A program made the translations under genes and the position numbers. A DNA stretch of 46,617 nucleotides from assembly GCF_000337515.1 (NCBI RefSeq), contig NZ_AOIQ01000003.1:1-46617 (forward strand), read 5' to 3'. Position 1 is the first letter of the stretch. Every line of letters begins with the position of its first letter. This document shows positions 1 through 46,617 of the stretch, piece by piece. The notes beneath the pieces were generated by a model. The model was not told the DNA's origin, did no database searches, and saw nothing but the letters and a program-made list of their open reading frames with translations. The stretch is from Halovivax asiaticus JCM 14624. GTDB lineage: Archaea > Halobacteriota > Halobacteria > Halobacteriales > Natrialbaceae.

Positions 1-33
1 CCTCGCGCCATCAGAGATGTGTATAAGAGACAG
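1..33. other. Sequencing-library transposon adapter (artefact)
   Basis: Positions 15-33 are the 19-bp Tn5 mosaic end used in Nextera libraries. The 14 bases before it match the 3' end of the old 454-style A primer used in early Nextera kits. This is not genomic DNA. It cuts off the 3' end of the dihydroorotate dehydrogenase gene and marks the true left end of the assembled contig. Confidence 0.97.
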
Positions 34-992
34 TTGTAGACGAAACCGGTGTAGAGCTGAACGAGCGATGCCCCGGCGCGGATCTTCGCGTAGGCACTCT
101 CAGCCGAGTCGACGCCACCGACGCCGACGATCGGGAGTTCGGTGTAGCCGGCGAGCGTCTCGATGACCGCCGTGGAGCGTGCTTCGAGTGGCTTGCCACT
201 CAAACCGCCGCGTTCGTCGGGTGGGTCGGTGACGCCGTCTCGACTCGTCGTCGTGTTCGTCGCGACGATCCCGTCTAGGTCGTAGGCTTCGACGATGTCG
301 ACGAGTTCGTACAACGATTCTCGCGGTGACTCCGGGCCGATTTTGACGAGGAGCGGAACGTCGTCCTCGTTCGCCGCTTGCAACGTCTCGAAGATTCGTC
401 GGAGGTGGTCGGGGTCGGCCTCGTCGAACTCGTCGGGTGTGTTGGGACAGGAGACGTTGACCACGAAGTAGTCACCGAAGGGGTATAGACGCTCGAAGAC
501 CCGGCGGTAGTCGTCGATGGCCGTCTCAGCGCCGGAATCGTTCATCTTGCCAACGTTGATGCCCAGTGGACCGCCCGTATCTGCGTTCGCTGCGAGACGG
601 GAGTGAACGGCGTCGGCGCCGTCTCCGTTGAACCCCATCCGGTTGATGAGCGCCCGGTCGCCGGGGAGTCTGAAGAGTCGTGGCCGTGGGTTGCCAGTCT
701 GGGAGGCCGGTGTGACGGTGCCGATCTCGACGAACCCAAAGCCGAGATCGGAGAGGGCGGGAAACACCCGCGCGTTCTTGTCGAACCCGGCAGCGATACC
801 GACCGGGTTCGCGAACGTCGTATCGAAACACTCCACCGCCAGTGCGGGGTGTTCGTACGTGTACCGCGACCGGAGTGTGCGTCGGGCGGGCCCGAACGAC
901 TGGATCGCTCGCAATCCACCAGTCACGTACTCGTGAGCCGTCTCCGCAGGAAGCTTGAAAAACAGCGGCCGGAGCAGCGAGTACGGATTCAT
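34..992 (-). CDS. pyrD: Dihydroorotate dehydrogenase (class 2-like), 3'-truncated by adapter
   Basis: This enzyme oxidises dihydroorotate to orotate in pyrimidine synthesis. About 319 residues are present. The start is the ATG at 990-992 and the C-terminal end is lost to the adapter. An N-terminal extension (MNPYSLLRPLFFKLPAETAH) matches the membrane-docking helices of quinone-dependent class 2 enzymes. FMN and substrate motifs are visible: NRMGFNGDGAD, GINVGKM, NVSCPNTP, ATNTTTSRDG, GGLSGKPLE and VGVGGV. The residue in the catalytic-base position is Cys (SCPN), as in class 1 enzymes, whereas the classic class 2 enzyme has Ser (SSPN). The gene diverges from the Mrp operon. The family call is firm; the electron acceptor is inferred from the N-terminal extension. 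Confidence 0.93.
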
Positions 993-1309
993 CGTCCTCG
1001 TGTGGCCCGGGGACCTACGTAAGTGACTCGGGTCCGGCCAGCGGGTCCCACGACGTGCTCCCCACTCTCCTCTCGTGTGCCGGACGGCTGTCGCTGCGTT
1101 CGAAAACCGAACGATGGGACCATGCCAGCCGCCGATCTGAGTCGAGTCACTGATGAATTCCAACCTGGCACAACGATCGTAGTGCTTTCCAACACATTGT
1201 TGTCGTATTGTGGTAAATATGTGTCGCCTGTGGTTGATCATTGGAAGTATCTTCCCTGCGTCGTGCCAAACGGGAACATTGAAGGCCGTACGATAGCAAC
1301 CTCCGGAAA
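993..1309. other. Divergent intergenic region pyrD / mnhE
   Basis: This 317-bp spacer must hold the promoters of the leftward pyrD and the rightward Mrp operon. The stretch around 1185-1265 is clearly more AT-rich than its surroundings, with a TATA-like GGTAAATATG near 1211-1220. That lies about 90 nt before the mnhE start, so a leadered transcript is possible. I see no convincing ORF, repeat or RNA. Confidence 0.4.
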
Positions 1310-2374
1310 ATGACCGACGAAGCCGGCGGTGAGACGACTGCGGGTTCCGCCCTCGTCCTCGTCACGGACTCGTCAACAGTCGAGGAGACTGTGGAGTACG
1401 CCGCGCGAAAGGTCCGCGAACTGGCGGCCGAGACCGACAGTCGGCTCACGCTCACCATCGGAACGCCGGTCGTCGAGGACGTCCCACAGACCGAGACGCC
1501 GGATTTCGATGCCCTCCTCGAGACGGCGACCGACGTCGCCGAACGGGCGACGACGTTGACCGATCCCGAAGGGGCGGTCGACGTGGAAACCGAGCGAATC
1601 TATCGTTATCGGTACCCGTTCGATCCCTACGAGTACGCCGACGTGGTCCAGTCCTACGCGACCGAGCACGGCATCGATTCCGTCATCGTCGACCCATCCC
1701 ACGCGACGCCGGGAACCCGGCCGATGACTGGCTCGATCGCCGACCGACTCGCCGACCAGACCACTCTCGACGTCGACATCGCGCCGGTCGACCGTCAGAC
1801 TCGACCGGCATCCATCGTCACTCGAGGCGGTCTCGCCCAGTTTCTGTCCGTGTTCGGTATCTCACTCGGCTTCTACCTGCTCGTCGGTGGGTTCGCCGAC
1901 GTCACGTTCGATCTGGTGACCGGGACGATTGCTGCGCTCCTCGTCGCCGGAGTGCTGTCGCGGGTTACGTTCGAACGCACGCCGCGGCCGACACGAATGG
2001 TCTCGAGCGTGTTCAGGTGGCTGGTCTACGTGCCGTATCTCGGCTACAAGATACTAGTCGCCAACTTTCAGATCGCGTACGTGGTCTTGCATCCGTCGCT
2101 GCCGATCGATCCCTCCGTTGAGCGATTCGAACCGGGCGTCTGGGGCGGCCTCCCGATGGCGACACTGGCAAACAGCATCACTCTCACGCCGGGGACGCTG
2201 ACGGTCGACGTCGAGGATCGGGCGTTCGTCGTCCACTCGCTGACGGCGGGTGCGCGCGAGGATCTGTTGGATGGGGGCCTGGAACGAGCAGTCCGTTTCG
2301 TCTTCTACGGGCGGAGTGCGCTCCCGTATCCGTCGCCCCGTGACCGCGCCGAATCGGAGGGTGAGTCCTCGTGA
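1310..2374 (+). CDS. mnhE: Mrp/Mnh antiporter subunit E with N-terminal UspA-like domain
   Basis: First gene of the antiporter operon, 354 residues. Residues 1 to about 165 form a soluble alpha/beta domain resembling universal stress proteins (ALVLVTDSSTVEETVEYAAR, then a second half ending DVDIAPV). Residues from about 170 onward are the membrane MnhE domain, with hydrophobic segments (FLSVFGISLGFYLLVGG, GTIAALLVAGVL, YVPYLGYKILVANFQIAYVVL) and the family signature ANSITLTPGTLTVDVED. Bacterial MrpE is only about 160 residues, so this is a two-domain form. Subunit E is needed for antiporter assembly but its mechanism is unclear. The UspA resemblance is my reading of the fold pattern. Its stop overlaps the next start by 4 bp. 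Confidence 0.92.
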   Translation: MTDEAGGETTAGSALVLVTDSSTVEETVEYAARKVRELAAETDSRLTLTIGTPVVEDVPQTETPDFDALLETATDVAERATTLTDPEGAVDVETERIYRYRYPFDPYEYADVVQSYATEHGIDSVIVDPSHATPGTRPMTGSIADRLADQTTLDVDIAPVDRQTRPASIVTRGGLAQFLSVFGISLGFYLLVGGFADVTFDLVTGTIAALLVAGVLSRVTFERTPRPTRMVSSVFRWLVYVPYLGYKILVANFQIAYVVLHPSLPIDPSVERFEPGVWGGLPMATLANSITLTPGTLTVDVEDRAFVVHSLTAGAREDLLDGGLERAVRFVFYGRSALPYPSPRDRAESEGESS

Positions 2375-2652
2375 TCGAGGGGCCCGTCTCGACGATCCTG
2401 TTCGCCGGTGCGCTCGGGTTCGTCACGATCTCGATCGTCCTCCTCGGGCGGATACTCGTCGGGCCGACGATGCAAGATCGCGTCATCGCGCTCAACGTCG
2501 TCGGCTCGAACGTCGTGGTCGTCATCGCCTTACTGGCCGCAGCGATGGAGCTCCCTGCGTTTCTCGACGTCGCACTCGTCTACGCACTGTTGAACTTCCT
2601 CATGAGTATCGCGATTTCGAAGTTTACGGTCGAACAGGGAGGTGTCCTCTGA
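2371..2652 (+). CDS. mnhF: Mrp/Mnh antiporter subunit F
   Basis: A small membrane protein of 93 residues with three hydrophobic helices and the MrpF signature ILVGPTMQDRVIALNVVGSN. MrpF is an essential structural subunit of the multi-subunit Na+/H+ antiporter. The start is a GTG at 2371 overlapping the mnhE stop by 4 bp; this choice places the first helix at residues 6-28, as in the family. The stop shares its last base with the start of the next gene, so translation is probably coupled. Confidence 0.93.
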   Translation: MIEGPVSTILFAGALGFVTISIVLLGRILVGPTMQDRVIALNVVGSNVVVVIALLAAAMELPAFLDVALVYALLNFLMSIAISKFTVEQGGVL

Positions 2653-2960
2653 TGGTGATTCAGGGGGTCATCGCGGTCCTGGTCGTTGGTGGCCTCTTCT
2701 TCGCGTTCGTCTCGGCGGTCGGGCTCTACCGACTACCGGACCTCTACACCCGGGCACACGCGGCTTCGAAGAGCGATACACTGGGTTCGATCCTGTCGCT
2801 TTCGGCGGTCGCACTCGCGTTCGGTGCCGACGTAGCCACGATCAAGGTTGTCATGCTGGTCGTGTTCATGCTGATCACGTCGCCCACCGCCGCCCACGCC
2901 ATCGCCCGTGCGGCCCACGAGCAAGGAATCGAACCATGGACGCGGGGTGACGATCGATGA
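2652..2960 (+). CDS. mnhG: Mrp/Mnh antiporter subunit G
   Basis: Encodes 102 residues with three hydrophobic helices and the MrpG hallmark VGLYRLPDLYTRAHAASKSDTLG, followed by KVVMLVVFMLITSPTAAHAIARAA. The ATG at 2652 overlaps the mnhF stop (TGATG) and gives the expected family length. A longer in-frame reading upstream lies entirely over mnhE/mnhF and is not credible. MrpG is a structural membrane subunit of the antiporter. Confidence 0.93.
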   Translation: MVIQGVIAVLVVGGLFFAFVSAVGLYRLPDLYTRAHAASKSDTLGSILSLSAVALAFGADVATIKVVMLVVFMLITSPTAAHAIARAAHEQGIEPWTRGDDR

Positions 2961-3496
2961 TAACGCTCCTCGAGGCTGGCTTGCTCGTCTTCATCGTCCT
3001 CTCGGCGCTGATGACGGCCATCCTTCGAGACGTGCTCGCGGCGATCATCGTCTTCGGTGCGTACAGCCTCGGAATGGCCGTCCTCTGGATCGTCCTTCGC
3101 GCTCCCGACGTCGGCTTGACGGAAGCCGCGGTCGGTGCCGGCATCATGACGGTGCTGTTGCTCGTCTCGATCGCACGGACGACCCGACTGACCGGGATCG
3201 AACTCAGACCGGTCGAGATCAACTGGGGAGTTGCCGCCCTCTGTGGCCTATTCGTGCTCGCGATCCTCGCCACGGTTCCCGCACTCCCCGATATGGGCCA
3301 AACGGTGGGGAATCCCGTCTTTGGCGAGATATACAACCACTACGTCACCATGGCCTACGAACAGACCCACGTCGAGAACGTCGTGACGGCGATCCTCGTC
3401 GCCTATCGTGGCTTCGACACGCTCGGCGAGGCAACGGTCGTCTTTACCGCCGGCGTCGCCGTGCTCACCGTCCTCAGACGGGAGGTGGACGCATGA
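2957..3496 (+). CDS. DUF4040 antiporter subunit (equivalent to MrpA C-terminal part)
   Basis: Encodes 179 residues with about five hydrophobic helices. The first half (VFIVLSALMTAILRDVLAAI, YSLGMAVLWIVLRAPDVGLTEAAVGAGI) is the DUF4040 signature seen in the C-terminal half of large bacterial MrpA and in hydrogenase-type complexes. In canonical Mrp systems this domain is fused to MrpA; here it is a separate gene between subunits G and B. In related complexes the corresponding segment resembles NuoJ and shapes the ion path. It overlaps both neighbours by 4 bp. Confidence 0.88.
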   Translation: MITLLEAGLLVFIVLSALMTAILRDVLAAIIVFGAYSLGMAVLWIVLRAPDVGLTEAAVGAGIMTVLLLVSIARTTRLTGIELRPVEINWGVAALCGLFVLAILATVPALPDMGQTVGNPVFGEIYNHYVTMAYEQTHVENVVTAILVAYRGFDTLGEATVVFTAGVAVLTVLRREVDA

Positions 3497-4200
3497 GCGA
3501 CGGCCGCACCTACGTCGAGAGTCCGATCATCATGGCGACGGTCAGACTCGTCGCGCCGTTCGTCCTGACCTACGGGCTGTTCATCACGCTTCACGGCGCC
3601 AGTTCTCCTGGCGGTGGCTTCCAGGGTGGCGTCATCGTCGCCTCCGTGATCGTCATGCTCTCGTTCGCGTATGGGATCGATCCCACGTGGGAGTGGCTCG
3701 ACAAACGCGTGCTCGTCGGGATTACGAGCGGCGGGATCGCCGTCTTCGCCGCGCTGGCACTCGGGCCCATTCTCCTCGGAACGGGGGGTGACTTCCTGGA
3801 ACTCGGCTCCTATCCGGTGATTCCCAACCCCTGGAAGTACGGCATCGAACTCGTCGAGGTCGGAATCGCGATGACCGTCGCCGGCGTCGTCATCGTGCTG
3901 TTCTTCCAGCTGGCCCGCGGTGCGATGCCACCGGGTGGCTCTCCGTACGCGAAGCCGTCAGCACAGCGGGTCCCCAGCCGCAGTCGTGGCGAAGCGGCAC
4001 AGCCCGGCACCGAATCAGCGGATCAATCCGGTGACGAAACAGCGGACCAGACCGGGCACGAGGTGTCCGACGAACCCGTGGATCGAACCGATACGCCGAC
4101 CGACGCCGACTCGTCCGCGACGGACTCGGGTCGCTCGACACCAGTCGACGACGGATCGGATCGCCCGTCACCGGCTGACGAGGGAGATGATCGACGATGA
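3493..4200 (+). CDS. mnhB: Mrp/Mnh antiporter subunit B with acidic C-terminal tail
   Basis: Encodes 235 residues. Residues 1 to about 150 form the MnhB membrane domain, with the signature LFITLHGASSPGGGFQGGV and four helices. Residues from about 160 to 235 are a hydrophilic tail rich in Asp, Glu, Ser, Thr and Gln that bacterial MrpB (about 140 residues) lacks. The ATG at 3493 overlaps the previous stop; a longer upstream reading in the same frame overlaps mnhG and the DUF4040 gene and is rejected. The core is a structural antiporter subunit. The tail looks disordered and probably faces the cytoplasm; its purpose is unknown. Confidence 0.92.
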   Translation: MSDGRTYVESPIIMATVRLVAPFVLTYGLFITLHGASSPGGGFQGGVIVASVIVMLSFAYGIDPTWEWLDKRVLVGITSGGIAVFAALALGPILLGTGGDFLELGSYPVIPNPWKYGIELVEVGIAMTVAGVVIVLFFQLARGAMPPGGSPYAKPSAQRVPSRSRGEAAQPGTESADQSGDETADQTGHEVSDEPVDRTDTPTDADSSATDSGRSTPVDDGSDRPSPADEGDDRR

Positions 4201-4556
4201 TGGAGCTACTCACGACCCACTACAACTACGTCGTCTTCGCGGTACTGCTCGGGATCGGCCTGTACATGATCATCGACGACGAGAATCTGGTGAAGAAAGT
4301 GATCGGTCTCAACGTCTTCCAGACGGGTATCTTCCTGTTCTTCATCACGATCTCCGTCCGCGATGGGGGCCTCCCGGCGGTCGGAAAGGGGTCGGAATCG
4401 GCGTACGTCAACCCGCTTCCACACGTGCTCATCCTCACCGCCATCGTGGTGGGGGTGAGCCTGACAGCACTCGCACTCGCGCTCGTCGTCCGCATTCACG
4501 AAGAATACGGCTCGATTCGTGAAGACGTCGTCGTGGAGGTGTTAGAAGATGAGTGA
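4197..4556 (+). CDS. mnhC: Mrp/Mnh antiporter subunit C (NuoK-like)
   Basis: Encodes 119 residues with three transmembrane helices and the NuoK/MrpC signature YMIIDDENLVKKVIGLNVFQTGIFLFFI, plus PHVLILTAIVVGVSLTALALALVVRI. NuoK-type subunits carry conserved membrane acidic residues in the proton path of complex I and Mrp antiporters. Two adjacent ATGs (4197 and 4200) are possible starts; the first overlaps the mnhB stop by 4 bp. It overlaps the next gene by 8 bp. Confidence 0.94.
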   Translation: MMELLTTHYNYVVFAVLLGIGLYMIIDDENLVKKVIGLNVFQTGIFLFFITISVRDGGLPAVGKGSESAYVNPLPHVLILTAIVVGVSLTALALALVVRIHEEYGSIREDVVVEVLEDE

Positions 4557-6153
4557 CCTCACACTCCTCCCGATCTTGCTCGTGGTCGTCCCGCTCGTCA
4601 CCGCGGCCTTCCTGCTTGCAGTCGGGCGTTTCGTCGGTGGTGCAGGACGGGTACTCGCACTGGTTGCCACGCTCGCGAACACGGCGATCGCGTTCGTCCT
4701 CGCCGGGGAAACGCTCGGCCAGGACGGCCGCCCGATCCGGACGGAGATCGCCGGTTTCCCGGCCGCGGAGGGTGGTATCGAACTCTTCGTCGACGGCATC
4801 TCGGCCGTCGTCCTCGGCTTGATCGCCCTCGTCAGTCTTGGCGTGCTCGTCGCTAGCTTCGACCGTCGCCGGCAGGACAGCTTCTACGCCCTGTACGTGC
4901 TGTTGATGGCCGGGCTGTCCGGCATGGTGGTGACCAACGACCTGTTCAACCTCTACGTCTTCCTCGAGATCAGCGGGCTGGCCACGTACGCGCTGATCGC
5001 CAGCGACGGGTCCGGCCGATCCGCGCTGGCGTCACTCAAGTACCTCCTCGTCGGGACGGTCGGGGCTTCGCTGTACTTGCTCGGGGTCGGCTACGCCTTC
5101 GTTGCGACGGGCTACCTCAATATGGTCCAGCTCGAGGGGGCGTTCGCGGAGATCGGGCATCAAGAGCCACTGGTGCAGACGGCCTTCGCGCTGATCGCGG
5201 CCGGCCTCGTGATCAAGATCGCGCTATTTCCGGTGCACACCTGGCAGCCCGACGCCTACACGGAGGCGCCCGACCGGGTCACGGCGCTCGTCGCCGCGCT
5301 CGTCTCGACGACGGCCGCCTACGCGCTCGTCCGGATCTCGCTCGGTGTGTTCACGCCGGCCTTTTTCGAGGCGAACTCGTTGATCCACACCCTCCTGCTT
5401 GCCCTGGCCGGGGCGAGCGTCGTCGCCGGGAGTGTCCTCGCCGTGATGCAACGCGAGGTCAAACGGATGCTCGCGTACTCTTCCGTCGCCCAGTTTGGCC
5501 TCGTCGTCCTCGGGATCTACCTGCTGAACGGGACGGCGCTCACGGGAACCGTGATCCACCTGCTTGGACACGCGATCATCAAGGTAGGTCTGTTCCTCGG
5601 CGTCGCCGCGTTCGCCACGGCCTACGGCGTTCGGACCGTTTCAGAGTACGACGGTCTCGCCGAGCGAGCGCCGTACGCCAGTGCGGCCGTCGCCGTCCTC
5701 GCACTGGCGCTCGTCGGCATGCCGCCCACGGTCGGATTCGTCGGTAAGTTCTACATCGCCATCGGCGCGTTCGAGGCCGGAGCGTGGGCACTGCTGGCGA
5801 TTATCGTCGCCAGTACCGTGCTCACGCTGGGGTACGTGATGCGCCTGCTCGAACGGATGTACTTCGCCGATCCGCCCGACAGCTCACCAGTTTCGCCGCC
5901 TGCAGCCGACCTATCGACCGACGGCGGGGACCCAACCGATGAATCGGCGACCGACGGGGACCACACTGTCGACGAGCCTTCGAACGATGGGCCTTCGAAT
6001 GACGTGTCGCGGACGGATACCGCGGCGGCCGGGCGAATCTCCCGGCCACTGCTCGCGGTCGTGATCGTCGCGGCGCTCGCGACGCTCGCCCTTGGCGTGC
6101 TCGGTAGCACGATCGAGGGGGCGCTCGCCGCCACCGTGGAGGTGCTCGTCTAA
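4549..6153 (+). CDS. mnhD: Mrp/Mnh antiporter large subunit D, first copy
   Basis: Encodes 534 residues of the proton-conducting antiporter family (NuoL/M/N, MrpA/D) with about 14 membrane helices. Expected channel residues are visible: Glu in NLYVFLEISGLATYAL and Lys in VIKIALFPVHTWQPDAYTEAP. KRMLAYSSVAQFG is the conserved loop after the lysine helices. Between about residues 441 and 498, before the last helix, there is a hydrophilic insertion full of Asp, Ser and Thr that ordinary MrpD proteins lack. It is the first of three consecutive large subunits and probably supplies one of the Na+/H+ channels. It shares one base with the next gene. Confidence 0.93.
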   Translation: MSDLTLLPILLVVVPLVTAAFLLAVGRFVGGAGRVLALVATLANTAIAFVLAGETLGQDGRPIRTEIAGFPAAEGGIELFVDGISAVVLGLIALVSLGVLVASFDRRRQDSFYALYVLLMAGLSGMVVTNDLFNLYVFLEISGLATYALIASDGSGRSALASLKYLLVGTVGASLYLLGVGYAFVATGYLNMVQLEGAFAEIGHQEPLVQTAFALIAAGLVIKIALFPVHTWQPDAYTEAPDRVTALVAALVSTTAAYALVRISLGVFTPAFFEANSLIHTLLLALAGASVVAGSVLAVMQREVKRMLAYSSVAQFGLVVLGIYLLNGTALTGTVIHLLGHAIIKVGLFLGVAAFATAYGVRTVSEYDGLAERAPYASAAVAVLALALVGMPPTVGFVGKFYIAIGAFEAGAWALLAIIVASTVLTLGYVMRLLERMYFADPPDSSPVSPPAADLSTDGGDPTDESATDGDHTVDEPSNDGPSNDVSRTDTAAAGRISRPLLAVVIVAALATLALGVLGSTIEGALAATVEVLV

Positions 6154-7925
6154 TGCCGGTCGACTCGATTCTGCCGCTGCTCGCGGTGGCGATCCCGGCG
6201 ATCGCGATTCCGTTGATCCTCGCGCTCGGCCGCCGACCGAACGTTCGCGAGGGCGTCACGCTGACCGCTGCCTTCGCCACGTTCGCGACGGTGGCCAGTA
6301 TGGTCCCCGACGTGCTCGATGGTGCGGTCTACGAGACCGATCTCGGGACCTTCCTCTCGACGGGACTCGGTGACCCGATCGGGTTCACGCTCCAGGCGGA
6401 CCGCCTGGGCGTCCTGTTCGCCTTGCTCGCATCCTTCCTCTGGATCGCGACGAGTTTCTACTCGATCGGCTACATGCGGGGGCTCGACGAGCACGATCAG
6501 ACGCGATTCTTCGCGGCGTTCGCGGCGAGTATCGCGTCGGCGATGGGCGTCGCGTTCGGGGCGAACCTCGTCACGCTGTTCGTCTTCTACGAAGTGCTCT
6601 CGATCGCGACGTACCCGCTCGTGGCCCACGACGAGTCCGAGGAGGCGATCTGGGCCGGCCGGAAGTACCTGCTCTACACACTTGGTGGCGGCGTGGCCGT
6701 ACTGGCCGGCACCGTGATGGTGTACGCCATGACGGGAACGACGACGTTCCAGGCCGGCGGCATCGCTGCCCTCACCGAAGATCCGATGATGGCACGTGCC
6801 GCGTTCGCCCTGCTCGTGGGCGGGTTCGGCGTCAAGGCCGCGCTGATGCCGTTTCACTCGTGGCTGCCGGACGCGATGGTCGCACCGACGCCCGTCTCGG
6901 CGCTGTTGCACGCGGTCGCGGTCGTCAAGAGCGGGGTGTTCGGGATCGCCCGGGTCGTTCTGGAAGTCTACGGCCCCGGCGCTGTCCAGGACCTCGGCGT
7001 CGGAATCGCGCTCGCCACGGTCGCTGCCATCACACTCGTCACGGCCAGTATCATCGCGTTGAAACAGGACAACCTGAAGCGTCGGCTCGCCTACTCGACC
7101 GTGTCACAGCTGTCGTACATCGTCCTCGGGCTCGGGCTCGCGAGCCCGGCCGCACTCGTGGGGGCGCTGTTGCACATCCCCGCCCACGCGTTCATGAAGA
7201 TCACCCTGTTCTTCTGTGCCGGAGCGATCCACGTCGAGACACACACCGACGACATCAGTGACATGGCCGGTATCGGTAAGCGGATGCCGTTGACGATGTC
7301 GGCGTTCGCGGTCGCGGCGGCCGGGATGGCGGGAATGCCCTTGCTCGCCGGGTTCGTGAGTAAGTGGTACCTGCTCGTCGGTGCAGTCGAGCTCGACCTG
7401 GCGATCTTCGCCGTCGTCCTGCTCGTCTCGGGCGTGCTCAACGTTGCCTACTACTGGCCGATCGTCTACCAGGCGTTCTTCGAAGACGAACACCACCCGG
7501 ACCCAAAACCGCTCCTCGAGTTCCCGCCCGGTGGACTCGCGAGTTCCGATACGGGCGTCGAAGCAAACTCGCCACGGACCAATGGAGGTCGACACCTGGC
7601 CACCACGGCAGAACCCACCGGGGCCGCTGTCGACGCTGATGCTGACGGGCCCGATTCGGTTCGATCCGACGGCGACGGGGACCACGAGGAATCGGTCACC
7701 GACACCGACGTGACCGATGACCACGTGTCGTCCCACGGTGGGGGCCATACGGCGGATTCGGGCTGGGAGCGCCGGAGCTGGCGCACCGAGAGCACCTGGT
7801 TCATGCTCGGGCCGATCGTGCTCGCGGCCGTCGGTGCGGTCGTCCTCGGGCTCGTTCCGGGCCACGTGGTCTTCCTGGAGCTCATCGAACACATCGTCGA
7901 CGTTGCGACGGAGGTGACGCACTGA
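6153..7925 (+). CDS. Mrp/Mnh antiporter large subunit D, second copy
   Basis: Encodes 590 residues of the same proton-conducting family. LFVFYEVLSIATYPLVAHDE holds the conserved Glu, and FGVKAALMPFHSWLPDAMVA with VSALLHAVAVVKSG holds the channel lysines. It resembles MrpA N-terminal and NuoL/M types more than the first copy does. A hydrophilic acidic stretch at about residues 438-544 separates the last transmembrane helix from the rest, in the same relative place as the insertion in the preceding gene. The start shares one base with the previous stop, and its stop shares one base with the next start. Exact paralogue assignment (MrpA-like or MrpD-like) cannot be settled by eye. Confidence 0.9.
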   Translation: MPVDSILPLLAVAIPAIAIPLILALGRRPNVREGVTLTAAFATFATVASMVPDVLDGAVYETDLGTFLSTGLGDPIGFTLQADRLGVLFALLASFLWIATSFYSIGYMRGLDEHDQTRFFAAFAASIASAMGVAFGANLVTLFVFYEVLSIATYPLVAHDESEEAIWAGRKYLLYTLGGGVAVLAGTVMVYAMTGTTTFQAGGIAALTEDPMMARAAFALLVGGFGVKAALMPFHSWLPDAMVAPTPVSALLHAVAVVKSGVFGIARVVLEVYGPGAVQDLGVGIALATVAAITLVTASIIALKQDNLKRRLAYSTVSQLSYIVLGLGLASPAALVGALLHIPAHAFMKITLFFCAGAIHVETHTDDISDMAGIGKRMPLTMSAFAVAAAGMAGMPLLAGFVSKWYLLVGAVELDLAIFAVVLLVSGVLNVAYYWPIVYQAFFEDEHHPDPKPLLEFPPGGLASSDTGVEANSPRTNGGRHLATTAEPTGAAVDADADGPDSVRSDGDGDHEESVTDTDVTDDHVSSHGGGHTADSGWERRSWRTESTWFMLGPIVLAAVGAVVLGLVPGHVVFLELIEHIVDVATEVTH

Positions 7926-9715
7926 TGGCACTCGAACCGTACGTCGTTCCGCCAGTATTGCTCGTCCTGTTCGCACTGCTCGCCTACGTGGTGCGACCGA
8001 GACTGATCCACCCCGCAGGGCTCGTCGTGACCGCGGGCGCACTCGCGTACGCCGCACTCGTCCCCGCCGACTACGAGCTTTCGGGCACCCTCTTCGGCAG
8101 CGGAACGTTCGGATTCGCCGGGTTCGACGTCGTGTTCGTCTCCGTCGATCCGTTCAGCCGATTGATGGGCCTGATCTTTGCCTTCATCGGCTTCGTCGCC
8201 GTGCTCTACTCCTGGTCGACCGACGCCCCGCCGACCCAGACGGCGTATGCGTTGGCGTACGTCGCCTCCAGTCTGGGGGCGGTCTTCGCCGGCGACTGGC
8301 TCCTCCTGTTGTTCTTCTGGGAGGTGATGGCCATTACGTCGACGCTGCTCGTCTGGCACCACGGCGGCGCCGCGGTCAGGGCCGGCTTCCGGTACGCCGT
8401 CTGGCACGGCATCGGTGGCAGCCTGTTGATGGCCGCCGTCATCTGGCACTATCAGAGCCCCGGCGTTGGAACGTTCGTCATGACCGGTGACGGTATCGCG
8501 ACCGGCATCCCACAGGTGCTGGCTGCCCTCGGCATCGGGATCAACGTCGCGTTCGTCGGTTTCCACGCGTGGCTTCCCGACACCTACCCGCGCCCGCACA
8601 TCGCCGCGAGCGTCTTCCTCTGTGTCTACACGACCAAGACCGGCGTCTATGCGCTCTTTCGGGCGTTTCCCGAGGGGAACCTCGCCATCGCCTACATGGG
8701 CGGGGCGATGGCCGTCTTCGGCGCCACGTTCGCACTCCTGCAGAGCGATATGCGCCGACTCCTCTCCTATCACATCCAGTCGCAGGTCGGCTACATGGTC
8801 GCCGGCGTCGGGATCGGATCCGCGCTCGCGACCGCCGGCGCCTTCGGGCACGTCTTCAACCACATCCTCTACAAGGCGCTGCTGTTCATGACCGTCGGCG
8901 TGGTCATCTACCGGACCGGTGCGGAGAGTCTCGACAAGATTCACGGCATGCGGCGGGCGATGCCGATTACGTTCCTCGCCTTTACGATCGCCGCGCTCTC
9001 GATCGCCGGCTTCCCCGGCTTCAACGGTTTCGTGAGCAAGGGGATGGTGCTCTACGAGGCTCATCACTATCCCGAGTACGAGGCGCTGTGGTATCTCCTC
9101 CTGCTCGGCGGCGTCGGGACGTTCATGTCGTTCATCAAACTCGGCTACTACGTGTTCTTCTACGGGGAGCAGACCCACGACGTCGAACGCGCCTCGGCCG
9201 GCCAGTCGATCGCTATGCTCTCCGTCGCGGCGCTGTGTGTCTTCTACGGCGTCTATCCGGACGCCCTCGTCTCTATCTTGCCGCGTGCGAGCGCAGCAGC
9301 TCACTATCACGTCTTCGATAGCTTCCAGGTCCTGGAATCCTTCGTCCTGGCGGCGACGGGCCTCTTCGGGTTCGTACTGGTGAAGGGGCCGCTCAGCCGT
9401 GTCGGTCGCATCCCGGACATCGACCTCGCGTACAACCCGCTCTCGGTCGGGCTCGGTCGTGGCTCGCTCCGGGCGGTCAACCGAGCTATCGGGACGCTTG
9501 ACCGAGCGTCGACGAGTGCTGCGCTGGGGACGATTTCACTGGGTTCGGTTGCCACGAGTGGATCGTCCACCGAGACCGACCATGGGCACCGAGATCAGCC
9601 CACCCTCGTCGAACGGGGTCTCACGACGGCGTTCGCTCGACGGGCCGGAATTGGGGCCGCCGTAATTCTCGTCCTGCTGGCGACGACGCTGCTACTCGCG
9701 CTCGGGTTCGTGTAA
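7925..9715 (+). CDS. Mrp/Mnh antiporter large subunit D, third copy
   Basis: Encodes 596 residues of the proton-conducting antiporter family. The conserved Glu lies in LLLFFWEVMAITSTLLVWHH, the lysine-helix region reads GFHAWLPDTYPRPHIAAS and TTKTGVYALFRAFPEG, and the loop MRRLLSYHIQSQVGYM follows. About 14 helices are predicted. A moderately hydrophilic segment (about 510-570) precedes a last C-terminal helix ending LALGFV. It closes the nine-gene operon. Three large subunits instead of the canonical two (MrpA, MrpD) suggest either an extra ion channel or a replacement for the MrpA N-terminal half. Confidence 0.9.
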   Translation: MALEPYVVPPVLLVLFALLAYVVRPRLIHPAGLVVTAGALAYAALVPADYELSGTLFGSGTFGFAGFDVVFVSVDPFSRLMGLIFAFIGFVAVLYSWSTDAPPTQTAYALAYVASSLGAVFAGDWLLLLFFWEVMAITSTLLVWHHGGAAVRAGFRYAVWHGIGGSLLMAAVIWHYQSPGVGTFVMTGDGIATGIPQVLAALGIGINVAFVGFHAWLPDTYPRPHIAASVFLCVYTTKTGVYALFRAFPEGNLAIAYMGGAMAVFGATFALLQSDMRRLLSYHIQSQVGYMVAGVGIGSALATAGAFGHVFNHILYKALLFMTVGVVIYRTGAESLDKIHGMRRAMPITFLAFTIAALSIAGFPGFNGFVSKGMVLYEAHHYPEYEALWYLLLLGGVGTFMSFIKLGYYVFFYGEQTHDVERASAGQSIAMLSVAALCVFYGVYPDALVSILPRASAAAHYHVFDSFQVLESFVLAATGLFGFVLVKGPLSRVGRIPDIDLAYNPLSVGLGRGSLRAVNRAIGTLDRASTSAALGTISLGSVATSGSSTETDHGHRDQPTLVERGLTTAFARRAGIGAAVILVLLATTLLLALGFV

Positions 9716-10081
9716 GAATCGACCCGCCGAATTTCTCGACCGCTTAGTGGAGTATCGACGTCGAACAGTTCGTAACGACACCCGTACACCGAGAATCCCG
9801 TTTCTGCGTGCTGCATCGGGTGGTCCGAGCGGGGATACGCTCGTCCGAAGAGCCGATTTTATGGTAGTAACACGCCAGGCCGAGATATTCTAGAGTGCCG
9901 ATCGATGTCACTCAATTCCGGCGTAGTGTTACTGAACGGTTACGAGGATACGTCGCCCATAGCGGCGTAAATGCGACGAATAACAATTGGCGCCACCACG
10001 GAAGCCGCAATTGGATGAACGAGACCGGACGTGGGGCGGCCGAACCCGAACGACCGACCGGTGTGGACGCGAGGGTCTGAG
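9716..10081. other. Intergenic region before glycosyltransferase
   Basis: The 366-bp spacer holds a TATA-like GATTTTATGG at about 9853-9862 and a short 8-bp inverted repeat (AGTAACAC / GTGTTACT, near 9863 and 9924). An open frame from a GTG at 9895 to 10080 could encode 61 residues ending just before the glycosyltransferase, but its composition is not convincing. I see no RNA or mobile element. A promoter with a long leader, or a small leader gene, is possible. Confidence 0.35.
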
Positions 10082-11338
10082 ATGTATCGCGACCACAGTG
10101 TCGCCGTCGTGGTTCCGGCGTACAACGAGGCAGGGTTCGTCGGCGACGTACTGATGTCGATGCCGGAGTACGTCGACCGGGTCTACGCGGTCGACGACTG
10201 TTCGACCGACGGGACGTGGGCGGAAATCTGCCGATTCGCAACGTGTGACCCGATCGACGACGCAACTGAACTCGTGTCGGACCGGGTCGATACGAGCGAA
10301 GACGATCACGCGACGTCACCGACACCATCGCCCCGGTCAGACGGCGGGGATCGAACTGGCGTTGCACCCTCCGCTGCTTCTGGTTCGAGGAACGTCAGCA
10401 GAGATGTGACAGGCCGGTCACGAGGTTCGGAGTCTGACGTTTCGACCCAGCGACCGACTGCAGGGCCGACGATCGTACCGATCCGTCACGAGGAAAATCG
10501 CGGCGTCGGGGCGGCGATCACGACCGGGTATCGGTGTGCACGGAGGGAGGGCATCGACGCCACCGCCGTGATGGCCGGCGATGGACAGATGGACCCCGAT
10601 CAGCTCCCACGACTCATAGATCCTATCGTCGAGGGACGGGCGGCGTACGCGAAGGGGAATCGACTGCGCGGGCGGGCACAGTACGATTCGATGTCGACGT
10701 TTCGATTCGGCGGGAACGTCTTACTCTCGCTGTTGACCAAAATCGCGAGCGGCTACTGGGGAATGGTCGATCCACAGAACGGTTATACCGCGATTGCCGG
10801 TGAGGCTCTGGAGGCGATCGACCTCGACTCGCTGTACACGGAGTACGGCTTCGCGAACGACTTGCTCGTCGTGCTGAACGCCGAGGGATTCGCGATCGCC
10901 GACGTGGCGATGCCGGCCGTCTACGGCGACGAACGCAGCCACATTAGTTACCGGACGTTCGTCCCGCGATTGTCGTGGTTGCTCTGGCGCCGGTTCCTAC
11001 ACAGACTCGGGATACGGTACGTCATGCAGGACTTCCACCCGCTCGTCGCCCTCTACGCGCTGGGGATCGGTGGCCTCGCCGTTGGGATCGGGACACTCGT
11101 TTCGAACCGTTTCGACAGGCGATCCACCAGTCCGTCGGACCGAGCCTCCAATTCAGGATCGCCGACGAAAGACGGTGACGACGGACACACGGCTGCGGAT
11201 CCCGAAACCAGTCACGAGACGCGTTCGATCCGGTGGTGGCTCGCAGGGGTGTGGACGCTGTGTTCGGCCATCGCCCTCTGTCTCGCGATGGCGTTCGACC
11301 ACGACGCGAACGAGGGGTCGGTGGTGGTCGAAGAATGA
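10082..11338 (+). CDS. GT2-family membrane glycosyltransferase
   Basis: Encodes 418 residues. The GT-A fold of family 2 is clear: VAVVVPAYNEAGFVGDVL at 7-24, DDCSTDGT at 38-45, and VMAGDGQMDPDQL as the metal-binding DxD-like region, as in dolichol-phosphate mannosyl/glucosyl transferases and haloarchaeal lipid-linked sugar enzymes. About residues 55-130 are an inserted low-complexity segment rich in Ser, Asp and Arg that splits the catalytic domain. Two hydrophobic helices lie near the C-terminus (HPLVALYALGIGGLAVGIG and WLAGVWTLCSAIALCLAMAF), so it is membrane-anchored. The ATG at 10082 is preferred because the motif starts right after it. The stop overlaps the next gene by 4 bp. The donor sugar is unknown. 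Confidence 0.85.
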   Translation: MYRDHSVAVVVPAYNEAGFVGDVLMSMPEYVDRVYAVDDCSTDGTWAEICRFATCDPIDDATELVSDRVDTSEDDHATSPTPSPRSDGGDRTGVAPSAASGSRNVSRDVTGRSRGSESDVSTQRPTAGPTIVPIRHEENRGVGAAITTGYRCARREGIDATAVMAGDGQMDPDQLPRLIDPIVEGRAAYAKGNRLRGRAQYDSMSTFRFGGNVLLSLLTKIASGYWGMVDPQNGYTAIAGEALEAIDLDSLYTEYGFANDLLVVLNAEGFAIADVAMPAVYGDERSHISYRTFVPRLSWLLWRRFLHRLGIRYVMQDFHPLVALYALGIGGLAVGIGTLVSNRFDRRSTSPSDRASNSGSPTKDGDDGHTAADPETSHETRSIRWWLAGVWTLCSAIALCLAMAFDHDANEGSVVVEE

Positions 11339-12423
11339 AGATCGTCGTGACGATCCAGCATCCGGCGCACGTCCACTTCTACCGACACGCCGTCAAGGAA
11401 CTCGACGAGCAGGGTCACGACGTCTTCGTGTACGCCCGCGAGAACGATCTCGCCGTCCCGCTGTTGGAGGCCTACGGTATCGAACACGAAGTCCTCGCAG
11501 GGCCCCAGCGCTCTCTCGCGTCGCTCGCACGGGTGCAGGCGATCTACGAGTGGCGGCTGCTCACCCGGGCGCGTCGGATCGACCCGGACGTGATGACCTC
11601 GATCGGTGGCGTCGCCGTCTCGCACGTGGCGCCCCTGGTCGACGCTCGTAGTGTGGTGTTCGTCGATAACGAGGGCGTCTGGTCACATCGACTGATGGCC
11701 TCGTTCGCGGACGTGATCGCCACGCCGGCGTCGTTCGAGGACGACTTCGGAGAGGGGCACGTTAGATACCGGGGGTTTCAGGAACTCGCGTATCTCCATC
11801 CGAACCGGTTCGAACCCGATCCGGACCGCCTCCGTGCGGCGGGCGTCGACCCGTCCGATCGGTACTTTTTTTGCCGGTTCCGGACGTGGGACGCGTTTCA
11901 CGACGTCGGCCAAGGGGGACTCTCACCGGCCGGAAAGCGAGAGCTCGTCTCACGCTTCGACGATCGCGGGACCGTCTACATCTCCAGTTCGGACCCCCTA
12001 CCTCCGGATCTGGAACCGTATCGACAGCCGATCCCGCCGACGGCCGTCCACGATTTGCTCTACTACGCCGACTGTTACGCCGGCGATTCGGCGACGATGG
12101 CGACCGAAGCCGCCCTCCTCGGGACGCCGGCGGTGCGAATTCAGTCGTTCGCGACCGACTTCGACGCGGACATGAGTAACTTCGTCGTCCTCGAGACCGA
12201 GTACGATCTCCTCCGCTCGACGGCGGACGAATCGGTCGCGCTTGCGCTCGCCGACGAGCTGAGTGCGGATCCGAAAACGCCGGCCCGGTGGAAACGACGA
12301 CGCGACGCGGTGGTCGACGACTTGCAGGATGGAACGACCCTGATCGTCGACTTGCTCACCCGGGAAGCTCGAGCGCGACCGTCACAAACTGCCGACGCCG
12401 CTTATCCCTCGTCGTCGCGGTGA
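11335..12423 (+). CDS. DUF354 family protein (GT-B-like)
   Basis: Encodes 362 residues beginning MKIVVTIQHPAHVHFYRHAV, the usual N-terminus of DUF354 proteins. These resemble UDP-GlcNAc 2-epimerases and GT-B glycosyltransferases (glycine-poor first loop with HPAHVHF; later CYAGDSATMATEAALLGTPAVR, the sugar-nucleotide binding part). The ATG overlaps the glycosyltransferase stop by 4 bp, so the two are co-transcribed and likely act in the same glycan pathway. The 3' end overlaps the convergent integrase gene by 22 bp. Function is inferred from fold resemblance only. Confidence 0.8.
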   Translation: MKIVVTIQHPAHVHFYRHAVKELDEQGHDVFVYARENDLAVPLLEAYGIEHEVLAGPQRSLASLARVQAIYEWRLLTRARRIDPDVMTSIGGVAVSHVAPLVDARSVVFVDNEGVWSHRLMASFADVIATPASFEDDFGEGHVRYRGFQELAYLHPNRFEPDPDRLRAAGVDPSDRYFFCRFRTWDAFHDVGQGGLSPAGKRELVSRFDDRGTVYISSSDPLPPDLEPYRQPIPPTAVHDLLYYADCYAGDSATMATEAALLGTPAVRIQSFATDFDADMSNFVVLETEYDLLRSTADESVALALADELSADPKTPARWKRRRDAVVDDLQDGTTLIVDLLTREARARPSQTADAAYPSSSR

Positions 12424-13523
12424 GCGTCCGGGTCGGCGTCGTGGGGTGTGCTGGGATCGTCGGGACCCTGATCCGCTGACTCGTCGACGGCGACGAGCGA
12501 TTCTTCGAGCGCCCGGGTTCGAATCCCACCCTGGGGCCCCGTCGCGGCCGTTCGTTCGCCGCGATCGTCGTGGGCCCGTCTCGCATCACCCGGCGTGAGG
12601 TAGTCGCCGTCGACGGCGACCTCGACGCGCTGACTCAGGCGCTTGAGGATGGTCCGTGCCCCTTCGGTGGTGATCGCCGGGGGACTGATTCCGTACTCGC
12701 GAGCCAGGTCGCTCGCGGTCGCCGACTCGAACGCGGCGTCGATCTCGTCGGCGTCGAAGCCGCGATCGGCGAGCCCCGCTCTGACAGTCGCGGCGATGGA
12801 GGGTGCGTGGCGGGTTGGGAACAGCGGCCAGTCGGTCGTCGGCGGTTCGAGTGCGACGCGATACCGCCGAAGCGGGGTCCTGGCACCGGCTGGTAGTGAG
12901 ACGTCTTCTAGCTCCTGTGACGTCCCGAGGACTCTGATGGTTCCTGCGTAGAAGTCCACATCGTCCCACGTCGCACCGTCGCGTCGGTCGTCCTCCGGGA
13001 CTCGAAAGAGTTCTCCGCCACGCAGCCCGGCGTGAGCTAACAGTGCGATCATCGCGTACTCACGTAACCGATTCAGTCGTTCGGTCGAGCCGTCGGGTGC
13101 CTCGTTGGCCAGCCGTCGTACCTCGGCCTCGAGTTCGTACGTGGCGCGTTTGACCGATCGGCCACCTGCTTCGGACTCGACTGGTGTGGGGAGCGCTGCA
13201 GTGGCCCGACTCGCTTCCGCGGGATTCGCCGACAGGATCGATTCCTCGACACACCAGGAGAGGAAGGCTCTGACGACGGCGAAGTATGTTCGTGCCGTCG
13301 ATGCCGCGTACTCGTCCCGAGCCGTCCGCCGCGAGAGGTATCTGGCGTATGCTTCGAGGTGAGCACGCTCCAGGTCAGCGAACGCCTCTACGTCGTATTC
13401 CGCCTCGAGCCACTCCGTCCACCGGGTGAGGATCGACGACGCGTTCGATGCGTACGTTCCAGCCCCCTCGCCGACGGATTTGCGATCGAGGTAGCGGTCG
13501 ACACCGGCCGTGATCGGGATCAT
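12402..13523 (-). CDS. Tyrosine recombinase-like protein lacking catalytic residues
   Basis: Encodes 373 residues. The N-terminal SAM-like core-binding domain spans about 5-110 (TRWTEWLEAEYDVEAFAD; TARTYFAVVRAFLSWCVEE). The catalytic-like domain spans about 125-350. The first catalytic arginine is kept in LLAHAGLRGGEL (Arg168). In the second box a haloarchaeal integrase would read PHxARR; here it is PGDARR (311-316), so the histidine is gone. The usual LRH motif is represented by IRTR (334-337), and no tyrosine follows where the nucleophile should be (ALEESLVAVDESA). An acidic tail ends the protein. It is probably a DNA-binding protein or a decaying integrase. Alignment of the last 60 residues is by eye. 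Confidence 0.75.
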   Translation of the reverse strand: MIPITAGVDRYLDRKSVGEGAGTYASNASSILTRWTEWLEAEYDVEAFADLERAHLEAYARYLSRRTARDEYAASTARTYFAVVRAFLSWCVEESILSANPAEASRATAALPTPVESEAGGRSVKRATYELEAEVRRLANEAPDGSTERLNRLREYAMIALLAHAGLRGGELFRVPEDDRRDGATWDDVDFYAGTIRVLGTSQELEDVSLPAGARTPLRRYRVALEPPTTDWPLFPTRHAPSIAATVRAGLADRGFDADEIDAAFESATASDLAREYGISPPAITTEGARTILKRLSQRVEVAVDGDYLTPGDARRAHDDRGERTAATGPQGGIRTRALEESLVAVDESADQGPDDPSTPHDADPDAHRDDEG

Positions 13524-13676
13524 CGCATGGGCACTCCACTGACTGTTTCGATCCGCTCGTGGCTCCGTCGTCGCCGGTTGCTCACGTCCGATGCATCCAT
13601 TGTTCGAAACTCCGTGTCCGCATCCGTAAATCTGACTCCTGGATCGACGATTCTTCGGTCCCTCACTGGGTCCGGA

Positions 13677-15125
13677 CTAATCGTCACTGGTTGTGCCGCC
13701 AGGACGGTAGCTCCGACTGATGGCGCGCCAGCGGCCGGTCCCGAACCGGTAGTAGTTGACGACGGCCGGGACGGCCGTCTCGGCGACGAACGCGAGGTAG
13801 AGCCCCCAGATCCCGAGCGACGTCGTGGCACCGATGTACGCGAGGGGAATCGCCCCGCCGAACATACCGAGCAACTGGGCGTAGAACGGCCAGCGTGTGT
13901 CGCCCGCAGCGTTCAACGCGCCCTCGGCGGAGCCGACGATGCCGCGGAAGAGGATCGCGACACAGGCTGCGTACACGAGGGAGATGGCGATCGGGACGAC
14001 CTGCGAGCCGGGTTCGTCGACGAACCCCTGAACGATCGGCTCGGCGAAGACGAACACGATCGTCGCCGACACGGCGTAGACGGCGACGGAATACCGGATG
14101 ATCTCGTTCCCGTACTCGGCTGCGGTATCCTCTGCACCGGTCCCGAGTTCCTGTCCGACGAGACTGGAGGCGGCGAGGCTGAATCCCCAGCCTGGCGTGT
14201 TCATCAGCCCCCAGATCCGTCGCGTGATGACGAACGCCGACGCGGTGTCAGTGCCGAAGATGTCGACGATCCCGAGTAGCGGGAGTTCGGCGACGGTCCA
14301 GACCATGTTCCGGAGGAAGACCGGCGTCCCGATCGAGACGAGCGATCGGATGATCTCTGGATTGACGTACGAACCGAACGGATCGATCGTGACGACCATG
14401 TCGGGGACGCCGGGGAACGAACCGCGGATGAGGAGCGTCGCGAAGCCGGCCGAGACGACGACGTTGGCCAGCACGGTCCCGAGGGCCGCCCCGGCCACCC
14501 CGAGGTCGGCGACGAAGATGAAGGCCGCACTGAAGCCGATGTTGGCGATGGCGCCGCCCGCTCTGATGATCATCGGTGTCCAGGCGTCGTCCATGCCGAC
14601 GAACGTGCGGCTTCCGATCAGATTGAGTCCGGCGAACGGGACGCCGAACGCCACGACCGAGAGGTAGGACGCCCCCAGCGACAGGGGCTCGGGTTTCGTC
14701 GTGATGATCGAGACGAGCTCGGTCGAAAACACGACGAAGAAAGCGGTTACCGGGAGGCTGATGAGCAGGACGAGCAAGATGGACGAGCGTATCGCCTCTC
14801 CGAGTTCGTCGAACTGTTCGGCGCCGTACCGCTGAGAGACGAGCGCGATAGTCCCGCCAGCGACACCACCACCGATGGTGAATGCCAGTCCCCAGAACGG
14901 CGTCGCGAACCCGACGCCGGCGATTGCCGCTTCACCCACTGCGATGCCGACCATCGCGACGTCGACCGCGCTCTTCGACATTCGCGCCAGTCCGGTCACG
15001 ATGCGCGGCCAGGCGAGATCGGCCGTCCGAACCGCACGCTCACGGTCGATCAGCCCCAGCCGAGCGAGGCCGAGACCGATCCACAGGATCGTGAGCCGCA
15101 TCGGGTTCGGAAGCCACGACAGCAC
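13677..15125 (-). CDS. MATE family efflux transporter
   Basis: Encodes 482 residues with about 12 membrane helices in two repeats. MATE features include DLAWPRIVTGLARMSKSAVDVAMVGIAVGEAAIAGVGFATPFW near the N-terminus, ALVSQRYGAEQFDELGEAIRSS, and in the second half GTDTASAFVITRRIWGLMNTPGWGFSLAASSLVGQELG. MATE proteins export organic cations or drugs using H+ or Na+ gradients. The start used is a GTG at 15125; an in-frame ATG at 15101 would remove eight residues. It is separated from the integrase by about 150 bp. The substrate is unknown. Confidence 0.9.
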   Translation of the reverse strand: MLSWLPNPMRLTILWIGLGLARLGLIDRERAVRTADLAWPRIVTGLARMSKSAVDVAMVGIAVGEAAIAGVGFATPFWGLAFTIGGGVAGGTIALVSQRYGAEQFDELGEAIRSSILLVLLISLPVTAFFVVFSTELVSIITTKPEPLSLGASYLSVVAFGVPFAGLNLIGSRTFVGMDDAWTPMIIRAGGAIANIGFSAAFIFVADLGVAGAALGTVLANVVVSAGFATLLIRGSFPGVPDMVVTIDPFGSYVNPEIIRSLVSIGTPVFLRNMVWTVAELPLLGIVDIFGTDTASAFVITRRIWGLMNTPGWGFSLAASSLVGQELGTGAEDTAAEYGNEIIRYSVAVYAVSATIVFVFAEPIVQGFVDEPGSQVVPIAISLVYAACVAILFRGIVGSAEGALNAAGDTRWPFYAQLLGMFGGAIPLAYIGATTSLGIWGLYLAFVAETAVPAVVNYYRFGTGRWRAISRSYRPGGTTSDD

Positions 15126-15368
15126 TGGAATCTCCCGGGACTAGCCCGTGGGGGGTAAAAGTAGTTCCCGACCCGGCAGCGCCGACCGGTTATCGATTCG
15201 AAACACACGGTGGTGGTTCACAGGGGGGTCGGACGGAGGCACACCGGATTCGAATTTTGCTACTCGTTTGCTCTGCCCGGCTTTTCGAACCTCGATCAAC
15301 GCGGATGCGTGAGTGGGGTATCGAGTAATCCCTACCGACCGCCCCGAATCGTCTCTGGGTTCGAGACC

Positions 15369-15407
15369 GCTCACCTGCGCTTGCGCTGTGCGACCCTGTT
15401 CAGGTCG
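15369..15407 (-). repeat. Relic copy of the chorismate mutase 3' end (direct repeat, left)
   Basis: This segment matches 16187-16225 at 33 of 39 positions in the same orientation, 818 bp away. Read on the minus strand it encodes LNRVAQRKRR followed by a stop; the intact gene ends LNKVEQRERR followed by a stop. No more of the gene can be recognised on the far side. The pair brackets the toxin-antitoxin genes, as expected if the module had integrated at the gene end and rebuilt it, but the boundary enzyme is unknown. Confidence 0.7.
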
Positions 15408-15442
15408 TTTGAACCTGTTGAAAGGCTTCCCGGAGAGTAAAC

Positions 15443-15468
15443 GTGGGTAATAGTGGGTAGCATTTATC
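15443..15468 (+). promoter_or_regulatory. Candidate promoter/operator of the toxin-antitoxin operon
   Basis: GTGGGTA occurs twice with a 10-bp period (15443-15449 and 15453-15459), immediately followed by the TATA-like CATTTATCC (about 15460-15468). The antitoxin ATG is 25-30 nt further on, so the transcript would be nearly leaderless. Repeats next to a TATA box fit autoregulation by the antitoxin, but that is inference. Confidence 0.4.
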
Positions 15469-15492
15469 CATCGGCGGACCGTAGCAGGCGGT

Positions 15493-15732
15493 ATGACGAA
15501 AGTGGATGCCCAGGATCTACAAACCAACGAAACCGACGATCGAGGGCGGATCTATCTCGGGACGGAGTACGCGAACAAGCGTGTAACTGTCGCAGTCGTC
15601 GAGGTAGAAAACGATCAGCCGGATACCGACGAGCTGGCCGCTGCGTACCGTGAGGCGTCTGGGAGTGCTGAAGAATTGGCAGAAGGGTGGACCGACGTGT
15701 CGGACGAGGCGTGGGACGGATTAGATACATGA
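15493..15732 (+). CDS. Predicted antitoxin of the PemK/MazF-type toxin
   Basis: Encodes a 79-residue acidic protein. Residues 15-40 (TDDRGRIYLGTEYANKRVTV) look like a short beta-hairpin DNA-binding segment of AbrB/MazE type: a conserved RGRIxLG core. The C-terminal half (DTDELAAAYREASGSAEELAEG) is a helix-forming acidic tail of the kind that neutralises a toxin. The strongest evidence is position: its stop overlaps the PemK-type toxin start by 4 bp, and it comes first, as antitoxins normally do. I do not recognise the exact family. Confidence 0.7.
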   Translation: MTKVDAQDLQTNETDDRGRIYLGTEYANKRVTVAVVEVENDQPDTDELAAAYREASGSAEELAEGWTDVSDEAWDGLDT

Positions 15733-16082
15733 GCGAGGGGTCAACGGTTCGTCGCGGTGACGTCGTTATCGTTCGACTCGATCCTGCGGAAGGCCACGAG
15801 ATGAAAAAGACTCGTCCCGCAGTCGTCGTCCAGAACGACGTGGGGAACGAAAACGCCAGTACGACTATCGTTGCGCCTGCGACGGGGACGCATCGAGGCT
15901 ATCCGTTCGAGGTTTTCGTCGACGCAGCGGAGTCACCGTTCGAGAAAGATTCCTCGATCCGCCTCGATCAGATTCGAGTCGTCTCCATCAAAAAGCGGAT
16001 TCACTCTGTTGTTGGAGCTCTCGATACCAAGACGATGGAAGCGGTAGACGACGCGTTGAGACTGAGTCTTGGGCTGGACTGA
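15729..16082 (+). CDS. pemK: PemK/MazF-type toxin, predicted endoribonuclease
   Basis: Encodes 117 residues with the PemK/MazF fold pattern: VRRGDVVIVRLDPAEGHE at 6-23, then KKTRPAVVVQNDVGNENAST, the family's RPAVVVQND core, TIVAPATG, and IRLDQIRVVSIKKRIHSVVG near the end. MazF-type toxins cleave single-stranded RNA at short motifs and are held inactive by the upstream antitoxin. The ATG at 15729 is chosen for the 4-bp overlap and because the fold starts right after it. The gene ends 106 bp before the chorismate mutase end. The target sequence is unknown. Confidence 0.88.
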   Translation: MSEGSTVRRGDVVIVRLDPAEGHEMKKTRPAVVVQNDVGNENASTTIVAPATGTHRGYPFEVFVDAAESPFEKDSSIRLDQIRVVSIKKRIHSVVGALDTKTMEAVDDALRLSLGLD

Positions 16083-16186
16083 GTTGTGCAGTCGGTTCCG
16101 AAAGCGGATTACAACGATCGCCTCAGTCGATGTGAATCGACATCGACGCAATTGTCTGCTGGCTCGAATCGCGTCGGTTTGTGACT

Positions 16187-16225
16187 GCTTACCTGCGCTC
16201 GCGCTGTTCGACCTTGTTCAACTCG
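16187..16225 (-). repeat. Chorismate mutase 3' end (direct repeat, right)
   Basis: This is the right-hand partner of 15369-15407 (33/39 identical) and forms the last codons and stop of the intact chorismate mutase gene. The distance between the copies is 818 bp, which spans the antitoxin and toxin genes. The relevance is as a possible integration target. Confidence 0.7.
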
Positions 16226-16518
16226 ATGAGCAAGCGGAAGATGGCCTTGACGAGGTTCGAATCCACGTCGAACCGGTCTGCGTTCTCGCCGGCACGGTCC
16301 ATCACGCGCTGTTCTTGCGTTTCGTCGACGGTCGGCAACCCCTCGGCGTCTTTGACGCGGGCGATGGAGTCGGCGACGTAGGTTCGACGGGCGATGAGTC
16401 GGACGAGTTCGGAGTCGATCTCTCGAATCTCCGACCTGAGTTCGTCGAGTGACATCTCGTCCGGCGTCGGTTCGAGTCCCGCGTCGTCGGTGTCGTGGGC
16501 TGGATCACTGTCGGTCAT
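16189..16518 (-). CDS. aroQ: Chorismate mutase (AroQ type)
   Basis: This enzyme converts chorismate to prephenate for phenylalanine and tyrosine synthesis. It is 109 residues long. The first 22 residues are an acidic leader; the helical AroQ domain follows (LDELRSEIREIDSELVRLIARRTYVADSIARVK), with the active-site arginines in the first helix and the RVMDRAGENADRF helix later. The ATG at 16518 overlaps the shikimate kinase stop by 4 bp, so the two aromatic-pathway genes form an operon. Its 3' end is duplicated beyond the neighbouring toxin-antitoxin genes. Confidence 0.93.
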   Translation of the reverse strand: MTDSDPAHDTDDAGLEPTPDEMSLDELRSEIREIDSELVRLIARRTYVADSIARVKDAEGLPTVDETQEQRVMDRAGENADRFDVDSNLVKAIFRLLIELNKVEQRERR

Positions 16519-17387
16519 ACGATAGTAGCTCCCTCCGTTCGAGTCGTCGTTCGGATCGTCGTCCCGGGCCGCTCGTCCCAGTCGCGTTCGACGGCGTCGA
16601 GTTGTTCGGCGTCTCCGACCGCGACGAAACTCGGACCCGTTCCGGACAGTGACGCACCCGCTGCGTCCGGGAGAGCCGCGAGTAACGGGTCGGGATCGTA
16701 CCCCAGCGTCGCACAGAAGGCGAAGCCGTTGACGGTCATCGCTTCGACGAATCGGCCCTCGCTCGCGAGTTCGATCGCGAGTTCGGCCATCGGCGCGACG
16801 CGTTCGCAGGCCGCGACGTCGACGGCCGCGCTGAACGCCCGGTCCGGCGGCGTGTAGACGAGGACGTCCCAGTCGACCGTCTCCTGTCCCTCCAGGTCGT
16901 CGGTTGTGTTGTTCGTCACGGTGACGCCGCCGAGCATGCTCGCCGACGCGTCGTCGAATGCCCCCGTGATCGTGACGTCGGCCGCGCGTGCAGCCTCGAC
17001 GCCGAGTCGGCAGGCGTCGATCGGGTTCATCGCGTCGGGACAGTCGAGCGCGTCGAGCGTCGCCAGCACCGTCGCGTTGGCGGCGGCGCTCGAACTCTTC
17101 AGGCCGGCTGCCATCGGCACGGCACTCTCCGTTCGGATCCGGGCGCCGGCGACGGATCGATCGAGCCCGGCTTCGTCGCCCACGGCGTCGAAGACGCGTC
17201 GAACGCACTGTTCGACAAGTTCGGTATCGGCGTCCGGAGCGTCGGCGACGGTCCCTCGGATGTCGCCGTCGCTCGTGAACTCGACCGTGGCGGTGGTCTC
17301 CAGGTCGATCGCGAATGCCGCGCCGTGACCGGTCGCGATAGCGTTGACCACGGTGCCCGCAGCGGGGGCGACGGCCTGTCCGTCCAT
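16515..17387 (-). CDS. aroK: Shikimate kinase, archaeal GHMP type
   Basis: This enzyme phosphorylates shikimate in the aromatic amino acid pathway. It has 290 residues and belongs to the GHMP superfamily rather than the bacterial P-loop kinase family. Visible marks are the N-terminal VAPAAGTVVNAIATGHGAAFAIDL and the ATP loop PMAAGLKSSSAAANAT at 91-106, plus a late GASLSGTGPSFVAVG. The ATG at 17387 begins right at the family start. It is translationally coupled to the chorismate mutase gene downstream. Confidence 0.94.
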   Translation of the reverse strand: MDGQAVAPAAGTVVNAIATGHGAAFAIDLETTATVEFTSDGDIRGTVADAPDADTELVEQCVRRVFDAVGDEAGLDRSVAGARIRTESAVPMAAGLKSSSAAANATVLATLDALDCPDAMNPIDACRLGVEAARAADVTITGAFDDASASMLGGVTVTNNTTDDLEGQETVDWDVLVYTPPDRAFSAAVDVAACERVAPMAELAIELASEGRFVEAMTVNGFAFCATLGYDPDPLLAALPDAAGASLSGTGPSFVAVGDAEQLDAVERDWDERPGTTIRTTTRTEGATIV

Positions 17388-17500
17388 ATCGCCACTCGGC
17401 CGAGGGGCTACTTACCGCTGACGGTGACGGGAGTGATTGCCAGGGAGCGGTCGACGGAGAGAAACACAGTCTTTAGGCGTACCAAGCCGTACGAGCGGCT

Positions 17501-17929
17501 ATGAGCACGCGTTCGGAAGTCGCCCCCAGTACGCTCGAAGTGGATCTCGTCGACGGCGGGATCGTCGTCAGGTACCTGGACGGGCGAGAGGTGTTTTATC
17601 ACGGGCCGCCGGAGCCGGTCGAGTCGTCGCTCACGACACCGCCAGGCAAGACCGTGCACGTACTCGTCACCGACGAGGACGGCGTCGAAGGTGTGATGAC
17701 GTACGTGAACGACCTGAAGACGGACGCCGAGATCCTCGAATCGACCGGTGTCGGTCGGGTGCTGATCGAGCAGGGAGAACGGTCCGTGCTCTTCCCTGGC
17801 GTCTCGGCAGCGGCCGAGGGCCACTCCGTCACGGTCAGCGTCGAACCAGCGGTCGTCGATGGCCGTGTTTTCGTCTTCGCCGAAGACGAGTTCAGCGAAC
17901 GTGCGTACGAACTCGTCACCGAGACGTAG
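17501..17929 (+). CDS. DUF5796 family protein
   Basis: A 142-residue acidic, mostly beta protein that I recognise as the haloarchaeal DUF5796 family (LEVDLVDGGIVVRYLDGREVFYHGPP and VHVLVTDEDGVEGVMTYVNDLKTDAEILESTGVGRVLIEQG). No function is known to me. It has no membrane segment and no cysteine. It diverges from the shikimate kinase gene across a 113-bp gap with a TTTAGGCGT TATA-like element around 17471-17479, which would give a near-leaderless transcript. Confidence 0.75.
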   Translation: MSTRSEVAPSTLEVDLVDGGIVVRYLDGREVFYHGPPEPVESSLTTPPGKTVHVLVTDEDGVEGVMTYVNDLKTDAEILESTGVGRVLIEQGERSVLFPGVSAAAEGHSVTVSVEPAVVDGRVFVFAEDEFSERAYELVTET

Positions 17930-18062
17930 TCGATCGAGCTCCTCTCGGAACCTCGATCGGTCTCCCGACAACGGAGACGAACGCGTACGCTCGTGAGTCA
18001 CCACCACAGCGTCCCGACGAGTCTCGTCTCTCGGTAACTCTGTCTGCTACCGAATCAGGCTC

Positions 18063-18197
18063 TCACTGGATGTAGATCGGATCTTCCTCGTCGCAATTGC
18101 CTTCGTGCGTGGTCGCATCGTCCCTATCGTCGAACAGCATGCCGCAGCCGTCGCACTCGTACCACGTCTCACCGTCCCGCTCGGTTTCGGCGACCAT
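18063..18197 (-). CDS. Small C2HC-type zinc-finger protein, DUF7128-like
   Basis: A short gene of 44 residues from the ATG at 18197 (an ATG at 18230 would give 55). It contains one finger: WYECDGCGMLFDDRDDATTH, then ENC-like GNC, ending EDPIYIQ. The C-x2-C plus H-x3-C ligand pattern and the PIYIQ end match a conserved haloarchaeal micro-protein family. I prefer the second ATG because family members begin close to the finger. Single-finger micro-proteins of this kind are usually regulators, but none is shown here. It diverges from the CDC48 gene. Confidence 0.7.
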   Translation of the reverse strand: MVAETERDGETWYECDGCGMLFDDRDDATTHEGNCDEEDPIYIQ

Positions 18198-18344
18198 GTC
18201 GGCGACAACGGGCCGTGATCGGAAATGCATTGTGTCGTGTTACCATAACCTTGGGAGATGGGGCACAAACGGTCCCTGATTCTGGCCCCTGGCCACACTG
18301 CCGGCGAGGATAATTCTCAAGGTGACAGCCACGTAAGACCTCCC

Positions 18345-20528
18345 ATGAGCGAGTCGGACACTGACGGAGTACGCCTTTCGGTGCGTGCAGCCGAGAAGCG
18401 AGACGCCGGGCGAGGCGTGGCCAGAATACCGGAACCGGCCCGCCGCGCACTCGGTGTGCTGAGCGGGGATTCGGTGGTTATCGAGGGGACGGACTCGACC
18501 GTCGCGAAGATGTGGCCGGCCGATCCGACGGTGGACGACACCGTCGTCCAGATCGACGCCGACGCGCGCGCCAATGCAGGGGTGCACGTCGGAGATAGCG
18601 TCACGGTGCGTCCGCTCGATGGCTCGTCGATCTCGCCGGCAGACGAAGTCGTCCTGGCCGCACCCACCGTCGCCAACGAGGCCGAGACCAACCTTACCGA
18701 ACGGGTCGCGAACCAGAAACTCAGAAATCGGCCCGTTCGGGCCGGCGAGCAGATCAGAATCGAGGGGGTCGCCGGGGAACCGTTCCGGGTCGTCGCGACC
18801 GTTCCCGACGGTGACGTTCGCATCACGACCGACACGGACGTCGTCGTGAGCAATGGACCAGACGCGACGGACGTTGGTGACCGGGCTAAAGTGAACGCCG
18901 ACCAGACGGATCAACCGGCCGCGACAGGTGCCCGATCACAGCCCGCTTCGGGGGCCACGTACGAGGACATCGGCGGGCTCGACGAGGAACTCGAACTCGT
19001 CCGCGAGATGATCGAGCTCCCGCTGTCGGAGCCGGCACTCTTCCAGCGACTCGGCGTGGAGCCCCCATCCGGCGTCCTCCTGTACGGACCGCCCGGCACT
19101 GGCAAGACCCTGATCGCACGGGCCGTCGCGAACGAGGTGGACGCCCACTTCATCTCCATCTCCGGCCCGGAGATCATGTCGAAGTACAAGGGTGAGTCCG
19201 AGGAGAAACTGCGGGAAGCGTTCGAACGCGCCCGCGAGGAGTCGCCGACGATCATCTTCTTCGACGAGATCGACTCCATCGCGAGCGCGCGTGACGGCGA
19301 CGCCGACGCCGAGAGCCGCATCGTCGGGCAACTCCTCTCGCTGATGGACGGTCTCGACGGCCGTGGTGACGTCATCGTGATCGGTGCGACCAATCGGGTG
19401 GACGCGCTGGATCAAGCGCTCCGTCGGGGCGGGCGCTTCGATCGTGAAATACAGATCGGCGTGCCGGACGAGGCCGGTCGTCACGAAATCCTCGAAGTTC
19501 ACACGCGCGGTATGCCGCTTTCGGACGACGTCTCGATCGAGACGCTCGCCTCACGAACGCACGGGTTCGTCGGGGCCGATCTCGACTCGGTCGCCAGTGA
19601 GGCGGCGATGGCGGCGATTCGTCGCCGGCCCGCAGACGAAGCTGCGCGCACCGAGTGGAACGCGGACCCGGTCGTCACGCGGGCCGATTTCGACACCGCA
19701 CTCGCGTCGGTCGAACCGTCGGCGATGCGCGAGTACGTCGCCGAGTCGCCGGACACGGACTTCGACGATGTCGGCGGACTCGACTCGGCGAAACGCACGC
19801 TGACCGAATCGGTCGAGTGGCCCCTCACGTACGACAAGCTCTTCGAGCAGACGAACACCGATCCGCCGGCCGGCGTCCTCCTGTACGGGCCGCCTGGGAC
19901 CGGCAAGACGCTCCTCGCCCGGGCGCTCGCCGGCGAGACGGACGTCAATTTCGTTCAGGTCGACGGGCCGGAGGTACTTGACCGGTACGTCGGCGAGAGC
20001 GAGAAGGCGATTCGGAAGCTCTTCGAGCGCGCCCGGCAGTCGGCACCCTCGATCATCTTCATCGACGAGATCGACGCCCTCGTCGGGCGACGTGGCGAGA
20101 GCCACGAGGTCACCGAGCGCGTGGTCTCGCAACTGCTCACGGAACTCGACGGCATGCGCGAAAACCCCAATCTCGTCGTCCTGGCCGCGACGAACCGGAT
20201 GGACGATCTGGATCCAGCCCTGCTCCGCCCCGGGCGCCTCGACACGCACGTCCTGGTCCCGGAACCGGACCGCCCAGCGCGCGAGAAGATCCTCGCGGTC
20301 CACGCGAGCGATAAACCGCTGGCCGACGACGTGGATCTGGCCGAACTCGCCGCGGAACTCGAGGGGACGACTGGCGCAGATATCGAGGCCATCGTCCGCG
20401 ATGCATCGATGCACGCCATCCGCGATGTCGCCGACCGCTACGACGATCCCGACGAGGCGAACGAGCGGGCCGACGAGGTCGTCATCGAACGCGAACACAT
20501 CGAGCGCGCCCGCGAGACGGTCGAGTAA
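18345..20528 (+). CDS. cdc48: CDC48/VCP-type AAA ATPase
   Basis: Encodes 727 residues. The N-domain occupies about 8-170 (double-psi barrel LSVRAAEKRDAGRGVARIPE, then a second beta subdomain). D1 has Walker A GPPGTGKT at 248-255, Walker B with DEID at 307-310 and the ALRRGGRFDRE arginine-finger loop. D2 has Walker A at 515-522, DEID at 574-577 and LLRPGRLDTH. Archaeal CDC48 hexamers unfold proteins, often handing them to the proteasome. A linker of about 30 polar residues separates the N-domain from D1. The ATG at 18345 is chosen because it precedes the N-domain directly, with TATA-like GATAATTCTC about 35 nt upstream. An upstream ATG would add a poor leader. Confidence 0.95.
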   Translation: MSESDTDGVRLSVRAAEKRDAGRGVARIPEPARRALGVLSGDSVVIEGTDSTVAKMWPADPTVDDTVVQIDADARANAGVHVGDSVTVRPLDGSSISPADEVVLAAPTVANEAETNLTERVANQKLRNRPVRAGEQIRIEGVAGEPFRVVATVPDGDVRITTDTDVVVSNGPDATDVGDRAKVNADQTDQPAATGARSQPASGATYEDIGGLDEELELVREMIELPLSEPALFQRLGVEPPSGVLLYGPPGTGKTLIARAVANEVDAHFISISGPEIMSKYKGESEEKLREAFERAREESPTIIFFDEIDSIASARDGDADAESRIVGQLLSLMDGLDGRGDVIVIGATNRVDALDQALRRGGRFDREIQIGVPDEAGRHEILEVHTRGMPLSDDVSIETLASRTHGFVGADLDSVASEAAMAAIRRRPADEAARTEWNADPVVTRADFDTALASVEPSAMREYVAESPDTDFDDVGGLDSAKRTLTESVEWPLTYDKLFEQTNTDPPAGVLLYGPPGTGKTLLARALAGETDVNFVQVDGPEVLDRYVGESEKAIRKLFERARQSAPSIIFIDEIDALVGRRGESHEVTERVVSQLLTELDGMRENPNLVVLAATNRMDDLDPALLRPGRLDTHVLVPEPDRPAREKILAVHASDKPLADDVDLAELAAELEGTTGADIEAIVRDASMHAIRDVADRYDDPDEANERADEVVIEREHIERARETVE

Positions 20529-20603
20529 CACGAGTTGGGCTTTCCTCCCTGAGCGTCGTCGAGTGGACTCGAATCGGCCCTAGACATCCACACACGGCCA
20601 CTT

Positions 20604-21242
20604 CTACACGTCGTCGCCGTCGGGTTCTGCCTCGTCGAGAATAATCGTCTCCCCGGCAGTGGTTTTGTCTCCGGGCGACACCTGCACCTCGTCGAGCGAT
20701 ACCGACGGGGCGAACACGACGTCCACCCGGCTGCCGAAGGCGATGTGGCCGATACGTTCGCCCCGCGAGAGCGTGTTGCTTGCCTCGGTGTACGGCGTGA
20801 TTCGCCTGGCGAAGGCACCAGCGATCATGGTCACCTCCTGGATGGGCGGAGCGCGGTCGTCGGCATCGGCGGCGACCCGCACGTGTACACGCTCGTTGCG
20901 GTCCGAGTCCTTCGAGAACGCCGGGCGGTGGGCACCGGGTGTGTGTTCTACGTCCGTCACCTGCCCGTCGACAGGTGAGCGGATCACGTGGACGTCCCAG
21001 ACGTTCATGAAGATACCGAGTCGGACGGTCTCACCTTCCTTTCTGAGCACGGAGACCTTCCCGTGCGCCGGCGCGACGACACCTGACGGCGGCGTTGAGC
21101 GCTCCGGATCGCGGAAGAACCAGAGCACGAACCCGCCCAGCGCGAACAGGCCGAGTCCGGCGAGGGGGTGGACGAAGAAACCGAACGGGGCGGCGAGTAG
21201 CGGTCCGGCCGCGTAGCGCCACGCCCCCGGTGCGACGTTCAT
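20604..21242 (-). CDS. asd: Phosphatidylserine/archaetidylserine decarboxylase
   Basis: This enzyme decarboxylates the serine headgroup of a phospholipid to ethanolamine; in archaea the substrate is archaetidylserine. It has 212 residues, the short form of the family. Two hydrophobic helices at 11-43 anchor it. The core FRDPERSTPPSGVVAPAHGKV and NVWDVHVIRSPVDG are diagnostic. The GS pair at 170-171 (IGHIAFGSRVDV) is the self-cleavage site that creates the pyruvoyl group. The ATG at 21242 is favoured over one 14 codons upstream because the family starts MNxAPGAWxYA. It lies about 100 bp downstream of lhr on the same strand. Confidence 0.93.
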   Translation of the reverse strand: MNVAPGAWRYAAGPLLAAPFGFFVHPLAGLGLFALGGFVLWFFRDPERSTPPSGVVAPAHGKVSVLRKEGETVRLGIFMNVWDVHVIRSPVDGQVTDVEHTPGAHRPAFSKDSDRNERVHVRVAADADDRAPPIQEVTMIAGAFARRITPYTEASNTLSRGERIGHIAFGSRVDVVFAPSVSLDEVQVSPGDKTTAGETIILDEAEPDGDDV

Positions 21243-21348
21243 ACGGGTCGTTGGCCACGGGTTCGTTTGATCGTTTCGTGTCACCCATCGGTGGTGGACG
21301 GGGAGGGAGACCGCAACGGACGTAGCGGCTGATTCGATTCTCGGACGG

Positions 21349-24243
21349 CTAATCCCAGAACGATTGGGTGCGTGCGTACTGGCGTTCCTGTCTGAGGATG
21401 TCGCGATAGAATTCGTCTTCGTCCTCGCGAAGTTTGTTGATGATCCGGGCGGCGTTGTGCGGCCCGACGCCGCGGGCGGCCATCGCGATCACGGCCTGTT
21501 TGCCGTGGCTCTGGACGAGACTCGCCGCGTGGAACGCGCGTTCGGTCTGTTCGCGTTGCTCGTCGGATTTCTCCTCGGCCCGAACCGCGTCGACCACCTC
21601 GTCGGCCCACGGATTGAGCGAGGCGATGCGAGTGGACCCACACTCCGGACACTCCGGTTGCTCGGGGACGCGGCGAACCTTCGTCCGCGAGAGCCACTCG
21701 GTGCAGTGGGTACACAACAGAATCACGCGGTCGTCCCGGATGCGATCCCTCACGGTCTGAATGATACTCGCGTCCGCGTTGTCGGGGGCAAGTAACTCTT
21801 TCCCGGAGGAGTGACCGCCGGTTCCGACCGACGTCCGCCCACGGACGATTTCGACGGTAATCTCGTCCGATTGAATCGATTCGAGGACGCCTGCGGCCGC
21901 GTCCGGATCGAGATCCTCGTGGAACACTTCGCGGACCGCCTCCGCGTACATGGGTGTGTCTTCGAGCGCGGCCAGCAATCGGTCGTTGGACAGCCTGGCC
22001 GAGCCGTCCCAGCGCTTGAGCGCGCCGAACTTGCCGGAGACCTGCGCGAGGCGGAAGGCGAGCGCATCGGAGTTTTTGAGCCCGAGCTCGACGATGGTCT
22101 CGACGTGGGCGGGGTCGGTCTCCTCGAGAATCGCCACGACGTCGCTGGTCGCGATGCTCGTCGGCACTTCGAGTTCGATCCGATACGGGTCGGTCTCGAG
22201 GCCGATCGACGACCCGGACTGCTGACCGAGGAGGGCAGAGAGGACGCGCCCGAGCGTCTCGTTGGTCTTGTGTCCGAGACAGGCGTTGACGACGACGTCC
22301 CGGCCCTGTCGTTCGAGCACGATCCGATCCGTCGTCGGCATCGCATGTTCGGCGTCGATCTGTCGTTCGAGCTGTGAAAGGGCCGACGAGAGCGTCTTCC
22401 GATCGCTCGGGTATCGCGTCTCGAGTTCGCGAGCGACCGCGTCCTCGTCCGCACCGCCTGCGAATTGCGGTTCGGCGACGGTCCGAATTTCACCGACCTC
22501 CTGGGCAACGTCGTAGGGGACTGGGATCTCCTGACCGATCCAGGAGGGTACCTCACCCGCGGGGTCCTCGATGGGGCTCACCTTCACGACACCCTCGTCG
22601 TCGTCCACCTCGGCGATGCGCCACATTTCGCCGCGCTGGATGAATATCTCGCCCGGGGAGGCGAAGTTGACGACGAACCGTTCGTCGAGCGTCCCAATCT
22701 GGCCGCCGGAGGCGATGTCGTGAACCTCGTAGGTCTCCTCGTCCGGGATCATCGAGAGGTTGGCGTAGACGTACTGCCAGGTACTGCCGCTGGTCTCGAT
22801 CCGATCCTCGGCCTCGTCGAACCAGACGATCCGGTTGCGGTGGAGCTCCGAGAGTACCTCGCGGAACGTCTCCTCTGTCAGGTCACGGAAGGGGTACGCT
22901 CGCGAGACGATCTCGTAGGCGTCGTCGACGAACGTATCGCCGGCACTGTGGACGATCGCGGGGACCTGGTTCGCGACGACGTCCAGACTCCCCTCGTGAA
23001 TGCCAGCGTCCTCGACCTGCCCCTGACGGGCTCGTCGGGCGATGGCGATCGCCTCGAACGTATCGTCGGCCCGCGTCGTGACGATCGTCCCCGAGGAAAC
23101 CTCGTCCATGCGGTGGCCCGCCCGGCCGATGCGCTGGAGGAGTCGGGCGACCTGTCGCGGACTCTGGTACTGAACGACGTGATCGACCCGACCCACGTCG
23201 ATGCCGAGTTCCATCGAGGAAGTACACAGTAAGGCGTCCAACTCGCCCGCCTTGAAGTCATCTTCCACCTCGATTCGGGCGGACTTCGACAGCGAACCGT
23301 GGTGGACGCCGATCGGAAGGTCGAGTTCGCGAAATCGCGAACCGAGCGCCTCCGCGGTCTGGCGCGTGTTCACGAAGACGAGCGTCGATTCGTTCTCGGC
23401 GACGATGTCCCGGATGAGCCGGACGTGGCTCGCCGTGGTTACCTCCGTCATCAGTTTCCCCGCGAGGTCGCGATCCTCGTCGGTGACGGTCGGTTCGCGA
23501 ACGGTGACGTCGACGTTACTCCCGACGTCGATCTCCCGAATATCGCAGGGTCGCCCGCCGGTGAGGAACTGTCCAACAGCCGCTGGATCTCCCACCGTCG
23601 CGGAGAGGCCGATTCGCTGGACGGGGCCGGCGAGCTCGACCAGCCGCTCCATCGCAATCGAGAGCTGCGCGCCTCGTTTCGACGCGGCGAGTTCGTGCAC
23701 TTCGTCGACCACGATATGCGAAAGATCGGCCAGCGCGTCGCGCAACCGCTCGCCGGTAAGCATCGCCTGGATGGTCTCGGGCGTCGTTATCAGGACGTCC
23801 GGGGGATTCTCGGCCTGCTTGCTCCGCTGGTACTGTGTGGTATCGCCGTGGCGGACGTCGACGGACACGTCGAGTTCGTCGCCCCACCACTCCAGTCGGT
23901 CGAGCATGTCCCGGTTGAGCGCCCGAAGCGGCGTCACGTACAGCGCGCGAAACCCGTCGGTCTCCTCGTCGCTCGCCGTTCCGGCCTCGCCACCGTCACT
24001 CACTCCCGCTCCAGTTCGTCGGGCTTCGCGCCGCGCCGAGACGATATCGTCGAAGACGGGCAACATCGCCGTCTCGGTCTTCCCGCTCCCCGTCGGGGCG
24101 ATCACAAGCGTGTTATCCCCCGCGGCGAGCGGTGGAATCGCCAGTCGCTGTGGCGCGGTCGGCGTCGAGAAGCCGCGATCGGAGAGGGCCTCGCGGACGG
24201 CCGGACCCAGGTGGGTAAACGCCGCCGCGTCCCCGTCAGTCAT
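21349..24243 (-). CDS. lhr: Lhr-type DEAD/DEAH superfamily 2 helicase
   Basis: Encodes 964 residues. RecA1 has Walker A APTGSGKT at 49-56, TPLRALN and DEVH at 180-183 followed by ASKRGAQLSIAMERL. RecA2 contains STLVFVNTRQTAEALGSRF, SMELGIDVGRVDHVVQYQSP and RLLQRIGRAGHR. A winged-helix and beta-barrel part follows, and near the C-terminus lies a four-cysteine zinc module (LCTHCTEW ... PECPECGSTRI). Lhr proteins are 3'-to-5' DNA or RNA:DNA helicases linked to repair. The start at 24243 is the ATG before MTDGDAAAF; a longer version adds nine residues. It follows rpe by 83 bp on the same strand. Confidence 0.95.
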   Translation of the reverse strand: MTDGDAAAFTHLGPAVREALSDRGFSTPTAPQRLAIPPLAAGDNTLVIAPTGSGKTETAMLPVFDDIVSARREARRTGAGVSDGGEAGTASDEETDGFRALYVTPLRALNRDMLDRLEWWGDELDVSVDVRHGDTTQYQRSKQAENPPDVLITTPETIQAMLTGERLRDALADLSHIVVDEVHELAASKRGAQLSIAMERLVELAGPVQRIGLSATVGDPAAVGQFLTGGRPCDIREIDVGSNVDVTVREPTVTDEDRDLAGKLMTEVTTASHVRLIRDIVAENESTLVFVNTRQTAEALGSRFRELDLPIGVHHGSLSKSARIEVEDDFKAGELDALLCTSSMELGIDVGRVDHVVQYQSPRQVARLLQRIGRAGHRMDEVSSGTIVTTRADDTFEAIAIARRARQGQVEDAGIHEGSLDVVANQVPAIVHSAGDTFVDDAYEIVSRAYPFRDLTEETFREVLSELHRNRIVWFDEAEDRIETSGSTWQYVYANLSMIPDEETYEVHDIASGGQIGTLDERFVVNFASPGEIFIQRGEMWRIAEVDDDEGVVKVSPIEDPAGEVPSWIGQEIPVPYDVAQEVGEIRTVAEPQFAGGADEDAVARELETRYPSDRKTLSSALSQLERQIDAEHAMPTTDRIVLERQGRDVVVNACLGHKTNETLGRVLSALLGQQSGSSIGLETDPYRIELEVPTSIATSDVVAILEETDPAHVETIVELGLKNSDALAFRLAQVSGKFGALKRWDGSARLSNDRLLAALEDTPMYAEAVREVFHEDLDPDAAAGVLESIQSDEITVEIVRGRTSVGTGGHSSGKELLAPDNADASIIQTVRDRIRDDRVILLCTHCTEWLSRTKVRRVPEQPECPECGSTRIASLNPWADEVVDAVRAEEKSDEQREQTERAFHAASLVQSHGKQAVIAMAARGVGPHNAARIINKLREDEDEFYRDILRQERQYARTQSFWD

Positions 24244-24326
24244 CGCCGTCCATAGGGACGAACGCTCCATAAGCCCATTGTTCTCGGATCGCAGTCCCCA
24301 CGGTCACCGCGTCCGAACGGGGTCTC

Positions 24327-25190
24327 TCAGATGGACTCGTAGGGACCGAGTCGCGTTCCGTCGAGCAGGTACGCTTCACCCGTCCGGAGTCCATCCGGAA
24401 GCATCGGTGAGAGAAACGATTGCCCCTCGACGTTGATCCACGTGCCACCGGCGAGCTCGTTGAACGCCGGGAACACGACGAACTCGAGTCCGTCGCTGGG
24501 AGTGACTGATCCCGTGTCGGTATCGACGTGGTCGGCCCCGTCGGTCGCATCGTCGTCGTCCTGAGCCGCTGGTCCCCCAGGGCCGAGTTTCGCCCGATCG
24601 AGTTCGCCGCGGAACCAGACGGACTCGACGCGACTGCCGCCGACTTCGTCTTCGAGACGGACACACGGGTGTTCGTGGCCAAAACAGAGCACGTCGGCCT
24701 CGATGGCCGTTGTTGTCGGCCAGCTATGACCGTGACAGACGCCGATGGCGCCGAGCCGGCCCCCATCGCCATCGAGCACCGTCAACTCGGTCGCGCCGGT
24801 GGCCGACCCCGGTCGCCCGCGACTCGCGTCGTCGATCACCTCCTGCAACCACGATTCGATCGCGCCGTCGTGATTGCCCTTGACGAGCGTGACGGGGATC
24901 GGCGGCAACGACTCGAACAGCACCTCGATCTCCCCACGTTCGGCCCCACCGGGATCACCGATCGAGTGCATCAGATCGCCGAGGACGACCAGTCGGTCGG
25001 CATCGGTTTGATCGAGGAGAGCACAGAGCCGCTCGCGACGGTCCTCGGCCTGGCTCGGTACCTGTACGCCACGTTCGTACCGGAGCGCGGCCTCGATACC
25101 GGCGTGGTAGTCGGCGACGAACAGTGTCCGGTCACCATCGATCGAACCGACCGCAGCGGGTTCCCCGGGGATCGGTTCGACGTGGCTCAT
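24327..25190 (-). CDS. rpe: RPA-associated metallophosphoesterase (Rpe/PdeM-like)
   Basis: Encodes 287 residues of the calcineurin-like phosphoesterase fold with all five metal motifs: VADYHAG (Asp27, His29), VLGDLMHS at 69-76, KGNHDGA around 104-110, VCHGHSWP and CFGHEHP. Homologues next to bacterial Lhr-like helicases are manganese-dependent DNA endonucleases (PdeM), and Haloferax volcanii has an rpa-rpap-rpe arrangement. An acidic loop (DDDDATDGADHVDTDTG) sits near the C-terminus. The start ATG at 25190 is two bases after the rpap stop. Nuclease activity is inferred from family and neighbours. Confidence 0.88.
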   Translation of the reverse strand: MSHVEPIPGEPAAVGSIDGDRTLFVADYHAGIEAALRYERGVQVPSQAEDRRERLCALLDQTDADRLVVLGDLMHSIGDPGGAERGEIEVLFESLPPIPVTLVKGNHDGAIESWLQEVIDDASRGRPGSATGATELTVLDGDGGRLGAIGVCHGHSWPTTTAIEADVLCFGHEHPCVRLEDEVGGSRVESVWFRGELDRAKLGPGGPAAQDDDDATDGADHVDTDTGSVTPSDGLEFVVFPAFNELAGGTWINVEGQSFLSPMLPDGLRTGEAYLLDGTRLGPYESI

Positions 25191-25192
25191 GC

Positions 25193-26950
25193 TCAGATGG
25201 CCTGCAGTCGATCCTCGGCGGGTTCGAAGCACTCGCCGCCCATCAACGCATCCTGTATCGCGTCGTCGATGGCGGCTTCGTCGGCGTCCGTCTCGCCGGC
25301 GACCAGTTCCACGACCGCCGATCGTTCGGCACCCTCACCGTCGTCGAGTTCGCCCATGGCCTCGACGACGCGCGTCTGCAAGTCGAGATCCTCACCGGTC
25401 GCGTTCTCGTCGGTCGCGTCGGACGTGGCGGAGTTGGTCTCCGTAGTAGACGTGGGAGCGTCGGCGTCCTCGGCCGATCCCTCCCCCTCCGGCGCGACGT
25501 CGGCTGCATCAGGAACGTCGATGTCAGCTTCCCCGGGTTCGCCGACGTCGGTGCCGGTGGTGAAGTCTGTCCCGTACTCTTCCTCGACGGCCGCCCGCTC
25601 GTCCTCGTCGAGCTCGTACATCCCGTCTTCGAAGTCGTCGGGATCAAGATCGTCCGCATCCGTGTCGAGTTCCACGACCGGTTCGTCGTCGGTCGGCCCG
25701 ACGTCTTCGTCCGTCGGAGAGTCCTCGTCTCCATCGCTCGCTTGCTCCGTAGCTTCGTCACCTGCTAATTCTTCGTCTTCACCGTCCGTCGAATCGTCCG
25801 CACTAACTTCGTCGACAGACTCGTCGATCGGTTCGTCTGCATCGGTCGACGGTTCCGTCTCGAAGTCACCGAGTTCGTCTCCGGTACTGTCCGTCGTTTC
25901 TTCTTCGTCTTCGGTACTGTCAGACGCTTCTCCTTCGTCTTCGGAGCGGGTGTTGGCTGATTCACCCTCGGACTCGTCGGCTTCCGGTTCGGTCTCGGTT
26001 GGCTCGGCGGCTGCCGTCTCGGACGAATCCGAAACGTCGTCCGTGACTGCGTCCGAAGCGGTCGTGTCGCCTGTCGAGTCGGTGGAGCTCGCCGTTGCCG
26101 TGCCGACTGCCGAACCGGCCGACGCGTCGGTCGACGTCGCGACGTCGTCGACGGCTTCGTCGTCACTGGTTTCGTCAGCAGTCAGGTCGTCCGGGATCGA
26201 AAGCGATCGGCCGTCGGCCAGTGTCGCGTACGATGGGGCATCCGACGCCGTCTCCGTCGGCGAGCCGGCGGTCGCCTCGACCTGTGATTTGTCTTCGGCG
26301 ACGACGCGAACGGCGTCGATGGCGACCTCCCGTAGGTCGTCGAGGTACGCGGGCGTCGTCCCGTAGTGGTGCGTCGCGAGGGGGATTCCCTCGGCGGGGC
26401 CATCCGGGAGTCCGTTGGCGCGGAGGACCGCTGACAGTGTCGAGTCGTCGACGTCGAGGTCGGCAGCGGCCGCGTACGTCTCGATTCGATCGATCGTGTG
26501 CTCGGCCGTGTCGACGACCCAGCGGTCGCGCGTCGGGGCGTCGACGATCGCCAGGCTCTCGGGTCTGATCGAGGTGTAGACCTGGTCGCCGTCGTCGGGT
26601 TCGAACGTTCGTGCCTTGCCCGAGACGGCGACGAACGCCGGTGGGTCGGCCCGTTCGAGAAACGCCAGGGAGTCGGGCTGGTATTGTCCGGCGTAGACGA
26701 CGAACGCCCCGGTCGGGTCCACCACTCGTGCCCGGACCATCTCGTCGTTGACGTCGGTCACTTCGGTGAGCGTGCCGACGACGAAGATTCGATTGAGTCG
26801 AGCGCCGGTCGGTGAAATGACGTAGTTGGGCGCCCGTTCTTCGTCGCTCTCGGCGTAGGAGACGACGGAGTCGTCGAACTCCGTCGCGAAGAGTCGGTAC
26901 GCGACTTCGCGTCCGGGCCGGTTCTCGTCGTCGGTCCCGTTTGTGCTCAT
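25193..26950 (-). CDS. rpap: RPA-associated protein (RPAP, COG3390-like OB-fold)
   Basis: Encodes 585 residues. The N-terminal part (about 10-250) carries an OB-fold-like region: REVAYRLFATEFDDSV, YVISPTGARLNRIFVVGTLTEV and RARVVDPTGAFVVYAGQYQP are the RPAP hallmarks. Residues about 255-500 are a long disordered linker almost entirely Asp, Glu, Ser and Thr. A small C-terminal helical domain (QTRVVEAMGELDDGEGAERSAVVELVAGETDADEAAIDDAIQDALMGGECFEPAEDRLQAI) completes it. RPAPs cooperate with RPA in single-strand DNA binding in Haloferax. It overlaps the rpa stop by 4 bp and precedes rpe by 2 bp. Confidence 0.9.
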   Translation of the reverse strand: MSTNGTDDENRPGREVAYRLFATEFDDSVVSYAESDEERAPNYVISPTGARLNRIFVVGTLTEVTDVNDEMVRARVVDPTGAFVVYAGQYQPDSLAFLERADPPAFVAVSGKARTFEPDDGDQVYTSIRPESLAIVDAPTRDRWVVDTAEHTIDRIETYAAAADLDVDDSTLSAVLRANGLPDGPAEGIPLATHHYGTTPAYLDDLREVAIDAVRVVAEDKSQVEATAGSPTETASDAPSYATLADGRSLSIPDDLTADETSDDEAVDDVATSTDASAGSAVGTATASSTDSTGDTTASDAVTDDVSDSSETAAAEPTETEPEADESEGESANTRSEDEGEASDSTEDEEETTDSTGDELGDFETEPSTDADEPIDESVDEVSADDSTDGEDEELAGDEATEQASDGDEDSPTDEDVGPTDDEPVVELDTDADDLDPDDFEDGMYELDEDERAAVEEEYGTDFTTGTDVGEPGEADIDVPDAADVAPEGEGSAEDADAPTSTTETNSATSDATDENATGEDLDLQTRVVEAMGELDDGEGAERSAVVELVAGETDADEAAIDDAIQDALMGGECFEPAEDRLQAI

Positions 26951-28218
26951 GCCTCCACCTCCGCGAGGAACGCGGTCGCACGGTCTGTGGGATCCTCGCT
27001 CACCTCTTCGAACGTGGTGGCGTCCAGGTTGGCGCCGTACTCGTCGACGGACAGGTGGCCGCGAACGCGGTAAGCCCGTCCGACGATGCGCTCCCGGATC
27101 GTGTCGGCGACGACGGACTGGTCCATCGCCTCCCGGGCGGCATCTCGCGCGTCGTCCAGACCGCCGCCGTAGACGGCTTCGGTGAGTTCGTCGTCGAGGA
27201 CGGCGGTGACGGTACCCGTACCGTCGTCGAGGATGGCCTTCACGCGGAGGTCGTCCTCACCGTCGACCTCGCCGTGCGTGCGACACTGTCCTTTCTGGAT
27301 GACGCGGCGACACTCGGGACAGCGCTGGATGAGTCCGGACCCATCGCGTACCTCGATGACGGTGCCGGTCAATTCGACGTCGTAAATGCCGCCGCTGTCG
27401 ACCGCCTCGCCGATGCCGAGCGAGGGCGCGTCGGTCCCGATGTCGATATCTCGGTCGAGCGTCTCGACGCTCGAGTACTCGGAGACGTTGACCTCCGGGA
27501 CGCCGCGGAACTCGCGGACGTAGACGTTCTCCAGCCGAACGGAGGCGTCGGTTTCGATCTCGGATCTGGGATCCCAGCAGGTGAAGGGCAATCGACCGCT
27601 CTCGTCGCCGAACACGCCACTCAGGATTTCGGTCTCACCGTCGCGGCCGTCGATCGACCGGGTCTCACACTCGAGGACGGTCACCTCCACCGCTCTGGCT
27701 CGATCGCCCGTTTCGAGGGCCGCGAGCGTCGACTCGCCGCCGACCTCGTACGGAACGTCGAGCGAGTCGTCCGTGACCGAGATCGCGGAGTGTTCGCCGA
27801 GATTGAGTTCCGGTTCCCCGTCCCACTCACGGACGCCAGCGTTGCCGATGGTGAGCGTCTCGCCCGGTTCGAGCCCGAAGTCCTCCCAGGCGGTGTAGTC
27901 GATGCGCCCGGTCTCGTCGGCGAGCTCGCCCTCGACGATGACGTGGTCGTCGCCCTGGTACCTGATCGATCGTTCGCCCGCTGAGAGGACGACCGCGGTG
28001 ACGCTGACGTTACTCCCTTCCGGCGTGATCTCCCCGATCGACTTCGTGGTCGGCCCCGACGAGCTGGTCGAGCCGTCGCCGTACTTGCGTCGCAGGCTCT
28101 GTTTGGCCTCGTCGATGGGGACGCTGTACTCCACCAGGTTCTGCAGATCCGCTTTGACCTCCTCGTTGTCGACACCGAGGTCGGAGGCGAGCTCCTCGGC
28201 GTGGCTGTCGAGTTCCAT
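26947..28218 (-). CDS. rpa: Replication protein A-type ssDNA-binding protein with zinc finger
   Basis: Encodes 423 residues. After a helical N-terminus (about 1-55) come OB-folds at about 60-155 (SVTAVVLSAGERSIRYQ ... VREWDGEPELNLG) and 165-265 (RAVEVTVLECETRSID ... VYVREFRGVPEVNVS), and a third from about 290 into which a zinc finger is set: RCPECRRVIQKGQCRTHGEVDG, with ligands C-x2-C-x8-C-x2-H. RPA coats single-stranded DNA in replication and repair. The ATG at 28218 is used; a longer upstream frame has poor composition. A TATA-like ACCCTTTTGT sits about 28 nt upstream. It leads the rpa-rpap-rpe-lhr run. Confidence 0.93.
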   Translation of the reverse strand: MELDSHAEELASDLGVDNEEVKADLQNLVEYSVPIDEAKQSLRRKYGDGSTSSSGPTTKSIGEITPEGSNVSVTAVVLSAGERSIRYQGDDHVIVEGELADETGRIDYTAWEDFGLEPGETLTIGNAGVREWDGEPELNLGEHSAISVTDDSLDVPYEVGGESTLAALETGDRARAVEVTVLECETRSIDGRDGETEILSGVFGDESGRLPFTCWDPRSEIETDASVRLENVYVREFRGVPEVNVSEYSSVETLDRDIDIGTDAPSLGIGEAVDSGGIYDVELTGTVIEVRDGSGLIQRCPECRRVIQKGQCRTHGEVDGEDDLRVKAILDDGTGTVTAVLDDELTEAVYGGGLDDARDAAREAMDQSVVADTIRERIVGRAYRVRGHLSVDEYGANLDATTFEEVSEDPTDRATAFLAEVEA

Positions 28219-28237
28219 CACGGGTGCGTAAGCGTGC

Positions 28238-28249
28238 GCCCAACAAAAG
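28238..28249 (-). promoter_or_regulatory. Candidate promoter of the rpa operon
   Basis: On the minus strand the sequence CCCTTTTGTTGG lies about 20-31 nt before the rpa ATG. That is the spacing expected of a TATA/BRE pair for a leaderless haloarchaeal transcript. No other good element is seen in this 227-bp divergent spacer on this strand. Confidence 0.4.
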
Positions 28250-28410
28250 GGTTCGTAGCGCGGAGTGAAAGTGAACCCGTCTCCGGATTCGGCCGATCGT
28301 GACTCGCCCCTGGATTCGAACGATCGCGACCCGCTCTCCACCGGACGATCGTGGCTGCTCGATGCAGCGGCCAGACGAGACGGTACTCCCCGGCGGTCGA
28401 GGTCGACAAC

Positions 28411-28418
28411 GATTAACC
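28411..28418 (+). promoter_or_regulatory. Candidate promoter of arfC
   Basis: GATTAACC lies about 28-35 nt upstream of the arfC ATG, the usual TATA-to-start distance for leaderless transcripts. It occupies the other side of the divergent rpa/arfC spacer. Confidence 0.35.
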
Positions 28419-28445
28419 CAGGTCTCCCGAATATCCACATCGACA

Positions 28446-29111
28446 ATGCACGTCGTCGTCAACGCAGCGATGAGTGCGGACGGCAAGCTCTCGACGCGCG
28501 AGCGAACGCAACTGGCGATCAGTGACGACGCGGATTTCGAGCGAGTCGACCGGCTGCGAGCGGAGAGTGACGCAGTCGCCGTCGGCGTCGGGACGGTCCT
28601 CGCCGACGACCCCAGCCTCACCGTCAAATCCTCGTCGTTGCGCGCCGACCGCGTCGATGCCGGGCGAGCGGCGAATCCGGCCCGTATCGTCGCCGACTCC
28701 CGGGCGCGCACGCCGGCCGACGCCACCGTCCTCGACGACGCGGCGGAGACGTACGTACTCGTGAGCGAAGCGGCTCCCGTCGAACGCCGCTCGGCGCTCG
28801 CCGAACGCGGGGCGACGCTCGTCACGGCCGGCGAGGAACGCGTCGATCTCCTGCGTGCGTTCGCCACACTCCAGGACGAAGGCCTCGAAGATATCATGGT
28901 CGAAGGTGGTGGCGAACTCATCTTCTCGCTGTTCGACGCCGGCCTCGTCGACGAACTCTCGGTATTCGTCGGCCCCCAGATCGTCGGCGGTCGGGAGGCA
29001 CCGACGCTTGCCGACGGCGAGGGGTTCGTCGAGGCATTTCCCGCGCTCTCCCTGTCGGATGTGGAGCGAGTCGGCGATGGCGTCGTGTTGACCTGGACCG
29101 TCGACCGGTAA
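28446..29111 (+). CDS. arfC: 2,5-diamino-6-ribosylamino-pyrimidinone 5'-phosphate reductase
   Basis: Encodes 221 residues of the RibD C-terminal reductase family, which reduces the ribosyl side chain of the pyrimidine precursor in archaeal riboflavin and F420 synthesis. Family motifs are MHVVVNAAMSADGKLSTRERTQLAIS at the start, AVAVGVGTVLADDPSLTV, IMVEGGGELIFSLFDAGLVDEL and FVGPQIVGG. The ATG at 28446 places the first strand immediately. GTP cyclohydrolase III (43245-44009) supplies the first step of the same pathway. Confidence 0.93.
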   Translation: MHVVVNAAMSADGKLSTRERTQLAISDDADFERVDRLRAESDAVAVGVGTVLADDPSLTVKSSSLRADRVDAGRAANPARIVADSRARTPADATVLDDAAETYVLVSEAAPVERRSALAERGATLVTAGEERVDLLRAFATLQDEGLEDIMVEGGGELIFSLFDAGLVDELSVFVGPQIVGGREAPTLADGEGFVEAFPALSLSDVERVGDGVVLTWTVDR

Positions 29112-29261
29112 CCAATAACCGGAACGCAGTACCCATCCAGCGGACTGCAGGCTCCGGAGCTGATCGACCTGTCGAAGGCACCCAGGTCGTTCACTCAGCC
29201 GTTCCGATGTGGTGACCGATTTCCGAACGACTGATTACGCCGACCCGACACGTTCGGCTCG

Positions 29262-29891
29262 ATGGAAGCGGACCTTCGTGCGATAGCCCGTTCGTACTTC
29301 GAGGACGCAGCCCCGGCCCACGACTGGCAACACGTGCGACGGGTCCACCAACTCGCCACCCGTCTCGCACAGGACCGAGCGGACGTAGACGAAACGATAC
29401 TTCGGTATGCCGTTTGGTTCCACGACATCGGTCGCCAGCGCGAGGACGACGGTTTGATCGACGATCACGCAGAGTGGGGTGCGGCGGAGGCCGCGACGAT
29501 CCTCGAATCGGCCGGCGTCGATCCGGAGACGATCGACGCGGTCGGTCACTGTATTCGTGCCCATCGGTACTCGAACGACGTCGAGCCGGAATCTCCGGAA
29601 GCGACGGTGCTCTGCGATGCGGACAATCTCGACGCGCTCGGCGCGGTGGGTATCGCCCGGGTGTTCTCTCACGGTGGGACGAACGGCTTTCCGATGCACG
29701 ACCCCGACCGCCCACTCGCGGCCGACGAGACGCCCGGCGGAGCGACGTCGGTAAACCATATCACGAAGAAGATCCTCACCTTGCGTGAGCGGATGTACAC
29801 CGACGCTGGTCGGGCCATCGCCGCCGAGCGCCACGAGTTCGTCGAGACCTTCCTCGAACGCTTCGAACAGGAGCGCTCGGGTGACGCGTAG
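29262..29891 (+). CDS. HD-domain metal-dependent phosphohydrolase
   Basis: Encodes 209 residues. The HD motif is complete: HDWQHVRRVHQLATRLA supplies the first histidine, YAVWFHDIGRQ the HD pair, HCIRAHRYSND a further histidine, and LCDADNLDALGAVGIAR the last aspartate. Members of this clade hydrolyse nucleotides or other phosphate esters, but the substrate cannot be read here. It stands alone between arfC and azlC, with about 150 bp on each side. Confidence 0.88.
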   Translation: MEADLRAIARSYFEDAAPAHDWQHVRRVHQLATRLAQDRADVDETILRYAVWFHDIGRQREDDGLIDDHAEWGAAEAATILESAGVDPETIDAVGHCIRAHRYSNDVEPESPEATVLCDADNLDALGAVGIARVFSHGGTNGFPMHDPDRPLAADETPGGATSVNHITKKILTLRERMYTDAGRAIAAERHEFVETFLERFEQERSGDA

Positions 29892-30035
29892 GAGCGATCG
29901 AGACAGTTGTCGTGGCCCACGACCGGTCAATCTCTTCGGCACACTTGACCGCGACCGAGAGTGCTTTGGCGACAGGCGCCGGATTCGTTGCAAACCGCTG
30001 TGCGATGGAGGAGGTTGGAGCGGGAGAACCTGAGA

Positions 30036-30899
30036 ATGACACGCGAGAACACCGAAGCGAACGTCGATTCGTCGGACCCAGCCAGTAGCCACGCTACGGG
30101 ATCGAACGGCGCGAAGCCGACGTGGACGGACGAAGCCGGTACGGGTGCGGAGGCCGATTCAGCAGGGGTCGATAAGACCCCTCCATCGGAACCGGCGCCG
30201 GCCAAATCGGTCGGCCCTGTCTCGTTCGGCTGGGCTGGCTTCCGTCGGGGATTCACGACAGGACTCCCCGTCGCGATCGGCGTCGCGGGGTACGGCGTCG
30301 CCTTCGGAATGCTCGCCGATCGTGCGGGACTGAGTGTCGGTGAGGCGGCGCTGATGAGTGCGACGGTACTCGCCGGCGCCTCTCAGATGGTGGCCGTCGA
30401 ACTGTGGTCGGAGCCGATTCCCGTCGCGACCATCATGCTCGCGACGGTCGCGATCAATCTCCGGTACTCGATCATGGGCGCCGCGCTGGAACCGTGGTTC
30501 CGGTCGCTCTCGCCAGGGCAGGCCTACGGGAGTCTGTTCTTCATGGCGGACGAGAACTGGGCGCTGACGATGGGTGACCTCACGTCTGGCAGCGGGCGGG
30601 GTGCGTTCTTGATCGGCAGCGGGGTCGTCCTGTGGCTCTGGTGGGTCGCTGCGACGATTCTGGGGGTGGTCGCCGGCGGAGCCATCGGGTCTCCCGAACG
30701 CTACGGGCTCGATTTCGTCCTCGCCGCCGTGTTCGTCGCGCTCGCCGTCGACCTCTGGGACGGGCGGTCGAGTCTCCTGCCGTGGGCCGTCGCGCTGGGC
30801 GTCGCCGTCGTCGCCGCCGAAACCCTGTCCGGCCAGTGGTACATCATTGCCGGCGGGGGAGCCGCCGCGATCGTGGAGGTGCTCCGCCACGATGGCTGA
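30036..30899 (+). CDS. azlC: AzlC family branched-chain amino acid exporter, large subunit
   Basis: Encodes 287 residues. The AzlC membrane domain begins at about residue 66 (FRRGFTTGLPVAIGVAGYGVAFGMLADRAGLSVGEAALMS) and includes LAGASQMVAVELWSEP and INLRYSIMGAALEPW. The first 65 residues are a hydrophilic, Ser/Asp/Ala-rich leader that bacterial AzlC lacks. The partner azlD overlaps its 3' end by 8 bp. Together they export branched-chain amino acids or analogues. The ATG at 30036 follows a GGAGGT purine run at 30009, too far to be a normal ribosome site. Confidence 0.9.
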   Translation: MTRENTEANVDSSDPASSHATGSNGAKPTWTDEAGTGAEADSAGVDKTPPSEPAPAKSVGPVSFGWAGFRRGFTTGLPVAIGVAGYGVAFGMLADRAGLSVGEAALMSATVLAGASQMVAVELWSEPIPVATIMLATVAINLRYSIMGAALEPWFRSLSPGQAYGSLFFMADENWALTMGDLTSGSGRGAFLIGSGVVLWLWWVAATILGVVAGGAIGSPERYGLDFVLAAVFVALAVDLWDGRSSLLPWAVALGVAVVAAETLSGQWYIIAGGGAAAIVEVLRHDG

Positions 30900-31203
30900 A
30901 CTCGGTATAGATCCGTTCGTCGCCGGCGTCGTCCTCGCGATGGCCGTCGCCACGTTCGCGACCAAAATCGGCGGGCTCTGGATACTCAGTCGAGTCGAGG
31001 TGAGCGACCGCGTCGAGGCCGGCCTCTCGGTCCTCCCGGGTGCGATCGTCGTCTCGATCCTCGGCCCGGAGCTGGTCGACGGCGGCCCGGCCGAGTGGGC
31101 GGCCGCCGGCGTCGTCGCGTTCGTGGCCTGGCGCACGAATCGCTTACTCGTCGCCCTCCTCGCGGGACTCGTCGCCGTCGTCGGATTCAGAGCGCTGCTG
31201 TGA
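30892..31203 (+). CDS. azlD: AzlD family exporter small subunit
   Basis: Encodes 103 residues with three to four hydrophobic segments: FVAGVVLAMAVATFATKIGGLWIL, VEAGLSVLPGAIVVSILGPELV, and WAAAGVVAFVAWRTNRLLVALLAGLVAVVGFRAL. The GAIVVSILGP core is the AzlD pattern. It pairs with AzlC to form the exporter, and the 8-bp overlap (ATGGCTGA) argues for coupled translation. Confidence 0.9.
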   Translation: MAELGIDPFVAGVVLAMAVATFATKIGGLWILSRVEVSDRVEAGLSVLPGAIVVSILGPELVDGGPAEWAAAGVVAFVAWRTNRLLVALLAGLVAVVGFRALL

Positions 31204-31289
31204 GTGGTGTGTACCCGTCTGGCGACGAGCGTTCAGGGAGCGAACGCAATTGCCTTTGGTCCGTCTCCCCTCGACTCGACCATCTATCG

Positions 31290-31955
31290 ATGGCAACGTA
31301 CGATCTCTCTCACCGAATTCGCGACTCCATGCCCGTGTACCCGGGCGATCCAGCCGTCGAGTGCCACCCACTGGCGACGGTCGACGGGGACGGCTACCGG
31401 ACGGCGGAACTGACGCTGTCGACCCATGCCGGGACGCACGTCGACGCGCCGGCGCACCTGCTCGAGAACGGTCGGTCGATCGACGAGTACGACCTCGAAA
31501 CGTTCCGATTCACCGCGGTCGTCCTCGACTGTACGGGGCTCGATTCACGAACAGCGATAGACACGACCCACGTGCAGACTGCATCCGAGACGTGGACACG
31601 CGACGCAGTCGACCTCGTCTTACTCCGGACGGGGTGGGACAACCACTGGGGATCCGAGACGTACCACGACCATCCCTACGTGACCGCCGACGCGGCGACG
31701 ATACTTGCGGATGCGGACGTTCACCTCGGTCTCGATACGTCGAACGTGGACCCGACGCCAACCCAACGAGGCGGCAATTACGAACCTGACGGGTACCCAG
31801 CTCACCACGCACTGTTCGAACAGGATCGAATGATCCTCGAGAACCTGCGCGGACTCGACCGACTGCCGACTGACGACACGTTCGAGGTGTGTGCCTATCC
31901 ACTGTCGATCGATGCTCCCGATGGCGCGCCGGTGCGGGCCGTGGCGATCGTCTGA
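31290..31955 (+). CDS. Cyclase family (kynurenine formamidase-like) metal hydrolase
   Basis: Encodes 221 residues. It starts MATYDLSHRIRDSMPVYPGDP, typical of the cyclase/KynB family, and has the metal site HAGTHVDAPAH (His46, His50, Asp52, His56). The later LLRTGWDNHWGSE and SNVDPTPTQRGG complete the family pattern. Members open formamide or lactam-type bonds, but no tryptophan-degradation genes are nearby, so the substrate is uncertain. The ATG at 31290 starts the first strand directly. Confidence 0.88.
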   Translation: MATYDLSHRIRDSMPVYPGDPAVECHPLATVDGDGYRTAELTLSTHAGTHVDAPAHLLENGRSIDEYDLETFRFTAVVLDCTGLDSRTAIDTTHVQTASETWTRDAVDLVLLRTGWDNHWGSETYHDHPYVTADAATILADADVHLGLDTSNVDPTPTQRGGNYEPDGYPAHHALFEQDRMILENLRGLDRLPTDDTFEVCAYPLSIDAPDGAPVRAVAIV

Positions 31956-32081
31956 CCGTCCGTGGGCTCACGTGTAAGCGCCTGATCTGGACTGTGGCGC
32001 TTCTGTCCGTCCTTCTTGGGACCAGCTCTCTCGTCCTTCCGGTCCCGTCATCCCTATACACGTTCGGCGACTAGCGTGGGT

Positions 32082-32624
32082 ATGGAACGCGCAACGTTCG
32101 GCGGCGGGTGTTTCTGGTGTATCGAGGGTGCCTTCGAGCAACTCGCGGGTGTGGACTCGGTCACCTCCGGTTACGCCGGCGGTCACACGGAGGAGCCGAC
32201 GTACGAGGAAGTCTGCTCCGGCGAGACTGGCCACGCCGAAGTGATCCAGGTCGCCTACGACCCGGACGTCGTCGGCTACGAGGACCTGCTGGAAGTCTTC
32301 TTCACGGTACACGACCCGACGCAACTGAACCGACAGGGTCCCGACGTGGGCACGCAGTACCGATCGATCGTCCTGACTCACGGCGACCGACAGGACTCTC
32401 TCGTGCGGGCGTTCGTCGCTGAACTCGAGGAACAGGACCTCTACGACGACGAGATCGTCACCGAAATCGAACAGCTTGATACCTTTTACGAAGCCGAAGC
32501 GCACCACCAGAATTACTTCGAGAAGAACCCGAACGATGCGTACTGCCGGATGCATGCGGCGCCGAAACTCGAGAAAGTCCGCGAACAGTTTGCTGATCGC
32601 GTCGAACCCGAGCTGCAGCCGTAG
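32082..32624 (+). CDS. msrA: Peptide methionine sulfoxide reductase A
   Basis: Encodes 180 residues. It reduces methionine-S-sulfoxide in oxidised proteins. The catalytic motif is GGGCFWC, with the active Cys at residue 10 and a second Cys at 13. SGYAGGHTEEPTYEEVCSGETGHAEVIQV, FFTVHDPTQLNRQGPDVGTQYRS and YEAEAHHQNYF are classic MsrA. A later Cys (NDAYCRMHAAPK) may recycle the enzyme. The ATG at 32082 has a TATA-like CCTATACA about 30 nt upstream, so the transcript is likely leaderless. No MsrB is present. Confidence 0.95.
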   Translation: MERATFGGGCFWCIEGAFEQLAGVDSVTSGYAGGHTEEPTYEEVCSGETGHAEVIQVAYDPDVVGYEDLLEVFFTVHDPTQLNRQGPDVGTQYRSIVLTHGDRQDSLVRAFVAELEEQDLYDDEIVTEIEQLDTFYEAEAHHQNYFEKNPNDAYCRMHAAPKLEKVREQFADRVEPELQP

Positions 32625-32795
32625 GCCCATCGGTCGTCGGCTGGACTCGTTGCGTCCGTAGCCACTCCATTCGTCTCTCGGGCCAGCTGCGGCCGTTTGC
32701 TCAGCGTTCGGCTCTCTATTTCCCCCATTCCGGCTCTCACCGCCTTCCGTGCCGGTTCCAACAAGGATACGTACGACTGTTCCGTCTCTTTACCC

Positions 32796-33776
32796 GTGAA
32801 CCTGGAGTCTATCTCGCTCGGAAACCACGAATTCGAGGGCAAGAACAACGCCTACCTCCTCGAATCGGCCGGAGAGACGGCGTTGATCGACACCGGCATC
32901 CACCGGCCGGACATCCGCGATCAGCTCGAGTCGGGCCTCGCCGAGCACGGGCGGTCGGTGGCGGATATCGATGCGGTGTTGCTCACGCACCATCACATCG
33001 ATCACGCCGCCCTGGCCGGCCCCATCGCGGACGAGAGTGGCGCGACGATCTACGTGCACGCCGACGCCGCTCCGATGGTCGCCCGCGACCCGGACGCCCA
33101 CGCAGCGTACGACGAGTTGCAGGAGCGTCGGTTCGAGGAGTGGGGAATGCCCGCGTCGAAACGCGAGGAACTACGGTCGTTCTTCGACGCCGTGCCTCCG
33201 ATCGACGGCCCCGACGAGATGACCACGATCGCGGATGGCGACGAGATACAGGTTGGCGACGTCTCGATCACCGTCACCCACGCCCCGGGCCACTCGGCCG
33301 GCCACTGTACGTTCGCGTTCGAGCATAATGGCGACCGCGAGGCATTCGTCGGGGACGTCCTCCTCCCCGTGTACACCCCGAACGTCGGCGGTGCGGACCT
33401 TCGGCTCGATAATCCCCTCGAACACTACGTCGGGTCCATCACGGCCATCATCGACGCCGATTACGATCGCGTCTGGCCCGGTCATCGAGACGTCATCGAG
33501 GACCCCGAAGATCGGGCTCGAACGATCCTCGAACACCACCACGAGCGCACGGACAACGTCCTGGAAGCGCTTCGCTCCGAGGGGCCGGCGACCGCCTGGG
33601 AAGTGAGTGCAACCCTGTTCGGATCGCTCGAGGCGATTCACATCCTCCACGGGCCAGGTGAAGCGTTCGCTCACCTGGATCATCTAGACCGAGCCGGTGT
33701 GGTCGATCGGATTGACGGGAAGTATCGGTTGCTCGACGAAGACGCTGCCGCGGCGGACGTGCTTCCAGCGTACTGA
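32796..33776 (+). CDS. MBL-fold metallo-hydrolase with C-terminal helical domain
   Basis: Encodes 326 residues from a GTG at 32796, chosen because it begins NLESISLGNHEFEGKNNAYLL, the first strand; longer reading adds a poor 33-residue leader. The dizinc site is THHHIDHAALAG (His65, His67, Asp69, His70), HAPGHSAGHC, FVGDVLLP and PGHRDVIEDP. The last 80 residues are helical (ARTILEHHHERTDNVLEALRS ... GPATAWEVSATLFG), matching the BetaLactB-like DNA/CoA-associated hydrolase C-terminus. The natural substrate, probably a thioester or phosphoester, is not identifiable. Confidence 0.9.
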   Translation: MNLESISLGNHEFEGKNNAYLLESAGETALIDTGIHRPDIRDQLESGLAEHGRSVADIDAVLLTHHHIDHAALAGPIADESGATIYVHADAAPMVARDPDAHAAYDELQERRFEEWGMPASKREELRSFFDAVPPIDGPDEMTTIADGDEIQVGDVSITVTHAPGHSAGHCTFAFEHNGDREAFVGDVLLPVYTPNVGGADLRLDNPLEHYVGSITAIIDADYDRVWPGHRDVIEDPEDRARTILEHHHERTDNVLEALRSEGPATAWEVSATLFGSLEAIHILHGPGEAFAHLDHLDRAGVVDRIDGKYRLLDEDAAAADVLPAY

Positions 33777-33879
33777 TCGCTTTCCGATATCGGCTGGCAT
33801 CCCCATTGTGAATCCTGTCCGCTCGCCACACTGGCCAGCATCCCCACCGTTTAACCCGTCCGTGGCCGACCGGTCGAGC

Positions 33880-35037
33880 ATGGAACGCGTGGCGATCATC
33901 GGTGCGTCGATGACGCAGTTCGGAAACCGGTCGGCCTGGATCAGAGAGTTACTGGCCGAGGCGGGGCACTCGTGCCTGACGTCCGCCGGTGTCGATCCGA
34001 ACGCCGTCGACCACCTCTACGTGTCGAACATGGCTGCCGGCGAGTTCGAGGGACAGACGGGGGTATCGAACGCGCTCGCCCACGATCTGGGTGCCCTGCC
34101 GGCCTATACTGAACGCGTCGATCAGACGAGTGCGAGCGGCGGTGCTGGTATCTACGCCGCCTGGCGATCGATCGCGAGCGGTGCGAGCGACATGACGTTG
34201 CTGGTCGGCGGTGAGAAGATGACCCATCGATCGACGGCGGAGGCGACCGACGTCATCGCCTCGCTCACGCATCCCGTCGAGTACAAACACGGATTGACGC
34301 TTCCGTCGTTCGCAGGGTTGACAGCGCGACGCTACCTGGACCGGTACGATGCGCCGCGGGAATCGCTGGCGTCGGTCGCCGCCAAGAACCATCGAAACGG
34401 CGTCGACAATCCGAAGGCCCAGTTTCAGAAGGCGGTGTCGAAAGAGACGATTCTCGAGTCTCCGATCGTCGCCGACCCGCTCCGCCTGTACGATTTCTGT
34501 CCGATCACCGACGGCTCTGCAGCGCTGCTGTTCTGTCCGGAATCAGTCGCTCGGGAGTACGCGGACGAGTACGTCGTGGTGGCCGGCGTCGACGGCGCGA
34601 CGGACACGCACGTCGTTCACGAACGGCCGGACCCGACGTGGATGGGGGCGGTGGCCGAGAGCGCGCGTGGTGCGTTCGACATGAGCGGCTACGGACCCGA
34701 CGACGTCGACGTCGCCGAACTACACGACATGTTCACGATTCTCGAACTCCTCCAGCTGGAAGCGCTCGGCTTCGCTGACCGCGGGACGGCGTGGCAACTC
34801 GCCGAGGAGGGTTACACGGATCGTGATGGCGGTGAACTTCCGGTCAACACCTCCGGTGGGCTGAAGTCGAAAGGGCATCCACTGGGTGCCAGCGGCGTCG
34901 CACAGGCGGTCGAAGTGTACGAACAGCTCCTCGGAGACGCGGGGCCACGACAGGTTTCGGCGGACGTCGGCCTGTGCTGTAACGTCGGCGGGTTCGGTAA
35001 CTGCGTCACGACATCGGTTCTGGAGGTGGGCGCATGA
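33880..35037 (+). CDS. Thiolase-superfamily protein with Cys-to-Ser nucleophile position
   Basis: Encodes 385 residues related to archaeal acetyl-CoA acetyltransferases and lipid-transfer thiolases. The region that normally reads CASG around the catalytic Cys here reads TSASGGAG, so residue 84 is Ser. The other parts look intact: VDVAELHDMFT, NTSGGLKSKGHPLGASG and CCNVGGFGNCV. It may therefore lack Claisen activity, or use another residue. The ATG at 33880 follows a TATA-like GTTTAACCC at the leaderless distance (about 28 nt). It overlaps a DUF35 gene by 4 bp, the pairing seen for archaeal thiolase complexes. Confidence 0.85.
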   Translation: MERVAIIGASMTQFGNRSAWIRELLAEAGHSCLTSAGVDPNAVDHLYVSNMAAGEFEGQTGVSNALAHDLGALPAYTERVDQTSASGGAGIYAAWRSIASGASDMTLLVGGEKMTHRSTAEATDVIASLTHPVEYKHGLTLPSFAGLTARRYLDRYDAPRESLASVAAKNHRNGVDNPKAQFQKAVSKETILESPIVADPLRLYDFCPITDGSAALLFCPESVAREYADEYVVVAGVDGATDTHVVHERPDPTWMGAVAESARGAFDMSGYGPDDVDVAELHDMFTILELLQLEALGFADRGTAWQLAEEGYTDRDGGELPVNTSGGLKSKGHPLGASGVAQAVEVYEQLLGDAGPRQVSADVGLCCNVGGFGNCVTTSVLEVGA

Positions 35038-35426
35038 GCGACGCTGACTCGACGGATGACACCCCACCGATGGAAGCGGTTCGCTACGACGATGGGACGA
35101 TCACGTATCCAGGCCATCCCGTCGGCCCGGACGGCGGCGACCCGATCGAATCGATCGACCTGAGCGAGTATACGGCCGAAGTCCTCACCTGGACAACGAA
35201 TACGGCTCCTCCGCCGGGCGTCCGCGAACCGAACACACTCGCTATCGTCGAATTCACCGTCGACGGCGAATGGGTGAGGGCGATCGGCCAGGTTGACGGA
35301 GACGTCTCGATCGGTCAGACGGTACAACCGGTGTACGTCGACGAACTGCGCGATCCCGAACCCAGCGTGCGAGCACGGGACAGTCAGGATTGGGACGGCT
35401 ATCGTTTCGAGCCCGTTTCGGAGTGA
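35034..35426 (+). CDS. DUF35 OB-fold protein without zinc ribbon
   Basis: Encodes 130 residues. The C-terminal OB-fold of DUF35/ChsH2 proteins is recognisable: LSEYTAEVLTWTTNTAPPPG, NTLAIVEFTVDGEWVRAIGQVDGDVSIGQTVQPVYVD. The usual N-terminal zinc ribbon has no cysteines here; the whole protein contains no Cys. DUF35 partners bind acyl-CoA and bridge thiolase to the next enzyme. Overlap with the thiolase-like gene by 4 bp makes a two-subunit complex likely. Confidence 0.85.
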   Translation: MSDADSTDDTPPMEAVRYDDGTITYPGHPVGPDGGDPIESIDLSEYTAEVLTWTTNTAPPPGVREPNTLAIVEFTVDGEWVRAIGQVDGDVSIGQTVQPVYVDELRDPEPSVRARDSQDWDGYRFEPVSE

Positions 35427-35465
35427 GAAGAGCGGCTCCACGCTCCACACGGACTTTCCGGGGAG

Positions 35466-36341
35466 TTACCGATCGACGTCTCCAGGCTCGTCCTCGGCAC
35501 TGTCGGTGGTCGATTCCTCGGAATCCTGTTTGGCGGGTTCTTGCTCGTCGTCGTTCGAACCGGATTCGTCGTGCGAACCGCTTCCAGCGTCCGCTCCGTC
35601 ATCGACGGCCGATTGTCCATCAGTTACCGAGTCGCTATCGACAGTTGGGTCGTCCGTTTGGCCCGGCGGACCGGACTGTTCACCGTCGTGTGTGTCGTCC
35701 GTGCCAGCTCGGGGATCGGGTTCGGCCCCCGTGCCGTACTGGTCCTTGAGGGTACGGAGTTCTGCATCGACGTCGACGTGATCGGCAGCTGATCTCGTCG
35801 ATCCCGTACTCGGCCGTCCGCCAATTCCTTCTGCGCTACCGGTCGTGTCGCCGTCACCGTCGTCGATCTCGATTCGGTAGCCGTCGTCTCGGCTGGAGCT
35901 GTCGTCAGTCTGTGGCGCAATCGTCCGATCGATCTCCTCGTAGATCGATCGGGTCCGGTCGAGCAGGGCCTGTGTCTCTTCGTCGGTGTCACCGAGTCGG
36001 GCCTGAATCGCATCGATGGTCGTTCCAAGTTGGTCGACCATGCCGTCGGTATCTGGACGCCGAGTGCGCCCCTTTCTGATCGACGAGCGTATTCGGCCCT
36101 CCGCCTGGTTCCCGCGGCGAACGAGTCGTGACCCCCGTTGCATCGCCTTGAGCGCCCGTATCTGTGCTTCGAGGAGCGTAATCAGCGTTGGAATTGCCAG
36201 TTCGTCCGTCACTCGAAGCAGGTCGCTCATTGAAGGTGGCCTCACGGATCGGCCACGTGGACGGTCGTCGATGGCATCACTCAGATCGCGGATCGCGTCC
36301 GCAAGATCCTCGAGTGCCGCCGTGCGTTTGTCTCGGCTCAT
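35466..36341 (-). CDS. Haloarchaeal protein of unknown function (possibly DUF7547)
   Basis: Encodes 291 residues. The N-terminal 110 residues are helical: LEDLADAIRDLSDAIDDR, then RPPSMSDLLRVTDELAIPTLITLLEAQIRALKAMQRGSRLVRRG, which resembles the haloarchaeal DUF7547 pattern as I recall it. A basic patch (RSSIRKGRTRRPD) follows, then coiled helices to about 150 (IQARLGDTDEETQALLDRTRSIYEEIDRT). The last 130 residues are an acidic Ser/Asp/Thr-rich tail. No catalytic motif and no membrane helix. It converges on the DUF35 gene. The family assignment is tentative. Confidence 0.6.
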   Translation of the reverse strand: MSRDKRTAALEDLADAIRDLSDAIDDRPRGRSVRPPSMSDLLRVTDELAIPTLITLLEAQIRALKAMQRGSRLVRRGNQAEGRIRSSIRKGRTRRPDTDGMVDQLGTTIDAIQARLGDTDEETQALLDRTRSIYEEIDRTIAPQTDDSSSRDDGYRIEIDDGDGDTTGSAEGIGGRPSTGSTRSAADHVDVDAELRTLKDQYGTGAEPDPRAGTDDTHDGEQSGPPGQTDDPTVDSDSVTDGQSAVDDGADAGSGSHDESGSNDDEQEPAKQDSEESTTDSAEDEPGDVDR

Positions 36342-36542
36342 GGCTATCGACTCGGACTCGACGCGAATAAAGGTAATCCGTGCGACACCCGCTCTTTCTT
36401 CTGCTCCTGTGCACTGGTCTCGTAGCCCAAACCCGTCAGTGAACTGGAGACGAACACCTATTCAGTATTACCACTGGATAGTTCTGATGGATGATTTTAT
36501 GGCCGCAATACTTATTTGTAGTAGTGGCAATACACTGATTGA
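36342..36542. other. AT-richer divergent intergenic region
   Basis: The 201-bp spacer between the DUF7547-like gene (leftward) and the DUF7504-like gene (rightward) is noticeably AT-rich from 36450 to 36540. GATTTTATGG (about 36491-36500) and ATACTTATTT (about 36507-36516) are TATA-like, the second at the leaderless distance from the 36543 start. No gene or repeat seen. Confidence 0.4.
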
Positions 36543-37187
36543 ATGGGAAGCGAGCTTGGGGTTGGCGTTCCGGAGCGTTCCTCCTTCGTCCAGGAACTCG
36601 GAGCGTTGAAACGGAACGGGAGTAACGTCCTGCTCGTTGGCGAACCGGCGGCGTCGAGTCACGGGCACGTCTGTTCTCGGTTTCTGGGCGCCAGTGAATC
36701 GACCACGCACCGAATCGTCGTTTCCACCGACCGATCCCAAATCCAGGCAGATCGAACCTCGCAGACACAGTATTTGCTCCTCGACCCGGATTCGACGGCG
36801 GTCGAGCCGACGACGGAGGACCATCTCACCGCTCTCCCGTCCCTCGGAGTGGTCGGTCGGGAGTTCGTCGATCGCATTGACCAACTCGAATCCAGAACCG
36901 ATCTCGGGCCGGCATCGCTCCGCGTCTGCGTCAATTCGGTTGCCGAACTGTTAGCTTCGTACGATTCGGAGGTCGTCTTCCGATTGCTACACGTGCTGTC
37001 GACCCGAATACGCCGTAGTCGAGGAATGGGCCACTATCATCTCCCGATCGAACGAGAGTCCGAGGCCGTCCGCCTGTTCGAGCCGCTCTTCGATGCCGTC
37101 GTGACACTGCGATCGACCGGGGATACCATCGAACATCGCTGGGACCTTCGCGATAGCGAGACGGCGACGGAGTGGCTGCCGTTGTGA
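36543..37187 (+). CDS. RecA/KaiC-like protein with degenerate P-loop (DUF7504-like)
   Basis: Encodes 214 residues. NVLLVGEPAASSHGHVCSRFL occupies the position of a Walker A loop but has no GKS/T. Later TQYLLLDPDS and RVCVNSVAELLASYDSEVVFRLLHVLSTRIRRSRGMGHYHLP follow the RecA/KaiC-like pattern seen in haloarchaeal DUF7504 proteins. The loss of the loop lysine argues it no longer hydrolyses ATP. These proteins are often found near signalling or taxis genes; none is here. The assignment is by pattern memory. Confidence 0.6.
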   Translation: MGSELGVGVPERSSFVQELGALKRNGSNVLLVGEPAASSHGHVCSRFLGASESTTHRIVVSTDRSQIQADRTSQTQYLLLDPDSTAVEPTTEDHLTALPSLGVVGREFVDRIDQLESRTDLGPASLRVCVNSVAELLASYDSEVVFRLLHVLSTRIRRSRGMGHYHLPIERESEAVRLFEPLFDAVVTLRSTGDTIEHRWDLRDSETATEWLPL

Positions 37188-37418
37188 TCGACCAGTACAG
37201 CTGAGATCCCGGCAACTACGGTGGAGTAGGTCGCCAGTGTGGGCGGTTTCAGTCCCGTTTTCTCGGGTTCTACCACAGTGATGGAAATAGCGGTACAGAC
37301 GGATACCGGCGAGAACCCCGTCGAACGGCACGAATACGGACGCCTCGAGCGTCGATTTAGGGCTCGATACGGCAACAAACACTATACGTCGAACGGCCGA
37401 TTCCAGTATCGAATACAG

Positions 37419-39227
37419 ATGGTCGCAGTCGACGCACAAATTCTCGGCGGCGTTGCGGTAACGGTGTTGCTCGCCCTCTTGTTCTTCGGTGTGGTCGTCC
37501 TCTGGGATGTCGCGCTCGCCATCCGTGGTGTGGCGGACAAGATCGACAAACTGGAAGATACAGTCGACGACGATCTCACCGAGATGGAACGAGCCGTCTC
37601 CGGCGCTTCCGGAGGCGGCGGACCCCAGGTCCACCTGAGCGGGGGCGGAACGATCACATCCGGTGGGTCTTCAGGGGCGCAGGCGGGGCCGCACCCGTCT
37701 TCCCGCCCTGACAATCCGGCCGGGGACCCTGCAACTGATCGTCGCTCTCCACGTACTGAAAGAACCCACTCAGAACACGCAGACGTGACTCGAGCCGATG
37801 CGTCTTCGACTGCGAGTGACCAGTCTGAACCGAGTGATGCGACCGAGCGCGAGTCTCACGGCCGAACCGATGCCGAACGGCAACGGTCGAGACAATCGGT
37901 CGGCGCCGATCCGACGCCCGTTCGGAGTGCTGCCGAAACCGCTGCGTGGTCGGATGCGGAGGAAGTCGCGAACGCGGAGACGGGTTCTGCCGACGAAGGG
38001 TCGACTGCGTCTACCGATGGCACCCCTAACAGAGGCGATTCGACGCCGAACAGCGGCCGATTTATCACGTCGCCGGATCGAACGCCCTGGTATCGAACCC
38101 GCATCGATTGGGACGCCGTCGTCGACGGTCGATCGCCCATTGCCGGGGAACTCGAGGCCGGAAACGTCGAACCGACACCGACGGATACTGATGGAGACGA
38201 GACGGACCCATCCGACGAACCGATCGTCGTCGATCCCGATGGAGCAGCCACGACGGAGGCGACACCCCGTGACTCGCAGGAAGCCAACGATTGGGACGAT
38301 GATGCATCCGGGGAGAGCGACGGTACAGACGGACTCGAAGCGGAGGACGATAGAACCGACGAGCCATCGTCACCCGACGGCAACGCCGAAGCGTCACCCA
38401 AGGACGATGCTGACACCAAGATCGATGCTGCAGGTGAACGGGCCGATTCAGCGTCGTCGACAGCGGAATCGTCCACTTCCGGCGAAGCGGAATCGGCGGA
38501 AACGAGCGACTCGGAGACGGAGACGCTGGATTCGATCACGACGGAGCCCGCCAAAACCGAGACTGACGGTGACGATGTGGACGTGATCGGAACTGGCGGA
38601 GACGACGTCGGCGAGGACGACTTCGATTTCGGAGCCACTGGAACCGATGAGTCACATCCAGCGACTGATGAGATCGAACCGTCCGACGACGAAGCCGCGG
38701 CGGAGGAGTCAACGACCGCCGTGGAACCGGTTCCTTCCGAGAGTGATACTGTCGAAGCAGTTGACGGCGAGGCGGACGATCAGCTGGACGAGGCCGAGGC
38801 TACTGATGCCCAATCGGGGGAGATCGATGAGACGCCAGATATGGAGTTTACGTTCGAGGAGTTTTCCCCGGACGACACGTCGGAGCCGTCTCTCACGGTA
38901 GACGATGCCGTCGAAGCGGTCAACGAGTCGAACCCCTCGCTCTCTCGGTCCGCTCATGGAGTGACGTCCAGTGCGGAGAAAGACGACGATGGTGTCGTCC
39001 TCGTGTACGATCTGGAGACGGCCGATGCGGGGCAATCCACGAAGCGTCTACTCACGTATCAACTCCAGAGTTTCGCCAACGAGAGCGACGTGGACGTCGA
39101 CGTGTCCGTTGCGGGCAACCGGATCGTCGTCGATATTCCCGACGCCGAGGGAACTGACGTCTCCCAGTGGGAGGCAGCGATCGTCGAAGTGATCGATCGA
39201 ACCTTGTATCTCTCCGACAGCAACTAG
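37419..39227 (+). CDS. Membrane-anchored protein with very long acidic region
   Basis: Encodes 602 residues. A single N-terminal membrane helix (ILGGVAVTVLLALLFFGVVVLWDVALAI) leads into a short coiled coil (KIDKLEDTVDDDLTEMERAV). Then, from about residue 75 to 485, comes a disordered stretch dominated by Asp, Glu, Ser and Thr. The last 110 residues are a folded domain (PSLTVDDAVEAVNESNPSLSRSAHGVTS ... RLLTYQLQSFANESDVDVDVSVAGNRIVVDIPDAEG). I do not recognise the family. The ATG at 37419 is chosen because it immediately precedes the helix; upstream ATGs add a poor leader. The inner or outer face cannot be told. Confidence 0.65.
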   Translation: MVAVDAQILGGVAVTVLLALLFFGVVVLWDVALAIRGVADKIDKLEDTVDDDLTEMERAVSGASGGGGPQVHLSGGGTITSGGSSGAQAGPHPSSRPDNPAGDPATDRRSPRTERTHSEHADVTRADASSTASDQSEPSDATERESHGRTDAERQRSRQSVGADPTPVRSAAETAAWSDAEEVANAETGSADEGSTASTDGTPNRGDSTPNSGRFITSPDRTPWYRTRIDWDAVVDGRSPIAGELEAGNVEPTPTDTDGDETDPSDEPIVVDPDGAATTEATPRDSQEANDWDDDASGESDGTDGLEAEDDRTDEPSSPDGNAEASPKDDADTKIDAAGERADSASSTAESSTSGEAESAETSDSETETLDSITTEPAKTETDGDDVDVIGTGGDDVGEDDFDFGATGTDESHPATDEIEPSDDEAAAEESTTAVEPVPSESDTVEAVDGEADDQLDEAEATDAQSGEIDETPDMEFTFEEFSPDDTSEPSLTVDDAVEAVNESNPSLSRSAHGVTSSAEKDDDGVVLVYDLETADAGQSTKRLLTYQLQSFANESDVDVDVSVAGNRIVVDIPDAEGTDVSQWEAAIVEVIDRTLYLSDSN

Positions 39228-39296
39228 TCCCAGATCCGTCCAGGACAGTTCGATCCGAAGCGAGTTCCTTTTTGCCGCAGCCGATCCAGAACGGCT

Positions 39297-40052
39297 GTGC
39301 GTATCGAAAACAGTTTCAATCCAGTTCGTGGCGTCGGCGAAAAGACGGAACGGAAACTGTGGGAGGCCGGCGTCACGCACTGGGAGGCGTTCGACGGGTC
39401 GGTCGTCGGACAGACGCTGTCCGATCGGATCGAGTCGTTCATCGAGACCGCCCAGGAACGACTCGACCGGGGTGCCTACGACTTCTTCGCCGAGTGCGTG
39501 CCGGCGAACTCCCACTGGCGACTGTTCGAAAACGCCGGTTCCGAGGCGTGCTACCTCGACATCGAGACGACCGGATTGAGTCGGGAACGCAACGTGGTTA
39601 CGACCGTCTCGCTCTATCAGAACGGCACCGCGGAAACCCTCGTTCGTGGCGATGACCTGACAGCCGACCGGCTCGCTGCCCGCCTCGACTCCGTGCCGTT
39701 GCTAGTGACTTTCAACGGCCGTCGATTCGACGTCCCGTTTCTCGAGTACAATTTCGATCTCGATCTCACACTGCCGCACATGGACCTCTACTCGGCGTGT
39801 CGGACCGTCGGACTTACCGGTGGGCTCTCCGAGGTCGAACGCTCCCTCGGCATCGAGCGGGATCGGCCGGACATCTCCGGCCGTGACGCCGTTCGCCTCT
39901 GGCACGAGTACGAACGAGGGAGCGAGTCAGCACTCGAGACGCTCGTCGAGTACAATCAGGCCGACACGATCAATCTCGAACCGATCGCGACCGAAGTGAC
40001 GACTCGACTCGACGAAACGATCTTCCGCGACGCTTACTCGACGACGGACTAG
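39297..40052 (+). CDS. HhH-containing RNase H-like (DEDD) 3'-5' exonuclease family protein
   Basis: Encodes 251 residues from a GTG at 39297. The N-terminus carries a helix-hairpin-helix (FNPVRGVGEKTERKLWEAGVTHWEAF, about 7-32) for nonspecific DNA binding. The exonuclease core shows the acidic motifs YLDIETTG (about 86-93), TFNGRRFDVPFL and NQADTINL. It resembles YprB-type ribonuclease H-like proteins. Its likely role is nucleic-acid trimming in repair or RNA turnover; the substrate is inferred. It stands downstream of the acidic membrane protein gene by 69 bp. Confidence 0.85.
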   Translation: MRIENSFNPVRGVGEKTERKLWEAGVTHWEAFDGSVVGQTLSDRIESFIETAQERLDRGAYDFFAECVPANSHWRLFENAGSEACYLDIETTGLSRERNVVTTVSLYQNGTAETLVRGDDLTADRLAARLDSVPLLVTFNGRRFDVPFLEYNFDLDLTLPHMDLYSACRTVGLTGGLSEVERSLGIERDRPDISGRDAVRLWHEYERGSESALETLVEYNQADTINLEPIATEVTTRLDETIFRDAYSTTD

Positions 40053-40085
40053 TCCTCAGCCGAGAGTCGATCGTGTCGAACCCGA

Positions 40086-40379
40086 TTACTCTGGGACCGG
40101 GTCGGAGACGGATACCGACCCATCGCTGGTGACGGTGACGTCGTACCCACAGAACTCGAATTGAACCGATCCTGGCGTTGCATCGTCGTCGTACGAGAAC
40201 AATGCCTCCAGTGCATCGGGATTACACACGTGATAGAGCGCTTCGTACTCCGGCGGCCGGATGGCCGTCGGGTCCACGCCTTCCGCGTTCGCAATCGCAC
40301 TGACGATCGAGACGCTCAGTGACTCCTCCACCCCCGCTGATCGATCCGCTGAAACCAGCATTGCATCGAACGAGCCCAT
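40086..40379 (-). CDS. HalOD1 output-domain protein
   Basis: Encodes 97 residues from the ATG at 40379 (a GTG six bases earlier is possible). The pattern SVSIVSAIANAEGVDPTAIRPPEYEALYHVCNPDALEALFS followed by VQFEFCGYDVTVTSDGSVSV is the haloarchaeal output domain HalOD1, usually the C-terminal effector of signalling proteins but often standing alone as here. Biochemical role unknown. It converges on the exonuclease gene. Confidence 0.85.
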   Translation of the reverse strand: MGSFDAMLVSADRSAGVEESLSVSIVSAIANAEGVDPTAIRPPEYEALYHVCNPDALEALFSYDDDATPGSVQFEFCGYDVTVTSDGSVSVSDPVPE

Positions 40380-40590
40380 CGTCACTCATAAAGGTAACGG
40401 GATCGTCCAATTATATCCCATAATACGTTAAATTACACACTTCTGGACTGTCTTAGAGGATTGAGTAAACGGAAGAACTTCGCTCCAGTCGTATCGGCTG
40501 ATGAGCCGTATGGATTCGACAGTCGATTCGAGGCTGCTCCGTTCAACTGGCTGACTACGAGGGGAGAGTAGCTTTGAACGTAATATCCGA
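40380..40590. other. AT-rich intergenic region between HalOD1 gene and tRNA
   Basis: The 211-bp spacer starts with an AT-rich patch (40411-40440) containing the short inverted repeat ATTAT-ATCCC-ATAAT, then ordinary sequence up to the tRNA 3' end. The patch may serve as the upstream control region of the HalOD1 gene. Nothing else recognisable. Confidence 0.35.
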
Positions 40591-40664
40591 AGCCAGGGGT
40601 GGGATTTGAACCCACGAAGTCTCGATTACAAGTCGAGTGCATGAACCGCCCATGCTCCCCTGGC
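40591..40664 (-). tRNA. tRNA-Thr (UGU anticodon)
   Basis: A 74-nt cloverleaf including the discriminator: acceptor GCCAGGG/CCCTGGC, D-stem GCAT/ATGC, anticodon stem CTCGA/TCGAG with loop CTTGTAA (anticodon TGT), T-stem GTGGG/CCCAC with loop TTCAAAT. No intron and no encoded CCA. The discriminator is U, as expected of archaeal threonine tRNAs. Positions 8, 14 and 21 are G, G and C instead of the usual U, A and A. Confidence 0.95.
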
Positions 40665-40688
40665 GCGTTTTCGGTCGCCACTCCGGGC

Positions 40689-41201
40689 TTAGCCGTCACC
40701 CTTTGAGTGTGTATCGTTTTTCTCTCGCGCTGGAAGGGGTCGCTCCATGATCCGACGGCTCGATTCGTAGTCGTGGTCGCGATAGAATCGGCGGGCTGCC
40801 TCGTTGTCCTCCAGAACTTCGAGTCGGCAGACGTCGGCCCCGCGTTCGGCGAGTTCGGTTTCGGCTGCATCGAGCAACGCTGTCCCGATCCCTTCGTTGC
40901 GGTGTGCCGGATCGATCCAGATATTCGTGAGGAGGCCACGCGTTGGGTCGACGGCGATCGTCTCGGTCTCGACGGTGAACGTCACGAAGCCAACGATCTC
41001 TCCGGCCAGTCTCGCGACGAGGAGGCCGTTCGCGACCTGTTGTGCCGACAGGATCTGACGCATCGGTCCACGATTCTCGTCGACGCGGACCGCAGAGCCG
41101 TGTTCGCGTTGTTCGTCGGCCAGTCGGAGCCAGCACTGGAGGACCTCGTCGACGTCTCCTCCGGACGCACATTCGACGACTGGCTCAGGATTCTGGGGCA
41201 T
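40689..41201 (-). CDS. GNAT family N-acetyltransferase
   Basis: Encodes 170 residues. The acetyl-CoA binding signature is GLLTNIWIDPAHRNEGIGTALLDAAETELAERG, followed by the C-terminal LEVLEDNEAARRFYRDHDYESS. The beta-bulge and the R/Q-x-x-G-x-A loop (RNEGIG) are intact. The acceptor is unknown. The ATG at 41201 overlaps the 3' end of pgk by 17 bp, so the gene is probably co-transcribed with it. Confidence 0.9.
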   Translation of the reverse strand: MPQNPEPVVECASGGDVDEVLQCWLRLADEQREHGSAVRVDENRGPMRQILSAQQVANGLLVARLAGEIVGFVTFTVETETIAVDPTRGLLTNIWIDPAHRNEGIGTALLDAAETELAERGADVCRLEVLEDNEAARRFYRDHDYESSRRIMERPLPAREKNDTHSKGDG

Positions 41202-42393
41202 TGTCGAGGGCCTCGACGGCGGGCAAGGTGTCGCCGGTGAGTAGCGCGAGTGCTGCCCCGCCACCGGTACTCACGTGCGTGAACCCGTCGATTCCGAGGG
41301 CGTTCATCGCCGACGCCGTGTCACCGCCCCCGACGATGCTCGTCGCGACGGTGGCAGCGGCCCGGTACAGTGACTGAGTTCCCTCGGCGAACGTCTCGTT
41401 CTCGTAGACGCCGGCGGGCCCGTTGAGGACGACAGTCTCCGATTCGTCGAGGATCGCCTCGTACGCTTCGAGCGTCTCCGTGCCGACGTCCATCGCTGGC
41501 TCGTCGTCAGCCGGCGGCAGCTCGTCGACAGGGAGTTCGATCCGGTCGCCGTTGCGTTCGACGGCCACGTCGCGTGGGTACTCGATCCGATCGCCGTACT
41601 CCTCGAGGAGAGCGGCCGCGCGGTCGATCTCGTCCCAGTAGTCCTGGTCGTAGATGAAATCGGTGCTCGCCTTCCCGACATCGTGATCGTCGGCGATGAG
41701 AAAGACGTTGCCCACGACACCCGCAGTGAGGACCGTATCGGCGAGATCTCGATCGAGCACGTCACGGGCGGCGTCGATCGAACCCGACACTTTCGCGCCG
41801 CCGAGGACGTAGGTTCGTGGGCGTGTCGTCGATTCGATGTCGTCTAAGACAGCGAGTTCCCGTTCCATGACCTGACCGGCGTAGCTCGGAAGGTCGTGCG
41901 GGAATCCAACGATCGAGGGCTGGGATCGGTGGGCTGCGGCGAAGGCGTCGTTGACGTAGACGTCGAGGACCGGCGCGAGTCGCTCGACGAGATGCGTCGC
42001 CGCCGCGTCGGCCGAGTCGAACTCCATGTACTCCTCGCTGTAGAACCGGGTGTTCTCGAGGACGACACACGAACCGTCCGCGAGATCGGCGATGGCGGCT
42101 CTGGCTGACGCGCCGTGGGTCTCGTCGACGTACTCGACCGGTGCGTCGAGGAGTTCGTTCAGCCGATCAGCGTGTGGTTCGAGTGTGGTAAACGAGTCAC
42201 CGCCCGGGCGGCCCTGGTGTGCGAGGAGCGCGACGCGAGCGCCGTGATCGAGGAGCGACCGGATGGTTCCGACGTGGGCCCGGATGCGAGAATCGTCGAG
42301 CAGACGGCCGTCCGCGTCGACCGGACTGTTGATGTCGACACGGAGCCCGACGACGGTCCCCGCTGCGTCGAGATCGTCGAGGGTGGCAATCAT
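41185..42393 (-). CDS. pgk: Phosphoglycerate kinase
   Basis: This enzyme transfers phosphate between 1,3-bisphosphoglycerate and ADP in glycolysis/gluconeogenesis. It is 402 residues long, as usual. Visible are VGLRVDINSPVD at the start, LLAHQGRPGGDSF, VLENTRFYSEEYMEF, YVNDAFAAAHRSQPS, VLGGAKVSGSID and the nucleotide loop IVGGGDTASAMNALGID with STGGGAALALLTG. The ATG at 42393 starts the first strand; a longer reading adds nine residues. The upstream region (GACCTTTTGGG on the minus strand, about 42410-42425) is TATA-like. Confidence 0.97.
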   Translation of the reverse strand: MIATLDDLDAAGTVVGLRVDINSPVDADGRLLDDSRIRAHVGTIRSLLDHGARVALLAHQGRPGGDSFTTLEPHADRLNELLDAPVEYVDETHGASARAAIADLADGSCVVLENTRFYSEEYMEFDSADAAATHLVERLAPVLDVYVNDAFAAAHRSQPSIVGFPHDLPSYAGQVMERELAVLDDIESTTRPRTYVLGGAKVSGSIDAARDVLDRDLADTVLTAGVVGNVFLIADDHDVGKASTDFIYDQDYWDEIDRAAALLEEYGDRIEYPRDVAVERNGDRIELPVDELPPADDEPAMDVGTETLEAYEAILDESETVVLNGPAGVYENETFAEGTQSLYRAAATVATSIVGGGDTASAMNALGIDGFTHVSTGGGAALALLTGDTLPAVEALDNAPES

Positions 42394-42452
42394 TATACGG
42401 AGGTCCACTGACCGTCCCAAAAGGTCTTTCTATCGGACGCATTCGCGGCGGC

Positions 42453-43025
42453 TCAGACCGACCGGCAATCGGTACAGACGAGTTGTCCGTTTCGTTCCCA
42501 GAGCGAGTCGGCGAGGGATCCACAGACCTCACAGATACTCTGGGTCGTGTACTCGGTCCCGCCGTTCGTCTCCGCCTGGACCGCGCCCGACTCGGGCGTC
42601 GCCATCGTCCGGAGCTCGGCCTCGTCGATGGTCGTCGCACCGGTAAACGAGCCCGCCGCGGTGATGACGTCTCGCTGGGTCAACACGCCGACGATCCCGT
42701 CGCCGTCCTCGACGACCAGATTTCTGATCTCGTCACGCGCCATGACGTCCGCGGCGTCGGTGAGCGAGTGATCCGGCGGGATCGAGATCACCGGTGACGA
42801 CATCACGGATCCGACGGTCACGGACGACGGATCGGCTCCGTCTTCGACGACGCCCAGGACGTCCCACTCTGTCATGATTCCGATCGCACTCGATCCGCGG
42901 ACCACGAGCACCGAACCCGCTCGCTCGGCTCGCATGAGTTCGACGGCACCGCGCACGCTATCGGACTCACTGACACCCACGTAGGACGTCGTCAGAACGT
43001 CTTTGACCGACACCTCCGGTTCCAT
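42453..43025 (-). CDS. CBS-domain pair protein with C-terminal zinc ribbon
   Basis: Encodes 190 residues. Two CBS motifs occupy about 5-130 (TSYVGVSESDSVRGAVELMRAERAGSVLVV; SSPVISIPPDHSLTDAADVMARDEIRNLVVEDGDGIVGVLTQRDV). The last 30 residues form a C-x2-C ... C-x2-C ribbon (ICEVCGSLADSLW ... LVCTDCRSV). CBS pairs sense adenosine nucleotides. A sensor role is likely but the partner is unknown. The ATG at 43025 has a TATA-like element at the leaderless distance. Confidence 0.9.
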   Translation of the reverse strand: MEPEVSVKDVLTTSYVGVSESDSVRGAVELMRAERAGSVLVVRGSSAIGIMTEWDVLGVVEDGADPSSVTVGSVMSSPVISIPPDHSLTDAADVMARDEIRNLVVEDGDGIVGVLTQRDVITAAGSFTGATTIDEAELRTMATPESGAVQAETNGGTEYTTQSICEVCGSLADSLWERNGQLVCTDCRSV

Positions 43026-43244
43026 GTGATGGCCTAACACGCAGTCCCCCTAAAACCTAGCCCCGTTACGCTTATTCCGCCGTGTTGTCTACTTTTCTGA
43101 GCCACAATCCGGCCGTTTCGTGCGAGAAAACCGGTGTTCAATGACGGAAATCAGTGTGGCGGTCTCTCGATGGTGGCAGTCCTGATTCGGCACCCGAATA
43201 CCGCCGTCGACATCTCAGTTCATCGAACCGAAGTGGATCCGTCC
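43026..43244. other. Intergenic spacer between CBS gene and GTP cyclohydrolase gene
   Basis: This 219-bp gap between two leftward genes has a TATA-like element for the CBS gene (about 43050-43058, minus strand GGTTTTAGGG). The rest shows no gene, RNA or repeat that I can defend. Confidence 0.35.
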
Positions 43245-44009
43245 CTATTTCCACGCGAGATCGAGGATCGATCCAGTTGCCCGGCAGTGTTCGAGCGCGT
43301 GTTTCGCGTCCATTCCGGCGACGTGTGCGGTTTTCCCTCGGCCGACACCGACGCGTAATTCGACGCCGACTGCCGACTCGACGTGATCGATCGCATCCTC
43401 GTAGGCCGCCCGATCGAGCGTTGGGCAGACGGCGATGATGTTGTCGCCGCCGACGAAGAACGAGAGGCTGTCGTGGGCCGAGCGCATGTATCGCATCAGT
43501 TCGGCGTACCCCTGCTCGATTTCGATGAAGCTGTCGAAGGCGTTGAGTTCGTCCGTGTACTCGCCGGTGGCGTCGACGACGTCGAAGTGGGCGATCTGGA
43601 CGTCCGATTCGGTTCGATGGGCGTCGTCGACGATCCGCCCGTCGAGCACGTTTCGGCGGTCTGCGTCCTGGGCACTGCCGGCGTCCTGAATGAGTGCTGT
43701 CGCGTCGGAGAGCGCCTGAATCGGCGTCTGCCCGGTTGCGATACCGAGGCTGACGGTCACCGGGTACCGGTTGTTTATCGACTCCTGAAGCAACCGGTGG
43801 TCGTCGATGTCGAGTCCGTTCGTCACGCCGACCATGTTGTCGAAGCGGGTGAAGAACACGTAGCCGTCTCGGGCGCCGACGAACTGCGAGACGTCGGCAT
43901 AGAGGCGGGACTGTAAGGTCTGGAGATCCGCTTCGCGGCGCGGTTCGGGCGTGACCGTCCACGGCCCGTAGTTGTCGATCTGAAGGAGTGTCACCTGCGT
44001 GTTCGTCAC
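43245..44009 (-). CDS. gch3: GTP cyclohydrolase III (archaeal)
   Basis: Encodes 254 residues. It opens the imidazole ring of GTP to give a formylamino-pyrimidine, the first step of archaeal riboflavin/F420 synthesis (ArfA). Two repeats of a cyclase-like fold contain VTVSLGIATGQTPIQAL and, in the second half, SLSFFVGGDNIIAVCP, reminiscent of GGDEF. The start is a GTG at 44009. It has no recognised neighbour from the pathway, but arfC lies in the same contig. Confidence 0.93.
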   Translation of the reverse strand: MTNTQVTLLQIDNYGPWTVTPEPRREADLQTLQSRLYADVSQFVGARDGYVFFTRFDNMVGVTNGLDIDDHRLLQESINNRYPVTVSLGIATGQTPIQALSDATALIQDAGSAQDADRRNVLDGRIVDDAHRTESDVQIAHFDVVDATGEYTDELNAFDSFIEIEQGYAELMRYMRSAHDSLSFFVGGDNIIAVCPTLDRAAYEDAIDHVESAVGVELRVGVGRGKTAHVAGMDAKHALEHCRATGSILDLAWK

Positions 44010-44136
44010 GATACCTGAACGAAATCACCACCATCGGATAAGTGATACGCAATCCAGATCTGATATGGGGTGGGATCTGAGAGTGGGTACTGTCCGAGCT
44101 GGGATGGGCGACGACGGTGTAGACGCCGCGGGAAAA

Positions 44137-44190
44137 TGGGGTCGCCGCGATTTACGGGGGGAGTGGGGTCGCCGCGAGATTACGCGGGGT
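44137..44190. repeat. Imperfect 27-bp tandem duplication at a gene end
   Basis: Two units of 27 bp: TGGGGTCGCCGCGA begins each, at 44137 and 44164; the following half is similar but not identical. The second unit contains the stop codon of the DUF5785 gene (44180-44182), so the duplicated copy lies just beyond the gene end. Confidence 0.6.
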
Positions 44191-44500
44191 TGTGTTCCGG
44201 GTTCGCTCCCTTCGGGTGGTACTCCCAGAAGTCACCGGAACGCATCGCGTCGCCGACGGCTTTGTGCATGTCGACGATCGTCTCGAACTCGTCGGGTTCG
44301 ACGTGCTCGAAAATGTCGGCGAGTGCGACGACACGACGGTGGTTGATACGGATCGGTTCGTCACCGTGTTCGGCAACGAACTCGTCTCGGTCAAGCGGGA
44401 AGTCTTCGTCTTCGTCGACTTTCTTGGCGATGACGGCCATATCGTACTTGCGACCGCCCTCGCTTCCGTCCTCGCCGTCGGGGTCGTGCGGCCAGTCCAT
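44180..44500 (-). CDS. DUF5785 family protein
   Basis: Encodes 106 residues beginning MDWPHDPDGEDGSEGGRKYD, the usual start of the haloarchaeal DUF5785 family. A longer GTG start at 44539 would add 13 residues. Other features are the acidic VDEDEDFPLDRDEF, and DIFEHVEPDEFETIVDMHKAVGDAMRSGDFWEYHP. No catalytic motif or membrane segment. The function is unknown to me. Confidence 0.8.
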   Translation of the reverse strand: MDWPHDPDGEDGSEGGRKYDMAVIAKKVDEDEDFPLDRDEFVAEHGDEPIRINHRRVVALADIFEHVEPDEFETIVDMHKAVGDAMRSGDFWEYHPKGANPEHNPA

Positions 44501-44611
44501 ACCGGTGCTCTCGTCGGTGGGTGCAAAAACGTTACTCACGCCACATCTATCAGTTGGGATACACTCTGGTGCGGTGCTAGCGGCCGCACAGTCGAATTCT
44601 TCGTCAGAGAG

Positions 44612-45787
44612 TCACTCGTCGATGGCCTGTTCCTGTGCGGCGAGTTCGGCCAGGATCTCTTCTCGGTGTTCGTCGAGGATCGGGGCGCGTCCCCGGGGTA
44701 CGGGATTCGTCTCGCTCATCTTGATCGCGCTGCCGGCGATGCGAACGGACTCGTCTGCACCGGGTTGTTCGACCTCGTAGAGCATGTCTCGGTCGTGGAC
44801 GTGGTCGTCAGCGAAGATGGCTTCGGTGTCCTGGACGGGAGCGACTGGAACGTCACCCTCGAGCCGGTCGATGACGTCGGCCGTCTCGTGCTCGCGCATC
44901 CAGGCGGCGATCTCGTCGTAGAGAGTCTCACGGTGTTCCAGGCGAGCTGCTGGAGTCGCATACTCCTCGGCGAGGCCAGGCTTGTCGATGGCCGCACAGA
45001 ACGCTCGCCAGTGGTTGGTGCCGAACGCGGAGACCACGACGTAGCCGTCCGCGACCTCGTAGGCATTGTACGGGAAGAGTGTCGGATGGGCGTTGCCACA
45101 GCGAGTCGGCGCCTCACCCTCGTAGGACTGGAGGTAGATCGCCCGCTCGGTCATACTGAGCATCGAGTCGTACATCGCCGTATCGACGTACTGGCCCTCA
45201 CCGGTCCGGTCGCGGTGGTGGAGCGCGCCGAGGATGCCGATGCAGTTGAGCGTCGCCGTGAACAGGTCCCCGATGCCGGGCCCGACCTTCATCGGTGGCC
45301 CGTTCGCCTCGCCCGTGATCTCCATCACACCGCCGAGTGCCTGCGCGATGATGTCGAACGCTGGCTGTCCTTGCCGATCGGTCTCGCCCGTCCGTGGATC
45401 GCCGAAGCCGCGAATCGACGCGTAGATCAGTTCGGGATTGCGTTCGGCGAGGCGTTCGTACGACAGATCGAACGACTCCATCGTGCCCGCGCGATAGTTC
45501 TCGACGACGACGTCGGCCGATTCGACGAGGTCCAGGAACGTGTCGCGGTCGTCCCCGGCGAGGTCGAGTTCGATACTTCGCTTTCCACGATTGACGCTCT
45601 GGAAGTAGCCACCGTACGGTTCGGCGTCCGGATCGTCGACGTACGGCGGATTGGATCGGATGAGATCGCCGCCCGGCCGTTCGATCTTGACGACGTCCGC
45701 ACCCATATCGGCGAGTAACATCGTACAGTACGGCCCCGCAAGCACCTGCGTCAGGTCCAACACGCGCACGTCCGAGAGTGCTCCCAT
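44612..45787 (-). CDS. mct: CaiB/BaiF (class III) CoA-transferase, probable succinyl-CoA:mesaconate CoA-transferase
   Basis: Encodes 391 residues. Class III CoA-transferase motifs are LAGPYCTMLLADMGADVVKIERPGGD, SVNRGKRSIELDL and GIGDLFTATLNCIGILGAL with the catalytic Asp at residue 174. These enzymes move CoA via an Asp-CoA intermediate. The divergent neighbours are the two methylaspartate mutase subunits, so the mesaconate CoA-transferase of the haloarchaeal methylaspartate cycle is the likely role. The substrate is inferred from position only. The ATG at 45787 has a TATA-like GTTAACC about 28 nt upstream. Confidence 0.85.
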   Translation of the reverse strand: MGALSDVRVLDLTQVLAGPYCTMLLADMGADVVKIERPGGDLIRSNPPYVDDPDAEPYGGYFQSVNRGKRSIELDLAGDDRDTFLDLVESADVVVENYRAGTMESFDLSYERLAERNPELIYASIRGFGDPRTGETDRQGQPAFDIIAQALGGVMEITGEANGPPMKVGPGIGDLFTATLNCIGILGALHHRDRTGEGQYVDTAMYDSMLSMTERAIYLQSYEGEAPTRCGNAHPTLFPYNAYEVADGYVVVSAFGTNHWRAFCAAIDKPGLAEEYATPAARLEHRETLYDEIAAWMREHETADVIDRLEGDVPVAPVQDTEAIFADDHVHDRDMLYEVEQPGADESVRIAGSAIKMSETNPVPRGRAPILDEHREEILAELAAQEQAIDE

Positions 45788-45950
45788 GCCCCGCCGTAAC
45801 TCGAAGACCGGGTTAACGTTTTCTACCGGATCCCGGCTGTGCCACTCTCAGCTCGAACCCATGTCACAGGAACCCATACAAAGGCGTATAAGGACTATTA
45901 TCATGATAAATCATTACCTTTAAGCCCCAATCTATCATGGTTCTGCATCC
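45788..45950. promoter_or_regulatory. Divergent promoter region mct / mamA with 12-bp palindrome
   Basis: The 163-bp spacer is unusually AT-rich at 45880-45935. A TATA-like ACCTTTAAGC sits about 30 nt before the mamA start, and GTTAACG lies 25-30 nt before the mct start. A perfect palindrome TTATCATGATAA (45898-45909) lies between them, a plausible repressor or activator site controlling both genes. Confidence 0.5.
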
Positions 45951-46388
45951 ATGCCGACAACAGTCGTCCTCGGGGTGATCGGCTCCGACGCGCACGTGGT
46001 TGGCGTCACGATACTCGAACGAGCGCTCGACGCAGCTGGGTTCGAGGTGGTCAACCTCGGCGTCCAGACCGAGCAGGCGGAGTTCGTGGCGGCCGCGACC
46101 GACCACGACGCGGACGCGATCCTCGTCTCGTCGCTGTACGGACACGCCCAGCAGGACTGCACCGGCTTCCACGACCGCCTCGAGACGGCGGGTGTCGACG
46201 CGGTTACCTACATCGGTGGCAACCTCGCCGTCGGCCAGGACGACTTCGCTCAGACGCGTGCGACATTCGAGTCGCTCGGGTTCGATCGCGTCTTCGATCC
46301 GGAGACGGATCCGACGGAGGCGATCAACGCCCTTCGGCGCGACCTGAACCTCACGACTGAACCCGATCGCCTCCGGGTGACCTCCTGA
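45951..46388 (+). CDS. mamA: Methylaspartate mutase S (B12-binding) subunit
   Basis: Encodes 145 residues, the length of the small glutamate mutase subunit (GlmS). The cobalamin-binding signature is GSDAHVVGVTIL (Asp13-x-His15-x2-Gly18), followed by SSLYGHAQQD and YIGGNLAVG. With the E subunit it converts glutamate to 3-methylaspartate. In haloarchaea this is a step in acetate assimilation via the methylaspartate cycle. Followed by the E subunit gene after 4 bp. Confidence 0.95.
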   Translation: MPTTVVLGVIGSDAHVVGVTILERALDAAGFEVVNLGVQTEQAEFVAAATDHDADAILVSSLYGHAQQDCTGFHDRLETAGVDAVTYIGGNLAVGQDDFAQTRATFESLGFDRVFDPETDPTEAINALRRDLNLTTEPDRLRVTS

Positions 46389-46392
46389 CCAG

Positions 46393-46586
46393 ATGGTTCG
46401 CGACGAACAACTTTCGTCGGACGAACTCGCTACGATAGACGAGTCGATTCGTGCCGAGTGGCCGACGGGCGAGGCAGCTACCGTCGACGACGCCATCGCG
46501 TTCCACGAGGGGCTTCCTGCCTCGAAGGAGTTCGCGACCGTCCTCGAGTCCGCCACCGAGCCGCTGTTGCAACCACGGGCCGGGGT
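46393..46586 (+). CDS. mamB: Methylaspartate mutase E subunit, 3'-truncated by adapter
   Basis: Only the first 64 residues are present. AIAFHEGLPASKEFATVLES and PLLQPRAGV match the N-terminus of the large glutamate mutase subunit (GlmE), whose full length is about 480 residues. The gene runs into the right-hand adapter at 46587. The S-subunit gene lies just upstream, as expected for this enzyme. Confidence 0.9.
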
Positions 46587-46617
46587 CTGTCTCTTATACA
46601 CATCTCTGAGCGGGCTG
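46587..46617. other. Sequencing-library transposon adapter (artefact)
   Basis: 46587-46605 is the reverse complement of the Tn5 mosaic end, and 46606-46617 continues into the B-type primer of early Nextera kits. It truncates mamB. Orientation is opposite to the left adapter, as expected for the two ends of one tagmented molecule or fragment. Confidence 0.97.

Follow-up and report, generated by a model that had tools for sequence, protein, structure and literature searches.

Gene T and its locus

The window is a stretch of 46,617 nucleotides from Halovivax asiaticus JCM 14624 (contig NZ_AOIQ01000003.1, positions 1 to 46,617). The gene under study, herein named T, lies on the reverse strand and converges on an Mrp-type antiporter operon. 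The features of the locus are as follows, with residue numbers referring to the T protein.

1310–9715 (+): operon for an Mrp-type Na+/H+ antiporter, a conserved convergent neighbor outside T itself
10031–12423 (+): glycosyltransferase family 2 and DUF354 genes, located between Mrp and T in nine mapped genera
12402–13523 (−): gene T, a catalytically dead tyrosine recombinase of 373 aa
12489–12524 (−): rebuilt tail motif IRxxxxEESLVAV, residues 334–345, at the place of the relatives' LRH (alignment)
12579–12581 (−): Arg II codon, R315, in PGDARR; Arg in 102/114 rows
12588–12590 (−): box-II His position, Gly 312 in the window protein (alignment)
12579–13187 (−): catalytic-domain body as far as Arg II, approximately residues 113–315, with conserved scaffold (alignments and pooled dN/dS)
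12921–12923 (−): β-hairpin Lys position, Thr 201 in the window protein (alignment)
13020–13022 (−): Arg I codon, R168; kept in 114/114 rows
13188–13523 (−): core-binding (SAM-like) half, residues about 1–112, with approximate limits (PF13102 and kept scaffold columns)
13520–13600 (−): upstream ORF (26 codons and a stop), with a TGA that overlaps the ATG of T
13627–13632 (−): TATA-like GATTTA; its TTTA starts 30 nt ahead of the ATG of the upstream ORF

T starts with ATG. Its 3′ end and that of the DUF354 ORF (11233–12423, +) share 22 bases in a tail-to-tail overlap. PHROGs assigns the protein as an integrase. The Pfam catalytic-domain match is weak and sub-threshold (residues 134–202), and the NCBIfam models XerC and XerA_Arch match residues 32–226, far under their curated cut-offs. 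A stronger PF00589 protein (C6) is encoded elsewhere in the same genome.

An earlier note on this DNA had read T as a tyrosine recombinase that had lost its catalytic histidine and tyrosine, and this reading stands. The first arginine (R168, within LLAHAGLRGGEL) and the RR of PGDARR (R315) remain, as described. The histidine of the second box is a glycine (G312), compared with His in 19/19 related integrases; the LRH motif has become IRTR (334–337); and the translation contains no Tyr past R315. The 373-aa ORF is intact and free of frameshifts, and the core-binding domain, which the note had called full-length, is matched by Pfam PF13102 (SAM-like core-binding) at residues 46–103, above the cut-off. 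The β-hairpin Lys, replaced by T201, is a further loss in addition to the residues named there. Of the residues that mark an active recombinase, window T thus lacks the β-hairpin Lys, the box-II His, the LRH His, and the nucleophilic Tyr. It has the SAM-like and the homologous catalytic domain together with Arg I and Arg II, and, judged by these, T belongs by descent to the tyrosine recombinase superfamily.

Distribution and catalytic state in Natrialbaceae

Some match to T at 1e-10 occurs in 124 of the 125 Natrialbaceae genomes. The T set itself comprises a single match per genome, with an E value no higher than 2e-98 and 50–97% identity to the window copy; a second, sporadic set has E values of 1e-70 or worse. 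Full-length T is found in 113/125 genomes of the family (window counted), representing 26 of 29 genera, and is missing in 12. It is absent from all six g2 genomes and both g7 genomes, as well as from G120, which is 99% complete, and from the less complete G020 (83%) and G034 (77%). The T of G035, with 240 aa, is broken at a contig end; it enters the 114-row tally and stands outside the 113-row counts. Among 391 genomes drawn from across the class, none outside the family gave a match better than 4e-77.

All 113 orthologs are open (358–445 aa). Over the 114 rows, Arg I is invariant. The β-hairpin position holds Lys in 81 rows, Arg in 22, Thr in 10, and Ser in one, the Lys being lost in 33. At the box-II position, His occurs in only three rows, next to Arg (96), Ser (9), Gly (4), and Val (2). 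An xRH stretch is present in one of the 113 orthologs and a Tyr motif of the SY..I type in two. The latter (G101 and G106) read TYSPI and are devoid of the box-II His, and the other species of their genus do not have that Tyr; the motif in these two orthologs is best taken as chance. Because the loss of the box-II His, the LRH His, and the Tyr is common to nearly all 113 orthologs, the alignment indicates that it is due neither to chance nor to local decay.

PHGARR is kept in three rows (G007, G008, and G085), and the box-II His survives in g3 and g18. In the ortholog tree, these three rows branch off at the first fork (support 88–89), and an order in which LRH and Tyr were lost first and the box-II His later would therefore fit. 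The orthologs form a graded series, with the box-II His in g3 and g18 only and with Lys and Arg II eroding in places, and are a natural record of how an integrase may become a noncutting host protein.

Past residue 310, the positions kept in at least 85% are P311, R315, R324, A327, L334, R335, E340, and V345. Position 340 is Glu or Asp in 113/113 orthologs. Conserved Ser, Thr, Tyr, Cys, or His residues were not found in this part of the 113 orthologs.

Comparison with related integrases

The comparison set consists of 19 haloarchaeal integrases picked among matches of 37–46% identity; wherever 18 relatives are given, G360/L104 is omitted for its short start. Arg I, Lys, the box-II HxxR, and the SY..I Tyr are present in 19/19 and LRH in 17/19. 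Profile A2 was built from ten of these integrases (the L102 row is without a start codon) and profile A3 from 25 T orthologs. When A2 is aligned with XerD (1a0p), the His, LRH, and Tyr of the relatives come into register with PH..RH, LGH, and IYTH, with the second piece being weak. A3 and A2 align over 350 columns with a probability of 100 (hhalign), and the similarity fades only over the last 35–40 positions. Neither this profile–profile alignment nor the alignment with the 19 relatives places any Tyr of window T at the catalytic position, in agreement with the earlier note.

Among scaffold columns nearly fixed in 18 relatives, 38 of 48 are kept in T before residue 311 and one of 10 after it. 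A search of the PDB with A3 gave a weak match only, around Arg I and Lys, and one with a single T protein returned nothing relevant. A structure prediction for T based on three sequences reached a mean pLDDT of only 36.7; hence, the fold assigned to T is read from its sequence.

The related integrases, many of which are plasmid-borne, resemble T in their two-domain layout and in their equal length up to box II. Unlike T, they are scattered in their distribution, 15 of 18 are without a coupled upstream ORF, and they keep their active-site residues. The chromosome-dimer recombinases XerA, XerC, and XerD are, like T, single-copy and vertically kept, whereas T has no active site. Tyrosine recombinases that hosts reportedly kept despite lost catalytic residues include a XerD-like protein of streptococci and host genes derived from Cryptons. 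These are bacterial or eukaryotic and of independent origin, and their likeness to T is one of description.

Selection on T

Between the window copy and its 97% relative G032, 12 nonsynonymous and 36 synonymous differences are found (ω 0.11). Values of ω lie below 0.5 in 52/52 independent ortholog pairs, with each genome used once. These rates indicate that purifying selection acts on T. Pooled dN/dS amounts to 0.28 for residues 1–110, 0.22 for 111–310, 0.36 for 311–345, and 0.70 beyond, so the body of the catalytic domain is the most constrained part. Five pairs of related integrases display the opposite profile, with 0.15 before residue 311 and 0.07 after it. Constraint has therefore left the active-site end of T and stays on the body. 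Together with the alignments, the profile indicates that T has kept its scaffold as far as residue 310 and that the active-site tail is rebuilt around LRxxxxE.

The earlier note had suggested that the gene may be retained for DNA binding rather than decaying, and that conservation of the dead form at low dN/dS would support a repurposed role. Intact full-length ORFs at a syntenic place in 113/125 family genomes now provide this support: the dead form is conserved, the locus is conserved, and dN/dS is low, and thus retention of T is established by comparison. The DNA-binding half of the suggestion is an inference, based on the scaffold columns kept before residue 311.

Neighborhood and descent

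T and the Mrp operon are convergent in 36 of 40 scored loci (26 genera), with the 3′ end of the operon facing T. The interval between the two is either empty or holds one glycosyltransferase and one DUF354 gene. The four exceptions are L073, where the operon lies on the opposite side, L065 and L071, where none is seen near T, and L087, which ends short of Mrp. L075, at which the ORF picker missed T, is outside the scored loci. Since T persists at the exceptional loci, its function seems to be independent of Mrp. A tblastn search of 20 Mrp loci, taken from other families and from family members without T, detected no T relative (best E value 0.025), and scans of viral contigs and phage records likewise yielded no relative. 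G120 is a clean loss of T: the glycosyltransferase and DUF354 genes are present, and T is gone. As this genome is 99% complete and its locus otherwise present, T is not essential everywhere.

In a tree of 53 of the 113 orthologs and 18 related integrases, the T orthologs form one clade with a support of 100. Most genera with at least two rows form single groups; g9 and g11 are exceptions, and the tree does not resolve g23 and g28. A tree of Mrp was considered as a species proxy and not used for dating the gain of T, as related subunits are mixed in it and f9 rows fall among T-bearing rows. The T-less G120 also falls among T-bearing genomes in this tree.

Upstream ORF and expression

In many genera, the promoter of T reads CGAAACAC.GATTTA (GATTTA in the window), followed by an ATG about 32 nt on (30 in the window). 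This ATG opens a short ORF. When alternative in-frame T starts within five codons are allowed, 100 of the 113 genomes, from 25 of the 26 genera, have an ATG-started ORF that terminates in the T start, and 92 of the 100 show a TTTA-like box 22–36 nt ahead of the upstream ATG. The stop overlaps the T start as ATGA or GTGA, and the ORF spans 11–84 codons. Such an arrangement is found in three of 18 related integrases, in 116 of 474 neighboring genes of at least 120 aa, where true operon overlaps are counted, and at 242 of 7994 random ATG/GTG sites, scored without alternative starts. The encoded peptides are mostly Arg-rich and unconserved; their length varies freely while the frame and the stop–start overlap are kept.

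The upstream ORF is a candidate for an expression device in its own right and is probably leaderless. For Haloferax volcanii, the accessible text of one study states that overlapping gene pairs are strictly coupled and that a Shine–Dalgarno motif does not support de novo initiation (PMC6728339). Because of the overlap of the upstream stop with the T start and this coupling in Haloferax volcanii, T is probably translated through termination–reinitiation from the upstream ORF.

Proposed function of T

T is probably a domesticated recombinase that clamps DNA without cutting it and serves as a regulatory or architectural protein. The comparisons show that one haloarchaeal integrase gene was fixed next to the Mrp operon in an ancestor shared by most Natrialbaceae. 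This gene lost the catalytic His/Tyr set and has since been inherited mostly vertically, as a single copy under purifying selection. Like its relatives, the protein may fold as a two-domain clamp, and it may hold a specific DNA site while being incompetent for cleavage; the rebuilt tail LRxxxxE would no longer serve to cut strands but to aid folding or contacts with proteins. T could work as a DNA-binding protein of low level, with a regulatory or architectural role, and its translation would depend on termination–reinitiation from the short, probably leaderless upstream ORF. A more specific version is tentative: a family-wide single-copy pseudo-recombinase, in which the acidic motif LRxxxx[ED] replaces the active site, might clamp one dedicated genomic site as a structural or regulatory factor, at a dose set by the coupled upstream ORF.

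T might instead act as a dominant-negative guard that occupies att sites or joins mixed tetramers of active integrases and, thus, blocks integration or excision. Integrases of 37–46% identity are indeed carried by plasmids and by many genomes that also have T, and lost catalysis on a kept scaffold would suit a poison subunit. This explanation is nevertheless unlikely, given that PADLOC has no match for T and that the gene is kept in the window's genome without a second member of the 37–46% set, though four PF00589 matches lie elsewhere in it. A single, slow-changing, vertical copy would also be unlike fast-evolving defense genes.

Still less likely is a role in maintaining, resolving, or segregating the Mrp-bearing block, which is a separate replicon of 160–240 kb in several genera. 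T is present in twelve plasmid records, of which ten are 161–241 kb in length and the other two 402 and 987 kb. In many other genera, however, T resides on contigs of at least 3 Mb and is therefore not tied to an autonomous replicon. On two of the T-Mrp replicons, pHTUR04 (L182, NC_013747.1) and a Natrononativus plasmid (L183, NZ_CP101460.1), there are also genes for ribonucleotide reductase and dihydroorotate dehydrogenase, which would favor the maintenance role; because of these genes, the two look like chromids split from or joined to the chromosome. The available part of a published description gives pHTUR04 three orc/cdc6-type origins (PMC3528665).

That T is a decaying remnant of an integrated element is very improbable: the tail past residue 345, with a pooled dN/dS of 0.70, is under almost no constraint and G120 has lost the gene, but every full-length ORF is open, ω is uniformly low across the pairs, the promoter is conserved, and the upstream ORF is coupled. 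Least credible of all is residual catalysis through another nucleophile or a partner's Tyr in trans, for which Arg I and most Arg II are in place, since no candidate nucleophile is conserved past residue 310, the losses of Lys in many rows and of the box-II His in nearly all remove the pocket required for trans cleavage, and a Tyr mutant of archaeal XerA was inactive and not rescued in trans, according to the accessible part of PMC3646895.

For the domesticated, noncutting recombinase, the near family-wide retention of intact T in one neighborhood suggests recruitment to a new job. Public records name T "recombinase XerD" or "site-specific integrase"; hence, what is likely a regulatory or architectural gene of the host is classed among mobile-element genes. 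The graded series of orthologs offers a means of testing whether dead recombinases serve archaea as DNA-site proteins. The open-access literature, which is without most subscription journals, yielded no published description of T. The accessible part of a review of archaeal tyrosine recombinases sets out integrase, XerA, and TopoIB groups and leaves a conserved inactive haloarchaeal member unmentioned (PMC8371274), and in that of PMC5991714 the term "inactive tyrosine recombinase" denotes a state of a protomer.

Short sequence elements at the locus

Opposite the tail of T, 12515–12530 (+) carries GGGTTCGAATCCCACC, a perfect look-alike of a tRNA T-arm, where the T strand encodes GGIRT. The sole tRNA found in the window is a tRNA-Thr (40591–40664, −). 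A split integrase of the SSV type, truncated at an att site, was rejected: a genome-wide search for an att copy at a tRNA 3′ end gave no second exact copy of the 16-mer, and relatives lacking it align through the tail. A DNA search with 12480–12600 gave short, weak matches only. The look-alike seems to be a coincidence.

Inverted repeats in 12300–13900 amount to two short palindromes within the neighboring gene. An operator in the T promoter was likewise rejected, as its candidate, CGAAACACNGATTTA, lies away from T in most genomes of the window's own genus and some control promoters are equally conserved. Of the 125 genomes, 70 have a single CGAAACACNGATTTA, which by coordinates lies beside T in 63 of them. 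In four of five genomes of the window's genus, it is located elsewhere than at T, in one of them just ahead of a small protein that we take to resemble an RNase P subunit.
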